From Ephemerocybe angulata (lineage: Eukaryota; Basidiomycota; Agaricomycetes; Agaricales; Psathyrellaceae), in assembly GCA_013368325.1 (NCBI GenBank), contig JAACJK010000114.1, positions 496,001 through 560,000 on the forward strand: 64,000 bases of DNA, read 5' to 3'. A program made the position numbers and the translations under genes. The notes under the pieces are model-generated. The model made no database searches, was not told where the DNA came from, and saw nothing but the letters and a program-made list of their open reading frames with translations. Below, in pieces: positions 1 through 64,000 of the stretch (position 1 is the stretch's first letter; every line of letters begins with the position of its first letter).

Positions 1-1
1 C

Positions 2-786
2 ACCGGACTCATTCCAAACAATTTGGATTTCTTTTGCCCGAATCAGGAGGCGGACGATCTGTGTTCGTTCTTAATGAGCAAACACTACGTCCCGGTACCC
101 GATACACCCATCCTCCCTCTCATCATCGACGACGTGCCGGGTCACAATTGTATTGACAGTGTTCGCACCCTTCGCCACTCCGGGACAGGAGCTACCATCC
201 ATGTTATCGTGTCTACGTCGGCTTCACCATTGGCGCCTATATTTTCAGCGCACTCTACCTTGGTGATGAACTTCATCTCTGCGAACGGGGTGTACAGCTG
301 CTACCCCACTCTTACAGAGTCTTCTACCGGTACGGTTTTTGGCGTATTATGGTGTTCCTGGTCTAATCTCTCTCTTCCGCAGGGGTTCGAAATGTTACCG
401 ACAAAATAGTCCCTGTTCAACCACGACGACTGCTAGATCAGGAGAAGTACTTGCGCCGTGGCTTTTCGTTAATTGATGGGTGTGGTCCACTTTCTGCAAC
501 TGCTGTTCACGCCGCGCAGGAGACATGCATCCATCGGACGAGGTGCCTCATCGATCCCTTTACCGCCGTATTCCCGTTCGACATCTTCCGATTGTCGGCC
601 TCATTCTGGCCCAAGACCGAGTGGCGATTGGGATGCCAATTGATGCTGGGTGAAGGCAATATCGTTACTGCGGAGACGTTAATTGAAGTATCTTGTGATG
701 GAACGGATACTTGGATGCACGGTAATAATCTTGGGCGCGTCTCCCTCGCGGAACGCGCTATATTTAGTACCCTGACCCCATCGTAG
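2..786 (+). CDS. Conserved basidiomycete protein of unknown function, 5'-partial
   Basis: The reading frame is open from the left window edge, so the N-terminus lies outside. Two exons are supported, 2-329 and 383-786: donor GTACGG at 330, acceptor CCGCAG at 382, and the frame continues across the junction (phase 1). Before splicing the first frame stops at 407-409. Visible motifs are NCIDSVRTLRHSGTG, IHVIVSTSASPLAPI and HSTLVMNFISANGV, followed by a Cys-containing C-terminal half. I recognise this arrangement, with the HSTxVMNF core, from a multi-copy family in agaricomycete genomes, but no biochemical role is known to me. No signal peptide can be judged without the start. It begins the five-gene block that runs to 8.1 kb. 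Confidence 0.7.
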
Positions 787-1057
787 ATAGGTACTGTGAT
801 AAATGTCTATTGTATTCAATGTCGGTGGTGTGAATGCTACTTCAAACTTGCAGTAACTGGAAAATGACGTCTCGCCGTAGTATCTGAGGATAGCACACAG
901 GGGTTCCATCAACATTGTCCAATTAATCAGTAGTACGCTAAAGAAGACATGACGGCAGTGGTACTAAGACAAGGGGACATAGACGCGAAGGTGAAACGAG
1001 CGCAGATGGAAAATCGGAACGGAGTAGTGCAACACAAGCCTGAATGACGAGTCACAC
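787..1057. other. Short convergent intergenic stretch
   Basis: The 3' ends of the plus-strand gene ending at 786 and the minus-strand gene ending at 1058 face each other. I see no further gene here; a 78-codon antisense ORF overlapping the upstream gene lacks recognisable features. Confidence 0.5.
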
Positions 1058-1920
1058 TCAATCCTCAGGAGCTCCGATGAGGATAACCCATTGGATGTTG
1101 CACCCTAAGGTCCAGTAACCACTGTTAGCGCGGTAAACCGTCATAGTGTAACCAACCATCACGAAAGAACCCTGTGGGATCTCGCCCCCCGTGTAGAGCG
1201 GAAGGGATTTCGCCAAGTTCGGGAGTACGGCATGAAAGTCTAGTGACTTCATATTCCGAGCGTCGTAGACAGGCACTACGTCGAGAGGTCAGAATGCGGT
1301 GCGAAGGGCACTATACGGACGGAACTTACCAGTAGCGTCGTTCGCCAACGAAAAGTTATCCCCCGCGACGGTAGCGGATGCGCCTTGGTTACGATTTGCA
1401 AACATCTTTGACGGAGCACTGCGACCCTTACGACCAGCGGAGTCTGAGAAACAGTCAGTAAGGAATGAGGAGCGATGGAGAAAGGTAGCTCACCTCCCGG
1501 GCTAGTCGGGGGTCGGCTAGATTGAGGACGAGTTGAAAACTGCAGCGCATCTCTAGCCAGTTGCGCCTGGAGTTCCGGATATCCTGAGGTCGTGCGTATG
1601 AATCCTACGGTTCGCTCCCACTCTTGAGTATGGAAGATTACGGTAATGTACTTCTGGCGGATCCCGGTCTCACTTGGAGCGACAAGTTGCGAGCGCTCTA
1701 GCCAACCGCAGGACACTGCAACGAGGGGAACGGGGGGATTCGTGGCGCAATAGAAGTTGAAGCGTTGGTTGCTACCCGGGACAGTCCTCATGGCGACGTT
1801 GAGAGGGCATGTCCGAGCCGGATTGCGAATGGGGCCTTCGTCAGTGAAGGTGACACAATCGAAAGCAATACTGAACGATGGGTGAGCTAAGAGACCACGC
1901 GTGGAAAGAAATGAGGACAT
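1058..1920 (-). CDS. Conserved three-exon protein of unknown function
   Basis: ATG at 1920-1918 and three exons: 1920-1494, 1443-1330 and 1275-1058. Both introns (49 and 54 nt) have GTGAGC/GTAAGT donors and CAG/TAG acceptors, and the frame is continuous through both phase-1 junctions to a TGA at 1060-1058. The product is about 252 residues. The N-terminal half contains PGSNQRFNFYC, VAVSCGWLERSQ and YITVIFHTQEWERTVGF; after a Ser/Pro/Arg linker the C-terminal half has VPVYDARN, YTGGEIPQGSFVMVGYT and a hydrophobic end (IQWVILIGAPED). No catalytic motif, signal peptide or membrane segment is evident. The even hydrophobic patterning suggests a globular beta-rich fold, which is an inference. It is co-oriented with the long gene upstream (2052-5376). 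Confidence 0.72.
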
Positions 1921-2051
1921 ACGCGGCGTTGAGGTGGGGGAGCCACTCTCCCCAGACAGAGAAGTTTATTTGTCCACGACCAACGGCGTCCATCCAAGGG
2001 ACGAGACGACCATCGCTACGAAAACTATAAGAAAATGGGAACTAGCGGGGT

Positions 2052-5000
2052 CTAGAGTACGTACTTGAGATTGCAAAGGCCTCGGTAGGTACGAGCGAGA
2101 ACGGGGTCCCTAATGGTGAGTCTCACAGTCGCATCTTCAGTAGGATGGACTCTGCACCGCCGAGTGGTGGTCATATCTTCAACGAAGGGGTGCGGAGTCA
2201 CGGTGTCGTCTGCAGCCGCGTCAGATTCGGCCTGAGACGCACCAGACGGATTGGGGGCGGCTTCGACCAGGGCGAGAAGGTCCGCCATGGTGACAGCGGC
2301 TCGGGACGGGGAAGGACTGACTGGCGACGAGGGAGGAGGAACCTGAGAGGCTGAAGACGAACCGGATGAACCGGAGAGGTTCCGGCTGGTGCTAGTTTCC
2401 CCAGGGGTGCGAGGACTGTCCGCGAGTCGACGGCTGTCGTCCATGGCTTGGCTATAACACAGTGAGTACATTGTAAAAATAGACAAGTATAGGGACCGAC
2501 CGGAGTTGCATTCGCTCATAAGCCGACAATTCCCTGTTACGGTGATACATTAGTAAAAGCGAGGAGGAAAGACGATGAGTACTCACTCATCAGACAGGTC
2601 CTTGTCCAGGTCTTCAGTTTTGTTTGGGAAAGGTGAAGGGGATCGCTTTGCCCGTCCCTTTCCTTTGTTCTTAGAAGAAGAAGGTGGGTTCACGGGTTTG
2701 GGAGAAGGCGACCGCAGGGCACGGGCTTTCCCCTTGTCCTTCGAAGTCGAGGTCGCCGGTGTTGCAGAGGTATTCGAATGACCAGTACGATCGTTGGCGG
2801 TGTTCTCAGCGAGGGCCCCGGATTGTTTCGCCTCCTGGCGACTAATAAAGAGCGCATGGCTACAGGACATTGAGTCAGTAAAGCAACAGTCGCACGAGCC
2901 GTAACGTGTACGTACAGCATAAGTTCGCGTTCATGGGGCGTAAGCACACTACACGGCCACAGTCAATAGGTTAGCAACGAATGAGGACGAAACATCGGAC
3001 CGGGACGTACTCATCCTTGAAGATATTGGCATACTCCTGAGCCTCATCCTGTGCGTCCGTTTCAACGTTGTTCAAAGATGCAAGGACCGGTGGAGGGGTG
3101 GTGGGTCTACGTTACGAGGTAAGTAAGTATCAAGGGAACAGAGTGTGTGTAGCAAACCTATCAACAGTAGGCGCAGCTGAAGGGGGAGGGGCGGGCGCGT
3201 CTGTGGCCGGGGCCCGACGAGGAAGAGGTCGAGGACGAGGGCGGGGTTTGGACTTCGTAGAGGAGCTGAGGTGGGTCAGGATGGAGCAAGGCGGTGGGAA
3301 TGAGAAGAACATACTCTTGTGCCTCGGGAAGGTTCGATGTCGATGCCCTCTGCTTCGACTTCGCTGACGAGCTGTGAACTACGTTAGTGACGGTACGAGA
3401 AGATTGTGTCGCGGAGTCCGCACCGATGATCATCGTTCTCTGGGCCAGAGGATTCTGAGGAGATCTCAAGGACTTCGGTGTCGGGCCTACGAGAAGGAAA
3501 TCAGGATAAGACACAGAGGCAGATCGACGGAAAGAAAGAGATGGACTGACTGTACGTGGCGCCCGACGGGGGCATGAGAACGAGAATGATACTTCGAGGA
3601 GGAGGTTCTGACCTCAGGTACATGGGTCTCATCTTCCCGAGTCGAACGGGAACGGGGAGGCGCGCGATCGTGCTTTGAACGACGCTGGGAGACGCGATCC
3701 TGCATAAACGGAGAACGCAGCCTGGAGGGTGCTCCATCGTCGGATTCATGCGGGAGGGCATCGCGGTATGCAGAATTGAAGGTCTTGCCCCGATGAATGT
3801 ACGATGACTTCGTAGTCGAGGGCTTCACAGGCGATGAGAAACGTTCGCTGTAGCGACGAGAGCTAGAATGATGAATACTGTGTTGGAGAAATGGAATACG
3901 AAGGGACAGAACATGTTAACGTACGTAGCAGTCTCCACAACATTGGGCTTCTTCTCGTAAGGTCGTTCGTCCGAACGTTTAACGTAGCGATGGGTACTAG
4001 AGGGAGTTGCATATTCAGTCGGAACGTCTAGAAAGGAAGGGAGATACACACAATTGGCCGTCATCGTCATCTTCTTCAGGTTCAGAGGGAGCGCGAAGGC
4101 GAGAGGTTGGGTGCCTTCTCCCTTTCTTCTCGTCAAGCTGGGCATTTTTCATGGAAACGTCGGATTCTTCTCCGTCATCGCTAAAGAGAGAGAATCAGTA
4201 AGGTTTTAGGTCGGTTCAAGAATGAAAACGAACATGAAGGAATCCGCGTAGTCGTAGTCATTCTCGTCCTGACAATCGCGCATCTCGTCGTCCGAGGGCT
4301 GGGGGGCGTCGTCCTCTATCGCTTCATCGTCGAAGAAACGGATGAAGGGAGAAGGGGCACGGCGTGAACGCGCCTCGGGTGCAGGAATCCTGCCCTGACG
4401 AGCGGCTTCAAGAATATCGGTCATGGTGGGAACACTACAGGCAATGAGCACAGAACAAGATACAATCGCAAGGCATACGCACTCAATGTCCGTTGACAAG
4501 CGGGAAGGGGGCGACGGAAGTGCTTCACGACGAGCCTTTTTCGAAGTCTGGCGTCCCCTCTTGGTGGTCGAAGAAGCGGGACGGGCGAACTCATCTTCAG
4601 AGTCGACGATGGCGGCAGATTTCACTTTTTTGGAGCGTCGATTGCGACGGTTGTCTCTGGAGAGGGATATCGGTGAGTAAGAAGAGAAACGGCCAAGGCT
4701 AACACGTACTTTGGAACGGTAGGTGGAGGTGCAGTGTGTGGGGAGGAGTGACGACCATCGCCCCGAGTAGCTGCTTCAGTGGCGGGATGATCTTGCTGTT
4801 CGTCCAAATTGTAGTCATTGTCGGATTGTCCTGCGTGTGGAGACGACGTGCGAGGCCTGGAGAGCGGTGTGTTGAGCGTTCAAAGTTGAGAAGGCGTGAA
4901 AGACGAATACGTACCTCTTGGAACGGCGTGTCCTAATCGGGGAGATTTCGTTCCGAAGTGCCTGAGCGGAGGCAATGCGGGACCGGGCCGGTCGCCTGCC

Positions 5001-5376
5001 CCGATAGGAGCTATCTTTCCGATCCTGGACAGGACTGAAAGGATGGTCAGAAAGGAACGTAGTAGGATTCACGGGGGGAGACTTACATTTCATCACCACT
5101 GGTGACGATGGAGAAGGCCTCTTCGTCGTCAGAGCGGAAGTATTGCTTTTGCTTCGCTTCCAACCACTTCGCCATCGCACGACCTCCTGTACTCATCCTA
5201 AAACCACCGGGAGGGCCGCGGCGCTCACGAGACGCAGAGCGATAACGGCGGGTCTCCTTGGCGGTAGGACCAGTCGTGGGAGCGCTACGAGAGGATCAGT
5301 AAGGAGCACGAAGAATAGAAAGTTTAAAGACAGACTTTTGGACGCTGGAAGTCGAGCTAGAGCGAGATCGAGACAT
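2052..5376 (-). CDS. Multi-exon Ser/Arg-rich acidic protein, probably nuclear
   Basis: One long gene assembled from roughly a dozen short exons on the minus strand, starting at ATG 5376 (MSRSRSSSTSSVQ). Junctions I checked in frame include an intron after codon 13, one near 5093, donors GTACGT at ~4914 and GTGCGT near 4490, and the last intron joining ...DLSD to QAMDDSRRLADS before the final exon, which ends at 2052. The protein is low in complexity: SR/RS runs, acidic stretches (FFDDEAIEDDA, DENDYDYADSF), basic patches (RNRRSKK) and Pro-rich segments. The last exon ends in a more ordered tail, VRLTIRDPVLARTYRGL. Composition suggests a disordered nuclear or nucleic-acid-associated protein; there is no enzyme motif. 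Some exon borders between 2.6 and 4.2 kb are uncertain, and it could be two genes. Confidence 0.5.
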
Positions 5377-6034
5377 GTTTATAGAGAAGATGAGTTATTC
5401 AAAGGACTTGGAGTTGTCGATGGAGAAGATGAGTGGTTCAAAGGACTTGGAGTGGTCGCTATTGGGATGGGAGGAGATGGCGACCTCTCGGAAGGGCTTT
5501 TATAGGGTGTGAGGCAAAAAAATTGACGCGGAAAATCCAATGATCAAGCGGACGGCGGAATTGGGCGGGCCATGGTTAGGGCGGCAACTATGAAACTAAA
5601 TTATAAGTATTTGTAATCAAAGAGAACAGGAGAAGGGCATTGAATGGCAAGATGAAAGAGTGATATGTAAACGTGGGTGCTTGTAGGGCAAGTTGATATG
5701 ATATCGCCGGGGTCAGCTTAAAATAGATAGCTAGCGAGGAGACCGAAGGATGGGGCTGGGCATCCGTCGCCTATTAAGCGTCGTGGAATATCCACAAATG
5801 GATAGCGGAGGCAAAATGAAGACCGAAACGGATCAAACATGTGGCAATAAGCGACGATCGCACAGTCAGATCTTTCAAGCTCATGACTTGACCATGACAC
5901 AACCGATCGAAATGGCTTCAAGGTGATGACTCCAATACGACTCGACCGATCGAAAGGGCGGAAAGTTGGGCCCACGAGCTCTTCAAAAGACGCTAAGTTC
6001 GCTGAGAGGTCGAAAATCATCATCGACTGAAATC
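5377..6034. promoter_or_regulatory. Divergent intergenic region between two block genes
   Basis: The region lies between the starts of the minus-strand SR-rich gene (5376) and the plus-strand gene (6035), so it must hold both promoters. A direct repeat spanning 5385-5458 (GAAGATGAGT.GTTCAAAGGACTTGGAGT pattern, two copies) sits at the left edge. No coding frame with recognisable content is present. Confidence 0.4.
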
Positions 6035-7209
6035 ATGAACTGGCGCTACGACAAACAGGAGGCTCGTGAGTACCCACAAACTCATGTTTGGCAGAGCTGA
6101 CAAGCGACATAGGGCTGAGGTTGGACTCATACATCCAAGCTATAGCACAAGCATCGGAAGGAGGGCGTTCGCCTGGTCTGGATGCTCTCGACGTAAGTGA
6201 TACACCGAAGAGGAAGGCAGGTCTCGCTCACGAAATGAACGCCAACAGGTTTCCGATTGCGAAGTCGTCCAGTTCACAGGGCCGCCATGCATGAGGCTCG
6301 TGCGACAGGAGGCGGAAGAGCAGCACGAAGTCTCAGTGACTATTGCAGGCATCATTTGTGATAAGACACTTCCTCCTGTCTATCGACTGTGAGTGCTTCT
6401 GCCTCCGATTTGGGACGAGGGTATTGAGAGTTATAGGCGCAGCACGAAGGCGGAACATGTCCGCTATCTTCGCCAGTTCGTACGGCTGACCGGTCTCGGG
6501 TCGCACACTTTTGAAGCGAGTCAAGAACGGCTGAACGAAGTTCTCGAACGCTTTCGCGGTGCAGAAGGAGTTACCCACCTCGACGGCTTCGACTTCGGGC
6601 GCTATGAAGAACAATATTGCGTTGCACTGCACAGTCGATATCTCACGGAGCGTCGATACGTACCTGGCCAACGCCACATTGACTTTACCAGTGACATAGA
6701 TCCAGACCACGCGCTGGAGGATGCTCGTGATACCCAATTTATCCGGGTGGACGATAACGTGGTGCAGTACTCGAAGAAGGTGGAAGGACCCGATGGTGGC
6801 GTATAGTGAGTAACAGAGCAGGTTTCGTCTTAGACTTATTTTCCTGACAATGATAAACTAGCTATGAACCGCTCGCTCCTGAAGAATTCAAAGAGGGTGA
6901 TCTGGTGGAAGCAAGCGGCACGTTCATCGCATATCCCGGACGGGAACCGGGCCACTACAAACTGGTCTTTTGTCTTCGGTCATTGACCATGCTGTGTAGT
7001 ACATTGCGGGAGGTATGTAGAACGGCAGTATGGTGGAGGCGACACAAGCTGACCCGTTGTAGGAATCTCGAATTCCGAAAAGGAAGGCGGAGGACGACGA
7101 CAGTCGAGGCAGTAGCAAACGGACCAATCTGCCGAAGGTAGCGAGCCTGAGGAGAACATATATAACTTATGGCCCTCGCCCAAATGAAGGGGGAGGGATG
7201 AGGGATTAG
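6035..7209 (+). CDS. Conserved basidiomycete protein, five exons, with an in-frame TGA
   Basis: Exons 6035-6065, 6113-6192, 6249-6805, 6862-7012 and 7063-7209 join in frame; donors are GTGAGT, GTAAGT, GTGAGT and GTATGT. The product would be about 320 residues. Motifs are LRLDSYIQAIAQA near the N-terminus, STKAEHVRYLRQFVRLTGLG, GVTHLDGFDFGRYEEQYC, YVPGQRHIDFTSDIDPDH, then YEPLAPEEFKEGDLVE and a basic C-terminus. I recognise the EGDLVEx(n)F..hP...Y.h.L.LR..t.L tail from a high-copy agaricomycete family without assigned function. Exon 3 has one in-frame stop (TGA 6390-6392) between YRL and VLLPPI; no acceptable intron removes it, so this copy is either nonsense-mutated or mis-modelled there. It lies between two minus-strand block genes. 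Confidence 0.6.
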
Positions 7210-7522
7210 TTGGAGTAAAGCGACGCTATATTGTAAATGTGGTAGACTATAACAAGCTTTGTGAACTGCTTAAGAGTGCTCGAAATGATATCTCAAAGAA
7301 AAGGCGGAGTACCAGAAGAAGGGGATGTTGTGTGGCGTGTATTGGTGTCTTGGTCACGGACTTGGCTGCTCAAGACTGGCTCGAGAAGACTACCGGGGGA
7401 AGGGGATGTCGCGCGATGTGTAGACGACGAACGTCGCCGCGCAATATTGGCGTCGTGGTCACGGTTTTCGCTGCTAGGCACTGGCTCGAGAGATGCGTGG
7501 TCGGCAAACCTAAACTTAACGG
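7210..7522. repeat. Convergent intergenic region with a degenerate tandem duplication
   Basis: About 7321-7392 and 7400-7495 are direct copies. Both begin AAGGGGATGT, carry TTGG.GTC.TGGTCACGG in the middle and end in TGGCTCGAGA; the second copy has a ~20-nt insertion. No supported gene is present. Confidence 0.55.
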
Positions 7523-8066
7523 TTACCAATAATTTGAAGGCATGGGAAAGAAACATACATACCACCCTTCAAAATGATAGTGAAGCGCCCCGCGATGGAG
7601 AACGGTGGGCGGAGATGAAGAGGAAGGTGAGATCACGCCAGGCGACTCCGGTGCATTCATAAGTTCATTGAGGGAAGGAGTAGAAGGCAGCCTGCGGGCG
7701 TTGACGTAGGCTTGAACATATCTCGCGACACCGTCTGAGTCAAGCGGGATATAGTCGGATGGCCGGCAGAATAGATATCTTGCGAGGGCCTCTGGGTCAT
7801 GCGACAGAGGCACTGTTGGCCTGACGAGTGAAATAAGCGAACGTGTCCGAGCGAGAGCCGTGCCGCTTGGAGAGACGACCAACGGACCGAAGATTGTTTG
7901 TGTGGCAATCGACATCCTCTTCCACGGGGATTAAAGCGGGTAAATCTTCATATTCGTCGTTCGGTGCGGGTGGAGGAGACGAAGACGCTGGTGGACTAAT
8001 GGGGTCCCGCGGGAAGCGAATGGTGCGACCGCGACCGTCATTGGGGGACTGTTCAGCGGGTGGCAT
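7523..8066 (-). CDS. Conserved Pro/Ser-rich basidiomycete protein
   Basis: ATG at 8066 (MPPAEQSPNDGRGRTIRF). Exon 1 is 8066-7888 and exon 2 is 7820-7523; a 67-nt intron with a weak GTCCGT donor and CGTCAG acceptor restores the frame, joining ..CHTNNLR to PTVPLSHDPEALARYLF. The alternative is that the segment is coding and a single-base frameshift occurred near 7800. The N-terminus is Pro/Ser-rich with an acidic EYEDLPALIPVEED motif; the C-terminal half contains IPLDSDGVARYVQAYVNARR and SLNELMNAPES, ending in a hydrophobic EGWYVCFF. I recognise the general layout (DDLPxLIP, then a short ordered segment) as a repeated agaricomycete family of unknown function. It is the last gene of the five-gene block. 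Confidence 0.5.
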
Positions 8067-8624
8067 GTTGGAAAAGTAGAGCAAGATGGTACGTAGGAAA
8101 CAGACCGATGTTCTACATATAGAGGAAGGCGAGACATGTGGGGTTGGGCTGAGACTTGTCTACATCGAGAACTGGAGACAAAGATAGGTCACTAAGAAAT
8201 ATTTTACTGGGTGAAACAGGTTCACAAGCGAGGGAAAGGGTCAAAAATACGGACAGGGGGGTGATGTTCTTCGGACTTATGGGCGCGAGTCACGAAACAC
8301 AGGGAGAGGAAAGGACATGCATTCACGAATGATGGACTACTAGAGGATACTGAAACGATGCGGTTCAGTGGGGAAAGATCAGGTAATGCTACTGAGTGTG
8401 GTAAGAGAAATGTCCTGAGATGCATTATGGAAAACAAGTGAAGGGAAAATGTATGTGTAGACGAGTGCAGGGGCGAGCGATGTGGAGTCTTCAGGAGGTA
8501 TAGGGGCGAGGTGACCGGATATGGTAATGACATTTTCGCACCGTCACATGGCCTTCGATGCGATTTTTTGTTGGCATCAAATCAGCCGCGGACAAGAACC
8601 CGAGCCATAAATGGCCTCGGAACA
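8067..8624. other. Intergenic region, no supported gene
   Basis: About 560 bp between the five-gene block and the MCD4 fragment. The only long frame (8222-8533, minus) has Ser/Leu/Pro-biased composition without recognisable motifs, so I leave it out. Confidence 0.4.
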
Positions 8625-9467
8625 TGCCAGAAAGGTCGACTTTGATTCAGTCTTCAACCAGTCGAGTTCGACGTATTCCTTTGGCTCTCCCGACATTCTG
8701 CCCATGTTCGCGCGCGGGGCGACCCCAGGAAAGGTCAAGGAGTGGAGTTATCACGAGGACGATGAGGACTTTACGAAAGGTGCGCCGAATCAAAGTCCAG
8801 GGATGCTCGTACTGACGTTTGATTAAAGACGCTACGGCGTTGGACTTGTGGGTCCTCGACCACCTCGAAGAACTCTTCCGAAACGCAACCACGAACGCAA
8901 AGCTCAACCACGAACTGCGGCAAAACAAGGTCGTCTTCTTCCTCCACCTCCTGGGCCTCGACACCACGGGCCATTCATACCGACCCCACTCCAAGGAATA
9001 CATGAACAACATCCGCGTCGTAGACGACATCGTCCAACGCGCCGAGGCCCTGCTGTCCGAGTTCTACGGCGACGACGACACGAGCTTCATCTTCACCGCG
9101 GACCACGGGATGTCAGAGATCGGGAACCACGGTGACGGGCGTACGTCCCTCTTTAATCCCTAGCCACCAGCGCTGACCTCTCCCATAGACCCAGATAACA
9201 CGCGCACCCCGCTCATCGCGTGGGGCAAAGGCGTCCGGGGGCCGCTCGCCGACGCCGACGCTGCGTCGCATGACGCCTATTCGGAGCCGTGGGGGCTCGG
9301 CCACTTGTACAGGCGCGACGTGGAGCAGGCGGATATTGCGAGTCTCATGGCTGCGCTTGTTGGCATCGACTGGCCGGTGAACAGTGTCGGCGTCCTCCCG
9401 GATGTCGATCCTTCGCGCCCAGGGTACCTGGATCAGACTACGGGCGAGGAGGCAATTGCGAGAGCGG
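8625..9467 (+). pseudogene. Segmental copy of MCD4 (GPI ethanolamine phosphate transferase), four exons only
   Basis: This 843-bp segment is nearly identical to 17695-18545 in the intact MCD4 gene further right, introns included, so it arose by DNA duplication rather than retroposition. It starts at the end of the third MCD4 intron (TGCCAGAAAG) and stops abruptly at GAGAGCGG inside the sixth exon. It therefore lacks the signal-anchor, the first metal-binding segment and all C-terminal membrane spans. Frame and splice sites are intact: introns near 8780-8828 and 9141-9188 keep GTGCGC..AAG and GTACGT..TAG. The metal-site motifs [15 protein letters not shown] and [16 protein letters not shown] are preserved. 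One intron is 8 nt shorter than the source. No start or stop context makes it an independent enzyme. Immediately after the breakpoint GTGAGT creates a potential new donor. Confidence 0.88.
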
Positions 9468-10264
9468 GTGAGTATCGTTGTGGCTGTGGTCATCGAACGA
9501 ACTTTCATAGGTTTTTCATAGGTGCTTTTTCGCACGGCACCCTTCATTGTGGCCCCGGCGAGCAGAGGGACGCCATGGCGTCCCCCTACCCACCGGAGCC
9601 GAGAAGGGTGCTACTGACTACTGACTACGAATACAAGTATGATACGGGAGAACGGCGAGGTGGGGAAGAGCGATGGCATGGCGGCGGGGTACGCGACAGT
9701 GGGCAGACGGGCAGGCGGCAAGGCAGGGGTACGGGATGGGATTGGAGGAGAGCCGACAGGGTATATATACTGCAAGGTGCGGGTCTTATTTGCATCTCAC
9801 CCCATCACTCCTTTGTTTAATTCTCTTGGCTGTCGGGCTTGGACGTGTCCAAGCTTGTGCCACGTCGCGGTTCCGCCGACACGGTCCAGGTCGGTTTGCT
9901 AAGTGTCACCCGGCGGCATTCCTCCTCGTTGATTGTCACTCGGCACCATTCCACTCACCTATGTCGCTGCGTCGCAATGAATGACCTGCTGTCTTTACCT
10001 TCTTGTAACTATGTAGGTCGTTCGTACATATACAATAATATCAACACCATGCCTTTCTCTGAGCCCCAGAGTCATCGAGAGTAAATCAACGACGCTCAGT
10101 GTGTTACGGAGAGGTCGTACATAATTGATCGCCTTGCTGACATGGTCGTAATGGGAGGTTCGCACATTTTCTCCGCTCCTTTCTGTGTGCCTTCAATATA
10201 CCAGAGACACCAAATATACTTTGTGCCCAGTACTCAGACTCAATACGCTCGATTCTCTATGCCT
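9468..10264. other. Intergenic, nothing supported
   Basis: Follows the MCD4 fragment. No frame with recognisable content; two short overlapping plus-strand frames have mixed low-complexity composition. Confidence 0.4.
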
Positions 10265-11940
10265 TCAAGTAGAACATACATGAAGGCTCTCCCTTACAAT
10301 TACACGCGCACTTGACCCTGAATGAGGTGTAGCCGAATATCCTAGCGACTGACAGCATCTTCCGCAAGAGTCTCCGGAGCCCACAACAGCACTGCCTTTT
10401 TCCAAGTTCGCACAGAATGCCACCGTCTCAAGTCCTTCAGAATGATCCCCACTATCTCTCTCCCCACTTCGTCGACCACAGCCCTTTCTCCGGGAGTCCA
10501 AAAATTCACTCGCCATGTCCCACCGCATTGGACTGGAGGGCTTCGACGGCGACGGCGCACTCGACATTGAGGACATATGTTGGCAGTCTTGGTGAGTTTA
10601 GCTCCCACTTTTCGTCACCGTGCCCGCTAAACATCGTGCCTCGCCAGACCCTCAAATGTTGCCAGATGGGTCCTTGTCTACCGTACGTCCCACCACCTCC
10701 ACTGCCCGGATGCTCATATATCGTGGTTAGGTTTCCTGCCTTCACTTTCTCTCGTCACGCTTTACCCTCGGACGCCCAATACGACTGCAACCTCCCCGCT
10801 CATTCGGACCACTTCACTTCTCGTAGAGACACCGGTGCGCAACCCAAGTCGACCCGTTTGCCGGACGCTCAAAAATCAAATTTAGGCACCCTGGCGTGGT
10901 ATTGCCCATATCCCTGCGAAGCCCGCAGCTGCCACGTCCACACATCCGTCTCGACCCTTACATCAGAATGCTCGCCTTCGCTACGCGCGGAACTGTGCCT
11001 CTCCGCACACCCGTACGTATATTTAGTCTGACTCAAATATCAAACTTAGATTTCCAGCGCTCTACTCACCATTTCGACCTATTCTGGCCAGTTATAGTGC
11101 TTCATACGACTTCTCCATGCAACGTAAGTCGCCTCACACCAGACGGAATCCCGCGGAGCGCTCTGACGTCCTATATCCTACAGCCAATTACCATGCATGA
11201 CAACCTCGGTACGTCGTCTGTTTAGACCCATTTTCCGGACGTTGAAATATAGTGTTTAGACTTTTCGGGCACGTCTCACCATTTTAGACAGCCCATCCAG
11301 CCCACGGTACGTCGTCTGTTTAGACCCGTTCTCCGGACGTTGAAATATAGTCTTTAGACTTTCCCGGGCACTTCATGCATTCTCGACCCCAGCGCTTCCC
11401 GTCCACGCCTTCATTCGCCATCCGGCCCAGATTCCTAGGCCCGTAAGTCCATCTCCTTGATGCCAACAAGAACATTTTGACATATCGTTCCTTGACACAG
11501 GCTACTCATTTTCTCGGAAGCTCTCGTACGTATGATCCACTTATTTAGAGGCATTTTCGGAAGCTCATATCTCACATTTCCCAGATCACCATCCGCCGGG
11601 CTCTCACGTCGCGTCGGTACCTGTGAGTTAATTTATTAGTGTACCCGCGCCTCCTGTACTGACGCTCTCTAAATTTGATTGTAGACTTCTGGGACATGTC
11701 GACGCAAATAAAGCTCCGTACGTACGTCCATACACACTTTCACCTCGGGGCCGGAAGCTCACGCGCCGTTTCCACGCCTTTCAAGGTTGCCTGGCGCTCT
11801 GCGCCAGCGCTGACTGAATTCTCCCGCTACCCTCACTTTGGTCGGCTCCCTCGCTGCCACGCGTTAGTGTTCTTCGAGGTGTTCCGTGCCAGCAGTGTGA
11901 GATTTGACCTCGGGCGACATCCGAATGCGGATCCCGATTA
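10265..11940 (+). other. Intron-dense region without a coherent reading frame; possible noncoding or relic transcript
   Basis: Reading the plus strand, many segments have fungal intron form (GTRNGT donor, 36-90 nt, YAG acceptor), for example 10592-10647, 10683-10730, 11013-11048, the interval following CATGCAAC at ~11120, those starting GTACGTCGTC at 11209 and 11307, and others near 11440, 11528, 11625 and 11704. They are separated by segments of only ~20-60 nt. Joining these does not give an open frame: a short start at ~10513 (MSHRIGLEGFDGDG) meets a stop at the first junction. On the minus strand 10608-10342 is open and contains WTPGERAVVDEVGREIVGII, an alternative relic. I cannot decide between a spliced noncoding RNA, a decayed gene and chance. 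Confidence 0.3.
11208..11371 (+). repeat. 98-bp tandem duplication of an intron-like unit
   Basis: 11208-11272 and 11306-11371 are near-identical: both open with GGTACGTCGTCTGTTTAGAC, share a GGACGTTGAAATATAGT core, and end GGGCAC. The offset is 98 bp, so a unit made of a short exon-like piece plus an intron-like piece was duplicated. Confidence 0.85.
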
Positions 11941-11942
11941 AG

Positions 11943-13250
11943 TTGAACATGTTATGTCAAAATTGAGTTGAGTGACGGCATGGGTAAGATAAGTGTGAGC
12001 GAGACGCCACCAAGCGACTCTCATGAGCTTGGGAAATGCGACTTGCTGGGGAGCTTTGACCGAGAGGCACGCGACCTAGCTCGGCTGAACAATTCGCGAC
12101 AGAATTGAATTTATTACATACCTGTGTGGGCGCACGCTTCGCGCGCGCCGGAACTTTACTTTAGCCAAGCCCACCCCAGTCTTCATCTCGCGAAATGGGG
12201 CTTCTTTACATTTGTAGCAGAGTAGGGACGGCGGGTATGGCGTACGTAGGTCTCCCTAGCTGGTGGATAGCCAGGCTGAACCCGCGGACCGGACTTAGGG
12301 TAAGCTCAGTGAGCTTACCCTAAGTCCGCCTAACCCAGACCTAACCCTTAGGCATGCTGTATTGTCTGGAATAGCGTATAAATAGACTCAATGCCAAGCG
12401 AAAATGCTTCAATTGAATAGAACAGACTGCGACCCGAATTTTGACTCGGTGCCCGGATGAATTTAACAAACATCATATTACTTCAACCCCGGGGTCCCCA
12501 GGACTCATACTCCAGAGTTCTGAGCACATTACGGAGGCAACAGCATTAAGGATGCATTCAGGACCTCAATATCAATATACCGAGACTATAGCTATGCTGG
12601 TAAATTAGCGCACGCTGAAATACGCACAGTGGTAGGACTTGTGCAACCCAAATTTCGAGGAATTCGGCCCTTCCAGATTGACGCTGTAACCCACGACATC
12701 TTCGCATCTGCTAGTATTATGGTAGACTTAATTTGCGTACGTTATCGGGGAAAATCGAAAGCGACCGAAGTTCGTTCGGTTTCTCGAGCAAAGTCATAAC
12801 TGACGGAGCCTGGCGCGCTGAACGCATTGAAATACCGACATATACGCGTTCCTCTGACCTCATGATGAACTGTAAATGAGGTCATATCTGGGGTAGGATG
12901 AAACCTATGAAATTCTGATAAAATATTGAGCTTTCGAGTCGAGATCCGGGAGGATCCGGGTCGCGATTCAGCGCGAAACAAAAATAAGCGCCCAAGATAA
13001 GATAAGCGCTTTGGCAAAGTATGCAGATTTCCCTCACAAATCGGGCTTCAAACGATGTTCAACTAAATATCAATTACAGTACTACATTAAGAAGTATGCT
13101 CAGGGCACCTCCCTCGCCATATTTCGAGAGCCCGACGTCCCAGAGATTGGAATGGGTCTGGCGTCTGCTCCCGCCAATTACCATCCCACACCACAAGCCC
13201 TTCCCAGCATGCGATACGTTTGATCTCCTTGGCACTTACGTGCACACAAT
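11943..13250 (+). repeat. Dispersed ~1.3-kb repeat, copy 1 (uninterrupted)
   Basis: The sequence aligns in the same orientation, with divergence, to two blocks further right: 11943-12780 with 48173-49000 (starting GTTGAACAT, with shared TGTCAAAATTGAGTTGAGTG and TTGATTACATACCTGTGTGG-like stretches) and ~12785-13250 with ~55770-56180 (shared AATAAGCGCCCAAGATAAGA and AGTA.TA..ATGAA.TAT.CTCAGGG). Copy 1 is contiguous where copy 2 is split by the transposon. It contains a strong palindrome (separate entry). There is no convincing ORF; a minus-strand 91-codon frame at 12742-13017 shares LSYLGRLFLF with one at 55758-55988, which reflects the repeat itself. The type of element is unknown; it may be a non-autonomous transposon. 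Confidence 0.75.
12290..12328. repeat. Perfect 18-bp palindrome with TTAGGG in the arm
   Basis: Arms 12290-12307 and 12311-12328 (CGGACTTAGGGTAAGCTC and its exact complement) are separated by 3 nt. The same palindrome with a 2-nt loop is at 48547-48584 in repeat copy 2. Conservation of both arms while the flanks diverge suggests functional or structural constraint, for example as part of a mobile element. Confidence 0.85.
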
Positions 13251-13439
13251 CTGTGATGTAAGATATGGGTTTCTTGACAGCTGGCGGTTGGTGCGAACCG
13301 GGGAGGGTAATGGAGGTACTCCGCGCATCGCAACATACGCACACTTGCACCTCACTGAGAATCGAGATTGATTTGCATGTTCGACCACTTTCAGAGGCTG
13401 TAGCACATGTATTACACTGTTATGAGTGGGTCATACCAC

Positions 13440-14075
13440 CCCGACCCACCAAAGCGACCCCAAGCTGAGCGAACCTCGCAATGACAGATCCGACGCACCG
13501 CGACTTCAACAAGTCCTCCCCGTCCCGTTCGCCCCATTCCACCCCATTCAAACAGCTCCTCTTCGCTACCCGGGTGACGTACATACGTAAGCAATGCCAT
13601 CAGACATCCAGAATATTCCCATGTCTTCAGGGAGACCTTTGCATGAGCAGAAATAGAGCTCCGGGCGTACGGTTGCTACATGCACTTACACCATACCGAG
13701 ATTGAATGCGCACGTTCCCGCACTTCCATAGACTACACCCACTATATTGGACCTACCACGAGTAGTTTTAAGTAACTTTCAGTCCCACCAACGCCATCCC
13801 AAGCTGAGCACACCCTCACAATCCAGATCCAACCAACAGCAATATCACCAAGTCCTCCCCGTCCCATTCACCCAGATCCACCCATTCAAACGGTTTCCTC
13901 TTCGCTACCCGGTGACGTACATACGTAAGTATATTTATAGGACAGCTGGAATACTCCCATGCCTTCAGGGCAATCTTTGCTCATGTCAAGGTTCGAAGAC
14001 GCGGTTGGGCTAGCGTAGACACGAAAATACGTGCATTTCCGACTTGGCATATTTACGTAGAATACGCGCGTTCTA
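13440..14075 (+). repeat. ~340-bp tandem duplication
   Basis: 13440-13720 and 13785-14070 are imperfect direct copies with an offset of about 340. Shared anchors include CCCAAGCTGAGC, GTCCTCCCCGTCCC, CCATTCAAACGG/AG.TCCTCTTCGCTACCCGG and GTGACGTACATACGTAAG. Neither copy holds a supported reading frame, although GACGTACATACGTAAG resembles an exon end followed by a donor in both copies. Confidence 0.75.
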
Positions 14076-14499
14076 AACATCCCATACATGGAATCCTAGC
14101 CTGTACGAGCAAATTTCACTTTGAGATGGAGGCAAACTCGACTTGAGCTTGTCAAACGAGAGCACGCACAAAGCCCATCCTCATTGTACCGTTGCGCACA
14201 ACACACCCGATTACAACGCCTGGAGTTCAGGTACCCGCCCGCAGGTAATACACAGCCCATCATTACACTTTTCTCTCCCACTGTCAGCGTCGCATCGCGC
14301 TCTTACCGAGATCTCAAGCGTATGGAGGATGAAAAGCCTGGACGCCCAGCGCGCGATGGAAACGCGAAATAACGATATGTAAACCGAAATTGCATTCAAC
14401 ATGGGTACGTACACTAAGTTACATGGGAGAGTTCGAGTTCCCCGGATATTCGGAGCACCCAAAATACAGGGCGGAAGCGATTGCAGAAATGGATAAAAG

Positions 14500-16960
14500 A
14501 CGAAAGGACTCACCGAGTTGAAGCATCCCACTCCTCCCTTCCCTTTCTCCCTCCTCCTCTCCCTTCACACCCAGGCCCACCTCTACATCTAACCTCGCTC
14601 ACCATCGTCCTTTGGCCTCTTGTCGTCGCCTCCCTGGTGCTGCTCGTTGTGCCCAGCGACGACGAGGAGCCTTGCTCGTCGTCGTGCTCGGTGAGTCCGC
14701 CTCGATTGATGTCATTCTTCGGCATCTTTGGCTTACCTTTATATTCGCTTGCAGCTGCCACGTCTCTCTCCGCCACCACCACCACCTGTCTATTCACCGG
14801 TCAGTAATATTCCATTCCCTTCGCCGTCAACAAGTCACTGACCTCGTCGTTGCAGATATCCTGGACACCGCGAGCGACGACTGGGGGATGGAATGGTAAG
14901 TCCCTGCTCGTCGCACAGGTCTGGCTCGCACTCACCTCGTCGCTGTAGGTCGTCCTTCACAGCGAGCAGGACAGCTCCACGAGTGTCGAGCACTCACTCG
15001 TCGCCGTCGTCTCACCTGCCTTCAAGTCACCGACACGGCGTCCTCGACGTCGTGGCCAACAATGAAGCCTAGCAAAGGTAAGCGTCGCTTTGCATGATGT
15101 CCTGCTGTTGAAAACTCACCGCACTCCAGCCGCTGTCACCACGCCCCACAGCCGGACACCTTCCCTCACCGTGGATGTCGTCGTCGAGCACACCGTATCC
15201 AGCCGACTCTGCTCTCGCCGCCGTCATCAATGCTCGAGCATGGTGAGCTCAACGCACGCTAACGACTACTTCGCACTCACATCGCCAACGCAGGTCCTGC
15301 AAGCAACACACGGCGGCGAGGACCCCTTGTCGTCGACGTCGTAGTCGTCCCCATCGTCGCATGCGTCGTCGAGCACGTCGCTCCTGGGGCCATCCTGGCG
15401 CGTTCCAGACTGCAAGCAGCTACAAGCAAGTTCAGTCATTTCATTCCATGATGTACTTGCTTTACTGACCTTTTGACATCCCACTCCAGACTCTCTACTC
15501 AAAACTGCACCCGCTCTCGAAAAAGTAAGGCCGTCGTCGTTGTCGTCAATTTCAAGAGTCACTCACGGCCTGCAGATTCAAACCTCACCCCCGGCTCGTC
15601 GCCCACGTCCACCAGCCCCGACCTTTGTTCCCCCAGACGCTGGCGTTGTGAAGCGAGCCCACGCCCCGTTGCTCGAGTACCCGGGACAGATGCTCGCACG
15701 ACGTCCACATCACATTCTCGGATGCTCAGCGCTCAACCGTTGGTGCTCGTTGGTGAGTGTCATTGATGTTTTCGTTCATAGCCGGGCTGACGTGCTGTTC
15801 TTCTTTTAGAGATTTGAACGTAAAGGTGAGTAGACACGGATATGGGGGTAGTTCAATGCTCACATGTCTTCGTGTCTAGCACGCCGCTCCCAGCCTGTGT
15901 CCACAACGCCCGCCTCTGTCGTTGTTCTGAGCGCTGAAGTCGGTGCGCCTCGTCTTCGATTCCCGCTTCGTTTCTGGGCCAGAAATACACTACGTAGGTA
16001 AGCCGTTCCGCTTCACGATTGAATAGAGCGTGCGACTCACCTGTTCTTGCACCCATCATCGTGCTGCAGGTCCTCGCCATCCCCCTCGGATGCCGGAAGT
16101 GTTGCGCCGGGGTCTGCACGACGCCAGATCGCCGTGCTATGAGTCGTCGCTTGCTGTGCGGCCGTCGCACTGTTTTCTTTGGTGCCTGGTTCCGGTCGTC
16201 ATCGTAGAGGCATGCTGAGCGTCGAATGGTGCTGCAGGGTTCGAGGCGGCTCGCACGGGTGACCTAGGAAGTGTGTGAGTCGATTCGTTTGACGATATAT
16301 TCAAAGTACTGACCTTGACATATCGTTCTAGCGTTGAGCTTTTGGCTTTCGTGCTGCAACTGACTCGTAGTGCGGGTATGGGATCGCCGTGCTGCAGAGG
16401 CAGTTGCTCTGTTGCTCTGGTTGGCGGTGAGTTGTGAGCTTGTCGTTGCTTCACGGCTCGCACGAGGGACCTTGGCTAGTGCGCGATCTCGGTAAGTCTA
16501 ATTGTCGGTGTCGTGATTCCAGCGTGACGACGTTGATAGTCCGGATGCGGGGCTGCCGTGCAGCAGAGAGCGTCGTTGTGGTTGTTGATGAGTTGTGCTG
16601 GCGACGATTCGCGTATACGAGCCTCGATAGGCCGGGATGTAGTATCTACAGTAGCTTAGATATGAATGTGAATCCAGGGGACAGCAGTTGGGAACGAAAG
16701 AACACTCACCTGAGATCGCGTCCAAGCCGAGTGCCTTGATCGAAAATCGGTGGGCAGCGTGCAGTGGATGGAGGCGAAAGCGAAGGAGCGTGCGAACAAA
16801 ATACAGTGGCAGCGCGTCAGAAACGCGTCCGAGGTGCGGGAGAGAGCGTTGAGCGGCGTGGCCGCGGTATGAAGGTTATGGTCGAGGTCAAGTCGAGGTT
16901 GAAGGACGGGATCGCGAACTCGTGGCCAATTCAGTCTGATCCGGAACAACCGGACTAAAT
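14500..16960 (+). other. Second intron-dense region, GTCGTC-rich, coding status unresolved
   Basis: Plus-strand intron-like segments recur: 14692-14754 (GTGAGT..TTGCAG), 14800-14853 (GTCAGT..TTGCAG), 14897-14948 (GTAAGT..CTGTAG after GGAATG), 15079-15128 (GTAAGC..CTCCAG), 15242-15293 (GTGAGC..ACGCAG), 15826-15880 (GTGAGT..GTCTAG) and 15999-16069 (GTAAGC..CTGCAG). The intervening 40-150-nt pieces are rich in GTCGTC/CTCGTC and do not join into one frame on either strand. The density and spacing of splice-like signals exceed what ordinary intergenic DNA shows elsewhere in this window. A spliced noncoding RNA or degenerated repeat-derived gene are both possible. Confidence 0.3.
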
Positions 16961-17142
16961 GGTCTTCGAGCGCGATCACCGAACTCTACCATCGACCACC
17001 ACCATCGCACTGTACCTCTGACCGGTGCATTCTCAGGTATTTAAAAGAATGCACGGGTAGACTTGTGAGTCGATACACTGCGGAAATCCACTGGGAACTC
17101 ACCTGAACTCTGCAGATACCCGACACGAATACCACTTCAATC

Positions 17143-20100
17143 ATGGCGAAGAAAGCAACAGGAAAGACTATGGAACGTTTGAATGTCACGAAACTACTCG
17201 TCCTCGGCTTGCTATTTCATGTTGTCTTCATCAACTCCGTCTTCGACTGCTACTTTACGAGCCCCGTTGTGAGCGGGATGAAGCGCTTCGGCGTTGGGTC
17301 TGCACCAGCGAAGCGGCTGGTGCTCATTGTCGGTGAGTCTAATAGTACACCTTGGAACGTTTTACTCACTTAAACTATAGGTGACGGCCTGCGAGCGGAC
17401 CTACTGCTCAACTTGGACGCGTTTCCGAACATCCCTGGCTCTCCGAAGGTTGTAGCTCCCTACCTGAGGTCAATCGTCGAAGAGAGAGGGGCATTCGGCA
17501 TCTCTCATACGCGTGTGCCGACGGAGAGTAGGCCAGGGCACGTCGCTATCATTGGGGGGATGTACGAGGATGTGTCTGCTGTCACCGAGGTGCGTTGCAT
17601 AGTCTGTTTTGTCGTATGGCTCTGATACTACCTTCAGGGATGGAAAGTGAACCCAGTATGTTGAATGTCTACGCCGCGAAGATTCCAGCTTACCTGCCAG
17701 AAAGGTCGACTTCGATTCAGTCTTCAACCAGTCGAGTTCGACGTACTCGTTCGGCTCTCCCGACATTCTGCCCATGTTCGCGCGCGGGGCGACCCCAGGA
17801 AAGGTCAAGGAGTGGAGTTATCACGAGGACGATGAGGACTTTACGAAAGGTGCGCCGAATCAAAGTCCAGGGATGCTCGTACTGACGTTTGATTGAAGAC
17901 GCTACGGCGTTGGACTTGTGGGTCCTCGACCACCTCGAAGAACTCTTCCGAAACGCAACCACGAACGTAAAGCTCAACCACGAACTGCGGCAAAACAAGG
18001 TCGTCTTCTTCCTCCACCTCCTCGGCCTCGACACCACAGGCCACTCGTACCGACCCCACTCCAAGGAATACATGAACAACATCCGCGTCGTAGACGACAT
18101 CGTCCGACGCGCCGAGGCCCTGATGACAGAGTTCTACGGCGACGACGGAACGAGCTTCATCTTCACCGCGGACCACGGGATGTCAGAGATCGGGAACCAC
18201 GGTGACGGGCGTACGTCCATCCGTCCCTTCCCAATCCCTACCCACTAGCGCTGACCTCTTCCACAGACCCAGATAACACGCGCACCCCGCTCATCGCGTG
18301 GGGGAAAGGTGTGCGGGGGCCGCTCGCCGACGCCGACGCTGCGTCGCATGACGCCTATTCGGAACCATGGGGGCTCAGCCATCTGTACAGGCGCGACGTG
18401 GAACAGGCGGATATTGCGAGTCTCATGGCTGCGCTTGTTGGCATTGACTGGCCTGTGAACAGTGTCGGTGTGCTGCCGGACGTTGATCCTTCGCGCCCAG
18501 GGTATTTGGACCCGGCTACGGGCGAGGAGGGAATTTCGAGAGCGGCACTCGTGAATGCAAAGGTGAACCCAGATATCGCGTATACCAGCACGAGGTTCTA
18601 ACGTCTCCTTCAGGTCATCTTGGAACAGTACCGCGTCAAACACGGTAGGTCAATTTGTCGTTCTCTGCTATTGTCGAGCCTAACACCCCACCCAGAACTC
18701 AAAATGCAACACACCCTCCTCTACAAGCCATTCCCCGCCCTCCCAGACTCCATACCCGGCTCCTCCCGCCTCGCCTCAATAGAATCCTACATCAAATCCG
18801 GCGCCTGGCACGCAGCGAAGCAAGAAGCGGCAAACCTCATCCGCGACGGCCTCGCGGGTCTGCACTATCTGCAGACCTACGACAGATTCCTCATCCGCGC
18901 CATCGTGACGCTCGCGTACACAGGCTGGGCGGCGTTCGCGTCGATGTACGCCTTCAAGTTCCGTCCGAGCGCGGAGTCTGAGTCTCGAGGGGGCTGGTAT
19001 GGGAATGGTGTGAATGTGGGGGCTGCGGTGGTGCTGGTTGGCTCGTGGGTCGCGTTTGCGGTGCAGAAATCGCCGTGGTCGTTTTATGTTTATGTTTCGT
19101 TTCCGGTGTATTTCTGGCGGGAGTTCTTACTGCGTGGAGCACCGGAGTTGGTTTCTAGGATTGCTGCACGAGGCTCGAGCTTGACGATACTTCTATGGGT
19201 GGGGTTCGTCATCGCGTCTACGCAAGCCATGGTGGTATGTCCAGTATCTCCCTTTTACCTAAGTAAGCTAATCGGAGAGCCTATTTAGGTCGGTTACACC
19301 CACCGCTCCGTCTGGAGTGCGGGCTTCATAGTAATGGGTCTGCTCTGGCCCTTATTCTGGCCACGAAACATGAAGCAGCGGGCGGTAATCTGGGCGGGGT
19401 GGGCCGCGCTATGCAGTGTGAACGCCATATTCCCGCTGTTGTCTGTGAACAAAACGGAGAGCGTGATCACGATGTGCGTCTATTCTTCCACCTCTCTATT
19501 CATCCCATTTACATGTGCTGACGAACTTGGTTGTGTTGATAGACTTGCAGGCGGCTGCGCGATTTGGCTACTAGGTTGGCTTGGCTTGCTGGTTCTGCAG
19601 TCTAGTGTTCCGTCCAACCCTGGCCAAGAGGCGCAGCTGGGCCTTGCACGCCAGGCATTTGTGGTCCAGGTAAGCGCTGTCAACCACGATGAGTTTGAAT
19701 ATGGACCGTTTGCTAATACCTTACCTGTGCAGAGCATCTTTCTCGCTGCGGCGATGGCGATAACGCAGTCCTCGATATCACACCTGCGAGCGAAGACCGG
19801 GCTCCCGCTCTCTAACCAAATCGCTGGCTGGCTCGTCTTAGGGATGTCTTCGGCGTTCCCGTTCACAAACATCCTCGCAGACCCAGCTCCGAGGGCCAAG
19901 ATTCTGCGGTACTTCATGGGCTTCGGGCCTGCGTTCGTTATTCTGTCGATCAGCGTTGAAGGCCTCTTTTATGCGGCCTTCTCAGCGTGTCTTGTGGCGT
20001 GGATCGAGGTGGAGACGCGCGTTCGATCCGCAGAGAGGAGTAGGGTGCAGTCTGTGGAAAGTTCGGAGGTGCAAAAGGACGACGGAAAGACGACACAGCT

Positions 20101-20843
20101 GTCGCTCACTGATTATCGCTTCCAATCTTCCGACGCCCGAATCGCTGTGATGTTCCTTTTCTTTGTTCAGATCGCGTTTTTCGGAACTGGCAAGTGCGTG
20201 TTTTCGTTCTCGTGGCTCGGCTTGAACGTGACTTACTGACTGTCGTTCATTCAATTCAGTGTGGCTTCCATCTCGTACGTCCTCTTTCGGCCCAGTTTTC
20301 GTTTCGCGACTGAGCGATGAAAACATCCTTAGATCGTTCTACCTCAGCCCCGTGTATCGCCTGATACCCATATTCAACCCATTCTTCATGGCATCCCTCC
20401 TGGTAACTACTTCCAACTCGTGGAAAGTCGAAGTTGCTAACGCCCCGTTTGCCTCTCTTTCAGATATTCAAGATCTTAGCGCCGTATATTATGCTTGGAA
20501 TCGCGTTCTCGCAGCTAAACAGAGGTTTAAGCCTCCCACCGTTCTCGCTACTTCTCGTTGCGCTTACTATTGTAGACGGTACGTCAAGCTGACCCTATCT
20601 TGCTCGGGCAATTTTATCCCATCGTCTTTCAAAATATCAGCTAACGTTTTACCTCTCGCGGCAGGTATGACTTTGACATTCTTCTTCAAGGTGCAAGACA
20701 CGGGCTCGTGGCTGGAGATCGGCCAGTCTATCACGTTCTTCTGCATTGCTTCGCTGCTGCTGCTTTGGGCGGCAGGAGTGTCGGCGGCGGGAGAGATGAT
20801 TATGGCTGGGCCTTCGAGGGGGCGACGATCGAAGGTGGATTAG
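17143..20843 (+). CDS. mcd4: GPI ethanolamine phosphate transferase 1 (Mcd4/PIG-N)
   Basis: Mcd4/PIG-N adds phosphoethanolamine to the first mannose of GPI precursors in the ER lumen. Fifteen exons join in frame: 17143-17332, 17381-17589, 17638-17655, 17705-17849, 17899-18210, 18267-18562, 18614-18644, 18696-19234, 19289-19473, 19543-19669, 19733-20193, 20260-20274, 20333-20402, 20464-20578, 20665-20843, giving roughly 960 residues, the usual family size. The N-terminus has a single hydrophobic signal-anchor ([17 protein letters not shown]). The alkaline-phosphatase-like domain follows with [46 protein letters not shown] and [24 protein letters not shown], which are the metal and nucleophile sites (Thr in VPTESRPGH region). 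The C-terminal half is a multi-spanning PigN domain. No break was found. A four-exon copy lies at 8625-9467. Confidence 0.95.
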
Positions 20844-20957
20844 ATGTATCTCAAGGGTGTATTTATTTCGGATATCTAACATGGACTTTTGGTATTGACT
20901 GGGCGTTCGGGAGAACCGGTGGGGCCTCAACAAAACATTACAATTCTAATCACGGTC

Positions 20958-21794
20958 CTACATTCGCTGCTCCAACTGAGCCAAAGCTGCGCGAAACCCA
21001 ACCTGCTCCATTCGAAGAGCGGCGAGGTCGTCTCGAATCCTGGTTTGGTCTTGCTCAAGTCTCGCTGCCAACTCTTCGACTTCTTCATTTCGATAGGTCT
21101 GTTTGGTTCGGGTGCCAGAACTGGAGCCTTGGACGAATGTGCCACGACCGACGACGGCTGGGCGGCGGAACGAAGGTATGATCACCTCTGGAACCTCCTG
21201 CTTGACGTTAACCATCTTCCTCTTCACAGCGCGCTCCTTCCCATCATGCTGTCCCATAATCTTTCGCTTCTCTCCCACTCGCACCAGATCCTTAACAATG
21301 GCGTCGTCCGAAGCGCCATCGGTGACCACTTCGACTATCTCGCATTTACCAGAATGAAGTTTGCATTCCTGGCATTTCGAGTACGCCGTGTTCCCGATCC
21401 AGACCCGTTGGACGTTTGTCGCCTTGACACTTCGATGCTCTGCTATATCCATGCGGAGGCAATCGATACCCAGCTCCCTGCACCTCTCGCATTCTCCTTC
21501 GTCTCCCATTACTTCCCATATGATTTCGAGAGCGTCAAGCTCCCTTTCCTTCATAGTGGGGCGCCTCTTCTGCTTCTGGAGCTCTTTTTGCGCAGCGGCC
21601 TTCCTCTCCAGCGCTTTCTGAGCGCGCATTGCGGCCCTCGCGTCTTCCTCCGCTTTGTGTTTCATCTTCTCGAGTTTAGCCCGCTGAGCTGCGATCTGGG
21701 CGAGTGTGTTGTGGTGGTCTTGTGCTTCGATTTGGAGGCGACGAAGCTCGGCCTCTAGTTGTTCTGAAGATCCATGGCGAGTCGCAACAGGCAT
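20958..21794 (-). CDS. Cys-rich coiled-coil protein, paralogue 1
   Basis: Apparently intronless, 278 residues, starting MPVATRHGSSEQLEAEL. Residues ~10-85 are strongly helical and heptad-like (Glu/Lys/Gln/Ala-rich). The central Cys region reads IIWEVMGDEGECERCRELGIDCLR and, ~30 residues on, AYSKCQECKLHSGKCE: C-x2-C-x6-C and C-x2-C-x6-C, which could bind zinc in a way reminiscent of fungal Zn2Cys6 clusters split into two halves. A basic segment (KRKIMGQ.., VKRKMVNVKQE) and a C-terminal coiled coil (EEVEELAARLEQDQTRIRDDL) follow. The layout suggests a dimeric nuclear, possibly DNA-binding, protein; this is inference. Two paralogues follow on the same strand. Its 3' end lies 114 bp from the convergent end of mcd4. 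Confidence 0.75.
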   Translation of the reverse strand: MPVATRHGSSEQLEAELRRLQIEAQDHHNTLAQIAAQRAKLEKMKHKAEEDARAAMRAQKALERKAAAQKELQKQKRRPTMKERELDALEIIWEVMGDEGECERCRELGIDCLRMDIAEHRSVKATNVQRVWIGNTAYSKCQECKLHSGKCEIVEVVTDGASDDAIVKDLVRVGEKRKIMGQHDGKERAVKRKMVNVKQEVPEVIIPSFRRPAVVGRGTFVQGSSSGTRTKQTYRNEEVEELAARLEQDQTRIRDDLAALRMEQVGFRAALAQLEQRM

Positions 21795-22059
21795 ACTTTA
21801 GAGGTTTTTAGAGGTTGGGGTCTTTGAAATTGGAGGGATGGATGGGTCTGCCAATAGTGCCTGAGGGGAAATGAAGCGGAGGTAAGATGAAGGTGCTCCT
21901 CACGTCATTCACGGTACGAGCTGATATCGATTCCAGGAGCAGATCCGAGGCGCGATCCCAATATAAAAATATGTCACACAGAGATAGGCACTCGATGATG
22001 CCTTCGCTATTCTCGGTATCGTCCGGTCTTGCTAGAGTGTCAGGTGGGCAAGTGGTACC

Positions 22060-23139
22060 TCAGAAGTTTGAACAGACGTAAAGGCTAACGCGTAACTTAT
22101 AGTACTCAAGGCCATCATCTCCGTCGTGCGCATTCCCTGCCTCCTGCTCTAAATGGTAGAGCGCCGTCCACAGTTCCCTTTGGGCTGTTTGTTGCGCAGC
22201 CAACTCCGCCCGTATCGCATCCTGGTGCCTCTCCACATCTCTGAGTCGGATCTCGGCCTTGGTCTTGAAGTCTGTAATGGCCCTAGCTTGTCGGGCGGGG
22301 GCTGATACTTTCGAGCTGGATCCAGTCGCGTTGACGCACCGAGTGCGAGTTTGTCGTTGGAGTGGAGGGGGACGGAATGATAACCCAGGAGGAGAGTCGC
22401 TGCGCTCATTTTTGGTTCCTGCCCTTCGCCACTTCCACATCGGCTGCCCATCGACCCTCACCATCTCCACAGAGTCTTCACTGACCCTTTCCCTTTTCAC
22501 CTTGTCTGCAGGAGCCCGGATAACTTGCGCTTCGTTTGTACTCGCTCCATCTTTTGAGCCCGAATCTTCGATGTCGCCACCCGCCCTCCTCTCCGTCATC
22601 TCGCACTTCCTGTTGCGTACTTTACACTCCTCACACCTCGAATACAAGTTGCTCCCAACTCGCACCTTCTGTGCATTCGTCGCCTTAGGCACCAGATGAA
22701 CATCTGCATGTATAGCTCTGTAGCATGCAACGCCGAATCGCCTACACTTGTCGCAAGTCGCCTCGCCGTCCATGCGCTCCCACATCACGTCGAGGTGTGC
22801 TTGCTTTGCTTGCCACTCCTTCTGTTTCTCCCGTTTCTTCTCCTTCCCCATCTCGTTGTGTTCGCGGTTGATGGTCGTCGTCTTCTGAAATGTACCCGGT
22901 CGAGGGTTCTGTTCGTACCTGGGCATGGAGCCTGTGGTAATGGTGAGAGAACGTGCCTGAGGCATCGCGTTAAGTTTGGGTCCCAGGAAGCATGATGGCA
23001 GGTTTTTTGACAACGCAGAATCGTAGTGCTCATGTGGTACACCGTACGGAAACGTACCTCGTCTAGCCCCTCGTGGTGTGGAGGCCCCTGAGATTAGGTC
23101 AAGAAGAAGTCGGATCCTCGGGCCTCGTATCACACTCAA
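22060..23139 (-). CDS. Cys-rich coiled-coil protein, paralogue 2
   Basis: The frame is open for 359 codons, but the true start is uncertain: a donor-like GTACGT near 23056 and acceptor-like sites near 22930 and 22890 suggest that part of the first 90 codons is intronic. The diagnostic core is MWERMDGEATCDKCRRFGVACYR followed, after KATNAQKVRVGSN, by LYSRCEECKVRNRKCE, matching the paralogues at 20958-21794 and 24035-24919 in Cys spacing (CxxC-x6-C, then CxxC-x6-C). A basic helical segment (KEKKREKQKEWQAKQ) precedes it, and a C-terminal helical stretch (DFKTKAEIRLRDVERHQDAI) follows. An acidic and Ser-rich linker lies between. The function is unknown; a nuclear role is inferred from composition. 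A short 3' intron at the end (after EYYK) is possible. Confidence 0.65.
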   Translation of the reverse strand: MSVIRGPRIRLLLDLISGASTPRGARRGTFPYGVPHEHYDSALSKNLPSCFLGPKLNAMPQARSLTITTGSMPRYEQNPRPGTFQKTTTINREHNEMGKEKKREKQKEWQAKQAHLDVMWERMDGEATCDKCRRFGVACYRAIHADVHLVPKATNAQKVRVGSNLYSRCEECKVRNRKCEMTERRAGGDIEDSGSKDGASTNEAQVIRAPADKVKRERVSEDSVEMVRVDGQPMWKWRRAGTKNERSDSPPGLSFRPPPLQRQTRTRCVNATGSSSKVSAPARQARAITDFKTKAEIRLRDVERHQDAIRAELAAQQTAQRELWTALYHLEQEAGNAHDGDDGLEYYKLRVSLYVCSNF

Positions 23140-24034
23140 TATATTTCGAAAGCAGCGGGCGCTCGATCGACGGCCTGCGGCGTTCGCAGTGTCGTCAGAG
23201 ATGCATATCTGCGTCCTTCTGACTCCTTCAGTGGGTCATGGGGTTACTCAACCTGCGATGAAGCTTACGGAGATGAGTATGCTTAGATGCGAGGCTCCCA
23301 GGTACAGCACGAGCAGGCCCTGTCCTTGGGGCTGAAAAGATCTGGGACGTAAAATTAAGCGCCCGTGCGACGAATTGGGGTATGCGGGCCTTGGGCTCGC
23401 AATTTTGACCGGTTGTAAGAGAGCGAGACCGTCTGGGCGCAGACAGGTCGTCTCTCGAGTTCGATGGGGGGTAGGAACGATCCGCGGGACAGTGCGAACA
23501 AAGGAGAATGATATTGGGGGACGGATGGGAGGACGAGCTCGGGGGAGGAGCGAACTAACGAACCAGTAGGTACATAGGAGCCTTATATACGTAAAAATGG
23601 AAACTAGCTGACTACGAAATGCATACGAGACCGCCCGCGGCGGGTCGGTCATCGTCCGAGGTCGGGCTGGCGCTACATCGTTGGCCCGTCGTTGGCCCGT
23701 TGGGAATGGAGGCGGAATAGGGTGGTGTCGGCGCGCAGCCGCGACGCCATCCTTACACGGTGGTGGGGTTTAGAAGGATCAAGAACTTTTCAAGGAACCT
23801 GGAAGGCCGCTTGTCACCCGAAACACAAGTGTGCGTTGTATGCTGACCTCGCGGTGTACGTATCTAGATTAAGAAACAACCAATCTCCGGATAATATGCA
23901 CTTGTTGAGTCTGAGATCTGAGCTTTTAAACTAGGCAGATTTACACCATATATGCATCCAAGATATAGTTCCTGAAGTCCTCGGCCTTTTCATCCTTGCA
24001 ATAGATTCGCAATGGCCCATGGGACCCAATGCCT
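23140..24034. other. Intergenic, nothing supported
   Basis: About 900 bp separating paralogues 2 and 3. It contains AATTAAGCGCCCGTGCGAC near 23353, a variant of an AAGCGCCC motif also seen at 12985, 40983 and 55941. Short frames on both strands have no recognisable content. Confidence 0.4.
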
Positions 24035-24919
24035 TCACCTCCGTTGCTCCAAGCGGTTGATGGCAGCCAGGATCTTCTGCTGAGTCTCAACTTGGGACTC
24101 CTGAACGGCATGCAGGGACATCTGACTCCTCGCGAGTTTTTGAATCGCGTCCTCGAGGTCGCTTAGTTGGTTCCCATTTTGGTGTGCCGAAGTGGAAGTG
24201 CCCTGGATCGGCGGGGCCTGTAGAGAACTTTAGTAGCGCACGTAGAAAGTCCGGGAGAGGAATGATACCAAGTCGGTACGCACCAGATAATGAGCTGCAT
24301 CCATATCCACGAATTGTTCTGACTTTACTTTGCGAGCCGACCTTCGAGCTTGGACAGAATTACGGAAGTCCTCGCTGTGCTTCTTGGTCGAAAGAGAACC
24401 TATGGAAGCTGGCGCCTCTTTGAGCACCAAATTTTCGACCTTCACCGTCATACAGGCCTTACACCCCGTCTTACACGCCTGGCAGCGTGAGTAGAGTGTG
24501 TAGCCCTTCGGCACCTTCTCCTGAGTCCTCCTCATTGAGATCGTGCTCTCGATCGTCCTAAGGCATTGAATTTTTCCCTTCCTACAACCCTCGCAGCGGT
24601 GCTTCTCCTCCATCACCTCCCAGATGATGTTAGGATTTTTGTCGATATCCTCTCTCCACTGCCTCCTCTTTTCGGTTCCAGCAGAACCGAAAGTTTTAAA
24701 CCTTCCTGTGCTATCCCTCCCTGCACCTTTACCACCATCCACACGGGAGCTCCCTTCCTTCTCTTTGGCGAGGTCTTTGAGTTGTCGCAGTTCTTCCTGT
24801 TTCGCTAGAATGCCCGCAAGAGATTCGGTGTGCTCGATGTGCTTCGCGTACAATCTATCCATCTCTATCTGAATGTCGGTTAGAGATTTTTGAGGGTTTC
24901 GGCGTCGAGTGACTGGCAT
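24035..24919 (-). CDS. Cys-rich coiled-coil protein, paralogue 3
   Basis: Start chosen at 24919 (MPVTRRRNPQKSLTDIQ) because paralogue 1 also begins MPV-x-TR; the frame is open upstream to 25060. Exons 24919-24284 and 24217-24035 join across a 66-nt intron (GTGCGT..TACAG) into about 272 residues. The core is NIIWEVMEEKHRCEGCRKGKIQCLR then YTLYSRCQACKTGCKACM, again two CxxC-plus-Cys clusters ~30 residues apart. N-terminal residues 15-65 and the C-terminal exon (LEDAIQKLARSQMSLH, KILAAINRLEQ) are coiled-coil-like, so the shared architecture is coiled coil, split Cys cluster, basic linker, coiled coil. MYND gene A lies just upstream on the same strand. Confidence 0.75.
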
Positions 24920-25285
24920 TGCGCACGACGAGATTAAAGGTCGGTAGACGTGTGGGGAGTGTAACAGTGACCTCCGGATGGAGTCACAGTCCGCAATCTT
25001 ATCAGAGGAGCTGGCTGAGGAACCGGGATTGGTTGGAACGTTTATGGTAACTTGGTCCATGTGTATACGCTAACCATTTATACGATGGGTCATGGGGCCC
25101 AACGCTCAGCCATCCCGTTGCTAATCTCAAGTATCACGGGAGTAGTTGAGGTGTACTATCTTTATTCGTAGGTTTCGAAAGCAGATTCCCTTGGTGCAGG
25201 GAAGCCAGGGGGTAGATCATACAACTCAGGTTTCCAACTGAAGAAGGTCAGACACCGAAAGGAACAAAGGAAACCTATATGACAC

Positions 25286-27453
25286 TCACCCAAGACGAAA
25301 CACACTGCTAACGACCTTAAACCTCTCCGTTAGAGGAGCGTCCGGGACGTAGCGCATCTTCGCAAATATGAAAATCAAAGTGACCCCTTCAAGGGGGAAT
25401 GTCGCCTCGACCAAGAAGGTCCGTTCGCCTTCCCGGCTTTCATCTGTGATACAGCGGTGGATGCGAGCCTCCCATTCTCGATCCGTTCCCGCAGTGATAT
25501 CATACTTCTGCATGAGAGGGCCGAGCTCTGGATGCGGGTCCGGCTCTTCCACATATGGGATGGTCGTGGCGGGCACTGCGAGGTCGACTGTGAGGAGCGG
25601 CGCGGCGTCGTCCCAATGACGACCACGCCATCGTCGAAGAGAGTTTAGGATTGGGATCATTGGTGGCCGGTGGTTCAGGACGTATTCCATATACGCGAGA
25701 TGATCACGTTGCAATCGGACGATGTTTTTGGTGGATTTGAGGATGCCGCCTCGGGAAAAATGAACCGTGAGGTGTGTCAGTTGAGATATATCTGCAGCTC
25801 CGCTTAGCACTCACCTCGTTGAACTTGTTGAACCCTCAAGGGGCGGCATTCTTTCGAATGCAGAGCGTGCCAGTCTTCAGCCTGACACGCGATGGAACAG
25901 TATACAACAGCACGGCAACAGCAGGTCTTGACATGCCGCGCCTCTGGGTCTGCTTCGTCAGCTCCTATCGAGGACGTTTTGTGCTAATGAATTGTCAGTC
26001 TAAACAAGAGGCGAGGCATTCGATGACTCACATTTAAGTTGCTGCACATCGAAATAGAGGCATCCTTCCGGTCTATGAAGACGCGAGTGGAGTCGTCAAG
26101 TGTCCCCTGAAAGACCTCGCACATCTTCTCTATGTCTGCATTCAGCAGATCCTTGTCCCTCTGCCTAAAGGCATCGATATCGCCTCGCCTATACAGCACT
26201 TCGAACACCTTGCGCATACGTAGGTACGGCAGAAGTGCGCGCGGCGGCAGGCTGCATCCAAATTCAGTCTCTGGGCGCAGACTGCACCACAGGGAGCGCA
26301 CCATGCAGAGGAAGACCCCACACTCAAACATCTGGGCAAGATTCTCAGCGGGGTTAGCAGAGCGGTAAATAACACTGCAGATAAGCTTCTCGGTGGCCCA
26401 CGACATCGCCATCCAGAACTCGATGTTGAGAAAACCGCCCCAGTGCACGTGTGCCGTGTCGGAGAGGGTGCACAACGCAGAAGTGAACTTGGCGATGCCG
26501 TCCTGTCGGATAAATTCCTTCCAGATTGGGAGGTACATGGCGAGGTCGAGGGCACCATCGAACAGGTGCTGCACTGACACGGCAGCGTAAACAAGTTTGC
26601 CGTCGACCCCAATGTCCTTGACGAGATGAGCAGCACGGTCGACGAGGGAGGCGACCATCGCGCGGCGGGTGGTGCGGCTGACGGAGTCATAGCGTGTGTC
26701 GAGTGCCTCTCTACCCATGTTATCGTCAAACTGTGCGCTCAGAAGGCTCATTAGCGTACATCCCTCACTGTACTTTCTGTGAGAGGCCGTGTAGTACCGT
26801 CCCTCCTTGTCCTTTTGACCAAGCAGAATGAAGATGATGTCGATCGTGCTGGACTTGGTTCCCATTTCCCTGTTAATTGCGCTGGGAGTTCCGTGGTAGT
26901 CGCTGGTCAGGCAGACCAAGATATTCGTGCAGGCAGTCACCAGCCACCCGTGGTCGGGCATCCGGGAAGCGTGCAGGAGAGAGTACGCCATCCACTTGGA
27001 GACTCCAAACCAGGAGTTCGCCAGTGTCTCGAGGCATGTTGCAATGCATGCGGTGGTGTCTTCGGATGGACTGTCGCCCTGGGCGTGAGTCAAGGCTTTG
27101 AAGAAAGGACCGAGCTTCTGGAGCGCTTGAAGCGCATCGTTCGCGTTCTTCCACTCTACACTTTCGGGGGATCCAACCCTGTGTTGGGGAAGGGGTCCTT
27201 CGGGTACTAAAGATGCGTCGAGGGGCTGCAGTAGCTCCTCCAGAAAGTAGAAACTGTATTCCGCCGTGAGATAGTCGACGAAAGCCTTTGACGTTTCTGG
27301 GGATCCCCGACTTTCCTGTACGGCTGAGAGGAGCTACACCAATATTAGGCTCTTAAGCTGGTGAGATGGGAGCGTCCAGTGTACCTTGTCGCATCTTCGT
27401 CGCCGATATTTTCGACCCGCCGCATCGTCTGTGTTCAGATTTCTCCGTGGCAT
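25286..27453 (-). CDS. MYND-type zinc-finger family protein (copy A)
   Basis: Four exons: 27453-27385, 27333-26032, 25983-25815, 25749-25286, with donors GTACAC, GTGAGT, GTGAGT and in-frame junctions; about 667 residues. Exon 1 encodes a basic N-terminus (MPRRNLNT..RRRRCDK). Exon 2 is a ~430-residue helical domain of alternating hydrophobics. Exon 3 carries the MYND-like knuckle: KTCCCRAVVYCSIACQ followed by DWHALHSKEC. The last exon encodes a ~150-residue C-terminal domain containing DREWEARIHRCI and FLVEATFPLEG. Copies B and C share every exon boundary. The usual first Cys pair of MYND fingers is absent. MYND fingers normally bind proline-rich peptides; the target is unknown. This copy has no visible lesion and may be the functional member. 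Confidence 0.85.
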
Positions 27454-27914
27454 TGTGCAAAACCTTGAACCACTTCAATCTTCGCCCCTATGTATCATTA
27501 ATAACTTAGGCAGCTGATGCGAATGCAAGGAAGCTCACGCCAAAGGTCCAGAAAGTCAGAAGCGCCGGTGGCGATGGTGGTTAGGATCAAGAAGTTTTGT
27601 CGGGATTTGACCATCAATCATTAGAAGGTACTAGGGTTAAGGTTCAATCAGCAAAACAAGCGCTCATCGTCATTCCAGAACCTCAGGTTGACCTCAGACA
27701 TCTTCATGGGGCCTTTCGGAGGTATGAATGTGTCTCATTTCAGAGGGATAAAAGCCTGTAATTGCTGAGTTCACTCTATTGTACTACAACCACAACTACG
27801 ATCGATGATGCATTCCATCATCACAAAGAGAAAATGCGGAATATTTATGGCATTGAAGGTAGCTACTAAAAACCAGTATATCATAACCATATAGACTGTT
27901 ACTACTACTGTCCC
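27454..27914. other. Intergenic, nothing supported
   Basis: AT-richer stretch between the start of MYND copy A and the end of the FunK1 gene; it must hold the copy A promoter and the kinase 3' end. No frame or repeat stands out. Confidence 0.4.
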
Positions 27915-29946
27915 CTATATATTCTGGCGGGAGGTAGGCATTGGGTGTCTCCAATGCTTGGCAGGAGGGGTAGGAAGCGCATCTTTAAAGATGCTCAAAA
28001 CGAAATCGTAATGAAGGTGCTTCATCGACTGGAGCCTCCGCATATTTGCAAAACTCCAGCAAGTCAAGTCTCCCATAATAGCTTCCTTCTCGCGAACGAC
28101 ATCCCCAATGAATCGATGGAGCTCGACCACCATCCTCGCGAAGTTCCGACTCCAGACCCCAGGAATGTGGTCAACCTTAAGGCACTCATCGAGGAAGGCC
28201 TTCTTCATACCCCCGGAGACCTGCATGTCGTCGCTTCTCCAGTCTTCCATTAACTTGTTTGCGGCTGCGCAGTTGTTATGGGGGACACGATAGACGAGGT
28301 GGATCAGGGCCCAGAAGAATGACTCGAGGTCGTCGAGATAGTCGTGGCCGGGCCTCCCGCATATCCCGTGGCTCCTTAGCAGAAGCTGGGATTGGCAGTA
28401 TCGGGTGCCCTATACAGAGATAAGTAAACAGCACAAAATGGGAATTGAAGTTCAGACTCACAGCTGTGAAGTCGGGTGTGGGAGACGTGTAGTACTGGTG
28501 CCTGACAGCATAGTCAAGGTCGATAAGTATACCGCGGAGACCCTCCGGTGCATCGCCCCCTCCAAACAAGATATTTCCCAAGGAGATATCGCAATGGAGG
28601 ATGCCAGAGTCCAGCAGTCGCTCATGGGCTGATAGTCACGTCAGTGGTCTGCGGATAGGCCAGCAAATAAACAGACACATACCTGCAATCGCATCATGGA
28701 ACGCAGCAATAATCTCTGCTTCCGTCTTGCTCTTGTACGAGTCCATGGGTTCCCCATATCGAACGGTCACGACACGCTGAAAACTCTTGTTTTGAAACCA
28801 CTGTTTTGGGGACGTGCACTCTGGTCGGAAATTCTTTATCTCCCCATACATCCCGTGGGAGGTGCCATCCTCGTAGATGACGAGCTGTTGCACTCCCTGG
28901 ACGCCGACAACCTTAGATAGGTGAATGTGCTCTGGGGTCTTCCACTCTTCAATCCAAGCATCCTTCACAAGAAGCTGCGCGCCCTTGTCGTCCTTCACGT
29001 CCCACATCCTCGTGCCGCGTTCGCAGAGATCGTCGCGAGCGAGGAAGGGGTCAGCGCTCCTCATGCGGTAAAAGGTACGCTCTTTGGTTACAGGGTGGTA
29101 CACCATGATGTATCCAGGCGCCTTCCTGCCATCGATGGTCTCCCACCAGACACTAGTATCAAGACCGAGCTCTTCTTCTGTGGTGGAGCTCAATCCAGCG
29201 ATGAGTCGGATGAGTACGTCTGGATTGGCATGGTAGTTGATAAGAGGGCTGTAAAGTGCTCCTGCGCGGTCGAACTGGATGAGCCGGATGTGCTTCTCGG
29301 TCACGATCAAGGTGCGGACAAAGATGCGGTTGGGCTGCTGTAGAAATATCTCCCTAGTATACGTTTAGTGACCTCAGTACAGATAAAGCCCAATGGAAAC
29401 GTACTTGGCTGAAGCAGCCATCTTCTGAACCTCCTTGAAGCCAATGGTCTCCTGGAAGTCGTTGGTCTGGCGATCGAGTTTCACCTCAACGACAGTCGTG
29501 GCATTGGTGAACCCGACAGTCTGGCCAGGCGAGGGGACCCCTTCGCGATTGCGCGGCAATTCGAACGAGCTCCCAGTCCCTTTGATCACGATGTCGGGCG
29601 AAACCAGATTGTCGACAACCCATTTCTGAAGACGCATCCCATACGTATCGACGACTTCGCGAGTGTTGGTGGTGTCGGCGTTGCCCCTCGCCCCTGCGAC
29701 GATGGTTTGGAGGATCCTCACGAGCGGGGCTACGAGGTCGGATTTGCGCGTTGGATCTTCGGGAACGTCGGTCAATCGGCCACCGACGATGTTGAGCTGC
29801 TTTTTGATTTTCTTCATGCGCTTGGAGGAGACACTGTCGGGGTATAGCGACGCAGGCCAGGTAGCGTCCGACTTTGCGATGCGGCCATTGAGCTCTTGGT
29901 TGATAACAGACATGCCAAGCACACGGGCAGGGTTCCCATTGTTCAT
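27915..29946 (-). CDS. FunK1 fungal-type protein kinase
   Basis: Exons 29946-29405, 29353-28683, 28628-28462 and 28409-27915 join in frame into about 625 residues. FunK1 kinases are a family expanded in basidiomycetes; their substrates are unknown. The N-terminal extension has WVVDNLVSPDIVIKGTGSSF and VVEVKLDRQTNDF (substrate-lobe region typical of the family). The catalytic core reads GILHCDISLGNILFGG, corresponding to the HRD-loop with Cys in place of Arg, then GILIDLDYAV, where LIDLD replaces the DFG-type metal motif (the family usually has LIDWD or similar). GTRYCQSQLLLR follows in the activation segment and DDLESFFWALIHL after it. Catalytic Asp and downstream Asn are present, so activity is plausible. 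The fragment of MYND family D lies upstream. Confidence 0.88.
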
Positions 29947-30615
29947 TGTAGTAAAGCTGAAGTAACAATGAGCGATTGTGCTTCATAAAGCAGTCGAAGA
30001 TGCAAACACTACTCACCAGAATGTGTATAGAGACGGACGTGGATGAGGCTAGGTACGACTAACTACGTACAGCGGGGGGATGGATGTCAGAAGGCAACAA
30101 GGTAGTGGTACGAAAGAAAGAGTGGCTCAATGCCACTGATGTTGATTTCAACCATAAATATTGACCAAACAAACACGGTTGGGTCCCCCAATTGGGAACG
30201 CATGCAATCCCGTGATGAAGGGCCCAACAACCCTGCTGCTGTTGGTAACCAGAAAGGCTCCGAGGCGATTCCGGCTGCTAAATGCCTGCTATTTAGACCT
30301 TGGCACCATCCGTGTCAATCCCAGTTGTACTTCGTGCAACTCGCGTCCTCCATGGTCGAACATGGCCGTGCACGGAGAGCGTCTAAATAGACGCCCGTGA
30401 TACTGCTTTGCCTCGTCTCACATCGTGCGTGGTAACTAGGGCCTGACTCTCAAGAGCACTTCAGGTAATAATGAAACATGATCTAATCATAGTTCTGAGG
30501 GTGTATCTACATTCGAACACTGTGCGTTTGCCGCACAACCTGGTTGGCACTGTGATACATCGCGGGGCCGGCTGGGATCAAAGTCAGAACACATCGAAGG
30601 TGATGACATAAATAC
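29947..30615. other. Intergenic, nothing supported
   Basis: About 670 bp with the FunK1 promoter at its left side. Short frames at 30130-30400 lack features. Confidence 0.4.
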
Positions 30616-31260
30616 TCACTGCACGCGAAACACACTACCAACAACCCTCACAATCCTCCGCTCAAGACACACCTGCATCTTCGCCACCACATTAACCCTC
30701 GACTCCCAGTCACGCGCAAACGACGCTTCCACAATCCACGGGCTCTCCGGATCCCCCTTCCCCACCTCACTCCCAGGGTCATCCATAACGCCCTCAAGGC
30801 ATCGTAGAATTCGCGACTGCCATTCAGCGTCTGCAATCGTAAAATCCACCCCCTTGAACTTCGGTTCACCGGGTTCTTTGGGCCCAGGCGATGCGAAATT
30901 GAATAAGAGGCAGCGTAGACCTTCGTCCCATGACTTCCCGGGCAGGTTTCTGCTGCAGGCTCGTCCCCGAGTACCAGCACCGTCCCAACAGCCTGGCGCG
31001 TCGCCACATTGGACCCCCCGCGCGTTCACCAACATCTCCACAACGCCTCCTTCAAGCACATAGTAGCGCTCAAGTACGTCCTGCGACACCACAAGGACAC
31101 CTGAAAGAGTATGCAGATAGAGTCCAAAGTGAACTCACACCGGACTTCTCGCGCAAGCTAACCCCGTTGAGCAGGATCTTTCTCCGAGAATGAGCGTGGT
31201 GTATTCGGGGGAGGAGCCTGGCTACGATCGACATCCCAGTATTATGGAGGACCTCGAGGA
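30616..31260 (-). pseudogene. MYND-family fragment D (C-terminal domain only)
   Basis: The minus frame 31092-30616 encodes PGKSWDEGLRCLLFNFASPG, then VDFTIADAEWQSRILRCLEG and SPWIVEASFARDWE, ending VVGSVFRVQ. This matches the last-exon domain of MYND copies A-C (D-x-EW-x2-RI-x-RC and the terminal VxSVFRxG/Q). An intron-like segment (GTGAGT..TTTCAG, ~31134-31087) would add an upstream piece, ILLNGVSLREKSG, which has no counterpart I can place. The MYND knuckle, the helical domain and the basic N-terminus are absent. It is therefore a 5'-truncated copy, or a separate short gene of the same C-terminal domain. It is closest to fragment E at 47456-47853 (shared PGK-x-WDEG). Confidence 0.65.
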
Positions 31261-31554
31261 TGTAAGTACATAGCTCTTTGAGTGCGGCAGCAAGTCACGT
31301 ATGGGTTGTCAGCGGTGTTTAACAGATAGCCTGAATTGTATATCGTTAGGACCGGTTTTGTTTTCACTAGGGATAGAGCATCTGCACAAGTAGTCTGGAG
31401 CGATATCATTCATATGTCGAGTCCCATCCCATCTCCGCGAGCGCATCACAAATCCCTATCCCCCAAGCCAATCCAAACAGTCGCACATAGCACTCTGACA
31501 TCCACCATCTAACAACACCTAAATAGCCTTGCATCAGACATCATATACATGTAT

Positions 31555-31955
31555 GGAGAAACGGACCAAATCATATATGTAGTTCCAACGGTTGGTCCTC
31601 GTCGACTAGACGACGAGCCGAGCTGAGCCCTCTTCTTTCTTTCTTAAGTTTATACAAGCTCTATCCAAGGCTCTGCGAGCATGGGGTCTGATCATGGACC
31701 CAACTTCACCAACGTCCACACGGTAACCACCCGATGACTCCGTCGCGTCATTCATGATGAGCCTTTCAAGCTCACGTAAATCCTCAGGCCTCAACCGTAA
31801 GATAGAGGTGGCTTTTGTTCACAGTACATACCTACCTACTTACGTTCGTTTCATTGGTAATACAACTTCCAAGTTGCTTCCAAGCGCAGTTCATACTTAC
31901 AGTCACTCCGAACTCGTTTTAAGTACGAGTCGTGAATGTGTCAAATAATCAAACA
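31555..31955 (+). repeat. ~400-bp dispersed repeat, copy 1 of an inverted pair
   Basis: It matches 42522-42885 in reverse complement with substitutions and small indels. Shared anchors: AGAAACGGACCAAATCATAT, CCTCGTCGAC, AGTTTATACAAGCTCTATC, GTCGCGTCATTCATGA, AAGCTCACGTAAATC and GTGAATGTGTCAA. No reading frame is shared. The pair faces inward around ~10.5 kb that contains the G-alpha and hydrolase genes; this may be incidental placement of a dispersed element. Confidence 0.75.
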
Positions 31956-31959
31956 AGCC

Positions 31960-34108
31960 CCTTATACGTAGATAGGCACTACTAGATTACCTATCTATCT
32001 ATCTATCTCTTGCATCTATTCGTACTTCAGCGCTCGAGCTTCACGCTCCAAGCTTCAACTCTAATAGACTCATAAAAATCAAAAACCACAAGCATGAGAC
32101 CAGCCAACTCTTAGGCTCGCATCCCAGAGCGCGTCTTCCACGGCAACAGGAAGCAGGCGAGACAGAGAGCCAACCACGAGTCCACGTCCTGACTTACACA
32201 GGTGATAGGTACTTTACTTACCATGCCTTCAATCGCAAGCAACCTACCCACCCACCCACCCACCCACCCCTGCCTAAACACATACATCCACACCCCCTCA
32301 ACCCGCGCCCAACCAAACGCCAAACACAAACATTACCTTCCAAACTAACCACTCGACTCCCAAGCGACCAAACGACCAACCAAACGACCCCCCAACCACC
32401 CATAAACGCAGACCTACTAGTTCAAACGAGCGTGCAATTTCCGTACGTACATACCGAAACAATAAAACGAGAGCGAGGACACATACCCCAAAGATAACAA
32501 AATGGTAACGAAAGTAAACGTTGAAGGAAGAGATAAAAGTAAGGCAGGCATTAAAGAACAACAGCTCTTCATCGAATCGCGTGCATAGTCCGAGAGAGGG
32601 AGGGAGGGAGAGAGGGAGGGGAGGGAGGGAGGGAGAACGAGGGAAGGTGTCCAGTGACCAGAATACCCAAAGGATGAAGACAAGGACGAAGGGGAAGACA
32701 AGGACGAAACACCCGCCCTCCTCGGCCCAGCGCCCGCCACATGCACGAACCCAGCAATGCATCCGATGCATACCACCCACCCGCCGATCCGATCCCTACC
32801 ACCCACACCCTCCGCACGCCCATCCAACCCCGCACCATCCGTCCCCATCCCCAACCCAACCCATCCCTCCACCAACCCCAGACACAACGCACAACACGAT
32901 CCGACACGAAGCACCTCGGACCCAATCCCTCATCAAAGGTTGATAACCATAAGCACCTCCCTTCCACACCCAAAGACCTTCCCCCGACTCGGAGAAGCCG
33001 GATCCAAACCCCATCTCCATGTGCACGGGCGGGCGGACAGGTGTCGTATACGGGCTTGAAGGACAGGAAGTGCGGTTCGGAGGTGCACATGGACGTCGAA
33101 ACATGCGCCGACGTCGAACCACGATTGAATGGAAGGCCGGCCGGCGGAAGATGATAGACGTCGCCTGTAAGGAAGGACGGACGGATGGACGGACGGATGG
33201 ACAGATGGATGGATGTGGATGGACGAATGGATGGATACTTGGGCGGATGGGCGGATACTTGGGCGGATGGATATTTGGGCGGATGGATACTTGGGCGGAC
33301 GATTGACGACGGTGCGGAGGACGAATATGGGGAAAGAACCGAGCGGGGATGAAGGGTGGGACAGCGGGACTCGGACCTGGTAGATGAGCGGACGGGAGGG
33401 CGAACGGTCGAGCAGACGGGCAACGGGCGGGCGGGTGAACGAGAGACGGGCGGGCGAAGGACAAGACGAGCACACGAACGAGAGACGGGCGGGCGAAGGA
33501 CACGACGAGCGATGAGCAACCGACGAACGAACGAACGAACGAACGAGCGACGGACGAATGCACAAACTGGAAAGAAAATGCAGATACGATTTGCGTAACG
33601 TAGCGACCGCAACTACATCGTATCGTTCATCGTCCGTCTCCCCCCTCCCTTCCCCTACACCAAACTCGATTCGAAAAGAGCACAAAATAACTGAACAATA
33701 AGAAGTAAAAAACCCTGTGGTATTGGTATCGTCGAAGATAAACATTCATAACTAAAACAGGGGGTCATATCAAAAGAAATCATATCAAAAGAAAGCACAG
33801 AAAGAAAGAAAGAATAAGAAAGAAGGAAAGGAAAGGATAGAAGAAAGAGAAGAAAAGAAAAGGATAAGAAGAAAAGCGTGATTAATGTAACATATAACAA
33901 ATCCAGGGTACAGCAACAGCGGGCGGGCGTTAGGCGGCAGCGGCAGCCGTAGAAAGGGAGGTGACGTTCGAGATGAGACAGCGGCGATACGAAGGGAGTC
34001 GGAGACGGCGAAAAGATAGAGAGAGGGAGAGCAGACGATGACGATAGCGGATAATGATGACGTTAGATTCAACCAGCGAGCGGCGAATGAGGATAGACGA
34101 GGAGGCGG
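31960..34108. repeat. Low-complexity and minisatellite region downstream of G-alpha
   Basis: No gene supported. Contents: (CTAT)n at ~31990-32010; (CCCA)n at ~32243-32275; GGGA/GAGG purine tract ~32590-32645; a Pro-codon-like CCCAACC-rich stretch 32800-32900; (GGAC/GGAT)n at ~33172-33235 grading into a GGGCGGATGGATACTT minisatellite to ~33305; a ~48-bp tandem pair (GAACGAGAGACGGGCGGGCG) at ~33430-33515; (GAAC)n at ~33520-33545; and a polypurine tract (GAAA/GGAA) at ~33780-33878. Long antisense frames across it are by-products of repeat periodicity. Confidence 0.75.
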
Positions 34109-35884
34109 TTATAGCAACCCGCACTCGCGGAGATGCAGCTGCAGGAGAATATCCTGAATAGCGCTGAGCACGACTATAGGAAGAAGGGCGTTAGTAAGGT
34201 GTTCTTCATTCCTTAGTAAAGAGAAAGAGAGAGAAGGATGAATGGAGTAAGGAATGACGAAAGGTGCGGTGGGGCCGCAGTCCAAGGTCCCTGCCCCCTT
34301 CTCGGATACATCCCGGGGAAGGAACGAACGACCAGGCAAACGATCTCGCGAACGAACGACGTCCAAACGCTCGGCACGTAGACGTGAACCACGAAGGACA
34401 GAACACCCCGAACACCCTATAGCGCCCACCCCCCTGCCCTCCTCCTCCTCTCCTCCAAAATGTCACTCCTCCCCCAAACCTCTCCAAAAGCGTAAGAAAG
34501 ATGAAGAAGACGTACATTTAATCTGCTGCGTATCCGTAGCACACGTATAATGCGCGTAAATCTGCTTCGTCGCCGCACTTTGATTCAAACTAACAAAGCG
34601 ATGCAAGAGATAGTCGCACGCGGCGTCGTAGTTGTCGCCGCCGTTGAAGTCGGGGAAGTAGTCTCCTAAAGGAGAGCGCGGGAGCTTTTCGGCGAAGAGG
34701 TCGATTTTGTTTAGGAAGAGGATCTGTGGGGGGTGTTAGAATGGGCGGAGCGAACGAGCGTGAGTATTACGGTTGGGTTGTTGAAGGGGAGAAGGGAGAG
34801 TTAAAGGGGAGGACGGACGTACGATTGAGGTCTTGACGAACCAGCGCGAGTTGCATATTGAGTCAAAGAGCGTGAGCGCTTCTTGCATACGGTTCTACAC
34901 TCCCGTTAACCAAGTTCAAACAAAAGAAAGATCAAGAAGGGTACGCACCACACTCTCATCCTCATACAACATCTGATCATACTCGCTCAAACTAACCAAA
35001 AACACCAGCGCGGTCACATTCTCAAAACAATGAATCCACTTCTTCCTCTCACTCCTCTGCCCGCCCACATCAAACAGCTTATACGTCAGCTCGCCGACCT
35101 TAAACGTCGTCTCCGTGATCCCCGTCGTCTTCACCCTGCTCCTAAGAATATCCTGGTCCGTCGGCAGATACCCCGCGCTCGCCATCCTATCTATACTGTT
35201 AAAATAATACACCGCACTGTCGTTCAGCTGGAATTCCCGACTCCTGCGTACAGCCTCTTTGACAGCGGGGTCGCGCCATAAATTGCGAACTGCGTCGGCT
35301 ACGTCGCGCGGGAGGACTTCGGCTTCGATCTGGGGCGGGAGGGAGAGGATGGTGGCGCGGCGGGCGTCGTTGGGGGGTTGGAGGGAGAGGTCGAGCGCGG
35401 GGAGGGCGTCGAGGATGGCGCGCATGCTTTGGATGGTGTTGCTGTAGATTATTTCTTTGTAGGAGTCTTTTTCTTGTTCGGAGTAGCCGCCGTGGTGGAT
35501 GAGCTTCATTTGTTTCAGGACTGTGGACTAGGGGGGTGTCAGTGCCATGTTAGGTAGCTAGGAATGAAGAGGGGATGGGGGATGTAGGGGGGATTGGGGG
35601 ATTGTGGGAAGGGGGATGGGAGGGAGGGGAGGGGAGGGGGATGGGGAGAGGGGAAGGGGGAAGGCGATGGGAGAGAACGCACCTTGCCAGACTCGCCGGC
35701 CCCGAGGAGCAACATCTTGATCTCGTTCTTGGCCATGGCCCTGTCGCGCTTGAGCTGGTTCTCAATCTCGTCGTTGCCTACACACATCATCAGCGCTAGC
35801 TCGACAGCGGCGTGCACCTAACCCAGCTAGCTACTCACGGGCCTTGGCCTCGTCGTCGACGCCGGTACTCTGCACGCAACCCAT
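34109..35884 (-). CDS. Heterotrimeric G-protein alpha subunit
   Basis: Six exons: 35884-35839, 35777-35693, 35527-34949, 34894-34823, 34723-34516, 34173-34109; about 351 residues, normal for the family. The protein starts [16 protein letters not shown], so Gly2 and Cys3 are available for myristoylation and palmitoylation. GTPase motifs are complete: P-loop GAGESGKST (split by an intron after GK), switch [12 protein letters not shown], switch [18 protein letters not shown] (FLNKIDLF), and TCATDT. The C-terminus is RECGLL; Cys at -4 is the position modified by pertussis toxin in Gi-type subunits, but the usual last residue there is I, F or Y. It relays receptor signals (pheromone/nutrient) at the plasma membrane to cAMP or MAPK pathways. 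Which fungal class it belongs to needs a tree; group I is most likely. Confidence 0.95.
35528..35692 (-). other. Second G-alpha intron, C-rich on the coding strand (G4-capable template)
   Basis: At 165 nt it is about three times the typical intron here. The plus strand carries many runs of 3-6 G (35575-35660), enough for several G-quadruplexes; the transcript is correspondingly C-rich. It separates the P-loop Lys from Ser-Thr. Confidence 0.7.
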
Positions 35885-36020
35885 TCTTGCGTATGCTGTA
35901 AAGGATAGTGGGGAGAAAAGGACAGAAAGGAGGAGAGGAGTAGAGAAAGGAGGTAGGAGAGGGGGGGAGTAGGGGAAGTGCGAGTAAGTAGTAAAGAGAG
36001 CGGAATGAAGGGGAGGAAGG
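35885..36020 (-). promoter_or_regulatory. Pyrimidine-rich leader upstream of G-alpha
   Basis: On the minus strand, the 130 nt before the ATG is almost wholly C/T (CCCCCCTCTCCTACCTCC-type runs), typical of filamentous-fungal core promoters where transcription starts at the end of a CT tract. Confidence 0.55.
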
Positions 36021-37960
36021 TTGGGTGACGCTCGCAGCGGTGCTGGCGGTTGGTCGGGGGGTGAGAGGGGCGATCAAGCCTTCAGTTTCGCACCCAATCA
36101 CTGTGAAAATCCCACACACACGCTTGCCCCCAAAATTGATTTACACCGCTAACAACCCGCATTTGGCAAGGTGTGTCAGCGGTATCGGCGGTTTTGGACC
36201 GGAAGATGGATGCATTTGGGTTGTTGGGCGGTTTTGGCCCGCGCGGCCGGTTTGTTCTGTCAAACATGCCAACGACGGCCAACGACGGCAGGGGAAATTG
36301 GAAACCGTCCTCTTGTGGTGCGCGCCTTGTGCTTATCCCGGTGCGTTCCATTCAGCCAGCCATCATCCTGATTCAAAATTCCTCCTTGCCCGCATTCCAA
36401 AACATATCGCTCCTTGTACTCGTCTTTTGACTGAGAAACGAACGCACATAACGAGCGCGGTGCCAATGCTTGACTTGGAGCGAGCCCCTGATTACCGGCT
36501 GGTCGTCAGGCCGCTCGGTCGCGGACCAACTGCCATCTCTCCTCTCCACGACCTCTCCATCTTCTGCTGATCTTGCCTTCGCACTCTGTTGTCCTCTGGA
36601 GACAATCACACGCCGTCGTTCTCTTGTCTCCATCCCCAATTTATTCATTTAACCTGCCTGCCTGCCCCTTGTCTTCGCCTGCGTCCGTCCCCTCTAACAT
36701 CCCTCCCTCGTCCACTCTGTCGTCGGTTGGACGGTCGGTCGGTCTTCGCTGTCGTGCTACGTTCCCCCGTCTTCGTCTTCTCATGTATTCTCCGACCGCG
36801 CCAGCCTTTCGAAGTTGGATACAGCAATAACTATCACATCTACTCGAGTACCCGGTCTACCCTCCGCACATCGCACCCTGACGTTCTGTAACTTTGACTC
36901 TGACCTCCGTGTCGTTGCTGGCTGACACTCGACAGTCGACGCCAACTTTGAACTCCTGGTCCTCCGGGCTCCCTGGCGTCCAATCTCCCCACACGCGCCA
37001 ATAACATCCTATCTTACTTACGAAGCTAACGAAAGCCGGTGCCGCGCATCACCGAGAATCTCCCATGCATGTCATGTGGGAGAGATCTTCAGTAAGTATC
37101 CCCAGGTCCACTGGCAGGTCCAGGAACGCCGACCGCTGAGATGAACGAGGCCCTGTACGATCGGTAAAGCCCGATTCTGACCGTTTGGGAAATTGCTCCG
37201 AAAAAGCGCCGTCACGCATCACACTTCCGCATCAGCCTATCGCCTTCCCGCTCCTCCCGCCCTCTCCCCCCGCAGATACCCTCCGACTGTCTAATTCGAG
37301 GCCCTTGGGCCGAGCCTGAGATGAGCGGCAAGGAGGCTGGCTGTGGGACCCACGTATTGCGAAGCGGTTTCGCATCGGGGGCCGTGGGACCCTCCCCGAA
37401 GCATTGCGGGGCCCCCCCGAAGGGAGGGGTGCGATGCTGAGCGGGAGGGAGCTACCCATGGGAAAATGTGGGGTTGTCGCGAATAAGAGAGTCGGATGAA
37501 GGTTGGTCAGCGTCGGTGAGCGCCATCATGCGCTGATGTGACGGTGACGGTGACTTTCCTAATTTGGGCTGAATCGGGCTTTACCGATCGTACCCGTACT
37601 CGAGATGAACGGACGTGGTGCTCAGCGGGAATATACATAGCTGGAGGACGACGACCCGATGAACAGGAGCGAGACAGAGGCTGCTTTTCTTTGCTTTGTA
37701 TGAAGTCGACTCGGAGGCGGGTTTCGAACGCGCCGTCGATTTCTGCCATTCTGCCATAAGAATGGGGCCTTTTTCCATTCATTCCCCTGTTCGGTGGTGT
37801 GGGGGCCTTCACCCCGTGGTACAGAGCCTACCGTGACTGGGCATATAATGGCCCTGGTTCGGGGCACAATCTTTGAGAATGCCTTTCTGCAGTGGGTAGC
37901 ACCGGCGTGAAGGCCGCCGTCGCCGGTACTTACGATCTCATCCAGCGCAGGATGCAGCCA
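36021..37960. other. Intergenic, no supported gene
   Basis: Nearly 2 kb. CT-rich plus-strand DNA at 36540-36960 resembles promoter or leader sequence but no gene follows. Small hairpins occur at ~37067-37085 (CTCCCATGCATG..CATGTGGGAG) and in a G/C-run segment near 37385-37435. Short frames lack recognisable content. Confidence 0.4.
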
Positions 37961-38029
37961 ACATACGTATGTGGACTTGTGGAAATTGTAAACCGAGATG
38001 CTATAGACAATTATCCAGGCTCTCACTTC

Positions 38030-39250
38030 TTCACTGCCTGAATCTTCCTAGTAAGCGCCCTTTCGTCGGCCTTGAGGTCTTCAAACTTGGTTTTGGTCAG
38101 AGGCAAGGCAGCTGCGGGATTGGGAACTGTGCTCCAGCAGTGAGTGCGTCGGACGGTACATGCTAATTTAATTGGGGGTCCAGCCCCGGTTCAGACGAGG
38201 TGTTAAGCACTTCAATATTCAATGCCGCCTACCATGGAGTAAATGTAAATGCCTTTGCCTGAGCAATGCCGCTACTTGGCCGCTACCTGATTATGAGAGC
38301 TGCAGCGGATGTATAAGCGCCCGCGGCCCGAGTCTACTAAGTCGCCCGACACTTTTTTTCCCTTAAGCTTCAGTCACAACTGAGCAATGCCGGATTTCAG
38401 TACCGTCAAGAGCGATGGCGCCCTTTCGTCAGCCTTGAGGCTTTGAGATCTCCAAGCTTCAAGCCTCAAATGACACTTGAATTCGATCCTACGCAAGGTG
38501 AAGTGCCTCAGCTCCGGGATTGGGGATGAGAGCCGCAGAGCGCCATGTACAAGCGCCAGATGCTTCTTTCCATTGACCTTCAACTGAGCAATGCCGCTGT
38601 TGACACTGTATTAAGCAGCCCAATGCCGGGACTGTGCCCCAGTAAGTGTGTCAGACGGTACGTAGAGGACCTGTCAATTTAATTGGGGGTCCAGACGCGG
38701 TTCGGGCGAGGTGTTGAGCGCTTCAATGCCGCATACCATGGAGTAAATAAATGCAAATGCCCTTAACTGAACAATGCCGCTGAGGGCCATGTACAAGCGC
38801 CAGACGCTTCTTTCCATTAACCTCCAACCCACCAAGCCATACCGAGAGACTGTGTGCCAATATCGTCATGAGCAACGCGGGGTTCGTTGCGCCGCAGTTA
38901 AAGGTAATTGCACGCACAACGTCAGATGGGGAATGCTGCTGCTAGATCCATACGCCAGCAGGAAGAAGGCACCACGTAGCCCAGGCCCCAGCTCAGGGAT
39001 CGGTGGTCGATGCGTCGGGCGATCCGTAGGCGACCTGTTGTGCTCGCTGTGAGCCACAGGACTGTGGAGAATGCCAATATTGTCAGCCGTGATCGGGGAT
39101 CGAGCGGGTGCGTGAAGGACCAGACGCGATGTCAGGTATTTCAATGCCGCCTAACATGGTAGGTAAGTAGGTCGGTGGTAAATCTGTCACAATGGAGTTA
39201 ACGCAAACACATTCGACTGAACAATGCCGTGACTGGATACTTAGGCCAGC
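38030..39250 (+). repeat. ~450-bp imperfect tandem repeat, about 2.5 units
   Basis: Three passes share the same order of landmarks: AATTTAATTGGGGGTCCAG at ~38166 and ~38677; GG.TCGGGCGAGGTGTT; TTCAATGCCGC..ACCATGGAGTAAA at ~38218 and ~38723, with a degenerate ATTTCAATGCCGCCTAACATGG at ~39137; then CTGA.CAATGCCG at ~38260, ~38768 and ~39217. A further element, AAGCGCCAGA.GCTTCTTTCC, occurs at ~38548 and ~38797. Offset is 500 then ~440 bp. No frame is maintained across units. Confidence 0.75.
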
Positions 39251-39545
39251 TGGAAGAGGGCATTCGGACTCACGAAAGAAGACAGCCACGTACACAAAAT
39301 ACACAAAATGTTAGAGGCGATCTCAGGCTTCAGCCATTTGAATTGTACAGAACCCATCTGGGACCCCAGCTGCCCCCATGGGCCATAAGTATCTCTGAGG
39401 GTCACAAGTATGAGTGGGAATGTCTATCCATCTGCCGGTTCCGAAGCACGGGTTACATTCTCGTATCGTGTTATTGGGCATGGAAAGTCTTGTAAAGGGA
39501 CAAATATCAAAGGGGCCTAAGCCATGTGCAAGCGATGTACTTATA

Positions 39546-40635
39546 CTAAGCGCGAATCTTGAAGACCCGTTTCGCAAACTTGAGGACCTCCCGAACATAC
39601 TCGTCCTTGTTATCGTAGAAGGAAGCATGACTTCCATCGGGAATGGTATGGATAGTGAGATCTTCAAAGTGTTTCCTGGCGATCTCCCACACCGGTTCCC
39701 CGCGCAGCTGTTTATCGTTACCGCCGCTAATAATGAGCAAGGGAAGCCCGTCCGCGCCGGCCTTGAAAAGCGCAGTAGGATCTTGCGGCCTCGAAGTCAC
39801 AACGGGGACGAGACCGGGGGGAATGAGCGAACTCGATCCTGCCCAGCTCCACTTGATATCGACAGGGACGCTAGGCGGGTCATTGAAGAGCGTGTCGATG
39901 AACTTGTGTCTGGTTTGCAGCGCGAGAACTGCATCGGTTTCTGTAATGAGGCCGGGTAGGAGGTTTTGAACCGCCGGTTTGGCCACAGTGCCGATGACTT
40001 CTGGATCGATGTAGGGCATTGGGGCCGTCCATATGATTCCAGATATGGCTTTCGGTCCTAGGTACGTCGTTATATCTGCAGCGACAGTGCCTAAAGAGGG
40101 TCCATAGGCTCAGGGAATCATGTACATCCGACTATCCGAAAAAAGGCTTTACCTCCCAGACTCCTGCATGATAGCGTCAGGGCGCCTATTACATTTCATG
40201 ACAAGCCCTGATAACGTACCAGCCGTTGTACAGAGGAGACTTCAAACCAAAGCCTTTGCTCACAGCAGCGAAGTCGTCGGCGTAGAGTTTCGAGCTGTGC
40301 CCTTCCATAGTCAATGGCTTACCACTCCTTCCATGACCTCGCATATCATAAGCGACCTATATACAGAGCCATGACGGAGCGGTTAGCTCTGTGCCCATGA
40401 GGATACCGAGAGGTATTACCAAGTAGAAATACTCCAGAAGTCGTGCGTCGTGCAGGATGTGCGCCCACACCAACGCGGTCAACGTCAATCCATGAATGAA
40501 GACTATAGCAGGGAGATTCTTGTTTCCGATAGCCTCGGCGTAGATGAGAGTACCATCGGAGGAGGGGAAAAGCGCCTGCGTGACGTTGAAGCCTGGCATA
40601 GTGGGCGATGTCGACCTGGCGAGATTTTCTGCCAT
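39546..40635 (-). CDS. Alpha/beta hydrolase fold protein with a microexon
   Basis: Exons 40635-40420, 40356-40220, 40163-40153 (11 nt) and 40090-39546 join in frame into ~302 residues. The N-terminus (MAENLARSTSPTMPGF) has no signal peptide, so a cytosolic enzyme is likely. Core motifs in order: IVFIHGLTLTALVW (oxyanion HG), VAYDMRGHGRSGKP, the nucleophile elbow GWSLGGT, LIISGGNDKQL (acid) and IPDGSHASFYDNKDEYV (catalytic His). The Ser elbow is assembled from three exons: the TG of Trp comes from exon 2, G-AGT-CTG-GGA-G from the microexon, and GC from exon 4. Without the microexon the frame and the Ser are lost. The family includes epoxide hydrolases, haloperoxidase-like esterases and lactonases; the substrate cannot be told. 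Confidence 0.9.
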
Positions 40636-42521
40636 TGAGCTCGCCTACTTATATTTCAGCCAGCTACCCCATTTGCATACGGACACACTGTACCTTGCCG
40701 GGTAAAAGGCCCTGTCTCCACACAGCGTTCCTGGTGATGACAGCCCCCCTTGAGAGCTTCTGATGATTTCAATAAGATCCCGTTGATTGGTAAGCGCTCA
40801 ATTCACTGCAGTGCGGATTCAAAACCCCGACAGACAGGTCAGAGTGATTCAAAAGAACGCCCCCGATGCTAAAGTACGGCCGGCCTCAGTCCACTATATG
40901 CTCCTAAGGGATGCATGGCTATCTGTGTGGTGGATAGTTGACTCAGATGGACGAAAAGGAAAGAAACTGGCCAACTTGAGAATTAAGCGCCCAGGGTGAT
41001 GTCGGGCAACGGAGATAGCAGCGCGGTACCGATCTCCGTCATTACGAGAGCAGAACAGGTATGAAGGCATCCTCCTCAAGTCAAGCCATATCATCACGCC
41101 GGATTGCTCTCAAGGCAGACAGACAAGCTTATGTTGGCGTCTCCAACATGACCCCATTTTGGGGATCTGCTGCCAGCCTGTGTGCTTGCTCGTCTGTGAA
41201 CGGAGACGCTTGGACTTACACACCCACTCACCCAGCCACCTGCCCGCCCCCATGTACCCAATGTAGCCCCATGTCTGAACGTCCGCCGGAATCCCTTCCT
41301 AGTTCCTACAGAGACCGACCCCAACGGCCCCTCGTTGCTCCGAGTCGTCCTGCTCGCGTGCCCGTGCCCGCCTTGTCGCTTGCCCCCTCTCGTCCCGCCC
41401 TGACACTGTCCTTTTGTTCTCTTCTCTATACCCCAGCCTCGTCTCTCTCTCTCTTGTCTGCCGCTTAGGCGCCTCGTGTGCGTAATCACGCACACGGCGC
41501 CAATCCAAGTCCGACTTCAAGAGAAGAGAAGGGAAGAGGTGATCGAAGTAGAGACTGGACCGGTTGAATGGCGATGAGGATGGACTGCATGCAGGTCAGC
41601 GTTCGTTCAGGTTGAGACGCGCTTAAGCGGTCGCCGTCTTTCCTTCGTTCATTCATTCGTTTGCTCGCTCGTCTGTTCGTCTATGTATCCCTTCGTGCAG
41701 GAAGGGAGACAGTAAGGGAGACAGGCGGGAAGGATGTAAGGAGGTTTCCCGGTGAATCGGTATACTTACTTTGAGTACGATTTGGGTTAGATCGACGTTC
41801 CCGTTAACAGTGTACTTGGGCGCTGAAATCTCGAACGCACGTCAAATAAAAGAACAAGCTTAGCCTCTATGTGGGGAGTATGATGTTGGATGGCAGACAG
41901 CCTACTTGCTCGCACGCATCTACGTATGTATGTGCGACTCGGACCCGGGATTCTCGGAAAAGTGAGGGCTGGAATATGAGTGCTTGTCTCCAGTATTAGT
42001 GAATAGAGGAGCACGCCATTCTACTTTTTTGAGCACTGATTATACTGAACTGAAGTACACCGACGACGCAATCACTCCCCAAGTATGGAATATGGGGCGC
42101 GCATCCTGGCTTAGAAAATGTGGGTTGACGCCGCGTTCTCCTAGCGCAAGGTTCGTTCCTGATCAAGCACACGACAGTTAGTACAGTCACACTGTGGCTC
42201 TCTCGAGTCTCGAGTCCCGAGACAACTTAACATCCGCCATATCCAAATGCGAAGAACGATTCACTGGAATTGATCCACACGACTCAAGAGTCAATATTGA
42301 TAGCATGTTCGACTGTCGTAATCAAGTTGAAAGGGAGGAGGTACTTGATCGGTGGGATGAGGGGTGTGTCCGGGAAAGCCCATGCTGGGGCTGGTATTGC
42401 TGATTTTCCATACGTTCGAGAGACTCTCTGATGAGTCTGATCAGACTAAATGGTCTGTCTATCCTTGCCCTCGAAGTACCTTACAGGCCTGGGCTAGGGA
42501 CGAACTATGAAATATAGCATA
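40636..42521. other. Mostly empty intergenic region with a hairpin and one exon-like piece
   Basis: No complete gene. A strong inverted repeat sits at 41468-41501 (GGCGCC..GTGTGCGT, 4-nt loop, ACGCACAC GGCGCC). On the minus strand 41822-41769 reads like an exon (PKYTVNGNVDLTQIVLK), bounded by ATTTCAG upstream and GTAAGT downstream; an acceptor at ~41587 could continue it to ..SILIAIQPVQ. No start or family was recognised, so it is recorded only as a possible relic. AATTAAGCGCCCAGG occurs at 40981. Confidence 0.35.
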
Positions 42522-42885
42522 AAAGCCAGTTTGATTGATTGACACATTCACGTCTCGTAAAACGAGCTCTGAATGACTGACTGTATGAGCTGCGATTCGG
42601 AGTTGTATTATCAATGAAACGTAGGCAGGTACTATTAGAGCCACCGCTATCTTACGGTCCAGGACTGATTTACGTGAGCTTGATTCATGAATGACGCGAC
42701 GCAGTCACCAGGCTCCCCAAACCACCTGACAAGCAAGACTTTCGGGTTGCCACTGAAGGCGGGTTCATGATCAGACGGGCTCCATGCTCGCCATAGATAG
42801 AGCTTGTATAAACTTTACTTGAGAAGAGAGCTCGGCTCGTCGTCCAGTCGACGAGGACTACGGATATGATTTGGTCCGTTTCTAC
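42522..42885 (-). repeat. ~400-bp dispersed repeat, copy 2 of the inverted pair
   Basis: Reverse complement matches 31555-31955; it contains an extra ~25 nt (around CTTGCTTGTCAGG) and lacks some bases of copy 1. It begins with AGAAACGGACCAAATCATAT in its own orientation, the same boundary as copy 1, which supports a defined element end. Confidence 0.75.
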
Positions 42886-44079
42886 TTATCCTCCCTCCGG
42901 GTATGATCAATTCATATCAATATCATTGAAACGCACCGAACTGTCAAAGCAAATTGCAACACTGCAGTGCGGATCGACAGCGCAGAATGACCCGCGTCCG
43001 CTTCGTCCCCAAGGCAGGTGGAATGGTGTGCATATGCATCCTTGTCTTATGATCTCTGATCCAAGGTTATTTAGGTGTCGTTATAGGGTGGGATATCAGC
43101 ATGCCATGTGCGCGAGGAGTCCGACTTGACTGGTGATAGGGATTTCAAGTTGTTGATGCGCCCGCGGAGAAGTTGTGGAAGGAGGTGTGTAAATAGTGAT
43201 TGTCGTATGTACTTGACTGGGATTTGAATGGAGATTATCAGAGACGGAGGAATGTATCGGGGAGACCGCCTGTGTCGGGCGGGCAGAGCTTGTGTTACAC
43301 TATGCCGCCCGGGCGTGCGGTGCACAAGTATGGCATTCAGATTTAAAGTTACATCCTGACACTGTGAAGCACTGTAAGTACTCTCCTTCTTCTGCTTCTA
43401 CTTCCAGAACTGATAATGGTAATGATAGTGCGTGGGAGACGGAAGCAAGGAAGCCGACACATAGACAGGCTTCGATAGTGCGACGGCGGTGCTTCGTGAT
43501 ATCTACTTCTTCGGCGCCTTCCTGTGGTAAATAGAGTACAAAAAGTCCTTTGGGGGTATCGGCATGTGATTTTAACGTTGTTTTGGTGCTAAAAAACTCA
43601 GGACTCCGGCCGGGGAGGAGAATGGACGAGCTGCATCAGCGGAACGAGATGTATGTCACTCGAGCTATGAGTATGCTTTGTGCGACGCATGGCTCGGATC
43701 GTGGATTTGACGAGATGTCGTGTGGGGATTGGGTTGCCTTCGCGGGTGGGCTTGGATAGGGGGTTGGGCGCTTAAAGCGCGGATCAAACGCTGCTATCAC
43801 TCAGATCGAATCTCCGACGGCGCTTGCGGCGGACTGACCAGCATGGGCACTGGTGTCTGGTCCCAGCTCCTCGTCAGGGGGCACTAAACTCATCAGTTGT
43901 TCACCTTTATGTAACGTTTAACTCAAGGGTGTCCAATCTGGGTTCGAACGACAGCGATTGATCGAGCAGGAAATGAATGTATAAAAGCAAGGGAGTAAAA
44001 AGGTCTTCCAAAAGGATCGTAAATCAACCTCCAATCACTACAAAAAAGCCTAACTATTAGTACTGAATACCCTCAATCC
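42886..44079. other. Intergenic with short weak frames
   Basis: Plus frames at 43292-43534 and 43550-43759 have intron-like junctions near 43375 and 43600 but no recognisable family; I do not call a gene. 43763-43840 shares GGGCGCTTAA, CTAT.A..CAGAT.GAAT.TCCGACGGCGCTTGCGG with 47102-47168, a short dispersed repeat. Confidence 0.4.
43763..43840 (+). repeat. Short dispersed repeat, copy 1
   Basis: Same orientation as 47102-47168. Shared segments are GGGCGCTTAA, then ATCAAA, then CCGACGGCGCTTGCGG, with similar spacing. Confidence 0.6.
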
Positions 44080-45470
44080 TTAGAGAAGCAAGTTGACCTG
44101 AGGCGACTTCACAGCCGTCGTGGGGATGAACACAGCCCACTCGCCGTTAAGGTCAGGCACAGTAAGGGTCCACTCATTCTCGTCGGCCTCGACCTCGAAC
44201 TCGGCCTTGAGCGCAGCGGGGTCGGTAACCCATTCGTTCTTCGCCGCATCGAGCTTGCCTATGACGCCCTTGGTGATGTCGACGGCCTTGGCGACGGCGT
44301 CGGTGAAGATGTAGTCGACCTTGACGAGGTCGGTCGCGGCGGTGGCGCTCGCGGTGGCGATCTGGAACGAGGTGGGGTCGACGAAGACGAAGCCGGTGGG
44401 GGGCGCGACGGGCTTGGTGTTCTTCTTCACGGTGATGGTGTTGGCGGCGGCGGACTTGATCTCGACTTCGAGGGATCCGGCAGCCTGTATCGAGGAGGTC
44501 AGCGCCGCGTCCCGGGAGTTACTGTGGAAGGGAACTTACGCTAGCGGTGAAGAGGATGTCGGTCTTCTTGCTTCCGGCGGGGGTAGCGATGGCCTTGTTG
44601 AAGGTGCCGGTGACGTTGGTCTCTTCCTCTACGAGTAGGTATCAGCTACATGAAGAAAAGATAGAATGGCAAATGACTCGCCTTTGGTCTCGCCGTCCTT
44701 GGTCTCACCGGTGTTGCCTCCAGCAGCAGGCGTGGCGGCGGCAGATGCAGTGGGAATGAAGATACCCCACTCGCCGTTGATGTCACTGGCGGTAAGGGTA
44801 ACCTCATTCTCGTCGTCCTCGAACTCCTGCTCGCCGACAGCATCGCTGATCACGAACGCCTTCGTCTCGGTGCAGAGCTTTCCAACCTTAGCTTTAGCGA
44901 AATCGACACCCTTCAACGCTGTGCCTATAACCAACCCAACATCAGAGACATGCTTCACTATCAAAGAGAACTAAACGCACTAGCGGGGTCGAAGATAAAG
45001 TCGACCTTCTGGAGGGTAAGACCAGCAGCGCTCTTCTCCAGGGCGATCTTGTAGGTAACGGGATCGAGGAACGCAAACCCAGCCGGGACGCTGTTCTTCG
45101 CGGGCGCCTTGTTCTCCGTCACAGTGAGAGTATTGGTATTCTTGTCCTGGAACTCGAGCTCGAGCGAGCCGACGGTGCCCTTGGTGAAGAGCACGTCCGT
45201 CTTCTGGTCGCCGCCGAGGAGAGGGATGGCGGTCGCGAATGTGCCGGTGATGTCCCCAGCCTTGGCAGTAGCGGTGGCCGTCGCGCCTGCCATGCCGGTC
45301 GCAGTTGCTGACGCGGAGGCGGAGGCGGACTTGGTCGCAGAAGCACTGGAGGCGGCGGGCTTCTGGATGTTACTGCCGTGGTTGCCGTCGTGTCTGGCGG
45401 CGAGCGGGGCTGCTGCTGCGGACAGAATCTGCGTGGCGAGGAGAACAAAGGGGAGGACACGGATAAACAT
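44080..45470 (-). CDS. Secreted protein with two copies of a ~100-residue domain
   Basis: Exons 45470-44981, 44926-44682, 44628-44540 and 44484-44080 give about 409 residues. A signal peptide is clear (MFIRVLPFVLLATQILSAAAA, cut before PLAAR). A Ser/Ala/Thr-rich linker (SASATKSASASASATATG) likely carries O-mannose. Two homologous domains follow: DITGTFATAIPLLGGDQKTD..GSLELEF..LTVTENK and NVTGTFNKAIATPAGSKKTD..GSLEVEI..ITVKKNT, each continuing with a DPxxYKIA/DPTSFQIA strand, a KVDFIF/KVDYIF strand and an acidic ENEVTLT/ENEWTLT..DINGEWG/DLNGEWA end. The second intron starts GC (GCGAGT..CGTAG), a GC-AG intron. No GPI signal or enzyme motif is seen; a secreted or wall-associated role is inferred. 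Confidence 0.85.
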
Positions 45471-47101
45471 AGTGAAAGTGAAAGGGACGTGGACGGGTAG
45501 AGAGGAGAGGAAAGGTCGATAACAACGGAACTAGCTGGAAGAGGATGAAAGAAAAAAAGACGGACTAGCCGTGGAGGAGAACGTGGAGGCGGGGGAAAGA
45601 AGAGGGAAGGGGGGTGAAGGAATTACTGGTCGTGTGCCACTTTATGAACCAATTGGAAAGCATCCGAATCGATGCTACCCGGGGGGCTTGGTATGAGTGC
45701 ATCGATCACACCTGGGACGGACGCAACGATGCAAGGCGTTGCGAGGCCGACTGTCTGTTGAATCAGAAAAGCCTTTGTTATGTGAAGATAAAGCCTACGC
45801 TTCGGTCTCGCGTGAAGCCTTGGCGGAGAAAGGGGTAGACTCGATGTATCGGAGCAACCCACCGAGACCGACTGTTTGACTACTGTGGCGTGAGACTGTC
45901 CGCCTGAAGCAATGCCTCATACATACGGGGTGCAGTCCATAAGTGCTGCTCGCCATACATTTTCTTTGTTATCCACCGGGATACACGAGGGTGGAGAAAC
46001 AAAAGAAAGAGAGGTGAAGCGAGTAAGTACTAAGGATAAGGCGAGTTCCACTTATAATAATACACGCGTCATGCCAAGCCTGCGGAAGATGAGCGCGGCA
46101 AAGGTACCAAGCAATTTAAAGGTGCGCTCGGCATCACCGAATTCCCTTTCCCATTGCCTTGTTTCCGGCATTTACAAGGCTTCACAAGAGTGCCGTGGGC
46201 TGCCGACCTTGTCCAACGTTCTGGTTGGATACTCGTGCCCAAATAAATGTTACGAGCCCCACTACCATGGAATCGATGGCTCCAATGGGGCGGTAAGGAA
46301 CCATACCATGGGACCGGGGATGTCGTGACATCACCGACCACAAGTTCGTTTCGAACTTCTACTTTTACGAGAACCTTACTTGGGAAGGAGCCTTCCAACT
46401 GTCGCGTCCCTTCACGCTGGAATGGCGCCTTAGAGATCAAGAATGATTCAGGACTTGAAGGGTTGTAACTTCATTTTCTTCGGTGAGGGTAGAACACGGA
46501 ATATCATCAAAGAATTAAGATACAGTTGCGGCTCACGAGCACAGTCTCTTTTGCATACACAAGTGGGGACAGGTCCATGAGGGGGCGGCTAGAAAACTGA
46601 TTAATTAAGGGAAGTTGGTCATTGCGTCTCGCTTCGGCTCAGGGACGTAACAAATAAAACATAGAAAGCGAAGAACTTGCCTCATTGTATGAGCCGTTGG
46701 TCTAGAGTCCAGGGAGACTCGGACCCACAAACGCCTGTTTTTGAAGGGAGCCTCTCCTTTACGAGCCAGCTCCGAGATGTTCGGGAATCGTGCAGTTCTC
46801 GCAGCAGATGCACATCAGGCTGAGAAGGCAGACATTGGGTTCACATCCGGCTTGGGAGGCTCTATGTTTTTGATAGCGTTCCAAATCCACTATCTCAGGT
46901 ATCTCCCATCTGGTGCCACAGCTTGAGCTCCCCGGCGACAAACGCGCCCATTGACACAAGTAGTAGAATCATCAGATGGAGAGCATTTGGGGGCGAACTC
47001 AAAGGTTCTTCGATTTACTCTCGAAAGCTCCCCTCACAGATGATATGCACCCGTCCGGCCTAGTCAACGCTGATCCTCGTGTTCAGGACGACGGCAAGAC
47101 G
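45471..47101. other. Intergenic, nothing supported
   Basis: 1.6 kb upstream of the secreted protein gene, the left part being its promoter. Frames at 45912-46328 (+) and 46759-46959 (-) have no recognised family. Confidence 0.4.
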
Positions 47102-47168
47102 ACGGGCGCTTAACCACGATCAAATTCCGCTATTAACCCAGATTGAATGTCCGACGGCGCTTGCGGAA
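47102..47168 (+). repeat. Short dispersed repeat, copy 2
   Basis: Partner of 43763-43840; carries GGGCGCTTAA and GTCCGACGGCGCTTGCGG. Confidence 0.6.
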
Positions 47169-47455
47169 AAAACTTCCTGATCGAGACCACCACCACCACC
47201 TCCGCGGCCGACCACCACCCCCATATTCGCGCACAACCTATCACTCAGCATGCCACCTCGCACTAGAAAATCTCGTAGAACACAAGATGAAAAAATAAAG
47301 GTGCTGGAAAGGGTCCCAAACATTGGCGTGCATTGAGATTGCTCACATCGCAGACACCACCAGCGTCGTACGCAGTCTCAAATATCACGAGTTGAATTCC
47401 ACTGATAAGATCTCGCTCAGATGAATCGATCAGAGTAACTTCAAGATCCTTCCAA

Positions 47456-47853
47456 GAAAAACGAGACCAACTCGCTTACATCCAGTACATCATGTCGATG
47501 AAACCGCGCGATTACGTCGTTCCGGTCGCCCGGAAACGGCCAGGCAAGCCCTGGGATGAAGGATCCCCATGTTGGTACCTTGATCTTGCTAGTCCGCCCG
47601 CATCTTCGCAAGAACCCGTGGAAGAGGAACTGGACATGGTGGATTTCACAAACGCGTACACCGAATGGCAGCCGCGCATACTGCACTGCATTGATGGGGC
47701 GGAGGAGGATCCTGAGAAGACCTGGATAGTGTAAGCCGCCTTTCCGCTTGATTCTTTTGCAAGGTATAATGTATTCGCGAAGATGAAGATTTATACGCAG
47801 GATGGAAAAACTGGCATGGCTCAGGTTGTCAGTAGTGTGTTTCGCGCTCAGTG
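47456..47853 (+). pseudogene. MYND-family fragment E (C-terminal domain, nonsense-mutated)
   Basis: The frame reads QEKRDQLAYIQYIMSMKPRD, PGKPWDEGSPCWYLDLASP, DFTNAYTEWQPRILHCIDG and EKTWIV, then an in-frame TAA at 47732-47734, after which homology resumes (AAFPLDSFARYNVFAKMK) and ends VVSSVFRAQ with TGA at 47851-47853. It corresponds to the last exon of MYND copies A-C, where RDQLAYIEYVMNHKPP and EATFPL occupy the same positions. The MYND knuckle and the large helical domain are absent upstream. It is a dead, 5'-truncated copy most similar to fragment D. Confidence 0.82.
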
Positions 47854-48546
47854 AGTGTTTTCTCCCACTGTTATATCCCATGCCTCAATTTCACGTTTAC
47901 TTCGCACCAGCGTTCAAGCCTAACGTCAGTTCCATAGTTCCTAGAACCCATAAACCACACGTGTATAGTAACCCTTCCAAACATGGGCTTATCATCGCCT
48001 TTGTCTCACCAGAAGTCCACGCCCCGTGTATACGGATTTCGCCGCCACCCTCCCGATCCTCCTGCTACCCTCGCACCAGTCAACCCCTTCGACGATGCTA
48101 TGCCTTGCAATTCTACGAAGGCTTCTGCCAGTGGTTTGGGCTTGGGCTTGGGCACACATAGGTTCAATGTACGTTGAACATTTTCTGTCAAAATTGAGTT
48201 GAGTGCCGGCACGGCTAGGAAAGCGCGTGCGAGATGTCACCACGCACCTGTAATGAGATTGGGGAATGCAACTTTCTGGGGATGTTTTGACTGAGAAGTG
48301 GGCCCCGAAGCTCCTCGCTCGGCTGAACAATTCGTGACTGAATTGAATTGATTACATACCTGTGTGGGCACAACGCTTCGCGCGTGGCGGAACTTTACTT
48401 TACCCAAACTCACTCAAGTCTCCATTTCGCGAATTGAGATATATCATATGACTCGGGCTTCTCTGTATCCCAAGCATAGCTGTGACGGCGGGTATGGCGC
48501 TCGTAGGTCGCCCATCCTTCTGGTTAGCAGGGTTGAACCCGCAGAC

Positions 48547-48584
48547 CGGACTTAGGGTAAGCTCAGGAGCTTACCCTAAGTCCG
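48547..48584. repeat. Perfect 18-bp palindrome, second copy
   Basis: Arms 48547-48564 and 48567-48584, identical in sequence to those at 12290-12328 with a 2-nt rather than 3-nt loop. Confidence 0.85.
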
Positions 48585-48999
48585 CCTACCCCGAACCTAA
48601 CCCCGAGACAGAAAGTATCGTCTGAGGTAGCATAAGAATATGTTTAATGCTGTGCGAAAAGGTTTCTAGTTAAATAGAGGGGATCCAGCCATCCGAACGG
48701 TGACTCAGTGCCGCCCGAATAAATTTATCGAACATCATGTTACCTCTCAATTACCTCTTGCCCGGATTCCCAGAGAAGGGTGGAACTCTCGAGTGGCAAG
48801 CATATCTCAAAATAGCAGCATCGCGAATGCCTGCATGTTCCCAGTAGTGTACCAGGCCTGGAAATAGTCGTACACGACTTGGCCCCCACGAAAATACGCC
48901 AGCTTCACGAATCACAGATGTTTAACTCCTCAAACCTGTCCCCGATCTGTGTAGGATGTTTCTGAATATCAAAAGTAACGGAGCTGTGTTTGGTTTCTG

Positions 49000-49007
49000 G
49001 CGGAAAG
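49000..49007 (+). repeat. Target-site duplication, left
   Basis: GCGGAAAG, identical to 55767-55774 on the other side of the transposon. Confidence 0.9.
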
Positions 49008-49027
49008 CAAGGGTGGTCCGGACTTTA
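49008..49027 (+). repeat. Left terminal inverted repeat
   Basis: Begins CAAGGGTGGTCCGGAC; differs from the right repeat at positions 8, 10 and 16 of 20. Confidence 0.88.
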
Positions 49028-49408
49028 AATTACCGACCGGACCCTAGTTAGTTAGTCCAGCCGTCAGGCTGGAAAAAATTTGTCCGACCCCCATCTCTAA
49101 ATCACTCAGAATGGCTCCAAATGGCCTCAAACAAGCACAGAAAGGTTACCTGAGAGTTTCCAGTATTCACAGTACATGTAGATATCCTATAATCCAAGGT
49201 AGAACTGGTAATAACTTCTAACGAGCACCGACATTGATACCCGTACGCATAGATATGGCTCAGGTCAGGTTCAAGAGATGCCGTGTTCGAGCCCCAGCGA
49301 TAGCACTGATTTTCTTTTTCAGGTTTTTCATCAGCCAGGGTTGGTCGGAGACATCAGGCTCGGCTTCCTCGTTGTCTCTGATCACTCCCAGACAGCAACA
49401 TTTTTACA

Positions 49409-52400
49409 ATGGCCCCCAAGAAAGTCAAGCAAACATACGACGTAGATCCCAAGGTATGTGTCAACATGTTACATCTCTAGCTATGCGAGAATGAGAATCA
49501 TGACTAAATATACACAGAGTATCATTTACGATGATGAAGATAAAGCCATCTGTCCACTCTGTGGCAAAGCCGTCAATTTGGGAAGAGTGGGCCTGTCCAT
49601 CCTAACGAAAGTTCACATGGGTAGTAAGGAATGCGACGATATCATCAAGGCAAAGGCAGAGAAGGAAAAGGAGGAACAGAAAAAAAAGGATAGGCTTGCG
49701 AAGATGAAGAGTTGGTTCTCGGCGCCGAAGAAGAAAGCACCAGTCCCCACCACCGCAACAGCCCCGACCGTCATATACACACAGCCCGTGTCACCTATCA
49801 TCCCTGCCAACACTCCTCCACCGACGGAACATGTCAATGCGCCAGCACCGCAAGCTCCCATGTCGACCGGAATACAACCAACGGCACTCCCGTCTGCCTG
49901 GGATGAGCTCCGAAACATATCCAATCGTCTCTCTGCTCCAGCCTTCGGTACCCGCAGCAGCGACTTTCTTTCCGAATTCGACACGGATCCGGGCAGTTGC
50001 GACAACCCGGAGCTTTCGGCGGACGAGTTGTGGGAGGAACAGCTGAACACGTTCCTACATCGAGCATTCCGATGGGGAGAAGAGATTGAACGAGCTTGGA
50101 TTGAGGGGCTGAGACCGGAGAGACTGGAGGGGCTCTTGGCTTTCCTTGAATATTACGTCCATGGGAGGGGACTGGCTTGGGCCCTCTTCGAGCCCCGTGT
50201 CGAACGATTGCTGGGAGTGTTAAATAGATGGTGAGTGTTCCAGAATGGTTAGAAAAACACACACACTCACCTTGGATGCATCATTGCAGGGGAAATATAT
50301 CTCCTTTACCTACACCAACGAATCGCACATTGTCGAACAACCCTGCGCATGCACCACACACGCCGCCCGTACCGCACACACTGCCCAAAGAGTCGACGCC
50401 GGCTGCCGCCACCGACGACGAACTCGAGATATTGCCTGGCCCCGCGCTACGGATGAACGAGTCAGGGAAGCGCCATCGATGCACAGGATACAAGCTTACC
50501 TTCCCCGAAGGTGTTTCCCCCCATTCTGGATACCCATTCGCAATTCATGACACTCTGAACACGCCTTGGGAGTACCACGTTAATAACGGCAAGATGGCAC
50601 TGTTCGCGAGGAACTGTGAGCGCGACTATGCCGTGAAGGGTGGTGCATGTCGTCTGTGTGCTGCGCTTGAGCGGAATAACGTGCTACAAGGTATCCTTAA
50701 GCGCATGGAGGAGGGGATAAAGGAGGGGACGACGTACTCGTACTACGGAATCGGAGGGCTGCACGAACTCCTTCGATTGAAGAACCGACAAATCGAACAC
50801 TACCGGCTTTCTTCACTTAACCAGGGTCGGAAGCTGGCAAGGAAAGCGACTGCATTGGGCGACCATCGGCGTTTTCTCGTAGCCGTCGCAAGTGGGAAGG
50901 TTGAGCGGGTCGATCGTATCATCCGACTGGGACTACGACATGGGCGAGGTATCCGGGGCCTTCTGAGCGAGCATCTCCGAGCGGCTAAAGGGCTGTATCG
51001 GCCCAAGGACTACCAGGAGGAGGAATATATGAAGGGTTTAGTGCTGTGGAAGCTTGGAGGGAATCGCATCGCGAGTATCGCTCACCGGGCGCTCGGCCTT
51101 CCCTCAATCACAACCCTCAGAAACCAGGTCCGCATCCCCCCTATCAAACTTTCTCCACGCCAGCCCACGGTCCAAGAGGTGTCGAAGAATGTCGAAATGT
51201 CGTTTGACGGGATGGAGGATGTCCTGAAGCCCCCCACCGGTGCCCGTAACAATCACGTCGTCCTCATGTTCGACGAAATCGCGACCGAGAAGTGACTGCG
51301 ATGGGACTCAGATACCAATCTGGTAGTTGGTCTTTGTCGTGAGCATGCCGATAAAGCACCGCTGGAGTTGAACACGAAGGAGGACATCGAGCAGGTATAC
51401 TACGCAGTGGACAAGGGGAAGGCTCATTACGCGGGCGAGGTAAGCCACGGAAGCAAATTTGATTCCGTTTGACGGAAGCTCACACGCCCCTATCTAGGCT
51501 ACGATCGCCGCGGTGGGCATGTTGACCGATGATGATCAGAAATATAGTGCCCGTGGTGTCCTCGTCTCTGGGGATTGCAAGAAGGAGAGTGGCGAAGAAC
51601 ATGCGAAGGTCATACAGACGGTCCTCGATGGGGTGAACGAACAGAGCGCGAAAACGAAAGCGCGGGTTGTCAGTATTGCTTCAGACGGTGAATCTCGTCG
51701 TGGTGCTGCCCTGGCCATCCTCACCTTCAAAAAAAAGCTCTCGCCAGATTCACCCATTCACTCGATGCTTTCGTCGCTTCCATTTATGAATCTCCACGTC
51801 GGCGAAGATGATATCACCGCAGATAAAGACTGGAAGCACGTTATCAAGCGTCTCCGTAACTTACTCCTACGCGAAAAAGGAATAGTTGTGGGCGGTACAC
51901 GCATTACCCCATCGATTATCAAGGCACACCTCATCGAAAACGGCGTTGGGCTTGACCATATCCGTGCAATACTCAATCCGGAGGATAAGCAGGATGTCAG
52001 GCTCGCGTTCAATCTCCTCAAAGCGATCTGGACCTTACCTCAGTCGGTCACCAAAAAGAACCCAAGCTTCGTGCAGGCACGCTCTGCTCTCTGGACATTC
52101 GGCCAGTTCTTATACCACACCACGTTCCCCTACCTATGCACCGACCTCTCCCTGTCCGAACAGCTCGAGCACATGAGTGCGGCCTCCCATCTCGCCATGT
52201 TTCTGTATCGCACGGATGGGAAGGAATGTTTGCCCACCCTCCTATATACGGACATCATGATTATGCTGAAGAACGCGTACTTCTGTGTAGCGAAGACGAA
52301 AACCGACAACCCGGATGGCTCGTTCTGGATTGTACTCCTTGGTACCGACAGACTGGAGGAGCTCTTTGGAATGCTGCGGACTATGGTTGGGAACGATGCC

Positions 52401-55400
52401 AACCTCGATATTCTTCAAACTTCGTGGCGCTTAAGTGGCACGGCGGAGGTGGCCAATATCCTCGCCCGATTTCCCCACTGGGATCGTCCACCACGCCGAC
52501 TCAATGTCCCGCCCATTTCGCGAGATGCGGAGCCCCTCACAGCCGCATCCGACCACCTAAAGCCCAGAGCATGGGATGTCAGCAAGACGAAGGTCAAGAA
52601 TGTCACACTACAGACCTGTTGGGCAATCGGACGGCAGCGCATCGAGAAGAATATCCCGGGTGCAACGGAGGTGTTTGAGAAAATGGAGACGACGAGCTCG
52701 GCAGAATCCCCCATTGATATGCTCTCGCCTCATGGGAAGCTTCTTGTGGATGCCCATGCCCCGTGCGGCTCGGAGTCGGAAGCTGAAGGAGACGACGACG
52801 AGGGGAACAGTGGTGGTGCACCTGATTCCGCACCAAGGGAGGAGCTCGCAGATGATAATGAAGCAGCTCGTGTGGAGGTTGAGGATGCAATTGCAGAAGA
52901 CTGCGAAGCTGAAGAACGTGCGAAGGGAGGTGGTGGAGCGTCGTTCGGAAGGACAATCGATGTAGGAGGGAAGCCCGTTATGAAATCTCGCGCTCTCGCG
53001 GCGTACGGCAGGTACCGTACGTATGCCACCTCGTTTGACCGCCTGAAGCGAGTCCGCCATGCCGAGCGCTATACGCCGAAGGAGGATCTATCGTCGTCGA
53101 TGCAATGCGAAGTCGACGAGGAATCTGAATCCACCAAGTCGGTCTTCGTGCAGGATCCCATTGCTACGATCTTATGGAGTGATGATCGACCTTGGCTCTG
53201 CGTGGGCGAGATCATTGGGATTAAAGTAGATGGGAGGCCGGTCGACGAGATTCCGCATGAGTTCTTAGGAGAGGAGAGTGTACGCATTGCCTATCAGATG
53301 ATGGGTCTGCGGCCAGCGACGTTACTGGAAGATAAGACAGGAAGGAACGACTGGCGAACGTACGGCATACCAGAGACTTCGTTTACTGTGCCAGGAGGTC
53401 TCGTTGAGAGCATCGATCCCGATGTCGGCTTCTTGCCGTCCCAGCCTTCGAAGATCTTCTACCTTCTTGATAGCGCGTTCCTCGTCGCCCTTTCAGCTGG
53501 GCTGCTCGCGCGCCTATCCCTCGCTGATCTCAAACAGGCCCCCAAGGCCGCCCCAACTCCTTTTTTCCCTTACAAGGAAGCGTCAGGTACGTGTCCGCTT
53601 CGTAGTACAGAATTATTACTCACCTGCTGTCCAGGAAAGTCATGTTTCCTCTGCGAGGACGACCGCCCACTCACAGGACTCGGTGGCGCGAATACAATCG
53701 AGTGCGAGTATTGCGAGCCCTCGCCGACGCTTGATATTTCCCAAAGTCAGCGCGTTCTCGAGCATATGGCTGCCCACATGCTATACGACCCAAAGATCAA
53801 GGCAACGGACGAACCTTGCGGACTATGCCTTCGTCCGTCTCCCTTATGTGTATTCCATCTTAGAAAAGGGAAGGGGGCCAATGCTAGCCTGACCATCGAC
53901 AAGAAAAAATCAACCTGCAAGTACAACATCAACTTCTACTATCACGTTGCGGCGGCTTCGACGAGAACATCCCCTTGCTCCAACGTACCAGTACTGTGTC
54001 CCATATGCCCAAAAAGCTCGCCCGCCGTCTGGAAGTACAACATGAAGGCGCACTTCGCTCGAAAACATCCCAATCACCTCACAAAGTCGGAGTACACTGA
54101 GCTATGGGACGTCAGTAACTTCGAAAGGCGCGAGATGAAGGAGGTTTGGAAAAAGCGACATACCGTTTCTGTGCGCCGTCGCACTACCGCCCCACTCACA
54201 GTTTCCGATGATCACAAGTCTAGCAATGTCTCGATGTGAGCCTTCCCTCTTGTGATCATGTTCAAACTATGTACTTACCACCAGGGATACTCGGCGCTGC
54301 CACAGCCCTTCAGAAACACAGCCGAGACCGGCGGTTCATTCGGGGCCCATCATGGACGAAAGCACGGACTCGGAGGAAGCAGAGGAATCCGAAGTCGAGT
54401 CGGCGCACAGCTCCAAATCTGGGGAGTCCGTTTCGCTAGAGGAGGAGATGGAGGATGGAGGTTTCTGGGAGACTCCAGATCACAACGCCGCCGAGGCTGA
54501 CATCGATCGTTCCCTCGGTCACACGAGTTTGACACCCAGCGCCGGGGCCAGCGGAATTGATGAGTTTACTTCAGAATTGGGGAACGTAGATATGGAGATG
54601 GGGTCTCCGAGTCGAAGTGAACTTAGCGAAGCACAGTGCGTAATTATCCTTTTCAATCACTGGATTCATGTACTTATTGATATTCGCAAGACCGCCGCTC
54701 AAGATTCGCATTCGGCGTGTAGCACAGGCCAGCACGCTGGTCTCTGCTACCCCTACAGTTCATTCAGAGCCCGAAGCTCCTGTTTCAGGTGTTTCGGGTG
54801 TGCTTAGCAGTGCCGATGTGCCGCAGGCCCAGGAGTGTCCGAGTAATCAGGAGAAAGCTGTACCAGCAACCGACGAAGAGAAGGAACCCGGTGAAGGAAC
54901 GGAAGTCGAGGGTACTGGGCGCAGATCTACCCGAAAGCGCAAGCGCAACTTACACAACGCATGGGGCCAGTGCGTCTGCGGGTTCGCCGCTGAGCCCGAA
55001 GCAGCAGAATCTATCAAGTGCAGCAGTAAAGGTTGCGAGTCCCTTTGGGTGAGTCACGAGCTCTAGGAATAAAGTAAAGGTGCTTAACAAACATTTTTAG
55101 TATCATGCCTGCTACCGTAAGGTAGTGGGTCTTAGGGCGCCCTATCCCAGATTTTGGCGTGGATTTGGGGAAATGCGGTGCGATCGGACTCCGGTCTTCA
55201 GATTAGTCTCCAAAGGTAGCTCGCGAGTCATCATGTACAACTTTGACTCGTCTTGCGTCAGATTTCGAGAGGGTATATACCCTGCTGTACTGAGGGTACA
55301 TACCCTGTGTATTGTTGGTCTGTATGTGCCTTGCATAGAAGGTGCACACCCTGTGTATTGTTGGTCCGTATGTGCCTTGCATAGAAGGTGCACACCCTGT

Positions 55401-55472
55401 GTTCACGCTCCGAAGCCAGGGAATATAAGCCCCATCCTGATCTTTCATTTTTCATTGCCATCTACTCTCTAA
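49409..55472 (+). CDS. P-element/THAP9-like transposase with extra C-terminal zinc fingers; one in-frame TGA
   Basis: Exons 49409-49453, 49518-50230, 50290-51439, 51498-53586, 53635-54235, 54285-54635, 54691-55048 and 55101-~55472 join in frame; the last border is uncertain. Start MAPKKVKQTYDVDPK. An N-terminal BED-like finger (CPLCGKAVNLGR..H-x5-C) is followed by a basic, Pro-rich linker. The RNase-H-like core has VVLMFDEIA, WDSDTNLVVGLC, VVSIASDGESRRGA, and DKDWKHVIKRLRNLLL, matching the order of D-E-M, second Asp and DxxHxxKxxRNxL motifs of P/THAP9 transposases. LGTDRLEELFGMLRTM and a large alpha-helical region follow. C-terminal additions are Cys pairs (CFLCEDD, CEYCEP, CGLC), a C2H2-like finger (CPICPKSS..H-x4-H), an acidic linker and a PHD-like CVCGF..CSSKGC..YHACY. 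A TGA at 51293-51295, between ATEK and LRWDS, interrupts the catalytic core; the flanking frame is open, so the lesion looks recent. Confidence 0.85.
55303..55404 (+). repeat. 46-bp tandem repeat inside the transposon's 3' end
   Basis: Unit CCCTGTGTATTGTTGGTCYG..TGCATAGAAGGTGCACA starts at 55303, 55349 and (partial) 55395. The frame of the transposase runs through it without a stop but the encoded peptide is Cys/Val/His-rich and unlike the rest, so the true stop may be earlier. Confidence 0.85.
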
Positions 55473-55746
55473 ACTGGCTTCAACCCGTATTATAAGGTGT
55501 CGGTACAAGGGGGGGATAAGGTTAGGTAGCAGGTTGTGCCGCTAGTCGGCCTTACAGATGTTATCTGACATGCATAGGCCTCGAGAGGCAGCCAAAAAGC
55601 CGCTGGTCGTGCGATTCCTGCTCTGCCTCAAATAAGCGCTCGAGGATTTGATAGAATTACCATATTTGGAAATACCCCTGATTACGTAGTTACTTAGTCC
55701 AGCCGCCAACTCTCAATCCAGATTTTCCGACCCCAGGTCTGTTCGA

Positions 55747-55766
55747 TAAAATCCGGCCTACCCTTG
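55747..55766 (-). repeat. Right terminal inverted repeat
   Basis: Complement reads CAAGGGTAGGCCGGAT at its outer end. Confidence 0.88.
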
Positions 55767-56180
55767 GCGGAAAGTTGGCACAACTGACGCACCGAATGGA
55801 CTCGCAATGCCAGCATTCGCAACATCACGTTGGGGTGTAGTCAAAGTTTTTCCTAGGATAGGGTGATGTATACGGATTCCATAAATAATTGAGCCTTTGA
55901 GAGGGGATCCTCGTGGCGATCCAGCGCAAAACAGAAATAAGCGCCCAAGATAAGATAAGCATGGTTGCGAGGGACCCACACCCTCCAAGAATTTATCTTT
56001 GGTAAAAACGAAATTACGTATCGTTCAAGTTTACAGCAGTATATTATGAAATATCCTCAGGGTGTCATATTTTGAGAGCCCAATGTTCGAATGAGTCAGG
56101 CGCCTACCCTCGTGTCAGCCACTATCACACACCCAACTCTCTCCAGCGCCGCCTTGTACTGTTTTATAACATCACGTGGA
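55767..56180 (+). repeat. Dispersed ~1.3-kb repeat, copy 2, right part
   Basis: Opens with the duplicated GCGGAAAG and continues TTGGCACAACTGACG, then aligns with ~12792-13250 (shared AATAAGCGCCCAAGATAAGA at 12983 and 55937; CTCAGGG and TATTT.GAGAGCCC further on). Confidence 0.75.
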
Positions 56181-56655
56181 CACATCTTGGCCTCATGGAT
56201 TGGTTGGAAGCCTCGGGGAGCAATTAGTTGGAGCTGTCACCGAGCGTTTCGATGACCATTGACCGTGCTCACCGGACTTCTTCACCATTTATAAGACCAA
56301 GACCCGTCGCTAGCCATCTTCCCCCCTCGACCCTTTCTGATTCTTTCACAGCATTACATGTCCCCTCGCACGAAAATTATTCAATCGTCGCAGGAAGATC
56401 GCAATAATCAGTCCTTTCGGGGTCTCGATATACTTGCCGACGGAGCGACTCCGAAGGTTGGTGACTGCCACTACCACGTCCACTGAAAATGCTAAAGTTT
56501 AGTACCTCAAAGCCGACGGTAGTGACTTCAAAAGCCCCAATTTTGAGGGAAGAATCCGAAGATGGCCTCAGCGAATCAGACCGGAGGTTCTTAGAGCTAA
56601 TGTGGAGGGGCGTTGCAGCGGTCAGTGGCTACCATTCCCACTGCTGGCACTGGAA
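56181..56655 (+). repeat. Upstream region with a ~168-bp imperfect duplication
   Basis: CCACT(G)..AAATGCTAAAGTTTAGTACC..CGACGGTAGTGACTTC at 56478-56530 reappears as GGAAATGCTGAAATTTAGCACC..CGAAGATAGGGACTTC at 56651-56701. The second copy supplies the start of the next gene; the first has its own ATG at ~56489 but is soon closed. The rest is the likely promoter region. Confidence 0.6.
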
Positions 56656-57650
56656 ATGCTGAAATTTAGCACCCCAAATCCGAAGATAGGGACTTCGAGA
56701 CCTGTGGCCAAGGCCCCGGACGCCGTAGCATTCTGGAGGAACACAGCGGGATCGTCGTCGACAGCGCTGCCATCTGTGGACGTCATAGCCCCGAGTTCAT
56801 CCTCCTCCAAGCGCCCGGCGGCAGAGAGTCTCATCGAACCTACACCGAAGGTGGCTAAGACGACGCGAAGTCGAGCTAAAAAGTTACAGCAACATCAACC
56901 ACAGAGCGCAGCTGGCAAAGACGCTCACGAGAGTCATCCCGGTAACCTCGCGTCGCAGCCACCAATTCCCTCCCCGGACTACGCATCGCTGTTGCTTCGA
57001 CCGCTCATCAACCCATGAACCCTGCTGTCCCCAGCCCGGCCCAGGTAGAACCCACTCCCAGTAATAAGCCCATTGCGTCCACATCAACAGCGCCAGTAAT
57101 CCAGCCCACCCCTTCAGTCGCAAATATTGCGAATCCTGCCCAGCGCGTTCCACCTGCGGCCCTGGATGCCAGACAGTACGAGATCCCTGACGACTATACC
57201 CTACAAAATTTCATCAAAGAATTCAACATCGCTCCTGTCCTCGCCACAAAGCTCGAGCGCATTGGGTTCGACCCCTGCTACGAGTTGGACCCCGATACCG
57301 GCATGTGGACCTCACTCGGGCTGCGCGAGCCAGAATATGCGACTCTAATCCGCAGGCACAAGATCCTCCTCGGGTTGACTTCGCGCGGTCGCTTCAGTGT
57401 TGACGCTGGATATTTCACTGCGCCTACCGAGCTTCTCGCATTGTCGCAGAACCTCCTTGCTTCTTTGAAGCTGAAGGAGAAATTATGGAAGAAGCTCGAG
57501 GCGGGAGGGTTCTGTGTAGATGATGTCGAGACTTTAAAGGCGCTGGCAGACGACGCGTGGGCTGAAGCTGGGATATCTCTCTACGAAAAGCATCTGGTGT
57601 TGAGGGCGTTGGATAGGCTTACCCAGGCTGCACCTAGACGTATGCTTTGA
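56656..57650 (+). CDS. Possible SAM-like helical protein, split in two overlapping frames
   Basis: Frame 1 (ATG 56656, MLKFSTPNPKIGTSRP) is open to a TGA at 57016-57018 and encodes a disordered Ser/Pro/Lys-rich region with NLS-like RSRAKKLQQ. Frame 2 opens at ATG 57015 and runs to 57650; its Pro-rich beginning continues the same composition, then folds into helices: PDDYTLQNFIKEFNIAP, ATKLERIGFDPCYELD, LREPEYATLIRRHKILLGL, LWKKLEAGGFCVDDVETL and KHLVLRALDRL. The repeated KLE-x-hGF..h..L pattern resembles tandem SAM-type domains, a tentative idea. The two frames probably belong to one protein separated by a frameshift or an intron that I could not place in phase; the ATGA overlap alone would be unusual in a fungus. 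Confidence 0.5.
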
Positions 57651-58186
57651 TTTGATATACCGCGTCCGGGGTAGAGCCCTTGGTCAATGAGTCTTGAGCC
57701 TACTCCATTCAATTCTATCCAAAAATCCAGACTAATCATTCTGCTGTTGTCCGGTTGGCCAATCCGATTGAGGACACTGATACGGGAGTTTAAGGACGTT
57801 GGCAAGCTAAGTCACGAGCGTTGATCGTCCTGCTCCAGGTGATTTCCACCGGACATCCCCTGCTGAATACCGAAAAAGAGACTCACTACAAGAGGAGATA
57901 CTACGGAAGCTGGGTCATAAATATTTTTACTTCGCTGGACCATGCCGAATATCTGGCGCTTATTGCTGCAGTGCAATGTTGAATGTATTACGTGAATTAT
58001 CAACCCAAGTTCTAACCCCGAATAAAAGCGCCGTTCAATTAGGGGTCGAACTTTTTTTGATCCCAACCACCACGATTGCACCACGATCTAGCGCTTCTAC
58101 CAGTCAGTTGGGGAAAGCACAGAGGTCAGTTTCCTTTCTATACATCGAGGATTATAGTTCGCTGACAGATGCATCTGGAGGCTAGA
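57651..58186. other. Intergenic, nothing supported
   Basis: About 540 bp leading to MYND copy B; it should contain its promoter. No repeat or frame stands out. Confidence 0.4.
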
Positions 58187-60373
58187 ATGCCTCAAAGGAG
58201 CTTGAACAGGGATTCGGACGCTGCGGCTCGACGGTTGTACAAGCGCCGAAAATGCGACAAGGTACCCTGGGCGCCTGGTTTTAGCCGCCCTGTTAATTCT
58301 AAACCCGGGGATCTCTTTTTAGCTTCTCTTAGACGTACGGCGCAGCTGGGCATCTACAGAAACGTCAAAGGCTCTCATCGACTACGTGATGGCCCAACGC
58401 GACTTTGATTATCTAGAGGACACCCTGCAATCACTCGACGCGTCTCTCATACCCAACGGTCCCCTCCCTTTGGGGAGCCCTGGATCCGCTGAAAGTATAG
58501 AATTGAAGAACACGAACATGGCATTGCAAGCTCTTCAGAAGCTCGGGCCATTCTTTGAGGCGCTCATCAACACTGCCAACCCTGATATACCTCCGTCGGC
58601 AGTCCTCGATACATATGCAACCACCTGCCTCGAGAATCTAGTCAACTGCTGGCCCAACGTAGCGAGGTGGATATCATACTGTCTCATGCACGCATCCCTA
58701 CTGCCAGACCACGTTGCGCTCGTGTCCGTTTCCACCGACATCATCATCAGCCTAACCACCAATCCTCATGGATCACGCACCACGCTCAACAAGGAAGTAA
58801 GCGCTATGTCCTGTACGGCGGACGTTCTCTTCATCATCCTGGGCCAGATCGACAAGACAACGGGCCATTACTGCCGGTTCACAAAAATGCTCAACACCAA
58901 CGGGTGCGCGCTCATGGGCCTCCTGCGCAGCCAGTTCAATGACCGCTTCGGTCGGGAGGCGCTCTCCGAGCGCCTCGTCGCGGTTAGCCGCACCACACGC
59001 CGTGCAATAGTGGCGTCACTCGTCGATCGTCCGGCGCAATTCATCTCCTACATCCCGCCGGGTCCGCGAATCGTGGGCGCCGCCAAATCGATCGATTACC
59101 TCTTCTACTCCACGCTCGAGCTTGTGATGCATCTCTCAGTCTGGAGAGAGTTTGTCAGGCAGGACGGCATCGCCAAATACACGGCAGCGCTGACCACCCT
59201 CTCCGACACTGCTCACGCGCGGAACCTCCAAGACATCGATTTCTGGATTGCCATGGCGGGAGCGACGCAGAAGCTCCTCATCTCCGTCATCGCCCGCACT
59301 GCCAATCCGGTCGAGCGCCTGGTCCAGATGTTCAAAGGTGGCCTCTTCCGTTGCATGGTGCGATCCCTCCAGTGCAGCCTGCGGCCCGGGCAAGAATTCG
59401 GATGCATCTTACCGCCTCCTTTTCTCCTCCCATACCTCCGCGTGCGTAGGGTCTTTGAGGTTCTGTGCGAAAGCGGGGACATAGAGGCGTTTACAAACCG
59501 AGGTTGGATGCCTCCTGATGTGGACGCGATGTGTAAGGTGTTTCAGGGGACTATCGACGACTCTATCCGTGTTTTCGTGGACCGGAAGGAGGTTCCCATT
59601 GCCATGTGCAGTAATCTTAATGTAAGTGGTGACCTGTACGCTCTATCATTGGACTCACCTTGCGTACCGACGTATCAGCACGCTATAACTTCCCGAGGCG
59701 CTATAGAAGTTCCGGTGGACGACATGAAGACGTGCCGCTGCCGCACTGTCGTTTATTGCTCGCTCGCATGCCAAACGGAGGATTGGGCCGCCCTGCACTC
59801 GGCAGAATGCCGACTCTCCCTCCTCACCCAAGGACAATGCACGCACTGGGTTCCGTTTATCTTTAACCTCCGACACCCCGACTGACCAACCCAACGGTTT
59901 ATTCCCTCTCAGACCGCAGACTCAAGTCCACTCGTAATCTTTTTCAAATCCAGCGCGACCAACTGGCGTATATTGAGTACGTCATGAACCACAAACCGCC
60001 GACAATCCCCATCCAGCACGGCCTCCGAAGGCGGCCTGGTCGTGACTGGTATGAAGCAACGCAGTGCCTTCTACTCGACTTTTCGTCCCCCGCCACGACG
60101 GTCCCGTATGTTGAGGATCCCGGTCCATATCCTGAACTTGGCCCTCTGCTGCAGAAACTCGACTTTACGGGCTCCGATAACGAGTGGCAGCCGCGGATAC
60201 AGCGCTTGATAACGGATAGAGGTGTGGAAGGCGAGGCCACCATTCTGATTGAGGCAACGTTTCCTATGGAAGAAGAAGGTTTAATCTTCACGTTTGCGAA
60301 AGCGCGATACGTTCGGGATGCTCCGCCTTTCGAGAGAATCAAGGTCGTCAACAGTGTGTTTCGTCTGGGGTGA
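58187..60373 (+). CDS. MYND-type zinc-finger family protein (copy B), last donor mutated
   Basis: Exons 58187-58261, 58323-59621, 59679-~59854 and 59913-60373 mirror copy A. Start MPQRSLNRDSDAAARRLY; helical domain as in A (RTTRRAIVASLVDRPAQF, SVWREFVRQDGIAKYTAAL, LFRCMVRSLQCSLRPGQEFG); MYND knuckle KTCRCRTVVYCSLACQ and DWAALHSAEC; C-terminal domain DNEWQPRIQRLI and LIEATFPMEE, ending VVNSVFRLG. At the third junction, phase-1 homology predicts exon 3 to end CAAG, but the next bases are GACAAT: GA stands where copy A has GTGAGT and copy C GTATAT. The exon-4 acceptor (CCTCTCAG) is intact. Unless GA-AG splicing works, read-through ends at TGA 59883-59885 after a short aberrant tail, losing the C-terminal domain. 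Confidence 0.82.
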
Positions 60374-60625
60374 GTGATAAACCCTCCTTGGCCATTCATG
60401 TATTGTCTAACAGTTCTCAGGAAGAAACAATTCTTGCCATGATAGACGTAAAGTAGAGTAAAGAAAGCCCCTATCAGAGTGCACCTCACGTTCAAATGTT
60501 CAGCGCGTTTTAATCTAGGTATCAAACAGATCGGCAAAAGGACTAGTATCACCTGGGCCCATCAGCACTGGTTTCTTTCTGTATGATGTGGTAAGAACCA
60601 AAAACCAAATTAACAAAAGTCCCAC
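60374..60625. other. Convergent gap between MYND copies B and C
   Basis: The two tail-to-tail paralogues are separated by about 250 bp without further features. Confidence 0.5.
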
Positions 60626-62744
60626 TCACCCAACCCGGAAAACGCTCGCGACAGCCTTCCATCTACGCCCCTCCTTCGCCTCCACGTCCATCCTCATCTT
60701 TGTGAACACACATAATCGGTCCAACTGATCCAGCATAAATGTGCTCTCCACAAACGCTACACTGGCGGCCGGCACTCCACGGCATTCGATATCTTCCGCT
60801 GTATCGGCAATGCAGCGCTCGATGCGCTCGCCCCATTCCTTATCCAGAGATGTGGTGTCCAGATGTAGGACTGTATCGTTGGGCGACCCATGCACGGGGC
60901 CAGGAGAGATGCTCGCCAGGTCGAAGACGAGGGCCGGGATGCCTTGTTCAGGGGGAAGACCAACATGTTGCTTGACTGCTAGCATAGCGAATGCTTGGTT
61001 CGCGTCCCTGCTGTAGGCGTTCATGGCGTGCTCCACGTAAGAGATGTAGTCCATCTTTACTTGAACGGAGCGCAGAGTCGCTTTTACACCGCGGTCTGGG
61101 CGAGCTCAGTATGTGGGTTGGAATGTGAATATACGTTGAGAAGGCGTACGGTGATGGTATCGAGCCGCAGCTACACGGCATTCTCGATGGTGTAGCGCAG
61201 CCCAGTCTTCTTCCTGACAAGCCTTGGAACAGTACATGGCGGTATGGCATTTGCTGCACGTCTTGAGATCGGGGGTCACATCATCGCTCTGACTGCCCGG
61301 GGAGAATGAGGTCGCGTGCTTCCGCTGGGAGTTAGTCCACCATGGTCAGGCCAGGTACATTACACCCACATTTAAGTTGAAACAGAGGGGGACAAGGATG
61401 TCTCTCCTTTCGCGAAGGACAGCTTCTGCGATGCGGATCATATCCTGGTACTGTTTGCAGCGCGATTCAACTTGCTCATCTAGGCGTTGCCGAGCGTAGA
61501 AGAGCTCAAGATCTCCCCTTTTCGATATAGCGTCATAGACCTGCCGATCTCGGAGATAGGGAATAACGTGGCGAGGAGGGAGGGAAAATTCGGACGCCGG
61601 CATGGCTTCGGGAGTGTGAGGCAGACAGTGTAGCATGCAGCGAAAGAGGCCAGCATCGAACGCTTGGGCGAATACGGCAGGCGGGTCTGATGCAGCGACC
61701 GCGACAGTGAGGAACAGAAAAGCGGTGGATTGGGTAAGGGCGTTCCAGAACCGCGTATCGGTGACCCGCTTTGCGAGAGCCTTTTCTGCTAGGGTCAGGA
61801 ATGCTGTACTGTACTTCGCGAGGAATCCTTGGCGCTGAAGCTCTCTCCAGATGGCGAGCTGCGGCGTCAACCGCATCACAGCGTTGGTTAGGAACCCAAT
61901 CGATTCACCGATACCTAGAGTTTTTTCGCCTTCGAAACCGGATACGAATTGTTGGGGACGGTCGACGAGTGCTGTGATGAGTGCCTGTCTCGTTGTGCGA
62001 GTGACCGAAAGTAGTCGAGTCGTGATCGCAAGACCCCCGGCGCTGTTTGCCATAAGTAAGTGCAAGATCCCCACCAGTGGGCACCCGGCATACTCCAGCT
62101 CTTGTATATGGATGTATCGCTTCGTTTTGGTGTCGATTTGCCCAAGGAGAATGAAGAGGAGGTCTATTGTGCACGGCATCTGACGCAGCTCCTCTTTCAG
62201 AACCTCTCCTCTCCCGCCGAGGCTGACGGTAACGGCAGTCAGGAGGTCGGTACATTGCGCGACAAGAGACGTATGGCTCTCCAGTTTCGAAGCGTCCATG
62301 AGCATGTATGTTATCCACTTGGTAACCCCGCTCCATGCTTCGATCCAGACCTCGAGGCACTTGTTCGAGTACGCCGTGAGGGCCTCGGAGGGGGTACTCG
62401 CGTGGAGGAGAGTCTTGAACAACGGCGCGGCCTGGTAGAGCGCGTCCATCGCTGCATTTGCCCTCTTCACCTCTGGTCTCTCCTGAAATTTGCGGGTCCC
62501 AAACGGGAGTGCTCCATCGGGTATCAGCGAGGGATGGAGGGGTCGGAGAATGTCGTCCAGGAGCTCCAAATCCTGCTCCGTTTCGAGATAAGCTGCGAGC
62601 TCATCGATGTACCTACGGAAGTAAAGATTGTTGCGAGCGTCCGCTAGTAGCTGTATATTCTGTTTAGACCCCTTCCATTCAAGACGGGGGAAAAGTCCGA
62701 CCTTGTTTCGTCTGCGGACCCTGTGTGCTCGAGCCCTGGCATCG
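60626..62744 (-). pseudogene. MYND-type zinc-finger family gene (copy C), 5' end cut off by a LINE
   Basis: Exons 62744-62702 (partial), 62650-61370, 61324-61135 and 61095-60626 are in frame with intact splice sites. Exon 1 retains only DARARAHRVRRRNK, aligning residue for residue with the end of exon 1 in copy A (DAAGRKYRRRRCDK), then gives way to the A21 tail of a non-LTR element. The start codon and ~9 codons are therefore missing in this window. The rest is open: helical domain (RTTRQALITALVDRPQQF, AIWRELQRQGFLAKYSTAF), knuckle KTCSKCHTAMYCSKACQ with DWAALHHREC, and C-terminal domain (DKEWGERIERCIAD, FVESTFMLDQ). It is the most diverged full-length copy. Later in-frame Met residues could start a shortened protein. 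Confidence 0.8.
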
Positions 62745-63103
62745 TTTTTTTTTTTTTTTTTTTTTGTATCCCAGTTTATTGTCCGCTAGGGCGCACCCTA
62801 TGTAGGACATTCGAATCTAGTGGTAGTCTATTCTATATAAAGGGCCCCGATGCCCCGATTACCCAGCAAGACCCTTGCACTTACGACGACTCCTCGCCCC
62901 CGTAAGCCCGACACGGAAACGTCGTTTAGGGTCTCTGCTCCGGCGCTTCTTCGCCCGGGTCCTTTTCCCCTGCTCTGTGGGCCGCCATACGGGCGGCTGT
63001 GTTCTTCCATGGTTCCCTGCGCTTGCGCGCGACCCTTTTTCCGATCTGCTGGGCAGCACCGGTCGAGGGCTTGGGGGGGTGGGGGTTGTTGTGGGTTTTG
63101 TCA

Positions 63104-63148
63104 GGTTTCGGGCGCTTAGCGCCCGCGGCGGCGCTTGCGCCGCCGCGT
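63104..63148. repeat. Two adjacent hairpins at the end of LINE ORF2
   Basis: GGGCGCTTAGCGCCC and, directly adjoining, GCGGCGGCGC-TT-GCGCCGCCGC are near-perfect palindromes spanning the stop codon region. Such stems near the 3' end can serve reverse-transcriptase recognition in LINEs; here this is inference. Confidence 0.7.
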
Positions 63149-64000
63149 CTTGTCTTCTTCGTCTTTCTTCTTCTTCTTCTCTCCTTCCTTTTGTGCCCTC
63201 TTTTGTTCTCTCTCCTTCTTCTTCTTGTCCGTCTCCTCCCCATTTCTGGTGAGTGTGAATCTTCCTGTCCTGTTGGTGTATCTTATCAGTGCTCGTACGT
63301 GCTCGAGCTTACCCATGATTTTCGGCATGTTTCGTTTGTCGCGTCCGTGTTCCCGGTCCATTGTCGTTCTGTGGGCCCTGTACGCTGGACAGTCGTACAG
63401 GAAGTGTTCGAGCGTCTCCTTCCTTCCTGATCGGCACTTCTGACATATGTCCGTTTCCGCTTTCTTCCTGGTGAATAGATATCCGTTGAGGGGGATGTGT
63501 CTGGATCGTATCTGTACGAGCAGTGAGTTTTGGGATCTGGTTAGCTGCCCTGTCTGTTTCTGGTAGCTTTTGAATGGGAACTCAGCGTCGGTTTCGAGGA
63601 ATCCTTCCCCTCTTTTCGACCCTTTCCACATCTCTATCCATCTCTTCCTGGCTTCGTTCCTCGTCTCCTCCTTTAGCGTCGATATGCTTCTCAGTAGTCC
63701 TGGTCTCAGTAGCGGTGGTAGTCCCAGTGCGAATGTGGTCGTTCCCCTGGCTGCCTTTTTCGCTTCTTCGTCCACTCTTTCGTTCCTCGCTACGTCGCTG
63801 TGGGCCGAGATCCACTTGAGCGTGAACTTGATTCTCTCCATCCCCTCGTTCTTCAGGGTATCCGCTAGTCGGTAGAACTCGTCCTGTAAGTATTGCGCTG
63901 GTCCTGGACGTCCGGATTGCATTGCCTTTAGGATGCTCTGGTTGTCGGTGTAGATGCTGATTTCTGTCGTCCCCACTTCGTCCCGAATCGTCGTGCGCGA
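63116..64000 (-). CDS. LINE ORF2 C-terminus: RNase H domain and Cys-His knuckle, partial
   Basis: The frame is open to the window edge. The RNase H part shows IYTDNQSILKAM (Asp of the active site) and, further on, KWISAHSDVARNERVDEEAKKAA, the conserved H..D...NE..D/A signature of retroelement RNase H. A linker with ARKRWIEMWKGSKR follows, then a typical LINE C-terminal zinc knuckle, CQKCRSGRKETLEHFLYDCPAY. The last ~50 residues are a Lys/Glu/Arg low-complexity tail ending RRKRRRGR. Reverse transcriptase and endonuclease would lie to the right. Elements with ORF2-encoded RNase H in fungi belong mainly to the Tad1 and related clades; which one cannot be settled from this part. No break is seen in the visible frame. 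Confidence 0.88.
   Translation of the reverse strand, partial: SRTTIRDEVGTTEISIYTDNQSILKAMQSGRPGPAQYLQDEFYRLADTLKNEGMERIKFTLKWISAHSDVARNERVDEEAKKAARGTTTFALGLPPLLRPGLLRSISTLKEETRNEARKRWIEMWKGSKRGEGFLETDAEFPFKSYQKQTGQLTRSQNSLLVQIRSRHIPLNGYLFTRKKAETDICQKCRSGRKETLEHFLYDCPAYRAHRTTMDREHGRDKRNMPKIMGKLEHVRALIRYTNRTGRFTLTRNGEETDKKKKEREQKRAQKEGEKKKKKDEEDKTRRRKRRRGR

Follow-up and report, generated by a model that had tools for sequence, protein, structure and literature searches.

The P element is a classic DNA transposon of animals. The locus studied here poses the question of whether such an element resides in an agaricomycete and, if so, what kind of transposase it carries. The DNA analyzed (C98:496001-560000 of Ephemerocybe angulata, 64,000 nucleotides in all; the window) was compared with a host genome of 58.7 Mb in 232 contigs. 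We are highly confident that positions 49008-55766 hold a DNA transposon of the cut-and-paste type, a full-length but broken member of the P superfamily, with the mechanism proposed below.

Ends and insertion site of the element

The element occupies 6,759 bp on the plus strand, as delimited by its ends and the flanking duplication. The left terminal inverted repeat (TIR), CAAGGGTGGTCCGGACTTTA (49008-49027, plus strand), and the right TIR, CAAGGGTAGGCCGGATTTTA (55747-55766, minus strand), are identical at 17 of 20 positions, and the 8-bp sequence GCGGAAAG is found on both flanks without a mismatch (49000-49007 and 55767-55774). Both features had been claimed in an earlier note on this DNA and both were confirmed. 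A pattern fitting both TIRs, derived from the very two ends that it then matched, occurs twice in the window, compared with a mean of 0.06 in 100 shuffles.

The element was also said to interrupt a 1.3-kb repeat whose second copy in the window retains a related empty site. The repeat exists, but it is old and diverged: BLAST recovered a left arm of 546 bp at 74% identity (paralog at 11970-12484) and a right arm of just 56 bp at 89% identity (paralog at 12952-13007), with patchy homology between the two segments. The junction is still recognizable. When the flanks were joined with one duplication retained and aligned with the paralogous repeat at its related empty site (12778-12805, plus strand), 31 columns contained 24 matches, 4 mismatches, and one 3-base gap; the score of 34 was the highest among 564 window tiles (runner-up, 26) and was attained by none of 2,000 shuffles. 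Genome searches, which diverged copies could escape, returned only the window's own sequence for the left flank and only itself and the window paralog for the right flank. A palindrome in the old repeat, CGGACTTAGGGTAAGCTC..GAGCTTACCCTAAGTCCG, with perfect 18-base arms at 48547-48584 and a counterpart at 12290-12328, is better conserved than its surroundings across both copies.

A family with common ends and recent movement

A 14-base end motif, CAAGGGTNGNCCGG, matched the host genome 49 times, compared with 3 matches for the reversed control; 39 of the 49 were followed up. Pairing of neighboring ends yielded 13 elements, every one with a duplication matching at 8/8 bases, and the same script gave 2/8 and 1/8 for two pairs that span two adjacent elements. 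Twelve further elements (two long ones and ten MITEs delimited through similarity to a MITE) likewise showed 8/8. A perfect 8-bp duplication thus flanks all 25 end-delimited elements, the window element included, and the 25 duplicated sequences all differ from one another. In size, the set extends from MITEs (286-441 bp) through longer elements to one of 21.7 kb and one of 33.2 kb. Eight extra elements were accepted on at least 6/8 duplication bases and at least 11/20 TIR bases; all eight have a perfect duplication, in a set that is biased because the duplication was part of its selection. The scan that applied this criterion covered 10 loci and found no pair at L051, L052, or L055. Besides the window copy, 32 elements of the genome therefore combine CAAGGG ends with a perfect 8-bp duplication (24 from ends alone, 8 by the criterion).

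The earlier note had named as confirmation the existence of many copies with the same ends and 8-bp duplications. Many copies do share them, with the caveat that the end sequences differ among subfamilies beyond CAAGGG. Its further expectation, that homology would not extend past 49008 or 55766, was borne out: a comparison of the 300-bp flanks of 20 elements revealed no similarity at E 1e-3, indicating that homology stops at the TIRs.

Recent movement is evident among the window element's relatives. On contig C47, two 6,205-bp coding copies whose starts lie 17.2 kb apart are 100% identical and have different duplications and flanks, and three 419-bp MITEs spread over two contigs are also 100% identical. 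A 4,811-bp copy seems to derive by internal deletion from a 6,225-bp copy, to which it is 96.2% identical over 3,866 bp. The window copy itself shows ~69% identity over 2.1 kb to its nearest relative. Given the recent movement and the ends shared by MITEs and coding copies, family activity could be assayed, and the family might become a genetic tool.

The 21.7-kb (C67:764512-786205) and 33.2-kb (C107:17854-51052) elements, which have family ends and perfect 8-bp duplications, were presumably enlarged through nested insertions. At L057 (1201-7872), two family members are nested: one starts 16 bp within the end of the other, and the duplication at the inner insertion, GGCCGGAC, is a piece of terminal sequence belonging to the outer element. 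Two elements of 8.4 and 6.5 kb on C231 (L041, 513-8918; L042, 925-7412) were considered as autonomous copies and rejected, as the family transposase was not found inside them. Their ends are MITE sequence, from two MITEs of the 431-bp type split by large insertions; in L041, the scanned reading frame of the insertion is hAT and includes a hAT dimerization domain. The protein P0002 is 92-100% identical to the copy on C22 (L039), which places the host or a near relative in a further data set. By eye, copies appear clustered on one contig.

Direct repeats lie just inside the TIRs. In the window element, the left block occupies 49045-49091 (plus strand), and the right block, in the same orientation (55687-55734, plus strand), lies 32-80 bases from the right end. 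Across the family, the core reads approximately TGGGTGGTTGGTCGG and falls at about 37-52 bases from the left end and 65-80 bases from the right. Direct alignment of the left and right blocks scored 36, whereas the highest score in 200 shuffles was 22. Among 13 related and hence nonindependent elements, the repeat exceeded the best of 200 shuffles in 12, by a margin of one point in 5 of these, and failed in one (C117_1751). On sequence grounds, these blocks are candidate transposase-binding sites. The fly P element has one transposase site 9 bp and the other 21 bp from the TIR (PMC7776569); distances are likewise unequal here, where the direct repeats lie about 15 and 43 bp inside 22-bp TIRs.

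The 33 insertion sites show an excess of G at the first and C at the eighth position of the duplication (30/66, compared with 0.264; single-test P 6.6e-4, for one among about 14 symmetric positions inspected), and C at position -3 is as frequent. The G1/C8 excess resembles the fly motif. The palindromicity of the duplication as a whole was not significant (p 0.088).

A predicted P-type transposase core

An approximate model places one gene of about eight exons over most of the element, on the plus strand, and this gene encodes the transposase. The model comprises ~1,800 codons, based on 5,399 coding bases whose exon ends are approximate. Exon 1 (49409-49453) carries the modeled start codon, and the spliced model begins MAPKKVKQTYDVDPK. 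Exon 2 (49518-50230) encodes an N-terminal C2HC finger (CPLCGK..H..C), a pattern also seen in homologs, followed by a linker. The catalytic region is distributed over exon 3 (50290-51439), with a helical region, the start of the RNase H core, and the first catalytic Asp in FDEIATEK, and exon 4 (51498-53586), with SDGE, DKDxKHxxKxxRN, an insertion domain, GTDRLEELFG, an acidic linker, and a C-terminal β domain (52956-53582). Exon 5 (53635-54235) encodes a Cys/His-rich C-terminal region; exons 6 (54285-54635; acidic linker) and 7 (54692-55048; linker and first half of an ING-like PHD finger) have approximate boundaries. A putative splice leads to the last exon (55559-55651), which contains the second half of the PHD finger, a weak match (E 4e-4), and the stop codon. 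The window copy is broken by an in-frame TGA in the spliced model (51293-51295), directly after the first catalytic motif.

Database searches found 517 homologs, of which 120 were listed and 31 were used for an alignment. Those listed come from more than 20 agaricomycete genera, and judging from genus names, we take all of the organisms to be agaricomycetes. Most are named "hypothetical protein" in the database; of the two named for a zinc finger, one is labeled PHD-type. The D and H of the D(2)H motif, a K, an N, and the last E are invariant in 31/31 aligned sequences, the first D is present in 28/31, and the second in 29/31. The RNase H core residues D, D, and E, together with a [C/D](2)H motif as described for P (PMC8230255), are thus all found in the alignment. 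The second D lies 48 residues from D(2)H in 30/30 measurable homologs, D1-D2 spacing is 78-128, and D(2)H-E spacing is 152-182; residue numbers of the fly transposase give D1-D2 73, D2-D(2)H 36, and D(2)H-E 192 (PMC8230255).

Neither the window protein nor a profile of the 31 homologs matched any PDB entry by sequence, and structure comparison settled the membership instead. The earlier note had made its proposal depend on an RNase-H fold, and such a fold is present in the predicted structure of a homolog. Its nearest structure is the Drosophila P transposase (6p5a, 6pe2), followed by RAG1/RAG2 and Transib, with hAT much more distant. The match, made with the homolog rather than the window protein, covers fly residues 114-566, comprising the core and the insertion domain, and the predicted structure has the overall P-type fold, with strand 5 and helix 4 on either side of the insertion domain. 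The shared ends, 8-bp duplications, and predicted P-like fold support the P-superfamily reading of the earlier note.

A divergent hAT transposon would offer another account of the ends, as hAT elements also have short TIRs and 8-bp duplications, and CAAGGG is compatible with the hAT end consensus, YARNG. The structural ranking argues otherwise, with hAT structures far behind P transposase, and the hAT C-terminal dimerization domain was not found in four window reading frames or in the 31 homologs (a positive control was detected elsewhere). We regard a hAT origin as highly improbable. KDZ elements (Zisupton and others) make 8-bp duplications as well (PMC12730594); no KDZ transposase domain was among the families listed in the Pfam scan of the 31 homologs.

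Assignment to P also has to be weighed against a sister relationship, in which the family would form a new superfamily next to P. A Pfam scan of four window reading frames matched neither P nor hAT. PF21787 (TNP-like RNase H domain) matched 20/31 homologs at E up to 1 (best, 2.4e-4), and no other P-type Pfam domain was found in the scan of the 31. In the host genome, PF21787 matched at 14 places, none of them above the curated cut-off of 24.6 bits (best, 23.4), and 14 control genomes gave zero matches; the scores shown in other scans were 14-17 bits. Sequence matches that never rise above curated cut-offs would suit a sister group, as would the greater protein length and N- and C-terminal domains that differ from those of P. 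Against it, the core parts follow the published P order, the D(2)H-E spacing is near that in the fly, and the fold match takes in the insertion domain together with the core. A separate superfamily is consequently considered unlikely, and we retain the assignment to P.

Like the family described here, the Drosophila P element has 8-bp duplications, a D(2)H motif, and internally deleted derivatives, and its transposase has an RNase H core split by a helical insertion domain that precedes the last Glu. The ends described here differ in starting with CAAGGG, and coding copies are 6-7 kb, compared with 2.9 kb for fly P. The fly transposase is an 87-kDa protein (PMC7776569), and the window model is more than twice as large; aligned homolog models have 945-1,583 residues. 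The present protein is without a THAP finger and has a long C-terminal extension with a PHD finger.

In fungi, our limited search found one earlier report, from 2011, of P elements with 8-bp duplications in the rusts Puccinia striiformis and Melampsora larici-populina (PMC3164196). These autonomous and nonautonomous elements (P-1_PSt, P-1_MLP, P-2_MLP, P-N1_MLP, and P-N2_MLP) were presented there as previously unknown in any Dikarya, and P elements in Basidiomycota are therefore not new. As described, the rust elements resemble the present family in superfamily, host phylum, duplication length, and the presence of autonomous and nonautonomous forms, whereas the host here is an agaricomycete. 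In the part of the literature covered, Repbase excluded, no P elements were described in Agaricomycetes and no PHD finger in any P transposase. An agaricomycete P lineage with one long gene, a C2HC finger replacing THAP, and a C-terminal ING-like PHD finger is apparently unreported.

Accessory fingers and a proposed mechanism

The earlier note had drawn attention to extra zinc fingers, and a C2HC finger, a Cys/His-rich region, and a PHD finger were indeed seen. The N-terminal finger has C2HC spacing in the window model and in homologs, which we take to be BED-like. A THAP finger had no Pfam match in four window reading frames or the 31 homologs. THAP is stated to be absent from fungi (PMC7776569), and given the P elements of rusts, it is not a defining feature of the superfamily.

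The C-terminal part consists of the β domain, SH3-like at best, the Cys/His-rich region, and the PHD finger, which is interrupted by an intron. In a sequence comparison based on the finger of one homolog, P0017, all 20 hits with E <0.02 are ING, YNG, PNG, or PHO23 proteins (best, 4.8e-8). Nine coding copies were read for the finger, from 15 loci with transposase DNA (five others were left out, as was C47y, identical to C47x). The second half is recognizable in 9/9 (E 7e-11 to 4e-4, in a small search space) and the first half in 7/9, among the hits printed. In the window copy, the second half lies at 55562-55633 and Tyr replaces the expected zinc-ligand His.

From these features, we infer a pathway in which the N-terminal C2HC finger and helical region would recognize the transposon ends, with the direct subterminal repeats as possible binding sites; these repeats sit unequally far from the left and right ends. 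Excision would be carried out by the RNase H core (D, D, and E, with the helical insertion domain preceding the last Glu), which would also join the element to target positions separated by 8 bp and so create the 8-bp duplications. Nonautonomous MITEs and internally deleted copies with common ends would be mobilized in trans. Insertion may be biased by the C-terminal β domain, Cys-rich region, and ING-like PHD finger if they anchor the complex on histone H3 tails.

The role of the finger is the most tentative part of this scheme. Judged from its sequence, it may read H3 tails, and chromatin-guided insertion is plausible. By this reading, a chromatin-reading module made up of the SH3-like β domain, the Cys-rich region, and the ING-like PHD finger became joined to the transposase in an agaricomycete P branch and would steer insertion by binding histone H3 tails, an independent parallel to the PHD finger of RAG2; we give this reading somewhat less than even odds. 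The finger could instead be a cross-brace finger that binds DNA at the transposon ends, as does the Cys-rich domain of piggyBac, which has a PHD-like fold and binds its own ends (PMC8086355). Pfam PHD scores of 17.3 and 17.6 bits, under the cut-off of 24, would fit such a role. ING fingers have a cage Tyr and Met, and neither is retained in P0017 in a single alignment, to ING3; this too would fit end binding, and without the cage Tyr, H3K4me3 specificity is not predicted. The matches of P0017 are nevertheless histone readers, and the Trp preceding the zinc His is retained in P0017 and in 6/7 first halves of genome copies. End binding is a serious possibility, though rated less likely than not.

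Other recombinases offer partial parallels. The RAG2 PHD finger binds H3K4me3 (PMC8355894), but in RAG1/RAG2 the finger is on a separate protein, whereas here it is ING-like and at the end of the transposase itself. The transposase of Rehavkus, an element with 9-bp duplications, also carries a PHD finger (PMC6446971); Rehavkus and piggyBac thus resemble the present protein in having a PHD or PHD-like finger but belong to other superfamilies. With a PHD finger on a P-type transposase itself, how such elements choose their sites would become directly testable. Between the two PHD halves of the window copy, tandem repeats of 23 and 46 bp are present at 55269-55402.
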